A stretch of 45,246 nucleotides of DNA, taken from the NCBI GenBank assembly GCA_008638015.1, contig VTPD01000007.1, positions 1-45,246 of the forward strand, given 5' to 3'. Every line of letters begins with the position of its first letter. Positions within the stretch are counted from its first letter, which is position 1. Shown here piece by piece: positions 1-45,246 of this stretch. The notes under the pieces were generated by a model. That model was not told the DNA's origin and did no database searches. It saw nothing but the letters and a program-made list of their open reading frames with translations. The translations under genes were made by a program, and so were the position numbers. The DNA is from Pelagibacteraceae bacterium. Lineage in GTDB: Bacteria > Pseudomonadota > Alphaproteobacteria > Pelagibacterales > Pelagibacteraceae.

Positions 1-179
1 GTTAGTCCTACTGATAAATTTTCTGATCTTTCAGATTGTTCAACCTCATTGTTTCTAACAGTAATACTTTCTGAAAAATTATTTGAAACAACCACCTCGC
101 AATCAGTAGCGCCAAGTTTTTTTGCAAGTTCCAAACAGTAATCTGAAATATCCTGGAAAAAATGTTTTTCTTTAAGCAT
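1..179 (-). CDS. pmbA: PmbA/TldE metalloprotease-family protein, N-terminal part (runs off the left edge)
   Basis: The first 59 codons are visible, beginning MLKEKHFFQD; the rest lies beyond the window. The opening helix, the stretch LAKKLGATDCEV and the following strand with RNNEVEQSE match the N-terminus of the PmbA/TldE family. TldD and TldE form a heteromeric zinc-dependent protease that trims unfolded or modified peptides; TldE is the partner without the metal site. The tldD partner is in this window at 2446-3858, which supports the call. The ATG overlaps the end of ubiA by 8 bases, so the two are probably co-transcribed. The call rests on a short fragment plus context. Confidence 0.75.
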   Translation of the reverse strand, partial: MLKEKHFFQDISDYCLELAKKLGATDCEVVVSNNFSESITVRNNEVEQSERSENLSVGL

Positions 180-1029
180 TATTTTTTATAAGTAAAAGTA
201 AGATAAATATCGATAATCCATAATATGTGTTTAATGTAAATAATTGCGAGTAATTTAACTTATTTTTTTGATGACAATTAATAACTTGATACAAGAGAAT
301 CGCTCCTGCACCTAGTGAAAATACATAGGTCAATAAATTAGCATTTAAGAGGCTAAGAACTATTAGTATAAGCGCAAAAGACAAAAGATAAACCACAAAT
401 AAAAACGGTTTAATATTTTTTTCAAATTTAATTGATGTTGATTTTATTCCAACCATTAAATCATCTTTGATATCCTGCAATCCATAGATTGTATCGTATC
501 CCAGAGTCCAGAGGACTGCAGAAAAATAAAGAATAAAGGGAAGTATGCTAAATTCATTTTTCATGACTAGCCAACCTAAAATAACACCCCAATTAAAAGT
601 TAGTCCTAAAAATAATTGTGGCCAATAAGTAATTCTTTTCATGAATGGATATAGAAGCACTAGAAATGCGGATCCAAGACCAAAAATAATTGATTTTAGA
701 TTAAACTGAAAAAGAATGATTAAAGAAAAAGAAATTAATATTAGAATTAATATCCAAGCACTAGTTAATGAAATCAAGCCTGTTGCAATTGGGCGATTTT
801 TAGTTCTTGTAATTTTTATATCTATTTTTCTATCAACTATGTCATTGTAAACACAGCCAGCGCTTCTCATTAAAATAGATCCAATCAAAAATAAAATTAA
901 ATATTTAAAAAATACTAGATTATTAGTCGGTTCTGCATTGGCCAGGGCAAGGCCCCAGGCGCATGGCCAAAATAATAAAAATATTCCTATAGGCTTATCT
1001 AGCCTCATTAATCTAATATATTTTTTCAT
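172..1029 (-). CDS. ubiA: 4-hydroxybenzoate polyprenyltransferase UbiA
   Basis: Integral membrane prenyltransferase that attaches the polyprenyl tail to 4-hydroxybenzoate in ubiquinone synthesis. The 285 residues are of normal family length and mostly hydrophobic, with about eight to nine membrane spans. The first Mg-diphosphate motif is seen as NDIVDRKID (N62, D63, D66), the second as YDTIYGLQDIKDD (about 178-190, with D179, D186 and D190). The N-terminus RLDKPIGIFLLFWP is typical of the bacterial UbiA branch rather than the heme-O branch; the latter is separately present as ctaB. It lies downstream of a haloacid dehalogenase-like gene (9-base gap) and overlaps pmbA. Ubiquinone made here feeds the bc1 complex encoded at 33802-36430. 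Confidence 0.95.
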   Translation of the reverse strand: MKKYIRLMRLDKPIGIFLLFWPCAWGLALANAEPTNNLVFFKYLILFLIGSILMRSAGCVYNDIVDRKIDIKITRTKNRPIATGLISLTSAWILILILISFSLIILFQFNLKSIIFGLGSAFLVLLYPFMKRITYWPQLFLGLTFNWGVILGWLVMKNEFSILPFILYFSAVLWTLGYDTIYGLQDIKDDLMVGIKSTSIKFEKNIKPFLFVVYLLSFALILIVLSLLNANLLTYVFSLGAGAILLYQVINCHQKNKLNYSQLFTLNTYYGLSIFILLLLIKNNA

Positions 1030-1038
1030 TAATTTTTT

Positions 1039-1713
1039 TTATATAAATTTATTTAATTCATATAAATTTTTAAATGTAGCTTTTGGATAATAATCTAAAT
1101 TATCAAAAATTTTATTTGCCCTATTAACCCAGATAGATTGAAATCCATACAATCCTGATCCAACTACATCCCAGCTATTGGAGCTTAAAAAACAAACCTG
1201 GCTAGGTTTGCATTTGAATCGATCTGTAACTAATTTATAAACTTTCGGATCTGGTTTATAAATTTTTATTTTCTCTATTGAAATTATAGAGTCAAAAAGA
1301 TTTTCAATATTTGCGTTATTCACTAAATGTTTAAGTAATGAAGGAGTTCCATTGGATAAAATACATGTTTTAATTTTTTTTCTTTTTAGCTCTTGCAGAG
1401 TTTGTTTAAGCTCAGGATAAACACTTAAATTTTTATACAAACTTAATAATTCTTTTTGATATTTTGTATTAATATTATGAATTTTCATTGAATAATTAAG
1501 AGAATCTTTTGTAATTTTCCAAAAATCAGCATGTTTCTTCATTAAAGTTCTTAACCAGGTATATTCAAGCTGCGTAGTTCTCCAGGTGTTAGAAAAATCT
1601 AACCATGATTTTCCTATTTTATTTTTAATAGTTTCTGCAGCAGAATTAATATCAAAACACGTGCCATAAGCATCAAATGCGCAAACTTTAATATTAGAAA
1701 ATTTTTTTTTCAT
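1039..1713 (-). CDS. HAD-superfamily hydrolase, L-2-haloacid dehalogenase type (type II)
   Basis: A 224-residue HAD protein close in length and motif order to (S)-2-haloacid dehalogenases such as L-DEX. The nucleophile motif FDAYGT gives D14 and T18. The stretch WRTTQLEYTWLR (about 44-55) carries the arginine (R45) that binds the substrate carboxylate in that family. ILSNG gives S120, KIYKPD gives K153, VY gives Y159, and LSSNSWD gives S177, N179 and D182. All catalytic positions known from L-DEX therefore appear present, so hydrolytic dehalogenation of short 2-haloacids is a reasonable inference. A housekeeping phosphatase-like role is not excluded. It is divergent from rsmE with only 22 bases between the start codons. 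Confidence 0.8.
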   Translation of the reverse strand: MKKKFSNIKVCAFDAYGTCFDINSAAETIKNKIGKSWLDFSNTWRTTQLEYTWLRTLMKKHADFWKITKDSLNYSMKIHNINTKYQKELLSLYKNLSVYPELKQTLQELKRKKIKTCILSNGTPSLLKHLVNNANIENLFDSIISIEKIKIYKPDPKVYKLVTDRFKCKPSQVCFLSSNSWDVVGSGLYGFQSIWVNRANKIFDNLDYYPKATFKNLYELNKFI

Positions 1714-1726
1714 ATATACATATATA
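1711..1726. repeat. Tandem 8-bp repeat CATATATA x2 in the HAD/rsmE divergent gap
   Basis: CATATATA occurs twice head to tail across the start of the HAD gene and the 22-base gap before rsmE. The TATATA cores could serve as -10 elements for either direction. In DNA this AT-rich it could also be chance. Confidence 0.3.
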
Positions 1727-1735
1727 CTTAATTGT

Positions 1736-2449
1736 ATGGAGAAAAAAATTAGAATTTTTTTAAATGAAAATTTAAACGAACAAAGTGAAATTATTCTCAG
1801 TAAGGATCAGTCTCATTATTTATTAAGTGTAATGCGTCTTAAAGTAGGGCAGAAAGTTTTATTTTTTAATGGAAATGACGGTGAGTTTTATGGAATTATA
1901 AATTCGATTGAGAAAAAAAAAACAACAATTAAAATTCTATCAAAAGAAAGAGAAGTGAATGATCAGCAGAAAGTAGTATTAGCTTTCTGTCCTCCAAAAG
2001 GAAATAAGTTAGACTTTTTAATTCAAAAATCTACCGAGATAGGAGTGAAAGAGTTTATTCCGGTTATCTCCGATCACACTATTAATAGAAAAATAAATAT
2101 AGATCGTTTAAATAAAATAATTATAGAGTCTGCGGAGCAATCTAATCAAATACAACTTCCTAATTTACAAAATCCATTAAGTTTTGATAGCTTTGTGAAT
2201 AATTTTTCAAAATCAACAATCTTATTTGCGGATATTAATTCACTTAATAGTTCGCTGGAAGAAATAATAGAAAAAAAACAATCAAATTATATTTTATTCA
2301 TTGGGCCTGAAGGAGATTTTTCGAGTAAGGAGAGAGAGGTGATTTTACAAAACAAAAATTTTAAAAGTTTTTCTTTGGGAAGCACTATTTTACGATCAGA
2401 AACTGCAGCAATTGCAGGACTGGTTTTGGTCAATCATTATTTAAACTAA
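1736..2449 (+). CDS. rsmE: 16S rRNA (uracil-1498-N3)-methyltransferase RsmE
   Basis: SPOUT-class RNA methyltransferase that methylates N3 of U1498 in 16S rRNA. It has 237 residues, the usual length. The N-terminal PUA-like part (about 1-70) includes DQSHYLLSVMRLKVGQ. The C-terminal knot domain shows the family signatures FIGPEGDFSSKERE (about 184-197) and SLGSTILRSETAAIAGL (about 213-229), which bind S-adenosylmethionine. The central KLDFLIQKSTEIGVKEFIP is also typical. It is the only rightward gene among the leftward genes here, and its stop overlaps the end of tldD by 4 bases in convergent orientation. Confidence 0.96.
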   Translation: MEKKIRIFLNENLNEQSEIILSKDQSHYLLSVMRLKVGQKVLFFNGNDGEFYGIINSIEKKKTTIKILSKEREVNDQQKVVLAFCPPKGNKLDFLIQKSTEIGVKEFIPVISDHTINRKINIDRLNKIIIESAEQSNQIQLPNLQNPLSFDSFVNNFSKSTILFADINSLNSSLEEIIEKKQSNYILFIGPEGDFSSKEREVILQNKNFKSFSLGSTILRSETAAIAGLVLVNHYLN

Positions 2450-3858
2450 AGTTGTGTTCCACCAACGGTAATCTCATCTACTAAAATAGATGGTTGTCCA
2501 ACTCCAACTGGCACCCATTGACCATTTTTACCACAAGTTCCAATTCCAGGATCAAGCTGCATGTCATTTCCAACCATAGATACCTTGGTTAAAATATCAG
2601 GTCCATTACCAATTAATGTAGCACCTTTAATAGGTGACCCAATTTTACCATTATTTATTTCGTAAGCTTCTGTGCAAGAAAAAACAAATTTTCCGTTTGT
2701 AATATCTACTTGTCCTCCACCAAATGAAACAGCAAAAATTCCTTTATCAACTGATTTTATCATTTCTTCCTGTGTGTGTTTTCCATTCAACATGAATGTG
2801 TTGGTCATCCTTGGCATAGGCATGCATTCAAAACTTTCTCTTCTTCCGTTACCTGTTGATTTAGTTTTCATTAAACGTGCATTCATTCTGTCTTGCATGT
2901 AATTTTTTAAAATTCCATTTTCAATTAATACAGTTCTTGAAGATGGAGTGCCTTCATCATCGATTGTTAAGGAGCCTCTTCTATTTGCGATAGTTCCATC
3001 ATCGACAACCGTAACATGCTCGCTTGCAACTTTTTCATTCATAAGATTATGAAATGCAGATGTTTTTTTTCTATTAAAGTCTCCTTCCAGTCCATGACCA
3101 ATGGCTTCGTGTAATAAAATCCCTGGCCAGCCTGGTCCCAATACAACTTTCATTTCTCCAGCAGGAGCTGGCTTACTTTCCAAATTAACCATTGCTTGAC
3201 GATAAGCTTCATCACAAATTTTTTTCCAATTATGACTTGCTATATATTCATCATAATTCATTCGTCCGCCAGTTCCATACGATCCTGTTTCTTTTCTTCC
3301 ATTTTTTTCAACCATGACAGAAACATTAAATCTTACTAATGGTCTGATATCTTGAAAGTTTTGATTATTCGATTTAATGATTTCTACTTCTTGATATTCT
3401 CCTGAAATAGATGCCGTAACTTGTTTGATACAAGAATCTTTTTTTCTTAAGTATTCATCTACATCTTTAAGAATAGAAATTTTTTCATTAAAAGGCTTGG
3501 CTTCAATTGGATTGATATCTCCATACATTTTTACATTCGATCTAGATGAGGAGTTATCTATAACGCCATTTTTATTTCTCAAACTTGCTAATAAATTCTT
3601 AGATGCTTCCGTTAAAGATTTTTTAGATATTTCATTAGAGTGAGAGTAGGAAATTACATCTCCCGTTACACCTCTTAGACCGTATCCAATCGATGAGTCG
3701 TAACTTGTGTTTTTAATTTTATTATCATCTAAAACAAAAGACTCACTTTTGCAGTGTTCAAAAAATAACTCACCGTCATCACAGTTTTTAAGGGTTTCCG
3801 AAACTAGTTCTTCTGCCTTTTCTCTAGTGAGGTCAGTATCCGAAAAAAAAGTGTTCAT
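2446..3858 (-). CDS. tldD: Metalloprotease TldD
   Basis: Zinc metalloprotease subunit of the TldD/TldE pair. The 470 residues are of normal length. The HExxxH zinc motif is seen as HEAIGHGLEGD (H250, E251, H255). The downstream NRRGSLTIDDEGTPSSRT and the C-terminal GTCGKNGQWVPVGVGQP are hallmark segments. The family takes part in maturing ribosomally made peptides and in degrading some antitoxins; in a streamlined genome a general peptide-trimming role is likelier. The partner subunit starts at the left edge. It is divergent from coxB across a 100-base gap holding an inverted repeat. Confidence 0.96.
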   Translation of the reverse strand: MNTFFSDTDLTREKAEELVSETLKNCDDGELFFEHCKSESFVLDDNKIKNTSYDSSIGYGLRGVTGDVISYSHSNEISKKSLTEASKNLLASLRNKNGVIDNSSSRSNVKMYGDINPIEAKPFNEKISILKDVDEYLRKKDSCIKQVTASISGEYQEVEIIKSNNQNFQDIRPLVRFNVSVMVEKNGRKETGSYGTGGRMNYDEYIASHNWKKICDEAYRQAMVNLESKPAPAGEMKVVLGPGWPGILLHEAIGHGLEGDFNRKKTSAFHNLMNEKVASEHVTVVDDGTIANRRGSLTIDDEGTPSSRTVLIENGILKNYMQDRMNARLMKTKSTGNGRRESFECMPMPRMTNTFMLNGKHTQEEMIKSVDKGIFAVSFGGGQVDITNGKFVFSCTEAYEINNGKIGSPIKGATLIGNGPDILTKVSMVGNDMQLDPGIGTCGKNGQWVPVGVGQPSILVDEITVGGTQL

Positions 3859-3895
3859 TATCGCTATAATTTTTTTAATTTTAAGTTATCCTTGT

Positions 3896-3914
3896 ACACT
3901 TTTTGTCAAAGTGT
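3896..3914. promoter_or_regulatory. Perfect inverted repeat in the tldD/coxB divergent gap, possible operator
   Basis: ACACTTT and AAAGTGT form perfect 7-base arms around a 5-base centre (TTGTC). It sits between two divergent start codons, so it is not a terminator. A weak sigma70-like pair for coxB overlaps its right side: TTGTCA at 3903-3908 and TAGAGT at 3927-3932, spacing 18. That placement would suit a repressor or activator site for the oxidase operon. No regulator can be named. Confidence 0.4.
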
Positions 3915-3958
3915 CGCAAAGTTAACTAGAGTAAGTTTTGTTATAAGATCGATATTTT

Positions 3959-6393
<2,435 letters not shown>

Positions 6394-6416
6394 CCAGAAA
6401 GGTTTCGTGAAAGAAA

Positions 6417-7325
6417 ATGACTGATGCATCCATTACATCGGTGAAAGCTTCTACGAATATATTGAAGAGTTTTTTTGAGCTAATGAAACCAAGGGTAATG
6501 TCTTTGGTTATTTTTACTGCCTTGGTAGGAATTGTCATTGCACCAATAAAACCTAATTTTCTAGATGCGGCCATATCTTTATTTTTTGTAGCTTTGGGAG
6601 CGGGAGCATCTGGTGCATTAAATATGTGGTATGACGCTGAAATTGATGGAATTATGTCTAGGACTTGTCTTCGACCTATTCCATTAGGAAAAGTGAAAAA
6701 TCAGCACGCGCTTATCTTTGGAGTTATTTTATCCTTTGTTTCAGTTGCAGGTTTATATTTTTTTTCCAATTTTTTATCTGCTCTTATTTTGGCAATTACA
6801 ATTTTATTTTATATTTTTATTTATACTATTTGGCTTAAAAGAAGCACCCCACAGAATATTGTGATTGGTGGAGCTGCAGGATCCTTTCCTCCCGTCATAG
6901 GTTGGACTATTTCTTCTAATTCAATTTCAGTAGAGCCTATTATTCTATTTTTAATAATTTTTTTATGGACCCCATCTCATTTTTGGGCACTAAGCCTCTA
7001 TAAGAATGAAGACTATAAAAAAGCAAAAATTCCAATGTTGTCAGTTGTAAGTGGTGAAGCTGTAACGAAAAAAAATATTTTATTTTATTCTGTTATTCTC
7101 TGGCCATTTACATTGGCGCCTTATTTTCTTGGGTTTGCAAGTTATTCAAATTTACTTTTTTCATCTTTATTTGGTTTTTTTTATATTTATTTATCTTTTC
7201 AATTATTAATTACAAAAGAGAAATCTTCATCCCATCGCATTGCTAGAAATATTTTTATTTATTCTATTTTTTATTTATTTTTTATTTTCTCAACTATTTT
7301 AATTGATAATTATTTTTTTCTATAA
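6417..7325 (+). CDS. ctaB: Protoheme IX farnesyltransferase (heme O synthase)
   Basis: Attaches a farnesyl group to heme B, giving heme O, the precursor of the heme A used by coxA. It has 302 residues and about seven to nine membrane spans. The allylic diphosphate site is NMWYDAEIDGIMSRTCLRP (about 75-93); LWTPSHFWALSLYKNEDY (about 182-199) is the second conserved segment. The following KIPMLSVVSG is also typical. The start ATG lies 23 bases after coxA. Heme A synthase (ctaA) is not in this window. Farnesyl diphosphate links this gene to the isoprenoid genes ispH and ispE. Confidence 0.96.
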   Translation: MTDASITSVKASTNILKSFFELMKPRVMSLVIFTALVGIVIAPIKPNFLDAAISLFFVALGAGASGALNMWYDAEIDGIMSRTCLRPIPLGKVKNQHALIFGVILSFVSVAGLYFFSNFLSALILAITILFYIFIYTIWLKRSTPQNIVIGGAAGSFPPVIGWTISSNSISVEPIILFLIIFLWTPSHFWALSLYKNEDYKKAKIPMLSVVSGEAVTKKNILFYSVILWPFTLAPYFLGFASYSNLLFSSLFGFFYIYLSFQLLITKEKSSSHRIARNIFIYSIFYLFFIFSTILIDNYFFL

Positions 7326-7328
7326 TTT

Positions 7329-7445
7329 ATGAAGCTTAAAAATAAAAATAAATTAGTTGCTTGGATACTGGTAGGTTTTATGGCCTTCTTTTTTTTCTAT
7401 ACTATTTATAATATTACCGGTGGAATTTTTGATAGACCTTTATGA
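7329..7445 (+). CDS. CoxF-like small membrane protein of the oxidase operon (38 aa)
   Basis: A 38-codon gene begins MKLKNKNKLV, has one hydrophobic span rich in Phe (about 9-28) and ends GGIFDRPL. It starts 4 bases after ctaB and its stop overlaps the ctaG start as ATGA, the usual sign of translational coupling. Small one-span proteins ending in an RPL-type tail occupy this slot in many alphaproteobacterial oxidase operons and are often labelled CoxF. The role is thought to be in oxidase assembly but is poorly defined. The call rests on position, topology and the C-terminal motif, not on a strong domain match. Confidence 0.75.
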   Translation: MKLKNKNKLVAWILVGFMAFFFFYTIYNITGGIFDRPL

Positions 7446-7981
7446 TCGCTGCAAAATATAAAATTTTACATCCAAAGTATTTAGTTTTGATTTTTTTTAT
7501 TATGCTAGGATTGTCCTTTGCTTCTGTTCCTTTGTATGATCTTTTTTGTAGAGTGACAGGATTTGGAGGAACACCGCAAGTAACTAAAAAACTGCCAACG
7601 ATTGTAGCAAACCAATTAGTTACTATGCGATTTGATGCAAATGCAGCTGGAAATTTACCAGTTCGCTTCCAGGTAAAAAATAATAAAATTGATTTAAGAC
7701 CAGGTGAAATCAAAAATGTCATTTTTCAAGTTAGTAATGAAGTTAATCAAGATTTAAAAGTTGTAGCTACTTTTAATGTAACGCCTGATTCGGTAGGAAA
7801 ATATTTTAATAAATTAGAATGTTTTTGTTTTGAGCAACAAAAATTAGCTGGAAATGAAGTAAAAGAACTTGCCGTTTCTTACTATATTGACCCTGCGATA
7901 GTTAAGGACCCAGCGACCAAAAACGTCAAAGATATAACTTTATCTTATACATTATTTGAAGTAGATAAGTTTCGAAATTAA
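7442..7981 (+). CDS. ctaG: Cytochrome c oxidase assembly protein CtaG/Cox11
   Basis: Membrane-anchored copper chaperone that delivers Cu to the CuB site of subunit I. Its 179 residues are normal length. One N-terminal span (about 12-30) is followed by the conserved PLYDLFCRVTGFGGTPQ and a periplasmic immunoglobulin-like domain. The copper-binding CFCF motif is present (C127, C129) inside KLECFCFEQQKLAGNE. It overlaps the CoxF-like gene by 4 bases and ends 2 bases before coxC. Confidence 0.96.
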   Translation: MIAAKYKILHPKYLVLIFFIMLGLSFASVPLYDLFCRVTGFGGTPQVTKKLPTIVANQLVTMRFDANAAGNLPVRFQVKNNKIDLRPGEIKNVIFQVSNEVNQDLKVVATFNVTPDSVGKYFNKLECFCFEQQKLAGNEVKELAVSYYIDPAIVKDPATKNVKDITLSYTLFEVDKFRN

Positions 7982-7983
7982 TT

Positions 7984-8775
7984 ATGTCAGCAGCTGAAAA
8001 AAAACACGATTACCATTTAGTTGATCCAAGTCCTTGGCCAATTTTTTGTTCTTTCGCCTCATTAATTTTATGCATTGGAGCGGTCTACTATTTTTCTACC
8101 AAAAGCCTTTGGTTGATGATTATTGGATTGGCAGTGCTTACGTATGGAGCCTTCATGTGGTTCAGAGAAGTTGTAATTGAAGCTCATGAAAAAGGAGATC
8201 ACACTCCAGTAGTTCAAATTAGTCATCGGTATGGAATGGTTTTATTTATCGCATCAGAAGTGATGTTTTTTGTTGCATGGTTTTGGGCCTATTTTGATGC
8301 AAGTTTATTTCCAGACCAAATCATTGGAGGAATTTGGCCACCAAAAGGAATTCAGACATTAGATCCTTGGCATATACCTTTGATTAATACTTTAATTTTA
8401 CTTTTGTCAGGAACGACCGTGACCTGGGCTCATCATGCATTACTTGAAAACGATAGAAAAAGTTTAATTCAAGGCTTGGTCTTGACCGTCATCCTTGGTG
8501 CAATCTTCACAATGTTTCAAGCGTATGAATATATGGCAGCAACATTTAAGTTAAGTACGGGCATTTATGGATCTACTTTTTACATGGCGACAGGCTTTCA
8601 TGGCTTCCACGTTTTAATTGGAACTATATTTCTTGCTGTGTGTTTATTTAGAGCTAGAAAAGGTCATTATACCCCTGATCATCATTTTGGCTTTGAAGCT
8701 GCAGCTTGGTACTGGCATTTTGTCGATGTAGTTTGGCTATTTTTATTTGCTGCTATTTATATTTGGGGCAGTTAA
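7984..8775 (+). CDS. coxC: Cytochrome c oxidase subunit III
   Basis: Third core subunit of the aa3 oxidase, with seven predicted spans and 263 residues. Conserved features include HDYHLVDPSPWPI at the N-terminus, the segment FIASEVMFFVAWFWAYF (about 89-105), SGTTVTWAHHALLE, and FYMATGFHGFHVLIGT with the family HGxHV pattern. The C-terminal AAWYWHFVDVVWLFLF is diagnostic. It stabilises subunit I and is not itself redox active. Confidence 0.97.
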   Translation: MSAAEKKHDYHLVDPSPWPIFCSFASLILCIGAVYYFSTKSLWLMIIGLAVLTYGAFMWFREVVIEAHEKGDHTPVVQISHRYGMVLFIASEVMFFVAWFWAYFDASLFPDQIIGGIWPPKGIQTLDPWHIPLINTLILLLSGTTVTWAHHALLENDRKSLIQGLVLTVILGAIFTMFQAYEYMAATFKLSTGIYGSTFYMATGFHGFHVLIGTIFLAVCLFRARKGHYTPDHHFGFEAAAWYWHFVDVVWLFLFAAIYIWGS

Positions 8776-8781
8776 TTTTTT

Positions 8782-9441
8782 TTGAAAAAAATAATATTTA
8801 CCAGTTTTAGTTTTCTCATCATCATTTTATTATTTAGCCTGGGAACTTGGCAGTTAATAAGATTAAATTGGAAACAACAACTTATCGAAGATATTTCTGT
8901 ATCTATTAACAAGCCAGCATTAGAAGTGAGCGACTTGGCTCAAGTAAAAAGTTTTCAAAATATAAAGTTATCAGGTGATTTATTTAAAAAAAATTATTTT
9001 ATCTATCAATTAAATGAAAAAGGAAAATATGGATTTAATTTAATTTCATTGATGAAAGTCAATGAAAATTATTCTGTTCTAATTCAAAGAGGATGGGTCA
9101 ATTCGATTAAAGATGAATATAAATTTAATTTGAATAATGAACAATATAAGCTTTCTGGCAGGGTAGAAAATATTAAGCCCAAAGGTTTTTTTACTCCAAA
9201 TAACGATACAAATTTAGAATTTAAGTATTATATTGATGTAGGGTTATTAGAGACTATTAATAAAGTAAAAATTTATCCATTTATTCTTATTCAGACATCT
9301 AAAGACGGACAATTTGAGAATATTAAAAATTTACAAAATTTAAACATTACAAATAATCATTTACAATATGCTATTACTTGGTTTGTTTTGGGATTTTGTA
9401 TATTAATCGCTTTTTGCTTTTATAGAAAAAAATATAAATAA
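8782..9441 (+). CDS. SURF1-family oxidase assembly protein (TTG start)
   Basis: SURF1 proteins help insert heme a into subunit I. The 219-residue product has two membrane spans at the ends, around 5-22 and 196-214. Conserved residues are LGTWQLIRLNWKQQLI after the first span, IQRGWVNS in the middle, and NNHLQYAITWFVLG before the last span. No ATG is available: the frame opens with TTG at 8782, 6 bases after the coxC stop. This could keep expression below that of the structural subunits, though that is inference. Confidence 0.92.
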   Translation: MKKIIFTSFSFLIIILLFSLGTWQLIRLNWKQQLIEDISVSINKPALEVSDLAQVKSFQNIKLSGDLFKKNYFIYQLNEKGKYGFNLISLMKVNENYSVLIQRGWVNSIKDEYKFNLNNEQYKLSGRVENIKPKGFFTPNNDTNLEFKYYIDVGLLETINKVKIYPFILIQTSKDGQFENIKNLQNLNITNNHLQYAITWFVLGFCILIAFCFYRKKYK

Positions 9442-9443
9442 TT

Positions 9444-10832
9444 ATGCAGTATTACAGTACCAGAAATAAAAAAGATAAATTTACTTTTGAGCAAGTTTTT
9501 TTAAATGCCCTTGCAGCAGATGGTGGCTTGTATATTCCCGAGTCTATTCCAGTTTGGAGTCAAGAGACAATAGAAAATATGAAAGACCTTTCATTTCAAG
9601 AATTGTCATTTGAAATTTTTAAAGTTTTTACAGGAAGCACATTCGAAAATGAAGAGTTAGCTTCTATTATTAATCATTCTTATTCAACTTTTAAAATACA
9701 AGAGGTGGTCAAATCTAAAGTTGTAGATGGCATTAGTTGTGTTGAATTATTTCATGGTCCTACATTGGCTTTTAAAGATGTGGCCATGCAAGTATTGGGC
9801 AATATGTATCAAAACTTATTAAGTAAAAGTAAAAATAAAATGAATTTAGTAACAGCTACATCAGGAGATACAGGCGCTGCTGCTATTGATGCTTTAAAAA
9901 GTAAACCTTATTTAAATATTTTTGTCCTTCATCCAGAACATAAGGTTTCGGAAACGCAAAGAAGACTAATGACAAGTGTTGCAGACTCAAATGTTTTTAA
10001 TATTGCAATTCAGGGTACCTTTGATGATTGTCAGTACCTAGTCAAAGAAATGTTTAATGATAAAGAATTTAGAAATAAAATTCAAATGTCAGGAGTTAAC
10101 TCTATTAACTGGGCAAGAATTGTAGCTCAAATAGTTTATTACTTTTATATCTATTTAAAACAATCAGTTTTTAAAAGAATGATTGTGTCCGTTCCAACAG
10201 GTAATTTTGGAGATGTTTATGCTGGTTATGTTGCAAAAAAAATGGGTCTACCTATAGAAAAACTAATTATTGCCAGCAATCATAATAACTTACTTGAAAA
10301 CTGTATTGCCACAGGACTATACAAGCCATCAACAGTGAAACCCTCGATTTCTCCAAGTATGGATATTCAAGTTGCGAGTAATTTTGAAAGGATTGTGTTT
10401 GATATATGTGAACACAATGATTTAAGAGTTAAGCAATTAATGCAAGATCTTAAAGAAAAAAAACAATTTCAATTAAGTGATATAGAATTAAGTAATTTAC
10501 AAAAATATTTTTTAGCTTGCAGTGTTTCAGAAGAAGAGACAAAGAATACTATTGCAGAGCTACACAGGGCATTTGATGTTATTTTAGATCCACATTCTGC
10601 TATTGGATTTTACGCACTTAAAAAGCTGGTTTCATTCGACAATAACTATTCATACTTTTGCTTAGAAACAGCGCATCCTTGCAAATTCCCCGATGCTATA
10701 CATGATGCGATACAAATGGATCCTCCAGTTCCAAATTTTGTAAAAGAGATTTTCGCAAAGAAAGAGAAATTCGTGGTTTTAAAAAATGATTTAGATAGCT
10801 TAAAAAAATATATTATTTTAAAAGCTAGTTAG
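9444..10832 (+). CDS. thrC: Threonine synthase
   Basis: PLP enzyme converting O-phosphohomoserine to threonine. The 462 residues match the longer class of bacterial and fungal threonine synthases. The N-terminus YYSTRNKKDKFTFEQVFLNA and GGLYIPE are typical, the PLP lysine is K111 in GPTLAFKDVAMQ, and TATSGDTGAAAIDAL and SVPTGNFGDVYAGY form the cofactor and phosphate sites. It begins 2 bases after surf1 and so continues the oxidase operon. The homoserine kinase thrB lies just downstream on the opposite strand. It overlaps the rnhA stop by 8 bases. Confidence 0.97.
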   Translation: MQYYSTRNKKDKFTFEQVFLNALAADGGLYIPESIPVWSQETIENMKDLSFQELSFEIFKVFTGSTFENEELASIINHSYSTFKIQEVVKSKVVDGISCVELFHGPTLAFKDVAMQVLGNMYQNLLSKSKNKMNLVTATSGDTGAAAIDALKSKPYLNIFVLHPEHKVSETQRRLMTSVADSNVFNIAIQGTFDDCQYLVKEMFNDKEFRNKIQMSGVNSINWARIVAQIVYYFYIYLKQSVFKRMIVSVPTGNFGDVYAGYVAKKMGLPIEKLIIASNHNNLLENCIATGLYKPSTVKPSISPSMDIQVASNFERIVFDICEHNDLRVKQLMQDLKEKKQFQLSDIELSNLQKYFLACSVSEEETKNTIAELHRAFDVILDPHSAIGFYALKKLVSFDNNYSYFCLETAHPCKFPDAIHDAIQMDPPVPNFVKEIFAKKEKFVVLKNDLDSLKKYIILKAS

Positions 10833-11262
10833 TTTGATCTTGAGCTGCCTTTCTAGCAGCTTCATCTACTAAGTTATTATATCGATTTGTTGAATGACCT
10901 TTAACCCACTGCCAGTTTATAATTTTATTTTCTCTTAATTTATCTAACTCAACCCATAAATCTTTATTTTTTACAGGTTGTTTATTTGCAGTCATCCATC
11001 CATTTTGTTTCCATTTATGTATCCAATCTTCAATTCCATTTTTTACATATTTAGAGTCAGTAAAAATATTTATCTTATTCGATTTGATTTTTAGCAATGA
11101 CTTAATTACTGCCATTAACTCCATTCGGTTATTCGTTGTTTCTTTTTCTGAGCCAGAAATAATTTCTTCATCTTGCTGGCTAATAATCAGTGCCGCCCAG
11201 CCTCCCTTGCCAGGATTACCAGAGCATGCACCATCCGTATAAACAATAATATCATCTTTCAT
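10825..11262 (-). CDS. rnhA: Ribonuclease HI
   Basis: Cleaves the RNA strand of RNA-DNA hybrids, for example primers and R-loops. It has 145 residues with the acidic active site: D10 in YTDGACSGNPG, E48 in NRMELMA, D69 in IFTDSKYV, and a C-terminal Asp in NNLVDEAARKAA. WVKGHS precedes the last of these. It is the last gene of the crtI-to-rnhA string and its start overlaps the thrB stop by 4 bases. RNase HII is also encoded in the window (27212-27811). Confidence 0.97.
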   Translation of the reverse strand: MKDDIIVYTDGACSGNPGKGGWAALIISQQDEEIISGSEKETTNNRMELMAVIKSLLKIKSNKINIFTDSKYVKNGIEDWIHKWKQNGWMTANKQPVKNKDLWVELDKLRENKIINWQWVKGHSTNRYNNLVDEAARKAAQDQTN

Positions 11263-12221
11263 GATTGGGAAATCTTTTCATATTGTTTATATTGTAAATG
11301 AAACTTAATTTTTTGTAGAAATTCATTGGGATTTTTAACTTTAACAATTGCTCCTTTTTGCTGATTAAGTTGATCATATAACCTCGTTAAATAAAATCTG
11401 ATTGCTGCACCTCGCAAGAGATATGGAAGTGCTAAAATTTCTTTCTGAGTTAATTTTCTTATTTGTTGATAGCCTTTTATTAGGGCTTTTGCTTGATTTA
11501 CTTTAAATTTGAATTTTGAATCAAAGCATATTGCATTTATGCAGATTGCTAAGTCATAAACATAAGCATCATTACATGAAAAATATAGATCTATAAATCC
11601 ACTAAATTTTTTCTTTAGAAAAAAAATATTATCGTGAAATAAATCAGCATGAATAATTCCCGAAGGTAAATTACTTGGCCACTGTTTTTTTAAATCTTGT
11701 AAAATAGTATCAATCCACTTGCATAAGCGATTAATTTTTTTACTTTTTGATTTTTTAATTAAGTTATTTAGGGCAAACCATGATTGAAGAGATAAGTTAT
11801 TTTTTCTATAGAGTTTAATATTTTTAGTAGCTAGATGAAGTTTTGCTATATTATTTCCTATGATTTTACTTTCATTTAAAGAATGGTTTTTTTTTTCTTT
11901 ACCATGAACAAAGCTGGTAATAGATGCTAATTTTTTTTCAACTGTGAATAAGAATTTTCTTTTTTTATTTAAAATTGGCTTAGGGCAGTTGATTTGTTTA
12001 GCATTTAGCTTTTGCATTAAATGCATAAAAAAGGGTAATTCTTTACTATTCACCCTTTTTTCATAAATAGTTAGGATAAATTTATTTTTATTTGTTATTA
12101 ATAAGTAATTTGTATTTTCTATCCCTTTTTTAATGCCAATAAGCTTTTTAAGATGACCAATATTATAATCTTTTAGAATTAACTGAACTTGAGAGAATGA
12201 TATTTCAGTATAAATAGCCAT
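11259..12221 (-). CDS. thrB: Homoserine kinase, ThrB2 (APH-fold) type
   Basis: Phosphorylates homoserine for threonine synthase. The 320 residues have the aminoglycoside-phosphotransferase fold used by alphaproteobacterial homoserine kinases, unlike the GHMP type of E. coli. The N-terminus ISFSQVQLILKDYNIG and GIENTNYLL are typical. The catalytic loop is GIIHADLFHDNIFF (about 189-202), and the metal site follows as GFIDLYFSCNDAYVYDLA. The ispH-thrB-rnhA order is common in alphaproteobacteria. It shares one base with ispH upstream and overlaps rnhA downstream. Confidence 0.93.
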   Translation of the reverse strand: MAIYTEISFSQVQLILKDYNIGHLKKLIGIKKGIENTNYLLITNKNKFILTIYEKRVNSKELPFFMHLMQKLNAKQINCPKPILNKKRKFLFTVEKKLASITSFVHGKEKKNHSLNESKIIGNNIAKLHLATKNIKLYRKNNLSLQSWFALNNLIKKSKSKKINRLCKWIDTILQDLKKQWPSNLPSGIIHADLFHDNIFFLKKKFSGFIDLYFSCNDAYVYDLAICINAICFDSKFKFKVNQAKALIKGYQQIRKLTQKEILALPYLLRGAAIRFYLTRLYDQLNQQKGAIVKVKNPNEFLQKIKFHLQYKQYEKISQS

Positions 12222-13177
12222 TACTGAAGAGTTGAAGGAATTTTAAATGTAACATTTTCTGTTGCAGATGTAACTTCTTCAATTTGAACATTTCTAATTT
12301 TTTTAATTTTTTTTATTAAGTTTTGAATTAAGATTTCTGGAGCAGAGGCACCTGAAGATAAACCCAAATTTTTACAGTTTAATATTTGTTCTTCAGGAAA
12401 TTCTAGGTCAGTATGTAACAACAAACTATTTTCACAGCCATTTTTTTTTGCCACCTCTACCAGCCTTTGTGAATTGGATGAATTTCTACTTCCAATAATT
12501 AGAAATAAGTCGCACTTTGGTGCAATTAATTTTACGGCAGCTTGTCTGTTGGTTGTGGCATAGCAAATATCCTCTTTTATTGGCCCCTTGATTGTCGGGA
12601 ATTTATTTTGCAAACTTTGAATTATTTCTTTTGTATCATCAATAGATAGAGTTGTTTGGGTAATGTATGCATATTTTTTTTCCTTTAAGGGTAAAATTGT
12701 TTCTACATCTTCTTTATTTTGGATGAGTTCAATATTATTGTTATCGATTTGACCCATGGTTCCAATAACTTCTGGATGATTTTCATGTCCAATTAAAAAA
12801 ATGTGGTAGCCTTGTCTATTTAGCTGCTCTGCCTCACGATGCACTTTGGATACAAGAGGGCAAGTTGCATCAATATAAAGTAAATTTTTAAATTTTGCAT
12901 CATCAACTACTTTTTTGGCCACACCATGAGCAGAAAAAATTACAGGTCTGCTAGTATCTTCGATATCATCAAGCTCATCTACAAAAATTGTTCCCATTTC
13001 CTTAAGTTCTTGCACAACATGCTTGTTATGTACTATTTCATGGCGCACATATATTGGCGCTCCAAATTTTTGCAGAGATTTTTTTACAATTTCAACCGCT
13101 CGATCAACGCCCGCACAAAAACCTCTTGGACTAGCCAAATAAATTTTTAATTGATTATCTTTTTTTTGTTCTTCCAT
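12221..13177 (-). CDS. ispH: 4-hydroxy-3-methylbut-2-enyl diphosphate reductase (IspH/LytB)
   Basis: Final enzyme of the MEP pathway, yielding IPP and DMAPP with an oxygen-sensitive iron-sulfur cluster. The 318 residues carry the three cluster cysteines: C21 in RGFCAGVDRAVE, C106 in DATCPLVSKVHRE and C205 in DICYATTNRQ. Active-site histidines are seen in IVHNKHVV, SAHGV and GHENHPEV, and the terminal SGASAPE is conserved. Its start lies inside the end of blh (23-base overlap), so it is translated from the carotenoid/retinal transcript. IPP and DMAPP are the substrates from which those carotenoids are built. Confidence 0.97.
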   Translation of the reverse strand: MEEQKKDNQLKIYLASPRGFCAGVDRAVEIVKKSLQKFGAPIYVRHEIVHNKHVVQELKEMGTIFVDELDDIEDTSRPVIFSAHGVAKKVVDDAKFKNLLYIDATCPLVSKVHREAEQLNRQGYHIFLIGHENHPEVIGTMGQIDNNNIELIQNKEDVETILPLKEKKYAYITQTTLSIDDTKEIIQSLQNKFPTIKGPIKEDICYATTNRQAAVKLIAPKCDLFLIIGSRNSSNSQRLVEVAKKNGCENSLLLHTDLEFPEEQILNCKNLGLSSGASAPEILIQNLIKKIKKIRNVQIEEVTSATENVTFKIPSTLQ

Positions 13178-14135
13178 AAATATATTCTAACATAATATGA
13201 GGCAATGTAAGTGACGCAAGTCCAATAAAAATTATTTTTAACATTGCGTTACTAATAGAGAAATCATTACTTAAATAAAATAACATTATCACCGCAATTA
13301 AAAAAGTAGCTATTGTTAATGGCAATGAAAGAACCAGAAACCTTTTTAATCCTTGATTTAAGTCATTTGCATCTAGTTCATTAGCTAATGACAATATGTG
13401 TTTAGACGAGTGCATGAAGCAAAAGTAAATTGTAAAAGCCAATATAAGAGGTAGGTAATTAAAGATTAATATTATTGATAAATTCTCTATACAAATAATT
13501 AAAAAATATCTGAAATTTAATAATTTTAAATATAAATATAAAATTTGTAGAGAAATGAGAATAAATAAATTTAAGTAAAATAAATAATAAAAAAATTTGG
13601 GATTAAAATTCCATGTATCAATACCAAGCAATAAAATATCAATAAAATTTGCTGTCTCTTGATTATTTAAATAAAGTGGCGCCGATATTACAAGCAGACC
13701 CCTAAAAAAATAAATTAGTCGATTTAAGAAAAAGTTTTTATTAATGAATAATTCTAGATCTTCATGTCCAAAATGAAATGAGGCTACAATAAAAAAGAAT
13801 ATAATTGAAAGTAGAGGAAAGTTTAGCCAAATTAGCAATACTAAAAGGCTAGTTGCAATATACAAAGAATAAAAAATAAGTGGCCAATGTTTATTAAACT
13901 TCTTTTGAAATAATAATTTTCCTTTTTGATTATCAAGAGATCCATGAGAAACCCCAATAGTTGCAAGTAAAAAAAAACATATAATTAAATAAAAATTACT
14001 TTTGAGTTCTGAAAAATAATTAATAGAAATAGACAATATAACCAGTCCTAAATAAAATAAAAATTGAAAATAAAATTTTTGTTTCAATTTGATATTAGTA
14101 TCTAGCAAGCTTTTAGTCATAATTATTTTTTCCAT
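13155..14135 (-). CDS. blh: Beta-carotene 15,15'-dioxygenase, Brp/Blh family
   Basis: Cleaves beta-carotene symmetrically to retinal, the rhodopsin chromophore. The 326-residue protein is almost entirely membrane-spanning. Family motifs are GVSHGSLDNQKG (about 61-72), ASFHFGHEDLE, CFMHSSKHILSL and a C-terminal LTLPHIMLEYIYG; their histidines are the presumed iron ligands. The annotated ATG overlaps crtY by 13 bases. A second in-frame ATG at 14120 (MTKSLLD) lies 2 bases after the crtY stop and may be the true start. Blh strongly implies a retinal protein in the cell, but none is encoded in this window. Confidence 0.93.
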   Translation of the reverse strand: MEKIIMTKSLLDTNIKLKQKFYFQFLFYLGLVILSISINYFSELKSNFYLIICFFLLATIGVSHGSLDNQKGKLLFQKKFNKHWPLIFYSLYIATSLLVLLIWLNFPLLSIIFFFIVASFHFGHEDLELFINKNFFLNRLIYFFRGLLVISAPLYLNNQETANFIDILLLGIDTWNFNPKFFYYLFYLNLFILISLQILYLYLKLLNFRYFLIICIENLSIILIFNYLPLILAFTIYFCFMHSSKHILSLANELDANDLNQGLKRFLVLSLPLTIATFLIAVIMLFYLSNDFSISNAMLKIIFIGLASLTLPHIMLEYIYGRTKKR

Positions 14136-15247
14136 CTAAGTACATACTGAAATAAAGTTTTTGTAAAAAGGATTATAGGCATTGTAGAAATAATTTTAAT
14201 ATCTTCTATAAAATTACTCCTGTCAGTTAAAAAATTAATAATTGTTTTCGGGTTGTTTTTTTTAAATAAATTAAAAAAGATAGAGGGCATCCGTTTAGGA
14301 TTATTTCTAATAACATGTAACAATATCTCATCTAAGAAATTATATTTTTTCGGTCTAGCAGATGGTATGATAATTTTTTTATATTGTTTTAAGGATAATG
14401 CTAGTGATTGACTGAATGTTTGAATAGCCTGAAATGTATAGCCAGTACTTAATCTTGTTAAATTTCCTGCCGTCCCAATGGGCACATGTATGTTTGTTGC
14501 ATAATTAGTATTCTGAAAATTTAAAGGTATAACGCCAAATTCTGTAAAAGTGATCTTCCCTTCAATATTATGTAATTCTAGATATGTTTGAATTTCATCT
14601 TGGTACTCTCTCCTTGTTTTAATTTTATTAGAATACCAGGTTGTTTCTATCAGTGCTTTTTTGTTAGTGAAAGGAAGGATATAAAAAAAATGCAAACCAT
14701 TATCTTGCTTACAATCAAAATTCATAAGATCTAAAATTTTTTTGTTAAAAACTTCTTTTTTTGTTTCAATTTCTACACCAAAAAAATGTTGATAAATTGA
14801 GGATTTACTAGGTTTTGTTTTTACAAGACTGTCAAAAATTATTTTTCCTAAAAATAAGTCTTTATTAGTTTTAATAATATTTTTTTTAATATTTAAAATT
14901 TTACAGTTATTGACAATTTTAATATTTTTATTCTTATTTAAATTTTGAAGGATAAAATTATAGAATTTTTTTGAATCAATAGTCCGATAGGGGCTATGTT
15001 TGCAATCTATGTCTAGTTTTTGGTTTTTCCAAATAACATTAAATTTATTCCAGCTTTTAATTACGCACTTTGAAAAAAGATTATTATCAAAATCCCAGTA
15101 AGACCAATTTTTATCTCTATCATATTTGTTTCTTTTTTCTAAAATACATAGAGTTTTGTATTGCAAACAACCAAGCTTGTGCATGTGATATGCCAGAGAT
15201 AGTCCTGACAGTCCACCTCCAAGAATTATATAGTCAAATTCTTTCAT
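14123..15247 (-). CDS. crtY: Lycopene beta-cyclase CrtY
   Basis: Cyclises both ends of lycopene to give beta-carotene, the substrate of Blh. The 374 residues open with the FAD-binding fold DYIILGGGLSGLSLAYHM (about 5-22). Other typical segments are NWSYWDFD and the C-terminal GTAGNLTRLSTGYTFQAIQ (about 261-279). It overlaps crtB by 14 bases. The gene is very rich in Lys, Asn and Ile codons, reflecting base composition; nothing suggests it is broken. The bacterial CrtY family is the best fit. Confidence 0.93.
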   Translation of the reverse strand: MKEFDYIILGGGLSGLSLAYHMHKLGCLQYKTLCILEKRNKYDRDKNWSYWDFDNNLFSKCVIKSWNKFNVIWKNQKLDIDCKHSPYRTIDSKKFYNFILQNLNKNKNIKIVNNCKILNIKKNIIKTNKDLFLGKIIFDSLVKTKPSKSSIYQHFFGVEIETKKEVFNKKILDLMNFDCKQDNGLHFFYILPFTNKKALIETTWYSNKIKTRREYQDEIQTYLELHNIEGKITFTEFGVIPLNFQNTNYATNIHVPIGTAGNLTRLSTGYTFQAIQTFSQSLALSLKQYKKIIIPSARPKKYNFLDEILLHVIRNNPKRMPSIFFNLFKKNNPKTIINFLTDRSNFIEDIKIISTMPIILFTKTLFQYVLRWKK

Positions 15248-16085
15248 TTAATTTTATTTTAGTATTTATAAGATTGTGTTCTAGTTTCATATGACTGTGT
15301 TTTTCTTGTTTAAAAAATAAAAAAAATAAATCAAATAAAGAAAAAATTGTTTGTACTAGTTTTTCAAAATTATTTACATATATTTTTCCTGACTTGTCAT
15401 AATTATAGATATTATTTTTTTGCAAAATTTTTCGACCAATTTGCCTATAAACTCTTCTTGCAATTAATATAGCCAATCTACTTCTCAAGGGTATTTTTTT
15501 ACAAGCAACAAAAGCACTTTCATAAAATAATTCTGCTTTAAAAATTATTTTTTTAATCTCATTAAAATTATGTCGAATGTAATACCTGTTATTTTTTTTA
15601 TCTTCATTAACATCTCTAGCAATATTTGTAAGTTGCATTGCAATACCAAGGTCAATTGCTCCAAGCAAAGAATCCCTATCTTTTACTTGTAGTATTTTTG
15701 CCATCATCAAACCCACAGTTCCTGCAACTCTATAGCAGTATATATAAAGATTTTTTTTATCATGAATAATATGTTTGCTTTTTAAATCAGATTGTACTCC
15801 GTCAAATAAATCTAAAATAATTTTTTTAGAAATATTTTCTTTAATTAACAGGTACCAAATATTCTTGATAATTTTTGATGTATATTTTTTTTGTAAAAAT
15901 TGTTTTTTAAAATGTAAAAAATTAATTTTTTTTATCTTTAGATCTGAATGATCATCTACAATATCATCAACTGTTCTACAAAAATCATAAAGCATTGAAC
16001 ATTGTTGAAAAATTGTTTTTTTTAAAAAAAAACCAGCCCAGCTAAAGGATTTAGCATGTGTATGTAACAAGCTTTGTTTTCTCAT
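15234..16085 (-). CDS. crtB: Phytoene synthase CrtB
   Basis: Condenses two geranylgeranyl diphosphates to phytoene. The 283 residues show both aspartate-rich regions: CRTVDDIVDD (D40, D41, D44, D45) and NIARDVNEDKKNNRYYI (about 155-171). The N-terminal KSFSWAGFFLKK and the QLTNIARD signature are typical of the squalene/phytoene synthase family. It begins 1 base before the crtI stop region. A crtE gene for GGPP synthesis is not visible nearby, so the substrate must come from a prenyltransferase encoded elsewhere. Confidence 0.95.
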   Translation of the reverse strand: MRKQSLLHTHAKSFSWAGFFLKKTIFQQCSMLYDFCRTVDDIVDDHSDLKIKKINFLHFKKQFLQKKYTSKIIKNIWYLLIKENISKKIILDLFDGVQSDLKSKHIIHDKKNLYIYCYRVAGTVGLMMAKILQVKDRDSLLGAIDLGIAMQLTNIARDVNEDKKNNRYYIRHNFNEIKKIIFKAELFYESAFVACKKIPLRSRLAILIARRVYRQIGRKILQKNNIYNYDKSGKIYVNNFEKLVQTIFSLFDLFFLFFKQEKHSHMKLEHNLINTKIKLNERI

Positions 16086-16086
16086 T

Positions 16087-17550
16087 TTATAAAAGCTTAT
16101 CTAATACTTTTGCTGAGGAAAGAACCCCAGGCATTCCTGCACCAGGATGTGTACCTGCGCCAACAAAAAACATATTAGAAAAAATTTCCGATTGATTGTG
16201 AAATCTAAAATATGCAGATTGAGTAAATTTTGGCTGAATAGAAAATCCAGATCCGTGCAAAGTTGATAGTTCTTGTTCAAAATAATCTGGCGTTAAATAA
16301 AAATCACTTACAATATTTTCTCGTAAATTTGGCAAAGTGGTTTTTTCCATTTTTGCAATTACCAACTCTTTAAAACTATCTCCTTTTTCTTTCCAATTAA
16401 TACCAGACAAATTATTTGGAACTGGCACAAGGACGTAAAAAGCATCATGATTTTCAGGAGCCATACTGGGATCGGTTGCTGTGGGTCTATGTAAATAATA
16501 ACTAATATCATCTGTTAAAATTTTATCTTCAAAGATTTTTTTTAAGTGATCTTGGTATGAATTACCAAAGCAAATAGTATGATGGGCAATATTATTATAT
16601 TTTTTTTTACTTCCAAAATAATAAACAAATAAACCCATAGAATAATTCATTCTTTTAATTTTTTGATTAAATAAAAAATTATATTGATTATTTGATTTAA
16701 TTAAATTTTTATAAACGTTGGGAGGATCTGAATTACATATTAAATAATCACAATTAATAATCGAACCATTTTTTAATTGTATACCTGTAATTTTTTTATT
16801 TTTGGTTAAAAATTCAACAACTTCAGCATTCTTTAAAATTGTAATATCTTCTTCTTTCATAAGTTTTTCTAATGCTTCTACTATTTTTCCTGTCCCACCC
16901 ATCGCATAATGAATTCCCCATTTTTTTTCTAAAAATAAAATTAAGGCATAGATGGCAGTGGTACTAAAAGGGTTTCCACCAACAAGTAATGGATGCATAC
17001 TAAATATTCTTCTTAATTTTTCATTTGAAATATAACTAGATACTAATTGATAAACAGACTGATAACTTTTTAATTTTAACAAAGCTGGTATTTGCTTAAT
17101 CATAAATAAAAAATTATTAAATGGCTTGTCAGATAATTCTACAAATCCTTTGTTAAATATTTTTTCTGTAAACGTTATAAGTTTTTTGTAACCATTCAAA
17201 TCATTTGAAATCTTGCTAATTTGACTCTCCATCTCATTTTCATTACCTGAATAGTTAAACACTGAGCCATCGTTGAAAACAAATCTATACCATAGATCAA
17301 GAGGAACAATTTTAACATAATCCTCTATATTTTTTTTAAAAAGAGAGAATAATTCATTAAACAAATAGGGAGCGGTAACTACGGTAGGTCCAGCGTCATA
17401 GGTGAAACCATCTTTCGTAAAAACCCTGGCTCTACCACCTAAGTCTGCCTGTTTTTCTAATAATGTGACTTCATAACCTTTTGCCCGCATTCTCAATGCT
17501 GCAGCTATTCCGCCAAAGCCTGATCCAACTACAATTAGTTTATTCTTCAT
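16087..17550 (-). CDS. crtI: Phytoene desaturase CrtI (FAD-dependent)
   Basis: Introduces the double bonds that turn phytoene into lycopene. The 487 residues start with the dinucleotide-binding motif VVGSGFGGIAAALRM followed by YEVTLLEK (E31-32 region). The adjacent DLGGRARVFTKDGFTYDAGP and the C-terminal GAGTHPGAGMPGVLSSAKV are classic CrtI signatures. It is the promoter-proximal gene of the leftward crt-blh-ispH-thrB-rnhA string. Only 32 bases separate it from the divergent CDGSH gene, so its promoter must lie there or within that gene. Confidence 0.97.
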   Translation of the reverse strand: MKNKLIVVGSGFGGIAAALRMRAKGYEVTLLEKQADLGGRARVFTKDGFTYDAGPTVVTAPYLFNELFSLFKKNIEDYVKIVPLDLWYRFVFNDGSVFNYSGNENEMESQISKISNDLNGYKKLITFTEKIFNKGFVELSDKPFNNFLFMIKQIPALLKLKSYQSVYQLVSSYISNEKLRRIFSMHPLLVGGNPFSTTAIYALILFLEKKWGIHYAMGGTGKIVEALEKLMKEEDITILKNAEVVEFLTKNKKITGIQLKNGSIINCDYLICNSDPPNVYKNLIKSNNQYNFLFNQKIKRMNYSMGLFVYYFGSKKKYNNIAHHTICFGNSYQDHLKKIFEDKILTDDISYYLHRPTATDPSMAPENHDAFYVLVPVPNNLSGINWKEKGDSFKELVIAKMEKTTLPNLRENIVSDFYLTPDYFEQELSTLHGSGFSIQPKFTQSAYFRFHNQSEIFSNMFFVGAGTHPGAGMPGVLSSAKVLDKLL

Positions 17551-17582
17551 TTTAATTTAATTTTAGAGTAATTACTTTTACT

Positions 17583-17822
17583 ATGAATAATCAAAAAACA
17601 ACAAAAAATTCTCCAGAAAAAGTAATTTTAGAAAAAGGCAAAAAGTATTTTTGGTGTACTTGTGGACTATCAGGAAAACAGCCTTTTTGTGATGGATCAC
17701 ATAAAGTTTCTACCGATTTTAAATCTATGCATTTTGAAGTTGAGGAAACAAAGGAATATTATTTGTGCAATTGTAAAAAAACCAATAATCAACCTTATTG
17801 TGATGGCTCTCACAATAAATAA
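17583..17822 (+). CDS. Tandem CDGSH iron-sulfur domain protein
   Basis: A 79-residue protein with two CDGSH-type 2Fe-2S sites: CTCGLSGKQPFCDGSHK (about 24-40) and CNCKKTNNQPYCDGSHNK (about 62-79). Each has the three-Cys-one-His ligand set of mitoNEET-like proteins. Small tandem-CDGSH proteins are found in many bacteria, and their proposed roles are electron transfer or iron-sulfur and redox sensing; none is proven for this type. It stands alone, divergent from crtI and convergent with atpF (5-base gap). A link to the carotenoid genes is only suggested by position. Confidence 0.93.
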   Translation: MNNQKTTKNSPEKVILEKGKKYFWCTCGLSGKQPFCDGSHKVSTDFKSMHFEVEETKEYYLCNCKKTNNQPYCDGSHNK

Positions 17823-17827
17823 AAATT

Positions 17828-18316
17828 TTAAATATTTTTTTTAAGATTTTCTAAGTTCTCTTTAACGCTAGAAAAATTAATTTCCTCAATTTTGTTTTTT
17901 TCAATAGTTTGAGAAATTAATTTTTTTGCACTTTCCACAGCAATGATGGTTGATAATTGCTTAACTTCTTTCATAGCATTGTTTTTTGCTTGATTGATTT
18001 TTTCAGTAATATTCTTTTCTTTTGAATCAAGCATGTTTTTAATTTTTTCTTCCATAACAATACTTTCGTCTTCATTCATTTTGGATGCTCTGGAAAGAAT
18101 TTCATCACATTCGATTTTAGAATGATCTAATTGATTTTGATATTTGCTTAATAATTGTTCGCTTTCTAATTTTAATTTTTCTGCCTCGTCAATTTTCTTA
18201 GTAATTTCTGAAATTTTATCATCCAAAGAGCTTGCAATCATACCTGGAATTTTTTTGTAAATAAGAAACCCAAAAAATATTACAAAAGATACTGCTACCC
18301 AAAAAGTTGCATCCAT
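17828..18316 (-). CDS. atpF: F0F1 ATP synthase subunit b
   Basis: Peripheral-stalk subunit of 162 residues with one N-terminal span (about 4-22) and a long charged coiled coil to the end. ATFWVAVSFVIFFGFLIYKKIPG matches the alphaproteobacterial b subunit, and it follows the b' gene as in that group. It is the last F0 gene here; the F1 genes (delta, alpha, gamma, beta, epsilon) are not in the window. There is no intergenic base between its start and the b' stop. Confidence 0.9.
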   Translation of the reverse strand: MDATFWVAVSFVIFFGFLIYKKIPGMIASSLDDKISEITKKIDEAEKLKLESEQLLSKYQNQLDHSKIECDEILSRASKMNEDESIVMEEKIKNMLDSKEKNITEKINQAKNNAMKEVKQLSTIIAVESAKKLISQTIEKNKIEEINFSSVKENLENLKKNI

Positions 18317-18889
18317 TTAATTTAGCTCCTTTAAATAATTTTTTGAAACTTCTTCTACAATAGCATTAACGCTAGCTTTGTTTGCTTCAATTTTAGATAT
18401 TTTTTGTACCAATTCTCTTGCCACTTCAGAAGAAATAGATCCAATATTTTGAATAGCTTCTTTTTTAAAAGATTGAATTTCTTTATCTACTTCTTCTAAT
18501 TTAACTTCTAGTTTAGTATTAAGCTCTTTCTTTTTATTTTCAAATTCTTCTTGAAGCTTTTTTTTATTTTCATTGATTAAATCTTTTGCCTCTTTTTTTG
18601 CATTCTCAATTAATGACAAGTATTCTTGATACTTTTTCTCTGCCTGGTTTTTTAAATTTTTTGCTTCATCAATATGATCACTGATATGATCATCTCTTTG
18701 TTCAATGCTTTCTGAAAGTCTTGGAAGTGCAATTTTTGCAATGACTAGATATAAAACTGAAAAAGTAAGCGCTAACCAAAATATTTGTGGAATCCAGGAC
18801 TCAGGGTTTAATTGCGGCATACCCGCTTTCTCTGCTGCTAGTGCAGCAGAGCTACTGAATGTGATAAATAATACTAAAAATTTATCCAT
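18317..18889 (-). CDS. F0F1 ATP synthase subunit b' (b-prime)
   Basis: Second peripheral-stalk subunit, the divergent b' that alphaproteobacteria use with b as a heterodimer. The 190 residues begin with an N-terminal hydrophobic leader (MDKFLVLFITFSSSAALAAE). The conserved GMPQLNPESWIPQIFWLAL span follows (about 23-55), then a coiled coil. The motif MPQL..WxxQIFWL is typical of b'. It lies 6 bases after atpE. The leader may be a cleaved signal or a second span. Confidence 0.9.
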   Translation of the reverse strand: MDKFLVLFITFSSSAALAAEKAGMPQLNPESWIPQIFWLALTFSVLYLVIAKIALPRLSESIEQRDDHISDHIDEAKNLKNQAEKKYQEYLSLIENAKKEAKDLINENKKKLQEEFENKKKELNTKLEVKLEEVDKEIQSFKKEAIQNIGSISSEVARELVQKISKIEANKASVNAIVEEVSKNYLKELN

Positions 18890-18895
18890 TAATAG

Positions 18896-19123
18896 TTAAA
18901 AAGCGAAAAGTATTATTAAAGCGACAACCAATCCAAATAATCCAGTTGCTTCTGCTAAGGCAAAACCTAGCAGTAAGTTTGGAAATTGTTTTTGAGCTGC
19001 TGATGGGTTTCTCATTGCTCCTGATAAATAATTACCAAAGATAGTACCAATGCCAACCCCTGCTCCTGCTAATGCGATTGCAGCCAATCCTGCTCCAATC
19101 ATTTTTGCTGCTTCTAGTTCCAT
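18896..19123 (-). CDS. atpE: F0F1 ATP synthase subunit c
   Basis: Rotor-ring proteolipid of 75 residues in a two-helix hairpin. The first helix is Gly/Ala rich (IGAGLAAIALAGAGVGIG). The polar loop is GAMRNPSAAQ, and the ion-carrying carboxylate is E58 in GFALAEATGLF. The surroundings of E58 lack the extra polar Na+ ligands, so protons are the likely coupling ion. A strong ribosome site precedes it, fitting the need for many copies per complex. Confidence 0.96.
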   Translation of the reverse strand: MELEAAKMIGAGLAAIALAGAGVGIGTIFGNYLSGAMRNPSAAQKQFPNLLLGFALAEATGLFGLVVALIILFAF

Positions 19124-19130
19124 TTTCTTT

Positions 19131-19137
19131 CCTCCTT
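19131..19137 (-). promoter_or_regulatory. Strong Shine-Dalgarno AAGGAGG before atpE
   Basis: On the minus strand AAGGAGG lies 7 bases before the atpE ATG, a full match to the anti-Shine-Dalgarno. Most genes in this window have weak or no such site. Extra translation of subunit c matches its ring stoichiometry. Confidence 0.8.
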
Positions 19138-19141
19138 GTTG

Positions 19142-19876
19142 TTAGTGATGTAAGTGAAGTGCATCATTTAAATAAATGCACGTTAATATTGCAAAAACGT
19201 AAGCCTGTAAGAAAGCGACTAATATTTCTAAGCCTGTAAGTGCAACAGAAAATCCAAGTGGTAACCAACCACCGAGAATACCGAGACTGACTACAAATCC
19301 TCCAAATACTTTGAGCATAGTATGTCCAGCCATCATATTTGCAAATAATCGCACCGATAAACTTATCGGGCGACTTAAGTATGAAATAATTTCAATGACA
19401 ACAATTAATGGCAATAATACAGCTGGAACTCCAGATGGGACAAACAATTTTAAATATGAAATTCCATGCTTAATAAATCCAATGATTGTTACGCCAATAA
19501 AAATAAAAAAAGCTAACGCGAAAGTTACTATGATGTGACTAGTAACTGTAAAAGAATAGGGTATCATTCCAACCATGTTGGCGACTAGTACAAATAAAAA
19601 CAAACTTAAAATGAAGGGAAAATAAGGTCTTGCATCCTTACCCGCTGTATCGCTAATCATTTTAGCAACAAATTCATATATCATTTCTGCAAGCAGTTGC
19701 ATTTTTCCAGGGATAAGCGATTTTTTTTGTGTAGATAAAATAAAAAAAATTGAAATTAGAGCTACTGTTATCACCATGAATAAACTAGAGTTCGTAAATG
19801 ATATATCAATGTTACCTATTTGAATTTTTGGACCAATTGAATAAACTTCAAATTGGGTCATTGGATTTGTAGCCAT
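19142..19876 (-). CDS. atpB: F0F1 ATP synthase subunit a
   Basis: Membrane stator subunit that carries the proton half-channels. The 244 residues have about six spans. The essential arginine is in [18 protein letters not shown] (about 174-191); [12 protein letters not shown] and the C-terminal [19 protein letters not shown] are conserved. Its N-terminus [13 protein letters not shown] is of the alphaproteobacterial kind. It is 10 bases after atpI and is followed by atpE. Confidence 0.96.
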
Positions 19877-19886
19877 AATTTTAAAT

Positions 19887-20156
19887 TCAGTCTTTATTAA
19901 TCATTTTTGAGGTTCGCACAACATTTAAAATGCCAGTAATAGCTCCTAGAAAGAAAAAAACTATTAACAAAAAGGGCTTAGTTTCAAGCCATTTATCAAG
20001 ATAATATCCAATGACACTTGCGACAAAAACTGCAGCAACTAACTCGCTACTTAATCTCATCGCGATACCCAAGGAAGATGTATTTTTCGTTACTTCTTTT
20101 TTATCTTTTGGAATAAATTTTTCTAATTTTTTACTTAGATCTTTTATATCTTTCAT
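19887..20156 (-). CDS. atpI: ATP synthase protein I (AtpI family)
   Basis: An 89-residue protein with a charged N-terminal half and two spans (about 30-50 and 58-77). [22 protein letters not shown] and [15 protein letters not shown] match the AtpI family. AtpI is thought to help assemble the c-ring and is non-essential in the bacteria tested. It is placed first in the F0 gene set, 15 bases after smc. Confidence 0.9.
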
Positions 20157-20171
20157 TTCAACTTGAGGTAG

Positions 20172-22817
20172 TTAGGCAACCATTTCTTCTGCTTTTTCTA
20201 AATCAACGGCAACAAGTTGACTGACTCCTCTTTCGGCCATCGTTACTCCATATAAGCGGCTCATTCTAGACATGGTTAGGGCGTGGTGAGTGATAACTAC
20301 AAATTTTGTGTCTGTAATATTGGACAGTTCATCTAACAATGCGCAAAATCTTGTTACATTGGCATCATCTAGTGGAGCATCTACTTCGTCTAAAATACAA
20401 ATAGGAGCGGGGTTAATTAAGAATACTGCAAATATTAGAGCCATAGCCGTGAGAGCTTGCTCACCCCCAGATAGAAGGGTAATTGATTGCAATTTTTTTC
20501 CTGGAGGACTAACCATCATTTCTAATCCAGCTTCTAATGGATCGTCAGACTCTATTAGTTCTAGTCTTGCATTACCACCAGCAAATAATTTTGTATAAAC
20601 ATCATTAAATTTTCTACTTACTTTTTCAAATGCATCTAATAATCTTTCTCTTCCTTTTTGATTCAGATCATTAATCGAGCTTTTTAGTTTTTGTATTCCT
20701 TGAACCAGATCTTTACGATCATTCATCATTTTGTCTATTTGGTCTTGTAATTCTTGGGTTTCGTTATCAGCTCTTAAATTTACTGCACCCATTCTTTCTC
20801 TTTGATCTTTGAGTTTTTGAATTTGAGAGTCGATTTTTTCAATTTCAATATTTTCTTCAGGATCTATGTTTGCAAAGTTTGGAAGTTCATCAATACTATG
20901 TTTAAAATCACTTAGTGATTTGAGTTCAATTTCTTTTTTTTTAGTTTTTAGTCCTTCCAAGATTGTTTGAGATCTAACTTTTCTTTCTGTGATACCAAGA
21001 ACTGTATCGTTTATTTCGTAAAGTTTTTGATTAATATTTTTAATATTTTCTTCTTTCGTTTTTATTTTATTTTTTAGTTCTGCAATATCTTCTTCAATAT
21101 TCTTAATATTTTGTAAGTAGGTACCTTTTTTTTCTGCAATTGTTTCAGGTTTTACTTCCTCAATATTAAGCAAAGTCTCATTTTCTTTTAATCTTTGATT
21201 AAGTTCTTGTAGCTTTGCTTCTGAACTTTGTTTTAAATCGTTCCAATTTTTAATTTCATTTTCAATGCTCAGTAATCTCTCTTTTCTTTTAATACTGTCT
21301 TGTTTAATAGTTTCATATTTACCTAAACGAGAAGCATATTTTTCTTGAAGATCAGAAATAGTTTTAATTTTATTATTAAAATCATCTTTTAATTGATTAG
21401 CTAATTCGATACTTAAGCCATCATTTTCACTGGAAGCCGTAAGTTCTTCTGAAAAATTTGAAAGTTTTTTTTCTAGGCCATTTGTTTCTTCATATAAAGA
21501 GCTAAATTTGTTTTCAATATCCTCCTTTGTTAGCTGAGACAGATTCTCGAGTATATTTTTAAAATTATTGTTGATTTCAATCATTCCAAACAAACAATTG
21601 TCAGCTTTATCTTTTATTTTTTTTAGTTCGACACCACTTATTTCAGAAAAAATTTTTTCCGAAAGTTCGTTTAAAGATGCCTGTTCTACATTTAAATTTT
21701 CTAAAGCTTCCTGATATGATTTGTGTGCCTTTTGTTCGATATCAATATAATTTTTATCTAATTCAACAATTTCCTCTTTTTCTTTGACAAGCCTTTTTTC
21801 ATTAGAGGAGGCATCATTTACTATTTGTTTTTCTCTATCAGTATCAATGTACAATTGTTTGATTTCTTTTTTAATTTTTTCAATTTCATTTTTAGCTCTA
21901 TTTTCTTCCTCATTAATTTGTTCAAACTCTAGGTTCAGTCTTTGTAATTTGGCGTTTAATTGAGCGTTTTCATCTCTAAGAGGATTTAAATTTTGACTTT
22001 CTTCTTTTAGAGAATTTTCGTTAAAATTTTTATCAATATTTACAGCGCTAATTTCATCTTCAACTTCACCCAACTCTTCACTTGCCTGTTGAATATTTAC
22101 CTCAACATCCTTATGTTGAAAAAAAACTAGTTTTGCTTCAAGATTTTGAATATCTGTAGAAATTGTTTTATATTTTGATGCCTCTTCTGCTTGTTTAAGC
22201 AGATTCTTTAACTGATTTTCAATTTGTTTCATAATGTCATCAGCTTTTTTTAAATTATTTTCTGCAGCAGTTAATCTAAGTTCCGCTTCATGTCTTCGAA
22301 CGTGCAACCCTCCAATTCCAGCTGCTTCTTCTAGAATAGCTCGTCTGTCCGTTGGTTTTGCAGTAACCAAAGATCCAACTCTTCCTTGACTGACCATCGA
22401 AGGTGAGTGAGGACCAGTTGACAAGTCAGCAAATAAAATTTGAATATCTTTTGCTCTTACTTCGTTGCCATTTAAATAATATTTAGACCCTTTGTCTTTT
22501 TCTATTTTTCTTCTAACTTCAATTTCAGGCATATCGCTAAACTGAGGTAGGCGATTGTCATTCTCAAGTTTAAGAGCAACTTCACATAAATTTTTAGATG
22601 GCCTTGAAGTTGTGCCAGAAAAAATTACATCCTCCATGCCGGATCCTCGTAAACTTTTTGCAGAAGTTTCTCCCATGCACCATCTCAAAGACTCAACTAT
22701 ATTTGATTTGCCGCATCCATTAGGTCCAACTATTCCAGTAAGTCCATCTTCAAAATAAAACGAAGTTTTGTCTGCGAATGATTTAAAACCTATGATTTCT
22801 AACTGTTTAAATTTCAT
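20172..22817 (-). CDS. smc: Chromosome segregation ATPase SMC, short form with no visible hinge domain
   Basis: The 881-residue ABC-type ATPase has both SMC heads. Walker A is GPNGCGKSN (31-39). The N-terminal head continues through GRVGSLVTAKPTDRRAILEEAAGIGG (145-170). The C-terminal head has the signature LLSGGEQAL (781-789), Walker B CILDEVDAPLDD (807-818) and the H-loop THH (843-845). Bacterial SMCs usually have about 1150 residues with a globular hinge of about 150 near the middle. Here the stretch from 171 to about 720 is almost all charged coiled coil with a few breaks (about 385-430 and 455-475). I see no glycine-rich hinge fold and no CxxC hook. SMC normally condenses and segregates DNA with ScpAB, which is not in the window. 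Confidence 0.93.
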   Translation of the reverse strand: MKFKQLEIIGFKSFADKTSFYFEDGLTGIVGPNGCGKSNIVESLRWCMGETSAKSLRGSGMEDVIFSGTTSRPSKNLCEVALKLENDNRLPQFSDMPEIEVRRKIEKDKGSKYYLNGNEVRAKDIQILFADLSTGPHSPSMVSQGRVGSLVTAKPTDRRAILEEAAGIGGLHVRRHEAELRLTAAENNLKKADDIMKQIENQLKNLLKQAEEASKYKTISTDIQNLEAKLVFFQHKDVEVNIQQASEELGEVEDEISAVNIDKNFNENSLKEESQNLNPLRDENAQLNAKLQRLNLEFEQINEEENRAKNEIEKIKKEIKQLYIDTDREKQIVNDASSNEKRLVKEKEEIVELDKNYIDIEQKAHKSYQEALENLNVEQASLNELSEKIFSEISGVELKKIKDKADNCLFGMIEINNNFKNILENLSQLTKEDIENKFSSLYEETNGLEKKLSNFSEELTASSENDGLSIELANQLKDDFNNKIKTISDLQEKYASRLGKYETIKQDSIKRKERLLSIENEIKNWNDLKQSSEAKLQELNQRLKENETLLNIEEVKPETIAEKKGTYLQNIKNIEEDIAELKNKIKTKEENIKNINQKLYEINDTVLGITERKVRSQTILEGLKTKKKEIELKSLSDFKHSIDELPNFANIDPEENIEIEKIDSQIQKLKDQRERMGAVNLRADNETQELQDQIDKMMNDRKDLVQGIQKLKSSINDLNQKGRERLLDAFEKVSRKFNDVYTKLFAGGNARLELIESDDPLEAGLEMMVSPPGKKLQSITLLSGGEQALTAMALIFAVFLINPAPICILDEVDAPLDDANVTRFCALLDELSNITDTKFVVITHHALTMSRMSRLYGVTMAERGVSQLVAVDLEKAEEMVA

Positions 22818-22820
22818 TTT

Positions 22821-23414
22821 TTATTGAAGAGTTTCTATGTATTTTGAAATAGCTTTGTAGGAATATTCACCAGTATATTTTTTACCATTAATTATTATGG
22901 TTGGCGTGGCATTAACATTGTACTTTTTAGTACCTTCGATCCTACTTTTTAACACTAATTCTTCATTTTTTTCATTTATAATGCATTTATCAAATTGGTC
23001 CCCCGTCATATTAAACTTCAGGGCAATCTTTTTTAATTTATTATTAACCTCTTTTATGTCTTTTCCAGAACTCCAATTTCTTTGTTCAGAATAAATTGTA
23101 TTAAAAAATTCTAGTAATTTATCTTGTTGGATACATTTAGAAATTTTTCCGGCATTTAATCCCTGCAAGTCCAATGGAAAGTCTTTGTGTATTATTTTTA
23201 ACCTTCCTTTACTTGTATAGTTTTTTATTAAATCAGGAACAACTTCGAGATGAAAATTTGCGCAATGGGGGCATGTAGGTGAAGAAAATACTTCCATAGA
23301 GATTTTGGCAGATGCATTTCCAATCATTAAATCTTTTTCTTGATTGGCAAATACAGACGAATGAAAAAAAATAATAAAAAATACTAAACTTTTAGTTATA
23401 ATTTTACTTATCAT
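22821..23414 (-). CDS. DsbA-family thiol:disulfide oxidoreductase, exported
   Basis: A thioredoxin-fold protein with active site CPHC in FSSPTCPHCANFH (C48 and C51 counted from this start) and the cis-Pro loop NATPTIIING. The N-terminus MISKIITKSLVFFIIFF, ending SSVFANQ, is a clear signal peptide, so the enzyme should act in the periplasm. An upstream in-frame ATG at 23441 would add nine residues ahead of the signal. The 23414 start gives a cleaner signal peptide and only an 11-base overlap with the gene before it. The family includes DsbA oxidases and DsbC/G-like isomerases; the FHL-PHC context resembles the DsbA-like group next to smc in other alphaproteobacteria. Confidence 0.9.
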   Translation of the reverse strand: MISKIITKSLVFFIIFFHSSVFANQEKDLMIGNASAKISMEVFSSPTCPHCANFHLEVVPDLIKNYTSKGRLKIIHKDFPLDLQGLNAGKISKCIQQDKLLEFFNTIYSEQRNWSSGKDIKEVNNKLKKIALKFNMTGDQFDKCIINEKNEELVLKSRIEGTKKYNVNATPTIIINGKKYTGEYSYKAISKYIETLQ

Positions 23415-23871
23415 TTGAATTAAAAAAATTTTTAAAGGCATGTTTAAGTTTATCGTTTTTTATTAAGCTTATTTGTTCCGATGCATTATTGCTTAGAGAA
23501 GGTATGGTTTTCATTTTTCTTTCATCTAAATCATTAGCTTTAAAAGAGTTGATGATTATTTTGCTAATAAAATTATAACCAAAATAAGAATTTAGTTTCT
23601 CAATGATGTAATCTCTTGAGTAGTCAATCTCAAGAAGAAATTCTTTAGGAACCCTTAAAAAAAGAATTCTTTCTTGCTGAGCTGTGGATTGTTTTAATTT
23701 TTCAGGACTTGATATATTTGCAAGTTCAGCGCCCACAATTGATTTCCAATTCGATTTAACTTCGCTTAAGGAACTTTTTTGCGAACTCGCTAGTTTTTTC
23801 ACTTCCTTAGAAAGAACTAATTTGATTGGTTTTAAGCCTTGATATACTTTGTCTTTGGTAAATTTTTTCAT
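23404..23871 (-). CDS. DUF721 / DciA-like protein
   Basis: A 155-residue protein with the DUF721 core in residues about 25-110: SEVKSNWKSIVGAELANISS, then LFLRVPKEFLLEIDYSRDYI. This family includes DciA, a loader of the replicative helicase in many bacteria, although the alphaproteobacterial members are divergent and their role is less certain. The C-terminal 40 residues look unstructured. It is divergent from mutY with about 11 bases between starts, and it leads the dciA-dsbA-smc-atp gene string. Confidence 0.75.
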   Translation of the reverse strand: MKKFTKDKVYQGLKPIKLVLSKEVKKLASSQKSSLSEVKSNWKSIVGAELANISSPEKLKQSTAQQERILFLRVPKEFLLEIDYSRDYIIEKLNSYFGYNFISKIIINSFKANDLDERKMKTIPSLSNNASEQISLIKNDKLKHAFKNFFNSNDK

Positions 23872-23882
23872 TTAAGGTGGTT

Positions 23883-24905
23883 ATGAGTCAATTATTATCA
23901 AAAAAAATTATTGCATGGTATCAAAAACACAAAAGATCCCTGCCATGGAGAACTCATAGAAATGCCAAGGATAGAGATTACAAAGTATTGATTAGTGAAT
24001 TTATGTTACAACAAACCAAAGTATCAACTGTAATTCCTTATTTTAACAAATTTTATAAAAAATTTCCCAACATAAGCAGTCTTGCAAAAGCACGTATCAC
24101 GAGTGTTTTAAAACAATGGGAAGGTCTTGGTTATTATCGTAGAGCGCGAAATTTACATTTAACCTCTAAAATTTTGAATAAGGATTTCGACTCAAGTCTG
24201 CCAGCAGATATCAATCAATTAAAAAATTTACCTGGAATAGGTGATTACACAGCGTCAGCAATAATGGCGATTGCTAAAAACAAATCATTCATTGGAATTG
24301 ACGGCAATGTAAAAAGAGTTCTGTCTAGAATTTTTGCAATTCAACAAAATAAAGACTTTATAAAAAATATAGAAAAAAAAATCATAACAATGAAGGTAAG
24401 TAAAAATTGTAGCGACCTCATGCAGGGTATTATGGAAATTGGCGCTTTGCTGTGCAGCCCAAAAAAACCAGATTGCCAAAAATGTCCTATTCAAAAGTAT
24501 TGTAAGTTTAGTTTTCGACCTAACGCAGAGATAATTCCATCAAGAAAAATTAAAGAGAAGTATTTTTATGCTTTTTTTATAGAAAAAAAAAATCAAATTC
24601 TATTTTCATATAATAAAAGTTTTAATTTTTTAAAAGAAATGATTAATTTACCTCTAGTGGAAATAGAGAAAAATCATAGCCTAACAAAAATAACAAAAAC
24701 ACTTTTTGATAAATTTGAAATAAAAAATACACCATTAAAAAAAATTAATTATAATATTTCTAATTTTAAAATGATAATTACAATTGTTTATTTAAAAAAT
24801 AACTTAAAATTCAATAATCAAAACTTTTTTTGGATTGATAAAAAAAAAATCAAACAAAAAATTTTATCAGTTTTGACAAAAAAATTAATTGAAGCATCTA
24901 ATTAA
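23883..24905 (+). CDS. mutY: A/G-specific adenine DNA glycosylase MutY
   Basis: Removes adenine mispaired with 8-oxoguanine. The catalytic Glu is in SEFMLQQTKV and the catalytic Asp in GIDGNVKRVLSR. The helix-hairpin-helix is LPGIGDYTASAIMAIA, and the iron-sulfur loop is C-x6-C-x2-C-x5-C in CSPKKPDCQKCPIQKYC (about 197-213). The C-terminal NUDIX-like recognition domain is present but degenerate. I use the ATG at 23883, preceded by AAGGTGG at 23874-23880; a GTG 6 bases earlier overlaps that site. It is 340 residues from this start, within family range. Confidence 0.95.
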   Translation: MSQLLSKKIIAWYQKHKRSLPWRTHRNAKDRDYKVLISEFMLQQTKVSTVIPYFNKFYKKFPNISSLAKARITSVLKQWEGLGYYRRARNLHLTSKILNKDFDSSLPADINQLKNLPGIGDYTASAIMAIAKNKSFIGIDGNVKRVLSRIFAIQQNKDFIKNIEKKIITMKVSKNCSDLMQGIMEIGALLCSPKKPDCQKCPIQKYCKFSFRPNAEIIPSRKIKEKYFYAFFIEKKNQILFSYNKSFNFLKEMINLPLVEIEKNHSLTKITKTLFDKFEIKNTPLKKINYNISNFKMIITIVYLKNNLKFNNQNFFWIDKKKIKQKILSVLTKKLIEASN

Positions 24906-24906
24906 A

Positions 24907-26061
24907 ATGAAAAAAAAAATTTCTATTGCCATTATTGGTTCGGGAATAGCAGGACTAACATTAGCTAATTTTTTGCATAAAGAAAAAAATTTGGAAATAG
25001 AAATATTTGAAAAAGATAATATAAAAAATTCATCTACAAGTGGAATTCAAATTTCTAATAATGCTAGAATAATTTTAAATAAAATTAATTTTAATCAATT
25101 TAATAAAAAAAATTATTGCAATATCCATTCTATCAAAATTTTTGATTACAAAAATTTAAGTAAGATTGCATCCTTAAATATGAATTTCTTTAATAAAAAA
25201 AATAGTGAATATTTTTGCATAGAAAGAAATAAATTAATTTCTTTTTTACTTAACCAGCTAAACAAAAATATTAAAATTCATACTAATAAAAAAGTAATAG
25301 AAATTAAAACTGAAGATACTAATCAAATATTTTTTCAAGACGGTCAAATGAAGAAATTTGATATTGTTGTTGCATGTGATGGTATTTTTTCAAACTTAAG
25401 AAAAAAATTATCGAAAGAAAATTTATCTTTTAGACATACTGCAACAGCATACAGGGGAATTATTAAAAACATGGGAAAAATTTATTCTGAAAAGGTTAAT
25501 TTATACTTGGGAAAAAAAAAACACTTAGTCATTTATCCAATTAACCAAAATTATGATTTAAGTTTTACAGGAATTACTAATGATCTTAATGGTCGATCTA
25601 AGCAAACATACCAGCATTTATCACGCAAAAATGAAATTAAGCATTTTTTACGAGATTTTCATCCATTAATCAGAAAGTCGATTGAAAAATGTAAAAATAT
25701 TTATACATGGCCAATTTATAGTCATTCAAATACTTTCTTTGGAAAAAAAAATGTTTTTTTTATTGGCGATTCTTCTCATGCCATGGCTCCTTTCCAGGCG
25801 CAAGGAGCAGCCCTGGCTATTGAAGATGCATATATTTTATCTAAATTAATAAAAAATAATCTCTTTTCTGTTAAGCAAATGGAAAAAATAAGGTTAAATC
25901 GAATTACAATGATAAAAAAAAGAGTTGAACGAAACTTGATAATTTTTCATCTGCATAACATAATTTTACAAAAGATAAGAAATTTTATTCTTAATATTGT
26001 TTGTAATAAAAAATTACTTGCGACGATGTTTTTTGGAAAAATTTTTAATTTTAAAGCTTAA
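24907..26061 (+). CDS. FAD-dependent monooxygenase (UbiH/salicylate hydroxylase-like)
   Basis: A group A flavoprotein hydroxylase of 384 residues. It has the N-terminal FAD fold IAIIGSGIAGLTLANFL, a central VVACDGIFSNLRKKL (the DG motif binding FAD and NADPH), and the C-terminal FIGDSSHAMAPFQAQGAALAIEDA. It starts 1 base after the mutY stop at a good ATG; a TTG inside mutY could extend it by six codons. The family hydroxylates aromatics, including ubiquinone precursors. Sequence and context do not tell whether this is a ubiquinone hydroxylase or a catabolic enzyme. It overlaps the ccrM stop by 4 bases. Confidence 0.85.
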   Translation: MKKKISIAIIGSGIAGLTLANFLHKEKNLEIEIFEKDNIKNSSTSGIQISNNARIILNKINFNQFNKKNYCNIHSIKIFDYKNLSKIASLNMNFFNKKNSEYFCIERNKLISFLLNQLNKNIKIHTNKKVIEIKTEDTNQIFFQDGQMKKFDIVVACDGIFSNLRKKLSKENLSFRHTATAYRGIIKNMGKIYSEKVNLYLGKKKHLVIYPINQNYDLSFTGITNDLNGRSKQTYQHLSRKNEIKHFLRDFHPLIRKSIEKCKNIYTWPIYSHSNTFFGKKNVFFIGDSSHAMAPFQAQGAALAIEDAYILSKLIKNNLFSVKQMEKIRLNRITMIKKRVERNLIIFHLHNIILQKIRNFILNIVCNKKLLATMFFGKIFNFKA

Positions 26062-27137
26062 TTACCAGATCTAATTTTTTGTCTTAAATAATCGATAGGC
26101 ATCATTTTGCCTTCAATATTAAAATGCCAGTAAGACCAACCATTACAAGAGGGTGCACCTTCAAGTTGAGCTCCAACTTTGTGAATAGATCCAGTAATAT
26201 TTTTGTAACCTATGCTTCCATCAGCCATCACTTTTGCTGCATATTTTTTTTTGTTATCATATAAAGTAATACCAGGCTCAATTATCCCACTTTCAACAAG
26301 CATTCCAAATGGTATTCTTTTTTCGTTTCTCTTTTTTTCAATAGTTTTTAAATATGGATCTTTTATCGGTCTAATTAATTCTATTCTTTTTTTTGCAACA
26401 TCAAGATATTTTTTTTCTTTTTCAATACCAACATAATTTCTACCTAATTTTTTTGCTACCGCACCAGAAGTTCCAGTACCAAAAAATGGATCTAAAATTA
26501 AATCACCCTTGTTAGTTGTCGCTAAGATTATTCTGTAAAGCAAGGCCTCTGGTTTTTGGGTGTTATGAGCCTTTTCTCCATTTGATTTACATCTTTCTTT
26601 TCCACTACAAATAGCTAAGTTCCAGTCAGATCTTAGTTGTTTATCATCATTAAAACATTTTAATGAATTATAATTAAATGTATATTTTGATTTATCCGAT
26701 TTAGCTGCCCAAATTAATGTTTCATGGGCATTAGTAAATCTTGTTCCCTTAAAATTTGGCATAGGATTTTTTTTATTCCAAATTACGTCATTTAGAATCC
26801 AAAAATTTAAATCTTGAATAATTTTACCTACTCTAAAAATATTATGATAGGTTCCAATCACCCATAAAGCTCCATCTTTTTTTAAAACTCTCTTACATTC
26901 TTTAAGCCATGCTGTGCTAAAATCATCATATGTTTGAAAGTTTTTAAATTGATCCCACTTATCATTAACAGCTGACACTTTGCTATTATCTGGTCTTTGA
27001 AGTTCTTTATCTAATTGTAAATTGTATGGTGGATCTGCAAAAACTATATCAAATGTTTCATCTGGTATTGATTTTAAGATTTCAATAGAATTTCCCTGAA
27101 AAATTTTATTTTTTAAATGATTTTTGTCTAATTTCAT
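26058..27137 (-). CDS. ccrM: CcrM-type adenine-N6 DNA methyltransferase (GANTC)
   Basis: Beta-class methyltransferase: catalytic DPPYNLQL (about 33-40) comes before the cofactor motif DPFFGTGTSGAVAKKLGRNYVGIE (about 216-239). The C-terminal 90 residues (from about 265) form the extra domain of CcrM enzymes, with GITLYDNKKKYAAKVMADG and CNGWSYWHF. CcrM methylates GANTC and times cell-cycle transcription in alphaproteobacteria. There is no restriction partner here, so it is an orphan methylase. I use ATG at 27137; the TTG two codons earlier is less likely. It follows rnhB after a 74-base gap holding a CtrA-like box. Confidence 0.94.
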   Translation of the reverse strand: MKLDKNHLKNKIFQGNSIEILKSIPDETFDIVFADPPYNLQLDKELQRPDNSKVSAVNDKWDQFKNFQTYDDFSTAWLKECKRVLKKDGALWVIGTYHNIFRVGKIIQDLNFWILNDVIWNKKNPMPNFKGTRFTNAHETLIWAAKSDKSKYTFNYNSLKCFNDDKQLRSDWNLAICSGKERCKSNGEKAHNTQKPEALLYRIILATTNKGDLILDPFFGTGTSGAVAKKLGRNYVGIEKEKKYLDVAKKRIELIRPIKDPYLKTIEKKRNEKRIPFGMLVESGIIEPGITLYDNKKKYAAKVMADGSIGYKNITGSIHKVGAQLEGAPSCNGWSYWHFNIEGKMMPIDYLRQKIRSGN

Positions 27138-27158
27138 ATTCAACCCAAGGTAGAATAA

Positions 27159-27179
27159 ACTTTAAAGCAGTTTTAAAGT
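27159..27179. promoter_or_regulatory. TTAA-N7-TTAA (CtrA-like) box inside an 8-bp inverted repeat before ccrM
   Basis: ACTTTAAA and TTTAAAGT are perfect 8-base arms around GCAGT. Within it, TTAA at 27162-27165 and TTAA at 27173-27176 are spaced by exactly 7 bases, the consensus spacing of the CtrA master-regulator site. A possible minus-strand -10 (TATTCT, 27157-27152) lies between the box and the ccrM ATG. CtrA activates ccrM in Caulobacter. TTAA is common in such AT-rich DNA, so function is unproven. Confidence 0.45.
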
Positions 27180-27211
27180 CAACAAAGGTCTTACTATGAT
27201 TAGTGCTAAAT

Positions 27212-27811
27212 TTATTTTGAAGACAATATCTTGTGTATCGGTGCAAAAGATTGTCTGTGAAAAGAAGTTACTCCAAATTTTTTTATATTTAGCAAGTGTT
27301 CTTGAGTTCCGTAGCCTGCATTTTTTTCCCATCCATAGTTAGGATATTTTTTAGATAATAAGTTCATTAAATTATCTCTTAAAACTTTTGCAACTATAGA
27401 TGCGGCAGCTATAGAAGGGAATTTTTGATCACCCTTAATTTTGGGAATAATATTTTTTTTTGATTTATCAAAACTATATGGTCCATCTACAAGTATAGTG
27501 TTGTTTGTTAATTTAAAAGGATCAACTGCTCTTTTCATAGCTAATAAAGATGCATGCAAAATATTAAGTTTGTCAATTTCAAGTACACTTGCAACACCAA
27601 CCGAGTAATTGCAATTATTTATAATTGTTTTAAAGAATAATTCTCTATTCTTTTTACTAATTTTTTTTGAGTCGTTAATTCCTTCTATTTCAAAATTATT
27701 GTTAGCAAATAAAGCAACTGCAATTACAGGTCCGGCTAATGGTCCTCTTCCAACTTCATCAACACCTATAATATTTTTATATATTTTTTTCTCTTGTTCA
27801 AAAGTGATCAC
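27212..27811 (-). CDS. rnhB: Ribonuclease HII (GTG start)
   Basis: Removes ribonucleotides from DNA and RNA from hybrids. The 199 residues carry the acidic site DEVGRGPLAGPV (D18, E19), ILVDGPY in the middle, and GDQKFPSIAAASIVAKVLRD (about 127-146). YGWEKNAGYGTQEHL is also typical. No ATG lies before the first catalytic residues, so GTG at 27811 is the start. It sits 4 bases after the UDG-like gene. rnhB-ccrM adjacency is common in alphaproteobacteria. Confidence 0.96.
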   Translation of the reverse strand: MITFEQEKKIYKNIIGVDEVGRGPLAGPVIAVALFANNNFEIEGINDSKKISKKNRELFFKTIINNCNYSVGVASVLEIDKLNILHASLLAMKRAVDPFKLTNNTILVDGPYSFDKSKKNIIPKIKGDQKFPSIAAASIVAKVLRDNLMNLLSKKYPNYGWEKNAGYGTQEHLLNIKKFGVTSFHRQSFAPIHKILSSK

Positions 27812-27815
27812 AAAA

Positions 27816-28496
27816 TTATTTTAAGCCATCAATTTTTTTTTGTAGATTTTGCAAATCTACCCATGCATTTCTTTTTTGATTTTCATGACGTAGTAAAAAA
27901 CTTGGATGAAAAGATGGCAAAACTAATATACCTAAATTTTTAATATTTAAGTTTATCCATTTTCCCCTATCTGTGGTTAGATTGTATTTGTCGTCAAATA
28001 ATATTTTAAGTGCAAATGAGCCAAGCAAATAAATAATTGATGGTTTAACTAACAAAATATGATCTATTAAATACTTTTTCATTAGTTGTGCATCAGTGTT
28101 ATTGAGCACGTCTTTTTGATCTACTCTAAAATTTATTGCATTTGTTAGATAGACTTTATTTCTATCTAAATTAATTGCCCCAAGCATTTTATTTAATAAT
28201 TCTCCTTCTGCCCCTGTAAATAATTTCATTTCAGTTACATCATTTTTTGAGGGCATATCGCCAATAATCATTATTTTTGAATTTAAACTTCCATCAAAAA
28301 AAACAAACTGATTATCAATTTTATTAAATCTTAAAAATTTTTTTTTTATTTTAGAAAAAAGAAATTCTATATGCTCTTTTTGGGAACTAATATTTTTGCT
28401 GCTATTATTTTTTGTATATATTAAGCTGTTATAAATATCTGTTGAGTGATAATAATATTTAATATTTTCGTTTAAATGTTTATTTGTACTTTTCAT
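27816..28496 (-). CDS. Uracil-DNA glycosylase family-4-like protein lacking all cysteines
   Basis: A 226-residue protein with the uracil-DNA glycosylase superfamily core. The GE/DxPG motif is seen as IGDMPSKND (about 78-86), followed by LFTGAEGELLNKML and VYLTNAI (N119). A LLGSFAL strand and the terminal FHPSFLLR motif (H197) complete the pattern. Family 4 enzymes hold a 4Fe-4S cluster by four cysteines, but this protein contains no cysteine at all. Phe, Asn and Lys stand where the cluster ligands are expected. It may still excise uracil without the cluster, or have changed function. It starts 4 bases from the divergent TPR gene. Confidence 0.8.
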   Translation of the reverse strand: MKSTNKHLNENIKYYYHSTDIYNSLIYTKNNSSKNISSQKEHIEFLFSKIKKKFLRFNKIDNQFVFFDGSLNSKIMIIGDMPSKNDVTEMKLFTGAEGELLNKMLGAINLDRNKVYLTNAINFRVDQKDVLNNTDAQLMKKYLIDHILLVKPSIIYLLGSFALKILFDDKYNLTTDRGKWINLNIKNLGILVLPSFHPSFLLRHENQKRNAWVDLQNLQKKIDGLK

Positions 28497-28500
28497 AAAT

Positions 28501-30207
28501 ATGGGTAAAAAAACTTTTATACATCTTGTAATACTATCTTTTTTAATCTTTATAAATTTAAAAGATGCAAAAGCCTCAATATTTCTATCAAAAGAGAGCT
28601 TGTTAAATTCCTCTGACTATATTTCCAATTATTTAAAAGGAGCTTTATCTGAAAAAAATAACAATTATTTCCAATCAAAAAACTATTTTGCAAAGACTAA
28701 AAAACTAAGTTCTGAGCATTTAGAATATTCTAGACAATATGTAAGTTCTTTAGTTTTAAATGAAAAAATTAGTGACGCATTCACCTATATTCAATCCTTA
28801 GATCAAGCAGCACAAGAAAATTATTTATTTAATTTAGTACAAAGTATTTTTTTAATCAAAAATGGTAACTACTTGCAGGCAAAAAAAATACTTCGATATC
28901 CTGAAGATAATAAAAATTTAAATGATGAGTTGCTAAGCTACATCCATCTTTGGCTCGACACATCTTTTTCCAAGAAACAAGAATCTATTTTAAAAATAGA
29001 ACAATTTAAAAGTAATTTTCAAAATATAAAATTAATTCAAAGCATGTTAATTTATGATTATCTAGATTTTAAAGATTTATATAAACAAAAAGCTAATTTG
29101 GTTTTAAATCAACAACAGCTTGGTAGGTATCATTATTTTCATGTAGTTCATTTATTAAAGAATAATAATTTTATTGCAGCAAAAAAAATTATTAAAAAAC
29201 AACTTGATTATAATGCCAGTAATTTACTAATTAAACAAAGCTTTATTGAATTAGAAAATAAAAATATTAATTTTTTTATTAATTCTTTTGACTCTAGAAA
29301 TATAGATAATGGATTGTCAGAATTATTTTATTTATTTGCAAATTTAATGCAGCAGCAAGAGAATTTAGAGTTGTCTAAATTATATTTTTCAATTTCGCAC
29401 TATTTAAATCCAGATTTTTCTTCAAATTATGTTTTGAAATTTGAAAATTATCTTATTGAAAATAATTCTGATGCTTTAGAATTAGCTACTAAAATATCTT
29501 CGATTGGAAGTGAATTCGAGTGGTATGCAAATTATCAGTTATTGACTCATCCTACGATTTTAAATGAATCAAAAAAACAAATTATTTTACAGAAGTTGGA
29601 AAATGAAATTAAAAAAATAAAATTTTTTAAGTTTTCTAAAACTATGAATTTAGCTAATTACCACCGTAGTAAAAAAAATTACGATATTGCACTTAGTCTT
29701 TATAAAGACATTGAGGGTATCAAGGATATAGATAGGGTTGACTGGAGATATTACTACTTTAGAGGCATTTGTAACGAACGACTAGGTAATTGGATTGAAA
29801 GTGAATCTGATCTACTAAAATCTATAAGCTTATCTCCTAAACAATATACAGTCATAAATTATCTCGCTTATAGTTGGCTTGAAAGAAAAACAAATATTTT
29901 AAAAGCAAAAAAAATGCTTGAAGAGGCCGTAAGTTTAAGTCAGTGGGAGCATGGCTATATTATAGATTCATTGGGCTGGGCTTACTTCTTGCTTGAAGAC
30001 TACACTAAGGCAGAAAAACTTTTGCAACTTGCATATGAGAAAACGCCATATGAATTTGAAGTTTATGATCATTATGGAGATGTTTTGTGGAAAAATAATA
30101 AAAAAATACAGGCAAGATATGTATGGAAAAAAGCTATTAAATTAGATGGGGTAGAAAAAGAAAAAATAGATAAATTAAATCAAAAATTTTTAGATGGTAT
30201 TAATTAA
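28501..30207 (+). CDS. Exported tetratricopeptide-repeat protein
   Basis: 568 residues beginning with a signal peptide (MGKKTFIHLVILSFLIFIN, cleavage likely after KDAKA). The rest is helical with TPR units, clearest at about 385-555. There NYLAYSWLER, YIIDSLGWAYFLLEDYTKAE and YEVYDHYGD-type repeats follow a pattern common in alphaproteobacterial TPR proteins encoded next to ispE. It probably acts in the periplasm or at the envelope as a scaffold; no catalytic site is seen. It overlaps ispE by 14 bases, so the two are translated from the same message. Confidence 0.85.
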   Translation: MGKKTFIHLVILSFLIFINLKDAKASIFLSKESLLNSSDYISNYLKGALSEKNNNYFQSKNYFAKTKKLSSEHLEYSRQYVSSLVLNEKISDAFTYIQSLDQAAQENYLFNLVQSIFLIKNGNYLQAKKILRYPEDNKNLNDELLSYIHLWLDTSFSKKQESILKIEQFKSNFQNIKLIQSMLIYDYLDFKDLYKQKANLVLNQQQLGRYHYFHVVHLLKNNNFIAAKKIIKKQLDYNASNLLIKQSFIELENKNINFFINSFDSRNIDNGLSELFYLFANLMQQQENLELSKLYFSISHYLNPDFSSNYVLKFENYLIENNSDALELATKISSIGSEFEWYANYQLLTHPTILNESKKQIILQKLENEIKKIKFFKFSKTMNLANYHRSKKNYDIALSLYKDIEGIKDIDRVDWRYYYFRGICNERLGNWIESESDLLKSISLSPKQYTVINYLAYSWLERKTNILKAKKMLEEAVSLSQWEHGYIIDSLGWAYFLLEDYTKAEKLLQLAYEKTPYEFEVYDHYGDVLWKNNKKIQARYVWKKAIKLDGVEKEKIDKLNQKFLDGIN

Positions 30208-31066
30208 GCAAGATACAATCTTATCACCAGCCAAAATAAATTTATTTTTAAAAGTTATAAAAAAGCAATCTAATGGATTGCACCAAATTTATAGCTTAGT
30301 TTCACATGTCAATTTGTTTGATAAAATTTACATCTCCGAATCAAGTAAAGACCAAATTAAATTTATTGGAAAATTTTCTAAGAATATTTCTTTAAAAAAA
30401 AATTCAATTTTTAAAGTAATGCATTATTTGAGATTTTATTATCCTTTTTTAAGAAAGAAAAAATTCAATATTAAAGTTGAAAAAAATATTCCAAGCGGAG
30501 CTGGGTTAGGCGGGGGCACTTCAAATGCGGTAAGTCTTTTAAAATTTATTCTCAAAAAATATGAGTTACAATTAAATAAACATAAAATGAAATCAATTTT
30601 AAAAAAAATTGGTTCAGATTCTTATATTTTTCTTAATGACTATCAAAAAATAATTTATGGAACTGGAGATAAATATAAAAAATTTAAATCTAATTTAAAA
30701 TTAAATTTATTTTTAATTTTTCCTAATAAAAGTAATTTAACTCAATTAATTTATAAATCACACCAACGTATTAACGTAAAATATAATTTAACTTTAATAA
30801 TAAAAAGTTTACATAAAAATAAATTTAAATTTTTTGAAAAAAATCAAAATGATTTATTATTTTCTGCAATAAAAAATAATTCTAGACTAAAAAAATTATT
30901 TGAATTACTTAAAGCTAAATCACACCTTAAATTGCTGCAGTTGACTGGTAGCGGATCCTGTTGTTTTGTTGTTTTGCGAAATAAAAAAAACCTTTTAAAT
31001 TGTCAAAAAATCGTTAAAAAACACTGTAAAAGTTATTGGACAGCGGTAGTCAAAACTACTACATAG
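30194..31066 (+). CDS. ispE: 4-diphosphocytidyl-2-C-methyl-D-erythritol kinase IspE
   Basis: GHMP-family kinase of the MEP pathway. The substrate-binding N-terminus is SPAKINLFLKV (K14) with GLHQIYSLV. The ATP loop is PSGAGLGGGTSNA (100-112), followed by GSDSYIF (D142), and motif 3 is LTGSGSCCFV near the C-terminus. The 290 residues are normal. The usual GADVP around the catalytic Asp is altered to GSDSY, which may be lineage drift. With ispH it gives two of the MEP steps in this window. Confidence 0.93.
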   Translation: MVLIKQDTILSPAKINLFLKVIKKQSNGLHQIYSLVSHVNLFDKIYISESSKDQIKFIGKFSKNISLKKNSIFKVMHYLRFYYPFLRKKKFNIKVEKNIPSGAGLGGGTSNAVSLLKFILKKYELQLNKHKMKSILKKIGSDSYIFLNDYQKIIYGTGDKYKKFKSNLKLNLFLIFPNKSNLTQLIYKSHQRINVKYNLTLIIKSLHKNKFKFFEKNQNDLLFSAIKNNSRLKKLFELLKAKSHLKLLQLTGSGSCCFVVLRNKKNLLNCQKIVKKHCKSYWTAVVKTTT

Positions 31067-31076
31067 CTATTTATAT

Positions 31077-31151
31077 TGGGGCTTAGCCAAGCGGTAAGGC
31101 ATCGGTTTTTGATACCGACATTCCCAGGTTCGATCCCTGGAGCCCCAGCCA
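31077..31151 (+). tRNA. tRNA-Gln (anticodon TTG)
   Basis: A complete cloverleaf can be drawn. The acceptor stem TGGGGCT (31077-31083) pairs with AGCCCCA (31141-31147), the discriminator is G31148, and CCA is encoded at 31149-31151. The D arm contains AGCCAAGCGGTAAGGC. The anticodon stem is TCGGT/ACCGA with loop TTTTGAT, giving TTG. The T arm contains GGTTCGATCC. It lies 10 bases after ispE and 12 before the CCA-adding-enzyme-like gene on the same strand. Confidence 0.97.
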
Positions 31152-31163
31152 CCAAGAGAAAAT

Positions 31164-31943
31164 ATGTCAGATAATTTAAATCATATTTCTGAGGCAGTTC
31201 AAGTTTTTGAGCTTTTAAATCCTAACAAAAAACTAGAAACATCTACGATGTTTGTTGGAGGATGTGTTCGAGATCATATTTTAAGTCACCCTATTACAGA
31301 TATTGATTTGGCAACCGTTTTTCATCCTGAAATAGTATCTGAGATTTTAACTAACAATAAATTTAATATTAGTAAAAAATTTATGAATTTTGGTTTAATT
31401 TCTGCAGAATTAAATGATGTAAAATTTGAAATTACAACTTTAAGAGAAGATGTAAAACCCGACGGAAGGTATGCTAAAATTGTTTTTACGAATGACTGGC
31501 TGCTTGATGCTCAAAGAAGGGATTTTACAGTAAATGCTATTTATTATGACATGTTGCAGTCTGAGCAGCATAAATGTTTTTTTGATCCTTATAATGGAAA
31601 AAGTGATTTATTGGATGGAAAAATAAATTTTATTAAAAATTGTGAAGAAAGTATTAATGAAGATTTTGTTAGAGTTTTAAGATATTTTAGATTTTTTCTT
31701 AAATACTCCAAACATGAATATAATTCTAATATTTTAAATTCTTTTTTTCAAAATAAAGAAAAAATTAAAAAAATTAAAAGTAATAGAATGAAGAATGAAT
31801 TACGAAAAATTGTTTTAACAAAAAATTATAGAAAAATTTTAGAAAATGAAAATGTAAGAGAATTTTTTTATTTTATTTACCCAGATTGTGAAAAATTTTT
31901 ACCTTTAGACTATGAAAAGGCTCTTAATTTTTTAGATAACTAA
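31164..31943 (+). CDS. CCA tRNA nucleotidyltransferase / poly(A) polymerase family, short form
   Basis: Class II nucleotidyltransferase with the catalytic head: GGCVRDHIL (G32-) and the metal-binding DIDLA (D46, D48). The nucleotide-recognition [12 protein letters not shown] (118-129) and neck segment [12 protein letters not shown] (166-177) follow, and [10 protein letters not shown] (207-216) resembles the ERxxxE region. It stops at 259 residues, about 120-140 short of usual bacterial enzymes, so most of the body/tail tRNA-binding part is missing. The stop overlaps greA by 4 bases and no continuation is seen. It may be a minimal enzyme or partly decayed. Confidence 0.85.
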
Positions 31944-32416
31944 ATATATTTAACATCAAGTATTTCAAAACTCTTTTCACCTGATGGGGTTTCAATTGAT
32001 ACTAAATCTCCCTTATTTTTTCCAATGAATCCTTTTCCCAGAGGTGAGCCAAAAAAAATAAGACCATTTTTAACATCAGCCTCATCTCTTCCCACAATTT
32101 TGTAAGTATTTTTTTTTTCTGTTTCTAAATCTTGAACAATTATTGTGCTAGCAAAGATAACTTTATCATCAGCTTTAATTTTTGTGATGTCAATTACTTC
32201 AGCCAACGCTATGGAAGTTTCTAATTCTTGAATTCTTTTTTCGTTAAGACCTTGCTCTTCTTTAGCTGCATGATATTCAGCATTTTCTTTTAAATCTCCA
32301 TGGGATCTTGCTTCAGAAATTGCAGCAACTATTTTAGGCCTTAAAACTTGCTTTCTTTCATCAAGTTCTAATTTAATTTTTTCTAATCCCTGAACTGTAA
32401 TTGGTTGTTTTTCCAT
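31940..32416 (-). CDS. greA: Transcription elongation factor GreA
   Basis: Binds RNA polymerase and stimulates cleavage of backtracked transcripts. The 158 residues form the N-terminal coiled coil with [23 protein letters not shown] (about 45-67, with the acidic tip) and a C-terminal FKBP-like domain ending [24 protein letters not shown]. Length and layout are standard. It is last in the leftward trmL-hemF-greA set. Confidence 0.97.
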
Positions 32417-32426
32417 TAATTAATTA

Positions 32427-33269
32427 TTACCACGAAGCAAGAGGGGGTAAAGACATAAATATAGCTTCAATATTTCCTCCTGTAGCAAGTCCGAATTTAG
32501 TACCGCGATCATATAATAAATTAAATTCAGCATATCTTGCTCTTTTATGGAGTTGCTTAAGTTTTTCTTTCTTATTCCATCGAAGATTTATTTTTTTTTC
32601 AATTATGTTTTTTGCAATTTTTAAAAAAACTATACCCACATCTTTAGTGTAAGAAAAATCTTTTTCCCAACTTCCTGTGTTTAAATAGTCATAAAAAATT
32701 CCTCCATCACCCCTAGGTTCTTTTCTATGGGGTAAATAAAAATATTTATCGCAGTTTTTTTTGTGTTTTTTATAATAAGATAAATTGTGTCGATCACACA
32801 TTTTTTTAAGCTCATTGTGAAAATATTTTTTTTGTTTCACATCTGGAATACACGGGGTAACATCCATTCCTCCACCAAACCATTCTTTTGTTGTAACGAT
32901 GTATCTAGTGTTAAAATGCAATGATGGTATTTTGGGATTTTTAAAATGAGCTACTAAAGAAATACCAGCAGCCCAATAATTTGGGTTTTTTTCTGCACCT
33001 GGTATTTGTTTTTTATATTTATTATCAAATTTTCCACTAACTTCCGAAATATTTACACCAACCTTCTCAAATATATTGCCATCTCTTAAAAGTGCCATTT
33101 CCCCACCACCTTCAGATTTTTTTTTAGATTTAATCCATTTTTTTTTTATAAATTGGATTTTCTTTTTTGATTTTTTTTTTTCTAAATTTAAAAATTCATT
33201 ACAAATTTCATTTCGTAAATTTTTGAACCAAGTTTTGGCAATTTTTTTTTTATTTGAAAAAGATTTCAT
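32427..33269 (-). CDS. hemF: Oxygen-dependent coproporphyrinogen III oxidase
   Basis: Aerobic heme-pathway enzyme that converts coproporphyrinogen III to protoporphyrinogen IX. The 280 residues contain GGGEMALLRDGNIFEKVGVN, GGGMDVTPCIPD, RKEPRGDGGIFYDYL and the terminal YAEFNLLYDRGTKFGLATGG, all hallmarks. Its presence implies an aerobic life style, in keeping with the oxidase operon. The start overlaps the trmL stop by 4 bases. Heme made here feeds the cox and bc1 complexes. Confidence 0.97.
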   Translation of the reverse strand: MKSFSNKKKIAKTWFKNLRNEICNEFLNLEKKKSKKKIQFIKKKWIKSKKKSEGGGEMALLRDGNIFEKVGVNISEVSGKFDNKYKKQIPGAEKNPNYWAAGISLVAHFKNPKIPSLHFNTRYIVTTKEWFGGGMDVTPCIPDVKQKKYFHNELKKMCDRHNLSYYKKHKKNCDKYFYLPHRKEPRGDGGIFYDYLNTGSWEKDFSYTKDVGIVFLKIAKNIIEKKINLRWNKKEKLKQLHKRARYAEFNLLYDRGTKFGLATGGNIEAIFMSLPPLASW

Positions 33270-33718
33270 GTAGTTAAATTTATTTGTCTTATAACCTCTG
33301 AACAGATTATTGCTACAGAAGAAGCAATATTAAAAGATCGAACATTTTTATTCATCGGTATAGTTATTTTATTAGCAATAGTATCATGAACATTCTTTGG
33401 AACTCCTGCACTTTCTCTTCCAAAAAGTATTGTATCATTTTTTTTAAATGTAAATTTTGTGTACCCAGTGTTTGTTTTGGTAGTTGCCAAAATTATTCTT
33501 GAGTTTTTTTTATTATTGATAAATTCATCATATGATTCGTAAAATTTCAGATTGCAATTTTCAAGATAATCTAAATAAATTCTGTCTAATTTTTTTTTAT
33601 CAAAAAAATAGCCGCATGGTCTGATAATTTCTAGGTTAACCTCAAAACAAGCACAAATTCTAATGATTGCAGCAGTATTTTGGGCAATATCAGGCTGGTA
33701 TAGAGCTACACTAATCAT
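33266..33718 (-). CDS. trmL: tRNA (cytidine(34)-2'-O)-methyltransferase TrmL
   Basis: A small SPOUT methyltransferase of 150 residues that modifies the wobble base of some leucine tRNAs. ALYQPDIAQNTAAIIRICAC (about 5-24) and the knot motifs LFGRESAGVP and IPMNKNVRSFNIASSVAI (about 121-138) identify TrmL. It is divergent from petA across 83 bases. trmL-hemF next to petABC is a repeated alphaproteobacterial arrangement. Confidence 0.95.
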   Translation of the reverse strand: MISVALYQPDIAQNTAAIIRICACFEVNLEIIRPCGYFFDKKKLDRIYLDYLENCNLKFYESYDEFINNKKNSRIILATTKTNTGYTKFTFKKNDTILFGRESAGVPKNVHDTIANKITIPMNKNVRSFNIASSVAIICSEVIRQINLTT

Positions 33719-33801
33719 TATTTATTATTTTATGCGTCATTCTGGCTATAGAAGTATATTATTAGTTTTTCATATAAACAGTTAATTTAAATTTTAAAAT
33801 A

Positions 33802-34323
33802 ATGAGTGATACTAAAAATAAAGACAAAACTACTAGAAGAGACTTTATAACTACAGTTACTGCAACGGTAGGGGCTGTTGGAGTTGGAGCCGCAGTAATG
33901 CCAATTGTCTCACAAATGAATCCAGATTCTTCAGTAAAAGCATTGGCGTCAATTGAAGTTGATATATCCAAGGTAAAAGAAGGTCAGGAAATAACTGTTT
34001 TGTGGAGAGGCAAACCTGTTTTTATCAAAAGAAGATCTAAGGAAGAAATAGAAAAAGCGCAAAAAGTAAATTTAAAAGATTTAAAGGATCCAGAAGAGGA
34101 TAAGGCTAGAGTTAAAAATCCAGAATGGCTTGTGGTACTCGGTGTTTGTACTCATTTAGGATGTGTTCCGATTGGAGGCAAAGGTGACTATGATGGATGG
34201 TTTTGTCCTTGTCATGGATCTCACTACGATACATCTGGAAGAATAAGGTTGGGTCCTGCACCAACTAACTTAGAGATACCCAAATACGAATTTGTTGGAA
34301 CAGACAAAATTAAAATAGGATAG
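33802..34323 (+). CDS. petA: Ubiquinol-cytochrome c reductase Rieske iron-sulfur subunit
   Basis: The 2Fe-2S subunit of the bc1 complex. A twin-arginine signal-anchor ([19 protein letters not shown], about 11-29) places it across the inner membrane with the head in the periplasm. Cluster ligands are C116 and H118 in CTHLGC, and C135 and H138 in [11 protein letters not shown]121 and C137 form the disulfide. [10 protein letters not shown] follows. Its 173 residues are normal. It is first in petABC, 7 bases before petB. The upstream 83-base gap is AT-rich with no clear operator. Confidence 0.98.
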
Positions 34324-34330
34324 TTTTAAA

Positions 34331-35635
34331 ATGAGCGAATATACATCTAAATCTGAAGAAAAATTTCAACCGGTTCAAACAAATAAAGTGGGCGGATCAC
34401 CTTATACGGGTGTGCTTGGTTGGATTGATAATAGGTTGCCAATTATCAGAATGTTTAGACACGAGTATTTAGATTTTCAAGTACCAAAGTCTTTAAGTTA
34501 TTTTTGGAGCTTTGGCGGAATACTTACAATTTGTCTTCTATTATTAATATTGACCGGGATAAGTTTGGGTATGCATTATAAACCTGATGCTAAATATGCT
34601 TTTGAGTCAGTAGAAAAAATTATGAGAGATGTAAATTTTGGATGGTTAATTCGATATGCTCATATGAATTTAGCGTCATTTTTTTTCATAGCAGTTTATC
34701 TTCATATATTTAGAGGTCTATATTATGGTTCTTATAAAGAACCACGACAACTGATGTGGATTATTGGAATTGTAATATTTTTCTTAATGATGGCAACCGC
34801 GTTTCTTGGATACACTTTGCCATGGGGACAAATGAGTTATTGGGGAGCTACAGTTATTACAAATCTTTTTTCTGCCATTCCTTTATTTGGTGAATCAATT
34901 GTAACATGGCTATGGGGAGATTATTCTGTTGGAGACGCAGCTTTAAATAGATTTTATGTATTACATTGGTTAATTGCATTTTTAATTGTTGGGGTTGTAG
35001 TATTTCATGTAATTGCACTACATATTGTTGGTTCTAACAACCCATCAGGTATCGAACCAAAAGATACAAGAGACACAGTAACTTTTGCACCTTACACGAC
35101 TAGCAAAGATCTTGTTGGAATGTTAGTTTTTCTTTTAATATTTGTTGCAGTTATGATGTATGCGCCAAATTATTTAGGTCATCCAGATAATTATATTCCA
35201 GCAAATCCAATGGTAACACCAGCGCACATTGTTCCCGAGTGGTACTTTTTGCCTTTTTACGCAATCTTAAGAAGTATACCTGATAAATTAATGGGTGTTG
35301 TTGCAATGGTTAGCAGTATTGCTGTATTGGGTTTATTGCCGTGGTTAGATTTTAGCAAAGTAAGATCAAGTGTATTTAGACCAATATGGAAGCAATGTGT
35401 TTTTCTATTTGTCTTAAATTTTTTCGTTCTAATGTATATCGGTGGCGCACCAGCTGAAGGAATTTATTTATTAATTGGCAGAATAGCTACCGCTTTTTGG
35501 TTTGCTTTCTTTTTTATTTTGGCCCCGTTAGTTTCATTAGTTGAAAAACCTTTGCCAATGCCACAAAGTATTCATGAATTTGAGGATTGGAAAAAACAGG
35601 GAAAAATTAAAGTATTTCAATTTTTTGGTAAATAA
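34331..35635 (+). CDS. petB: Ubiquinol-cytochrome c reductase cytochrome b subunit
   Basis: Membrane core of the bc1 complex, with two b hemes and the two quinone sites. The 434 residues include [22 protein letters not shown] and [20 protein letters not shown], whose histidines ligate the hemes. The Qo-site motif is [16 protein letters not shown], and [14 protein letters not shown] is also conserved. It is a full-length fused-type cytochrome b (b6 plus subunit-IV parts). ATG follows petA by 7 bases. Confidence 0.98.
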
Positions 35636-35638
35636 TAA

Positions 35639-36430
35639 ATGAAAAATTATTTAAAATTTATTTTTGTTTTTTCATTTATTTTTATCCTAGGTATTACTAA
35701 TTCCATACAAGCAAAAGAAAGCAACGTAAGTTTATTAAAGCCAAATTGGACTTTTAATGGATTTTTTGGAAAATTTGATAGAGCGCAGCTACAAAGAGGA
35801 TATCAAGTTTACAAAGAAGTTTGTGCATCATGCCACTCTATGAATTTACTTAGTTACAGAAACCTCAGCGAACCTGGAGGACCAGAATTCTCTGAAGCAG
35901 AGGTTAAAGCTTTGGCTGCACAGTATGAAATCCAAGATGGTCCGAATGCAGATGGTGAAATGTTTACTAGAAAAGGTATTCCTTCAGACAGATTCAAAAG
36001 TCCCTATCCAAATGAATTAGCATCGAGAGCCGCAAATGGAGGAGCTTATCCACCTGACATGTCAGTTTTAGTAAAAGCTAGGCCCGGTGAGTCGGATTAT
36101 ATTTATTCAGTATTGATGGGATATGAAGAAAAAGTTCCAGCAAATATAAAATTAGAAGAAGGTGTTTATTATAATAAGTATATGCCTGGAAACAAAATTA
36201 GAATGGCGAAGCCATTAAACAGTGGTGGAGTAGAATATGCCGATGGTACAAAAGCAACAGAAGAACAGATGGCCAAAGATGTTGTTTCTTTTCTTACGTG
36301 GGCAGCAGAGCCACATTTAGAAGCAAGAAAAAAACTGGGTTTTAAATCTGTACTTTATTTACTTATCTTAACTATATTAGTTTATTTAGTTAAAAAGAAA
36401 ATTTGGTCACGTATTGAATCTAAAGTGTAA
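35639..36430 (+). CDS. petC: Cytochrome c1
   Basis: Heme c subunit that passes electrons from the Rieske centre to cytochrome c. A signal peptide (to about residue 25) precedes the CASCH heme site (C62, C65, H66). The likely sixth ligand Met is in NKIRMAKPL. A C-terminal span (about 243-258) anchors it. The 263 residues are normal for the alphaproteobacterial form. The 3' end overlaps the convergent ychF by 24 bases. Confidence 0.97.
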   Translation: MKNYLKFIFVFSFIFILGITNSIQAKESNVSLLKPNWTFNGFFGKFDRAQLQRGYQVYKEVCASCHSMNLLSYRNLSEPGGPEFSEAEVKALAAQYEIQDGPNADGEMFTRKGIPSDRFKSPYPNELASRAANGGAYPPDMSVLVKARPGESDYIYSVLMGYEEKVPANIKLEEGVYYNKYMPGNKIRMAKPLNSGGVEYADGTKATEEQMAKDVVSFLTWAAEPHLEARKKLGFKSVLYLLILTILVYLVKKKIWSRIESKV

Positions 36431-37483
36431 GATATCTCCATCTTGAACGAGATATTCTTTTCCTTCAATTCTTAATTTTCCTTTATCTCTAGCTCCAGCT
36501 TCCCCGTTACATTCAATAAAGTCTTTATAGCTAATAGTTTCAGCTTTAATAAAACCTTTTTTAAAATCTGTATGAATCACTTCTGCAGCATCAGGAGCTT
36601 TGCAGTTCATTGGAATAGTCCAAGCTCTAGTTTCTTCAGGACCTGCAGTAAAATATGTGCTTAAATTTAGAGCTTTATAGCTCGATCTAATAACTCTATC
36701 TAGTCCAGTCTCAGTTATTTGCAAATCATTCATAAAATCTTTTGCTTCTTGTTCGCCAAGCTCTGTAATTTGTTGCTCAATTTCTGCAGAAATATTTACT
36801 ACTTCCTCATTGGCAAATGTTTCTTTTACTCTATTAGTGTATTCGTTTCCATTTTTGATACTTTCTTCCCCAGTATTGCAAACAATAATTTTTGGTTTGA
36901 GGGTTAATATGGATGCGCTCTTGATAGTTTTTAAGTCAAAATCTTTTCTGAGATCATATGGGTTTTTTCCTGCCTTAAGCAATTCATAGCATTTTTCTAA
37001 TAATTTCATTAGGTCATCATCTTCAGAATTATTTTTATTTTTTTTGGATAGTCTTTTTTCTAACGATTCCAAATCAGCTAGCATTAATTCGGTCTCAATT
37101 ATTTCAAAATCTCTAATTGGATCAACAGTTTTGTTAACGTTTTGTATCTCATCTGAGTCAAAGCATCGTAAAAGATGAACAATTGCATCGACTTCGCGAA
37201 TGTGAGATAAAAATTTATTTCCTAATCCCTCTCCTTTAGATGCACCAGCAACAAGTCCAGCAATATCTACAAAAGTAATTAAAGTAGGAATTATTTTTTT
37301 AGATTTAGCTATAACACTGATTTTATCAATTCTCTCATCTGGAACAGCAACTACTCCAACATTGGGATCAATAGTACAAAATGGAAAATTAGCAGACTCT
37401 GCATTTTTGGATTTGGTTAATGCATTAAACATAGTTGATTTACCTACATTTGGTAAGCCAACAATCCCACACTTAAAACTCAT
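36407..37483 (-). CDS. ychF: Redox-regulated ATPase YchF (Obg-like)
   Basis: Universal P-loop ATPase of the Obg family. The 358 residues contain the Walker A GLPNVGKSTMFNALT (about 9-23), FCTIDPNVG, the G3 motif DIAGLVAGASKGEGLGN and the terminal TGS-like domain ending GDILHFRFNT. YchF binds ribosomes and is linked to stress response. pth directly upstream is the common partner; pth stop and ychF start share one base. The 24-base overlap with petC covers the last residues, which are conserved, so it is not a mis-called end. Confidence 0.97.
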   Translation of the reverse strand: MSFKCGIVGLPNVGKSTMFNALTKSKNAESANFPFCTIDPNVGVVAVPDERIDKISVIAKSKKIIPTLITFVDIAGLVAGASKGEGLGNKFLSHIREVDAIVHLLRCFDSDEIQNVNKTVDPIRDFEIIETELMLADLESLEKRLSKKNKNNSEDDDLMKLLEKCYELLKAGKNPYDLRKDFDLKTIKSASILTLKPKIIVCNTGEESIKNGNEYTNRVKETFANEEVVNISAEIEQQITELGEQEAKDFMNDLQITETGLDRVIRSSYKALNLSTYFTAGPEETRAWTIPMNCKAPDAAEVIHTDFKKGFIKAETISYKDFIECNGEAGARDKGKLRIEGKEYLVQDGDILHFRFNT

Positions 37484-38040
37484 TAAAGATTAACTTTGCT
37501 AGAAAAATTATCTAAATTTTTTTCAATTAATAAATGAACATTATCAAGTAATTTTTGAATAGATAAATTTATTTTTTCAAGCTCTTCCTCAGAAAAATCG
37601 TTTAGTACATGACTGTCAACTAAATTTTTTTCCCCAGGATGGCCTATACCAATTCTTATTCGATTAAAATTCGAACCTATCGCATCTTCTATTGATTTAA
37701 TTCCGTTGTGACCGCCACTTGATCCACCAATTTTAGCTTTAATTTTTCCTAGCTCTAAATCTAAATCATCATGAAATACAAAAACATTTTTTGGTATAAT
37801 TTTATAATAATCTTGTATTTCTCTTATGCAAGTTCCTGAGTTATTCATGAATGTTAATGGTTTAACTAAAATTAATTTTTGTTTATTAATTTCACCGTTA
37901 GTAAGTAAGCCTTTAAATTTTGGTTTTTGTTTTGAAAGATTGAATCTTTTATTGAGATTATCAATAATTAAAAAACCAATATTGTGTCGATTATTTTTAT
38001 GTTTAGGGTCTGGATTTCCTAGACCAACAAATAAGAACAT
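37483..38040 (-). CDS. pth: Peptidyl-tRNA hydrolase
   Basis: Recycles peptidyl-tRNA released from stalled ribosomes. The 185 residues have FVGLGNPDPKHKNNRHNIGF (catalytic His near residue 19), KPLTFMNNSG, FVFHDDLDLELGKIK and GGSSGGHNGIKSIE, all standard. It follows rplY by 3 bases, an arrangement (rplY-pth-ychF) seen across Proteobacteria. Confidence 0.97.
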   Translation of the reverse strand: MFLFVGLGNPDPKHKNNRHNIGFLIIDNLNKRFNLSKQKPKFKGLLTNGEINKQKLILVKPLTFMNNSGTCIREIQDYYKIIPKNVFVFHDDLDLELGKIKAKIGGSSGGHNGIKSIEDAIGSNFNRIRIGIGHPGEKNLVDSHVLNDFSEEELEKINLSIQKLLDNVHLLIEKNLDNFSSKVNL

Positions 38041-38043
38041 TTA

Positions 38044-38748
38044 CTATTTCTTTTTATCTTCAGCAGCCTTAGCTTTTTCATCCTGAGGTTTTGCATCTTT
38101 GTCAGCAGCGGCTGGCTCCGTACCTTCGGCAGTTGCAGCATCTGCAGTAGCAGTAGCTTCTCCTGGTTCTGGTTCTTTAACAACAGTTGGAGCAGCTACG
38201 GTTGCTATCATAAAATCTCTATCAATTGTAGGTTTGACATTTTCTGGTAAAGTTACATTTGAAATCCTAATACTTTCACCAATTTCGCTTTTAGATAAAT
38301 CAACAGTTAGTTCAGACGGAATCTGGTCAGCTGGACATCTTAATTCTACTTTTCTTCTAACAATGTTTAATACACCACCAATTTTTAATCCTGGACAAAT
38401 ATTTTCATTTATAAATCGCACTGGGATCCAAACAACAACTTTTGTTCCAGCCGACAATTTTTGAAAATCAATGTGGATAGGTTGATTAGTTACTTTGTCA
38501 AACTCTATATCTCTTGGCAGAACCTTAAAATCTTTTCCATCAACTTTAATATCGATAACTTTACTCATGAAATTTCCAAACTTTAATAATTTTTCAAGTG
38601 AGTTTTTTTTAATAGATAAATTGATATTTGTTTCGATGTCTCCGTATAGCACTCCTGGGACAAATCCATTCAAGCGAAGTTTATTCAATTCACCTCTAGA
38701 CTTTGTTTGTCTTAATTCTACTTGCAATGTATCTAAATTTTTATCCAT
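38044..38748 (-). CDS. rplY: 50S ribosomal protein L25 (CTC form)
   Basis: Binds 5S rRNA. The 234 residues form the long CTC version with an N-terminal L25 domain (about 5-90, including VPGVLYGD) and a C-terminal TL5-type beta domain (about 95-185). The last 45 residues are a low-complexity tail rich in Ala, Glu, Asp and Lys, with notably higher G+C codon use than neighbouring genes. Ala-rich tails occur in other alphaproteobacterial L25 proteins. prs lies upstream after 70 bases. Confidence 0.95.
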   Translation of the reverse strand: MDKNLDTLQVELRQTKSRGELNKLRLNGFVPGVLYGDIETNINLSIKKNSLEKLLKFGNFMSKVIDIKVDGKDFKVLPRDIEFDKVTNQPIHIDFQKLSAGTKVVVWIPVRFINENICPGLKIGGVLNIVRRKVELRCPADQIPSELTVDLSKSEIGESIRISNVTLPENVKPTIDRDFMIATVAAPTVVKEPEPGEATATADAATAEGTEPAAADKDAKPQDEKAKAAEDKKK

Positions 38749-38818
38749 AGAAGAGGAGGTTGTATATTAAGAAACAAATAAACTCAAGATTTGTATTGTA
38801 GATATTGGTTATGAAAGA

Positions 38819-39748
38819 CTACTTAAATAGCTTAGAAACCGACTTTGATTCAGAAATTCTATTAATTGCCTCAGCTAAAAGAGGAGCAATACTTACAATT
38901 TTTATCTTAGTTTTCTTTGTTTTTAGTTGATTATCGATTGAATTAGTAACTATAAATTGTTTTATTTTGGACTGTTGAATTTTTTGAACTGCATCTTTGC
39001 TTAAAACGGCATGTACAACATATGCAAAAACCTCTTTTGCCCCTTTTTGAATTAGGGCATCGGCAGCATTACAAATCGTACCACCGCTATCAACTAGATC
39101 ATCAATAATTATGCAAGTTTTTCCTTTAACGGAACCTATCACATTCATAACTTCTGACTTGCCAGGTCCAGATCTTCTCTTGTCAATAATTGCAAGATCA
39201 GCATTCAACCTTTTTCCTATGGCTCTTGCTCTTTCTACGCCCCCAACATCTGGAGCAACGCATATTAAATTTCTTGATTTAATATTTTTTTTTATATGTT
39301 TTACAAAAATTGGTGATGCAAACAAATTATCAACTGGTATGTCAAAAAAACCTTGAATTTGATTTGCATGCAAATCTAAAGTTAAAACTCTATTGGCACC
39401 AGCATGAGTAATTAAATTTGCAACTAATTTTGCACTAATGGGGGACCTCGGAGTAACTTTGCGGTCTTGCCTTGCATATCCAAAATAAGGAAGTACAGCA
39501 GTAATATTTTTTGCAGAAGCTCTTCTAAGCGCGTCGATACAAATTAAGAGTTCCATTATATTATCATTTGCAGGATAGGACGTACCTTGAATTACAAAAA
39601 CTTCAGATCCTCTCATATTCTCGTTAATTTCAATATAAACTTCAGAGTCTGCGAATCTTCTAATATTGCTATTAGTTAGTTTAGTTTTTAAATATTTGGA
39701 AATTTCTTTACTTAAGGGAAGGTTATTTGTTCCTGAAACTAATTTCAT
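38819..39748 (-). CDS. prs: Ribose-phosphate pyrophosphokinase
   Basis: Makes PRPP from ribose 5-phosphate and ATP for nucleotide, His and Trp synthesis. The 309 residues show the catalytic flexible-loop region YFGYARQDRKVTPRSPIS (about 94-111), the metal-binding VLTLDLHANQIQGFFD, and the PRPP-binding IIDDLVDSGGTI (about 214-225). VAPDVGGVERAR is also conserved. It precedes rplY in the leftward set; 31 bases separate it from pgeF upstream. Confidence 0.97.
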   Translation of the reverse strand: MKLVSGTNNLPLSKEISKYLKTKLTNSNIRRFADSEVYIEINENMRGSEVFVIQGTSYPANDNIMELLICIDALRRASAKNITAVLPYFGYARQDRKVTPRSPISAKLVANLITHAGANRVLTLDLHANQIQGFFDIPVDNLFASPIFVKHIKKNIKSRNLICVAPDVGGVERARAIGKRLNADLAIIDKRRSGPGKSEVMNVIGSVKGKTCIIIDDLVDSGGTICNAADALIQKGAKEVFAYVVHAVLSKDAVQKIQQSKIKQFIVTNSIDNQLKTKKTKIKIVSIAPLLAEAINRISESKSVSKLFK

Positions 39749-39779
39749 TTTTTTTATATATACCTATTAACCTATGTGA

Positions 39780-40553
39780 TCAATTGTATTTTGTGATAGT
39801 GGAAATGTTTCTTCCATAATCAGGTTTGTTAAAAATAATAGATCTACGATAGCTATAAAATAATGATTTGTTTACATAAGTATCTTTAGCAATATGACTA
39901 ATATTGTTCTTGGATATAGCGCTTTCTAGTAATTTAAGTGTTATAAATTTTCTTAAATTAAAAAAAATTTTTTTCTTTTTGAAAATGAAGCATTTTTTAT
40001 AGCTTTTTTTCTTAGCAATAATTTTTTTTAAAAAATCTATTTTTATTTCATAACTTTTTTCCCCAATACATGGCCCAACGCATGCATTAATATTTTGAGG
40101 AGAAATTTTATTTTTTTTAAATAAAAGTACAGCTGTTTTAACTATATTTTTAAAAGCTCCTTTCCAGCCCGCATGAACACAGCAGATAAATTTTTTTTGA
40201 TTATCAAAAAAAAGAATAGGAGCACAATCAGCAGTTAATATCCCAATTCCTACATTGCTTAAGCCTGTAAATATCCCGTCAGCTTTTCCAATTCTTATTT
40301 GTTTAAAATTTTTTGGTATTCTTTTTAATTCTATAATTTTATTGCTATGAACTTGATGTACTAAACAAAGTTGTTTTGCCTTTATTTTTTTCTTAACAAA
40401 ATTAATGTTTTTTAATACATTTCTTTTTTCATCTTTTGAACCAAGGCCGCAGTTAAGAGATGAATATATTCCCTTCGAAAATCCATTTTTTCTTGAAAAG
40501 AAACTATGATTAATCTTTTTTTCTGTAGAAAATTTTTTTGATTTTAATATCAT
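39780..40553 (-). CDS. pgeF: PgeF/YfiH-family protein (laccase-like domain, peptidoglycan or purine editing)
   Basis: A 257-residue member of the YfiH family, formerly called polyphenol oxidase. Conserved segments are LVHQVHSNKI (metal-binding His), ADGIFTGLSNVGIGILTADCAP (about 90-111) and CVHAGWKGAFKNI. The family includes purine nucleoside phosphorylase/adenosine deaminase activity and an enzyme that edits miscoupled peptidoglycan precursors in E. coli. It overlaps the midA-like gene by 4 bases, as in many alphaproteobacteria with lgt-midA-pgeF order. Confidence 0.9.
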   Translation of the reverse strand: MILKSKKFSTEKKINHSFFSRKNGFSKGIYSSLNCGLGSKDEKRNVLKNINFVKKKIKAKQLCLVHQVHSNKIIELKRIPKNFKQIRIGKADGIFTGLSNVGIGILTADCAPILFFDNQKKFICCVHAGWKGAFKNIVKTAVLLFKKNKISPQNINACVGPCIGEKSYEIKIDFLKKIIAKKKSYKKCFIFKKKKIFFNLRKFITLKLLESAISKNNISHIAKDTYVNKSLFYSYRRSIIFNKPDYGRNISTITKYN

Positions 40554-41611
40554 TTTCCAAGGTCAAATTTTTGTTTTTTATTTCCTATCACCAGAACTTT
40601 AAATAGATTACCCATTTCTTTCGGGTGTATTAATCTTTTTATAGATTGTTTTAAATTAAATAATTTTTTACTGTCTAATAATTTACTTTGACTTGCTAGT
40701 CTTTCATTAATTCCTAGTTTTTGCAAAAATTGGGATTGATTAATAAAAAAAATTTTATGTAAATTATATTCATTAAATAGTTTTATCAGATAATAAAAAT
40801 TGACTTGAGTTGTTAAATCACTTTCCCCTGGAAATGTTAATGGATCTACTTTTTTTCTATTTTTAATTGCCTGTAAAGTGTCATTGCTGAAAGTAGAAAA
40901 ATCTCCATAATCAATAGTTAAGAAAATGCTATTTTCCTTTTGCAAAAGTAAAGAAAGGTCTTTCACAATTTTTTTTGCCTCGTAACATATTTCAATAAAA
41001 TTGTTTTTTTCTAAATCAAAATAGCGAGATATTTTTTTAATATGTACTTGAGATGCAGGCTCAAAAAAAAACTGTAGTTTGTTAGTTTTTCTATTAAATT
41101 GAACTCCTTTTTCAAGCCACTTATTTTTTTTTTTAATAAATTGTTTTACTGGTAGGGCATCAAAGAATTCATTGCTAAGAATAACCAGGTTATTTTTTTG
41201 GAAATCTTTTATATTTTTTATCCAATATATATTATTTAAATGAATTAATTTTTCTTTTTGTTTTTTTTTTAAATATTTACTTTTTTCTAAAAAAAAATAA
41301 TTAATTTTTCCATTAAAGTGTTTTATTTTTTTTAAAGTTGTTATTATATCTTTCGCCATCGTTCCGTCCCCAGGACCCAATTCTAAAATATTTAAGTCTT
41401 TTGGTTTTTTAATTTTATCCCAGTATGAAAATGTCCAAAAAGCTAACATTTCGGAAAAAATACTTGAAATATGAGGGGAGGTAACAAAGTCTCCTTTATA
41501 ACCAAAGATATTTTTAGATTGATAGTAGCTTGTATCAAATTTATACAAACAATAATTTATATATTGATCTAAAAATAATTTTTTTACTTTAATTATTTTT
41601 TTTAAAATCAT
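40550..41611 (-). CDS. MidA/NDUFAF7-family SAM-dependent methyltransferase
   Basis: 353 residues of the DUF185 family. The cofactor motif is LELGPGDGTMAKDI (about 75-88), and LSNEFFDALPVKQF (about 145-158) is the signature. FVTSPHISSIFSEML near the N-terminus and FLTIDYGDFS in the centre are typical. In mitochondria the homologue methylates a complex I subunit arginine during assembly; in bacteria the target is uncertain. It overlaps lgt by 23 bases. Long A tracts make it very Lys-rich, but the frame is intact. Confidence 0.92.
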   Translation of the reverse strand: MILKKIIKVKKLFLDQYINYCLYKFDTSYYQSKNIFGYKGDFVTSPHISSIFSEMLAFWTFSYWDKIKKPKDLNILELGPGDGTMAKDIITTLKKIKHFNGKINYFFLEKSKYLKKKQKEKLIHLNNIYWIKNIKDFQKNNLVILSNEFFDALPVKQFIKKKNKWLEKGVQFNRKTNKLQFFFEPASQVHIKKISRYFDLEKNNFIEICYEAKKIVKDLSLLLQKENSIFLTIDYGDFSTFSNDTLQAIKNRKKVDPLTFPGESDLTTQVNFYYLIKLFNEYNLHKIFFINQSQFLQKLGINERLASQSKLLDSKKLFNLKQSIKRLIHPKEMGNLFKVLVIGNKKQKFDLGK

Positions 41612-42386
41612 TTTTATTAATTTTTATTAAAATAATAAGACTCAGCATTATTGTTATTAAACTCAAAATCATACCCAAACTAATATTTGGAAAAATATAT
41701 CCAATGTGTTGATCAGGTTCTCTAAAAAATTCAGCAAAAATTCTAAATAAAGAGTATAAAAAAAGAAATAAAAACGAAGACAAACCTACTATTCTATTTT
41801 TTTTTCTAAAAATAAAATTAATCATTACAAATAAAACCACACCCTCTAATAAAGCCTCATATAGTTGAGATGGATGTCGTGGCAGGTTATCGTGTAATGG
41901 AAAAATCACAGACCATGCAATATCTGTAGGTTTTCCAATTAATTCTCCATTGATAAAATTAGCAATTCTTCCAAAAAATAAACCTATGGGCGCAACGCAA
42001 GCAAGAATGTCAGTCAACAACCAAAAAGAAATATTATTTTTTTTTACGTAAAACACTGTTGCAATGATGATTCCCAGCATTCCGCCATGAAATGACATTC
42101 CACCTGTCCATATTTTGAAAATATCAAGAGGATTTTCTAAATAAAACTGCAAATTATAAAATAGCACATATCCAGTTCTTCCTCCCAGGATAATTCCAAT
42201 TACAATCCAAATTAAAAAATCATCAAGATGATGAATTTTTACATTTTGCTGAAAATAAAATTTTTTTATTAAGTATTTTCCATATGATAATCCTAAAATG
42301 ATCCCAAAGATGTACGCTAGTGAGTACCAGCGAATTGCTATAATACCAAAGTCAAATAAAATTGGATTAAAATTATGAACAAACAT
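41589..42386 (-). CDS. lgt: Prolipoprotein diacylglyceryl transferase
   Basis: Transfers diacylglycerol from phosphatidylglycerol to the lipobox cysteine, the first step of lipoprotein maturation. The 265 residues have about seven spans. Motifs are IGIILGGRTGYVLFYN, GGMSFHGGMLG and the Lgt signature GRIANFINGELIGKPT (about 140-155), then RHPSQLYEALLEG and REPDQHIGY. The start overlaps the histidine kinase stop by one base. Confidence 0.97.
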   Translation of the reverse strand: MFVHNFNPILFDFGIIAIRWYSLAYIFGIILGLSYGKYLIKKFYFQQNVKIHHLDDFLIWIVIGIILGGRTGYVLFYNLQFYLENPLDIFKIWTGGMSFHGGMLGIIIATVFYVKKNNISFWLLTDILACVAPIGLFFGRIANFINGELIGKPTDIAWSVIFPLHDNLPRHPSQLYEALLEGVVLFVMINFIFRKKNRIVGLSSFLFLFLYSLFRIFAEFFREPDQHIGYIFPNISLGMILSLITIMLSLIILIKINKNDFKKNN

Positions 42387-43690
42387 TAGTCAGGAAAACT
42401 TAATGTCACTTTTAAGCCTTTATTTTTTGGATTATCATTTATTTTAATTTTACCCCCATGAGAGTTAATAATATCTTGCACAATAGAAAGTCCCAAACCA
42501 ACACTGCCATCTACCATTGTGCGACTTTTATCTAATTTGTAAAAAGGTCTTAAAATTCTATCTTTTTCATGATCTGGAACGCCTGGACCATCATCTTCTA
42601 CAATAATGCTAATATCATTCGTTCCTTTTTTAACTATTACATTTGCGTTACCCGCATACTTAATTGCATTATCTATTAAGTTATAAACACATCTTTTAAC
42701 CAATTGTTTTTTGCCAGTTAAATAAATTTTATCTGGGCATTTCAATGTAATATTTTTATTATTAAATTTATGGACTATTTCAGTCATTAAGTTAGATAGA
42801 TCAAATTTTGAGCTTGCCCCAACTTCTTGAGAGCTCGAGTAATCAAGATATTCTGCAATCATTTTTTCCATTTCAATTACATCATCTTTAATTTTATCTA
42901 GAGAATGATTTTTATTCATGATTTCAATTTGTAATTTAAGCCTTGTTAGTGGAGTTTTTAAATCATGACTTATTCCTGAGAGCATGGCTGTTCTCTGACT
43001 AATATGTCTTAAAATTCTTCTCTTCATTTTTTCAAATTCAATAATTGCTTTACGTACCTCAACAGCACCCGATGGTTTTAATTCAGGAACATATTGACCT
43101 TTGCCAAATTTTTCTGCTGAGTCTGCCAATATAGAAAAAGGTCTAACTTGGTTACGTAAAAATAAAATTGAAATCATTAATAACAAGATAGACGGTATGG
43201 TAATCCACAAAATAAAAATTCTTGCAGAAGAGTTTCTAACTCTAGATTTATGAACTATAAATTGTAAAACATTTTTATTAATTTGAATTCTTATATCTAC
43301 GTAATCTTTATTCGCTCGCGTATTGTACCAGTAAGGAAATTTAATTTCTTTTGCTAGTTCTTCATCCATTAATTGATCATATAAGCTGTAAACAAATGTT
43401 GAATCGTAAAAAGGAAGTGACTGGTCTTTTAGTATATTTATTTCTTGAATGAGCGAAAGTTCAAATAGATTTTTTACAAATTCAAAGTTTTTATTTGCTG
43501 TTTTATCATTGTATACCTCAATTATTGCATTAATTTCTGCAGCCACAGATTTTGTAAGTCCTTTATTTGTTTTAATCCAAAGACTATCAAAAAAAACAAT
43601 CGTAAGAATAATTTGAAGTAAAAGTATTGGTGCAATAATTATTAATAGGTAACGAAAAAAAATAGTTTTGGGCAGAAATTTTTTAATCAT
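42386..43690 (-). CDS. EnvZ-like sensor histidine kinase
   Basis: 434 residues: span 1 (about 13-35), a periplasmic region of about 120 residues, span 2 (about 157-178) and a HAMP linker (about 178-230). The dimerisation domain has the phosphorylated H242 in GISHDLKTPLTRL. The ATPase domain has the N box NLIDNAIKYA, G1 EDDGPGVPD, F-box FYKLDKSR and G2 GSVGLGLSIV. It lies 3 bases after the OmpR-type gene, which is its likely partner. The sensed signal is unknown; SAR11 genomes label such pairs EnvZ/OmpR. Confidence 0.93.
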   Translation of the reverse strand: MIKKFLPKTIFFRYLLIIIAPILLLQIILTIVFFDSLWIKTNKGLTKSVAAEINAIIEVYNDKTANKNFEFVKNLFELSLIQEINILKDQSLPFYDSTFVYSLYDQLMDEELAKEIKFPYWYNTRANKDYVDIRIQINKNVLQFIVHKSRVRNSSARIFILWITIPSILLLMISILFLRNQVRPFSILADSAEKFGKGQYVPELKPSGAVEVRKAIIEFEKMKRRILRHISQRTAMLSGISHDLKTPLTRLKLQIEIMNKNHSLDKIKDDVIEMEKMIAEYLDYSSSQEVGASSKFDLSNLMTEIVHKFNNKNITLKCPDKIYLTGKKQLVKRCVYNLIDNAIKYAGNANVIVKKGTNDISIIVEDDGPGVPDHEKDRILRPFYKLDKSRTMVDGSVGLGLSIVQDIINSHGGKIKINDNPKNKGLKVTLSFPD

Positions 43691-43693
43691 CTA

Positions 43694-44377
43694 CTAATCA
43701 GTCCAAAGAACATATCCATTCCCACGAACCGTCTGAAGATATTTTGGGTTTTTAGGATCTGGCTCTATTTTTTGTCTTAATCTTGTAATCATGACATCAA
43801 CAGCTCTTTCTTTGGTCAGTTTGATAATTTGGGAAATTTGATCTCTTTGAAAAATTTGTCCTACAGATAAAATCATTTTTTCTAATAGGGCTTTTTCAGC
43901 TGTATTGAGTTTTGTAATGCCTTTCTTGGATTTGATAGACATTTTTTCCAAATCAACTCTGATATCTCCAAATTTTAATACTGGATTTAGATTTTTTCCG
44001 CTTTTAATTCTTTTTAAAATATTTTTTATTCTTAAAAGCAATTCTTTAGGTTCAAAAGGTTTTGGTAAATAATCATCTGCACCAGTTTCAAGACCCGAAA
44101 TTCTATCAGAAGTTTCGCCCATGGCTGTTAATAAAATTATAGGTTGATCTGATTTTTCTTTAATTTCTCTAGTTAGCTCTAGACCGCTTTGGCCAGGCAT
44201 CATAATATCTAAAATAATAAGATCAAACTTTAATAAAGATATCTTTTTTTTTGCGTCCAGAGAATCTTTAGCTGTTGTCGTGTAAAAATTATTATTTTGT
44301 AAGTACTCACGAAGCAATTCTCTGATACGATCATCGTCATCAACTATTAAAATATGCTTCTTATCTTCTTGTATCAT
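43694..44377 (-). CDS. OmpR-family response regulator (PetR-like)
   Basis: 227 residues with a receiver domain (about 8-120): the acidic pocket VDDDD, phosphorylated D57 in LIILDIMMPGQSG, the LLTAM threonine and PKPFEPKEL lysine. A winged-helix DNA-binding domain (about 135-225) carries REAVDVMITRLRQKIE-type helices ending VRGNGYVLW. A MarR gene immediately upstream (ATGA overlap) gives the same MarR-OmpR pair as petP-petR of Rhodobacter capsulatus, where it is needed for cytochrome bc1 expression. Whether this pair controls petABC at 33802 is inference. Confidence 0.92.
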   Translation of the reverse strand: MIQEDKKHILIVDDDDRIRELLREYLQNNNFYTTTAKDSLDAKKKISLLKFDLIILDIMMPGQSGLELTREIKEKSDQPIILLTAMGETSDRISGLETGADDYLPKPFEPKELLLRIKNILKRIKSGKNLNPVLKFGDIRVDLEKMSIKSKKGITKLNTAEKALLEKMILSVGQIFQRDQISQIIKLTKERAVDVMITRLRQKIEPDPKNPKYLQTVRGNGYVLWTD

Positions 44378-44811
44378 TCTGCTATAATTTTTTTTAAAAC
44401 TTTTTTAAAACTTAGAACCTCATCAGAGTCAGATTCTTTAAAAGCCTCTAAAATTCTTTTTTTTTGTGTATTAAATATTTCCTCACTTATTTTCTTACCT
44501 TTCTCAGTAAGATGCAATAAGCGATGTCTACCATCCACATCTCCTTTGCTTTGAGATATTATTTCCTTTTTAATTAATTCTTGAAGAACTCTGCTCAAGC
44601 TTTGTTTGGTAATTTTTAATTTTTTTATCAAATCGGCAACTTTAATTCCTGGGTTAATATCTACCGCGCAAATTAATCTATGATGCGCTTTGCCGAATGA
44701 ATTTTTTTTTAAAACCTCGTAAGGGTCTGAATAAGAATTAGTGTAAGCCTCTAACATCAATTCTATTATTTCCTTGATGTTATTTTCTCTTAAATATAAA
44801 AAGTCTTGCAT
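44374..44811 (-). CDS. MarR-family transcriptional regulator (PetP-like)
   Basis: 145 residues with a MarR winged helix: GIKVADLIKKLKITKQSLSR (about 54-73) for the recognition region, and the wing SKGDVDGRHRLLHLTEKGKK (about 89-108). The family typically represses its own promoter and responds to small ligands or redox state. It opens the regulator gene string and overlaps the response regulator by 4 bases. A TATAAT and an inverted repeat lie upstream. Confidence 0.9.
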   Translation of the reverse strand: MQDFLYLRENNIKEIIELMLEAYTNSYSDPYEVLKKNSFGKAHHRLICAVDINPGIKVADLIKKLKITKQSLSRVLQELIKKEIISQSKGDVDGRHRLLHLTEKGKKISEEIFNTQKKRILEAFKESDSDEVLSFKKVLKKIIAE

Positions 44812-44825
44812 AAGTCGATTTTAAT

Positions 44826-44842
44826 AGTCAGCTTTATTGACT
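44826..44842. promoter_or_regulatory. Inverted repeat (AGTCA-N7-TGACT), candidate MarR operator
   Basis: Perfect 5-base arms AGTCA and TGACT with a 7-base centre lie between marR and ilvE. The minus-strand TATAAT at 44851-44846, with a weak TTTTCA 17 bases upstream (44874-44869), would place marR transcription initiation inside or next to the repeat. That is the expected position for autorepression. TTGACT inside it could also be a -35 for ilvE, but no good -10 follows. Confidence 0.35.
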
Positions 44843-44884
44843 TATATTATATTGAATTAAAAACTATTTGAAAACTAAATCTAT

Positions 44885-45246
44885 ATGAATTCTATCCCTT
44901 TCGACAAAAGATCTGGAAAAATATGGTTTGATGGAAATTTGGTTGAATGGAAAGATGCTAAGCTTCATGTTTTGACCCATGGCCTTCATTATGCAAGTTC
45001 CGTTTTTGAAGGATTGAGAGTTTATGACGGACTAATATTTAAATTAAACGAACATACCGAAAGACTATTTTATTCTGCCAGCAGACTTGGATTTAAAATT
45101 CCTTATAGCGTTAATGAAATAAATGAATTTTGTAAAGAAGTGGTGAAAGTTCAAAATATTACCAATGGTTATGTCAGACCGTTAGCTTGGCGCGGTAGTG
45201 AAATGATGGCTGTATCTGCACAAAAAAATACTATTCATGTGGCTAT
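44885..45246 (+). CDS. ilvE: Branched-chain amino acid aminotransferase, N-terminal part (runs off the right edge)
   Basis: About 120 codons are visible. KIWFDGNLVEWKDAKLHVL, then THGLHYASSVFEGLRVYDG and LNEHTERLFYSASRLGF, are strongly typical of IlvE, the PLP enzyme that transaminates Leu, Ile and Val. The terminal VRPLAWRGSEMM continues the fold; the PLP lysine lies beyond the window. The start ATG is 74 bases from the divergent marR. IlvE next to the MarR regulator is common in alphaproteobacteria. Confidence 0.95.
   Translation, partial: MNSIPFDKRSGKIWFDGNLVEWKDAKLHVLTHGLHYASSVFEGLRVYDGLIFKLNEHTERLFYSASRLGFKIPYSVNEINEFCKEVVKVQNITNGYVRPLAWRGSEMMAVSAQKNTIHVA

Follow-up and report, generated by a model that had tools for sequence, protein, structure and literature searches.

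The window (the whole stretch of DNA analysed, 45,246 nucleotides, which is the entire source contig in a Pelagibacteraceae genome of 1.09 Mb that is 95% complete) encodes a uracil-DNA glycosylase (UDG) homologue that belongs to the family-4 lineage and has a cysteine at none of the four ligand positions of the family's iron-sulfur cluster. The gene was inherited vertically and, by its position, is the orthologue of the alphaproteobacterial family-4 UDG, not a newcomer. The reading that we favour, with modest confidence and from comparison of sequences, is that its product is a vertically inherited, cluster-free family-4 descendant that probably works alongside a family-5 enzyme as a base glycosylase of weakened or re-tuned activity.

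An intact open reading frame without cysteine

The UDG open reading frame begins with ATG and encodes 226 aa with no cysteine (Table 1). The protein matched the PF03167 UDG profile (E 1.7e-25) and the family-4 profile TIGR00758 (E 1.1e-29), the latter at 103.3 bits and thus below the curated cut-off of 125.3 bits, while matches to PHROGs were weak (phrog_17 DNA polymerase, E 6.1e-10; phrog_4335, E 2.4e-7). The GDMP, TNAI and FHPS motifs, which the initial annotation had described as kept, were all found. Its naming of the gene as a Cys-free family-4-like UDG is borne out by these profile matches and by the predicted fold described below.

The initial annotation had also considered that a frame error might conceal a cysteine-bearing N-terminus. 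Upstream of the ATG the frame stays open for 40 codons; these contain no accepted start codon and one Cys, and they overlap the divergent TPR gene, whose ATG is at 28501. A similar UDG N-terminus was found at the same locus in five other genomes of the genus, with no Cys in four of them and one Cys in L006. The upstream codons and the five genus-mate N-termini rule out such a frame error.

Cysteine makes up on average 1.0% of residues in 48 window genes (ORFs of at least 120 aa, with one antisense ORF omitted), giving a probability of about 0.10 that 226 aa contain none, and six of the 48 genes are Cys-free. By bare count the Cys-free state is compatible with chance and not by itself beyond it, and the claim therefore rests on the four ligand columns instead. 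All four aligned cluster-ligand positions are replaced in the window protein, in line with the initial annotation, in an alignment that is gappy near ligand positions 1 and 2 in the window's genus (six genomes, labelled g1).

Table 1. Features of the UDG gene and its locus in the window
Feature	Position	Strand	Basis
Cluster-free family-4-derived uracil-DNA glycosylase homologue, 226 aa	27816..28496	-	ORF, profile, fold matches
Motif A GDMPSKNDV, residues 79-87 (family 4: GE[A/G]PGxxED); D80/M81/D86 for Glu41/Gly42/Glu47	28236..28262	-	Alignment; roles from the available part of PMC5387724
F93, equivalent of pocket Phe54, kept	28218..28220	-	Alignment
N119, equivalent of uracil-binding Asn80, kept	28140..28142	-	Alignment
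K128 where water-positioning Asn89 stands, Asn lost	28113..28115	-	Alignment
Motif B HPSFLLR, residues 197-203; retains catalytic His155 as H197	27888..27908	-	Alignment
L55 at ligand Cys2 position; Cys1 in alignment gap near residue 52	28332..28334	-	Alignment
F123 at ligand Cys3 position	28128..28130	-	Alignment
M139 at ligand Cys4 position	28080..28082	-	Alignment
RnhB (ribonuclease HII), conserved neighbour	27212..27811	-	Synteny; name by reading sequence
CcrM-like DNA adenine methyltransferase, conserved neighbour	26058..27143	-	Synteny; name by reading sequence
TPR protein, divergent neighbour, conserved at locus	28501..30207	+	Synteny; name by reading sequence
IspE, conserved at locus	30194..31066	+	Synteny; name by reading sequence
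MutY carrying the cluster motif CSPKKPDCQKCPIQKYC (C-x6-C-x2-C-x5-C); control for the iron-saving idea	23877..24905	+	Profile match

Predicted fold and family assignment

An AlphaFold model built from 34 sequences had a mean pLDDT of 85.1 and a pTM of 0.78, with residues 1-8 and 24-36 under 50. Foldseek matched it to 1ui1 (E 1.1e-15), and the best solved structures were all of family 4, namely 4zbx (Z 25.1), 1vk2 (Z 25.0) and 1ui1 (Z 24.4, 32% identity). The window protein has the predicted fold, the motif B HPxxLLR with the catalytic His, the uracil-binding Asn and the descent of family 4. It lacks the four Cys ligands, has GDMPS in place of the motif A GE(A/G)PG and scores too low against TIGR00758. 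Since three defining features of the family are missing despite this descent, we file the protein as a family-4-derived variant and not as a canonical member.

Loss of cluster ligands across the Alphaproteobacteria

The initial annotation regarded the cluster as near universal in family 4, and reviews, in the portions available, describe the family as FeS-cluster-containing (PMC8307549). We tabulated the ligand positions in 210 distinct family-4 sequences, with two family-5 proteins and identical duplicates excluded. The 36 alphaproteobacterial and 22 other Pseudomonadota rows from outside the order were the best scorers and so lean to canonical proteins; a second class sample comprised 40 proteins from outside the order, spread down the ranking among the matches listed (to E 1.7e-53). 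All 22 non-alphaproteobacterial Pseudomonadota had Cys at positions 1, 2 and 4, and 21 of them also had it at position 3. All 36 best-scoring Alphaproteobacteria outside the order had Phe, Tyr, Leu or Val at position 1 and Trp at position 3, and Cys2 and Cys4 were each kept in 35. In the spread sample, 38 of the 40 proteins were without the four-Cys set, Cys2 was present in 29 and Cys4 in 26, and eight had none of the four. The set is thus missing from 74 of the 76 sampled alphaproteobacterial family-4 proteins outside the order, and near universality does not hold in this class. The remaining two (L339 and L355, from G365 and G458, of one family) are four-Cys UDGs that group with those of other Pseudomonadota, and may be of foreign origin by transfer.

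Within the order, positions 1 and 3 were never Cys and positions 2 and 4 always Cys in f2, another family of the order (n=31). The window's family has no Cys at positions 1, 3 or 4. A check of the lineage neighbours, as the initial annotation had proposed, found Cys at position 2 in every row of g2, g3, g4, g5, g7, g9, g11, g12 and g13, and its loss in g8, g10, g6 and g1. Position 1 is mostly Phe or Tyr and position 3 mostly Trp across the class, and position 4 is Tyr, Phe, Leu or Met in the window's family. As read from these alignments, the distribution shows that ligand loss in the window's lineage was stepwise and nested, first of 1 and 3, then of 4 and then of 2.

The eight proteins of the spread sample with none of the four ligand Cys (L321, L325, L329, L332, L345, L348, L353 and L359) have a canonical active site. 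They rule out a ligand-free family-4 protein as unique to the window's lineage; complete loss arose outside the order too.

Iron-sulfur motifs retained in the genome

The initial annotation suggested that the ligands were lost as an iron-saving adaptation to an iron-poor ocean. The absence of any remaining ligand in the window's genus would fit this explanation, which we nevertheless regard as very improbable. Two ligands are missing class-wide, which places the probable loss of a conventional cluster well before the origin of the genus, and the eight ligand-free proteins among 40 lie outside the order. The genome also retains iron-sulfur motifs in two other repair proteins. Of 41 loci, 32 had a readable MutY, and its C-x6-C-x2-C-x5-C motif was kept in 32/32; of the other nine loci, L085, L092, L093 and L108 are cut at an end, L098 is a 200-base stub, and L082, L084, L087 and L088 are themselves situated elsewhere in the genome. 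The second protein is encoded by the one other UDG-superfamily gene in the genome (G000:C8, L002), which has four Cys and the motif GLAPAAHGGT, which we take to be the label of family 5. Four Cys were present in 16/16 family-5 loci read (of many matched), including the 3/3 read from g1. Retention of both the MutY motif and the family-5 cysteines means that iron saving does not explain the ligand loss.

A family-5-like match was found in five of the six g1 genomes and also in g4, g8, g10 and g14; none better than E 1e-50 was found in g2, g3, g5, g6, g7 or f2 genomes. The match shows one internal stop in G026 (HIMB114; G026:C1:1189020-1189694) and in some g4 genomes, possibly only at the match end. 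Genes for dUTPase and Xth are present.

Locus and descent

The gene order MutY-FAD monooxygenase-CcrM-RnhB-UDG-TPR-IspE recurs in the five genus-mate loci, as far as their contigs extend, and across much of the order. In the window's family (Pelagibacteraceae, SAR11), RnhB or TPR adjoins the UDG gene in 114/114 rows once the second copies found in the genus g6 are excluded, and in 0/7 of those second copies. In the one f2 locus that was opened (L104), UDG and TPR are separated by a 548-aa FAD oxidoreductase; its top NCBIfam match was PRK10015-like and far under the cut-off, and it reads, we presume, like an ETF-ubiquinone oxidoreductase. The CcrM-like methyltransferase is 82-85% identical within the genus, far above RnhB, UDG, TPR and IspE. 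Elsewhere in the window, at 13155-17550, are CrtI-, CrtB-, CrtY- and Blh-like carotenoid-type genes (named by reading), in keeping with the need of a proteorhodopsin-bearing bacterium for retinal.

In genus g6 the ancestral locus carries a deviant family-4 copy, and a second, short copy with a canonical site lies elsewhere and branches separately from it (L083, L085, L095, L096, L097; L082, L084). The residue at position 47 served to divide the g6 rows into positional and second copies, and the neighbours confirmed this division (11/11 and 0/7), five of the seven second-copy loci being only ~1.7 kb long.

In a tree of 101 sequences, g1 was monophyletic (100/94) and was joined successively by the g6 positional copies (100/96), g10 (100/97) and g8 (98/97), and the order as a whole was recovered at 100/96. 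Long branches meet in this tree, those of the g6 copies L085 and L221 being very long, and the sister relation of g1 and g6 depends on it alone. When the tree was rebuilt by a quick method without the g6 positional copies, g1 still grouped with g10 (support 99). The window protein is 42-45% identical to the other five g1 members, and an open UDG frame is kept in 6/6 genus genomes.

Some UDG families lack the cluster by nature, and the window protein, which shares their fold superfamily, could in principle belong to one of them (1, 2, 3, 6 or BdiUng-like), a placement by phylogeny that the initial annotation had named as grounds for abandoning its claim. We consider this improbable in the extreme. 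The best matches in both sequence and fold are to family 4 and UdgX, TDG/MUG structures gave only Z 14.5-15.2 against the window model, and synteny agrees with the tree, which nests the window protein inside family 4, families 1, 3 and 6 being outside the tree. BdiUng-like proteins are defined by a GQDPA motif and an extended motif-B protrusion. The window sequence has no GQDPA, and the BdiUng structure 5gn2 was far behind the best matches (TMq 0.50, 14% identity) in a comparison with the protrusion outside its scope.

Active-site changes at the conserved locus

In the Thermus thermophilus enzyme (Tth UDGa), according to the available part of PMC5387724, the pocket is formed by Glu41, Gly42, Glu47, Phe54, Asn80 and His155, and Asn89 positions the water. 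The same source lists E41D among mutants with substantially reduced activity, describes changes of G42 as damaging, gives a ~100-fold cost for E47A and a fall in k2 of over three orders of magnitude for H155S, and states that Glu47 blocks thymine. A canonical active site was present in 36/36 of the best-scoring class members and in 38 of the 40 in the spread sample, where L360 is without Asn80 and His155 and L338 without Asn89. The corresponding residues of the window protein are D80, M81, D86, F93, N119, K128 and H197. Throughout g1, the equivalents of Phe54, Asn80 and His155 are kept (6/6), Gly42 is replaced by Met or Phe (6/6) and Asn89 is kept in only two of six. In g10, Asp stands for both Glu41 and Glu47 in 8/8. 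In the large sister genus, g4, Asn80 is replaced by Tyr in 35 of 50 sampled proteins, and in these same 35 His155 is replaced by Asn (25) or Ser (10); the 10 His-less g4 sequences included in the tree group as a single clade (100/100). His155 is lost in 10 of the 11 g6 positional copies.

One His- and Asn-less g4 protein (L181:400-1131, from G029) passes the TIGR00758 family-4 cut-off with 162.3 bits. The curated family score thus passes a His-less protein yet fails the His-bearing window protein (103.3 bits).

With Glu41, Gly42 and Glu47 equivalents changed and Asn89 lost, the window protein could be nearly inactive, by analogy with the T. thermophilus mutants. A related possibility is that it is a pseudo-glycosylase that only binds, recognising uracil, abasic DNA or a protein partner without excision and playing a structural or regulatory role. 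Consistent with this are the three changed pocket positions in motif A, the loss of Asn89 from four of six genus members, the same-locus relatives that lack the catalytic His (35/50 sampled g4 and 10/11 g6) and the continued constraint on His-less g4 genes (below). Against it, His197, Asn119 and Phe93 are invariant in 6/6 g1 members despite an identity of just 42-45% between the window protein and the other five, a pattern difficult to account for unless the protein is catalytic, and we hold a binding-only role to be possible but doubtful.

Selection and the second UDG

We estimated dN/dS with a simple Nei-Gojobori script for pairs with dS between 0.05 and 1.5 in nine groups. The median was 0.373 in g1 (15 pairs in range), higher than in any other group; the deep pairs shown gave 0.41-0.46 and the two recent pairs 0.12 and 0.06. 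Medians were 0.176 for His-less g4 (259 pairs), 0.20 for g4 with His, 0.201 for the g6 positional copies, 0.110 for g2 and 0.119 for g5. The UDG genes of all compared groups are constrained, most weakly in g1, where the median points to relaxed constraint.

Another intact-looking UDG (family 5, or in g6 the second family-4 copy) accompanies 52 of 60 deviant positional copies, and family 5 is present with 17 of 85 non-deviant ones, when family-5 genomes are counted as those with a match better than 1e-50, eight g6 genomes as having a second copy and f2 as family-5-free. The deviant cases represent only two lineages, so this co-occurrence is suggestive and not a test. Against a hand-over of repair, family 5 is also present in 14 of 15 g4 genomes with an intact His, and in g8. 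Resting on few independent events, a hand-over to family 5 is likewise only suggestive.

The same figures bear on the view that the gene is decaying towards loss, its role having passed to a second UDG. The company of another UDG, the fast divergence (g1 median 0.373) and the long-branched g6 copies speak for decay. The frame is nevertheless open in all six genus genomes, dN/dS is low in the two recent pairs and the locus is conserved, so we think this outcome unlikely.

Proposed function

We return to the favoured reading, of a cluster-free enzyme that retains some glycosylase function. We infer that the [4Fe-4S] cluster acts as a structural clasp, which bulky hydrophobic side chains have putatively replaced, and that base-excision chemistry would be independent of it. 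In the available part of PMC5295032, family-4 activity was only partly lowered when cysteines were disrupted. H197 would stabilise the leaving base, N119 would read the uracil edge and F93 would lie in the pocket. The window protein has most likely retained excision of uracil or a related pyrimidine, probably more weakly or with a changed choice because the equivalents of Glu41, Gly42, Glu47 and Asn89 have become Asp, Met/Phe, Asp and variable. Asp at the Glu47 position is predicted to give more tolerance at base C5 and may admit 5-substituted uracils. Most uracil repair is probably done by the four-Cys family-5-like UDG, and constraint on the window UDG would have been relaxed as a result.

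More tentatively, the Pelagibacteraceae family-4 UDG may be in the course of conversion, at a fixed locus, to a non-excising DNA-binding protein. This conversion would be complete in most of g4 and half-way in g1, with repair left to the iron-sulfur family 5, and the ligand loss would have begun before most of the class diversified.

The role of the family-4 cluster is still being asked, and the alphaproteobacterial proteins appear to offer a wild-type series in which to test it, from two ligands to none with catalytic residues intact. The later steps show active sites being lost while selection goes on, in the SAR11 bacteria, which are abundant in the ocean. By title or abstract we found no published report on alphaproteobacterial family-4 cluster loss or on dead SAR11 UDGs, most subscription papers being outside the scope of the search.

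Comparison with known uracil-DNA glycosylases

T. thermophilus UDGa (1ui0/1ui1) shares with the window protein the fold (Z 24.1-24.4, 32% identity), the uracil-binding Asn, the pocket Phe, the catalytic His and HPxxLLR. The window protein differs from it in having no ligands, GDMPS for GE(A/G)PG, no Asn89 and an extra low-confidence N-terminal stretch. Closer in descent are the alphaproteobacterial family-4 UDGs outside the order (such as L114), which belong to the same family-4 branch and have ligands 1 and 3 replaced; unlike the window protein, they mostly keep Cys2 and Cys4 and mostly have a canonical active site. The HIMB114-type g10 orthologue (L243/L080) shares the locus, ~44% identity, Asp for both Glu41 and Glu47 and the absence of ligand Cys. 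It differs in keeping Asn89 and the motif A Gly44, each in 8/8.

Two other branches of the superfamily have a similar fold. UdgX of Mycobacterium smegmatis (Z 20.8-22.4) is characterised, in the available part of PMC10359453, by a GEQPG motif and a KRRIH loop with the cross-linking His109. Both the motif and the loop are absent from the window sequence, ruling out UdgX (family 7) identity. The family 5 enzyme UDGb (2d3y) shares the superfamily fold (Z 17.7), but its GLAPAAHGGT-type motif and four Cys are absent from the window protein, and the family-5-like gene of the genome is a separate one.
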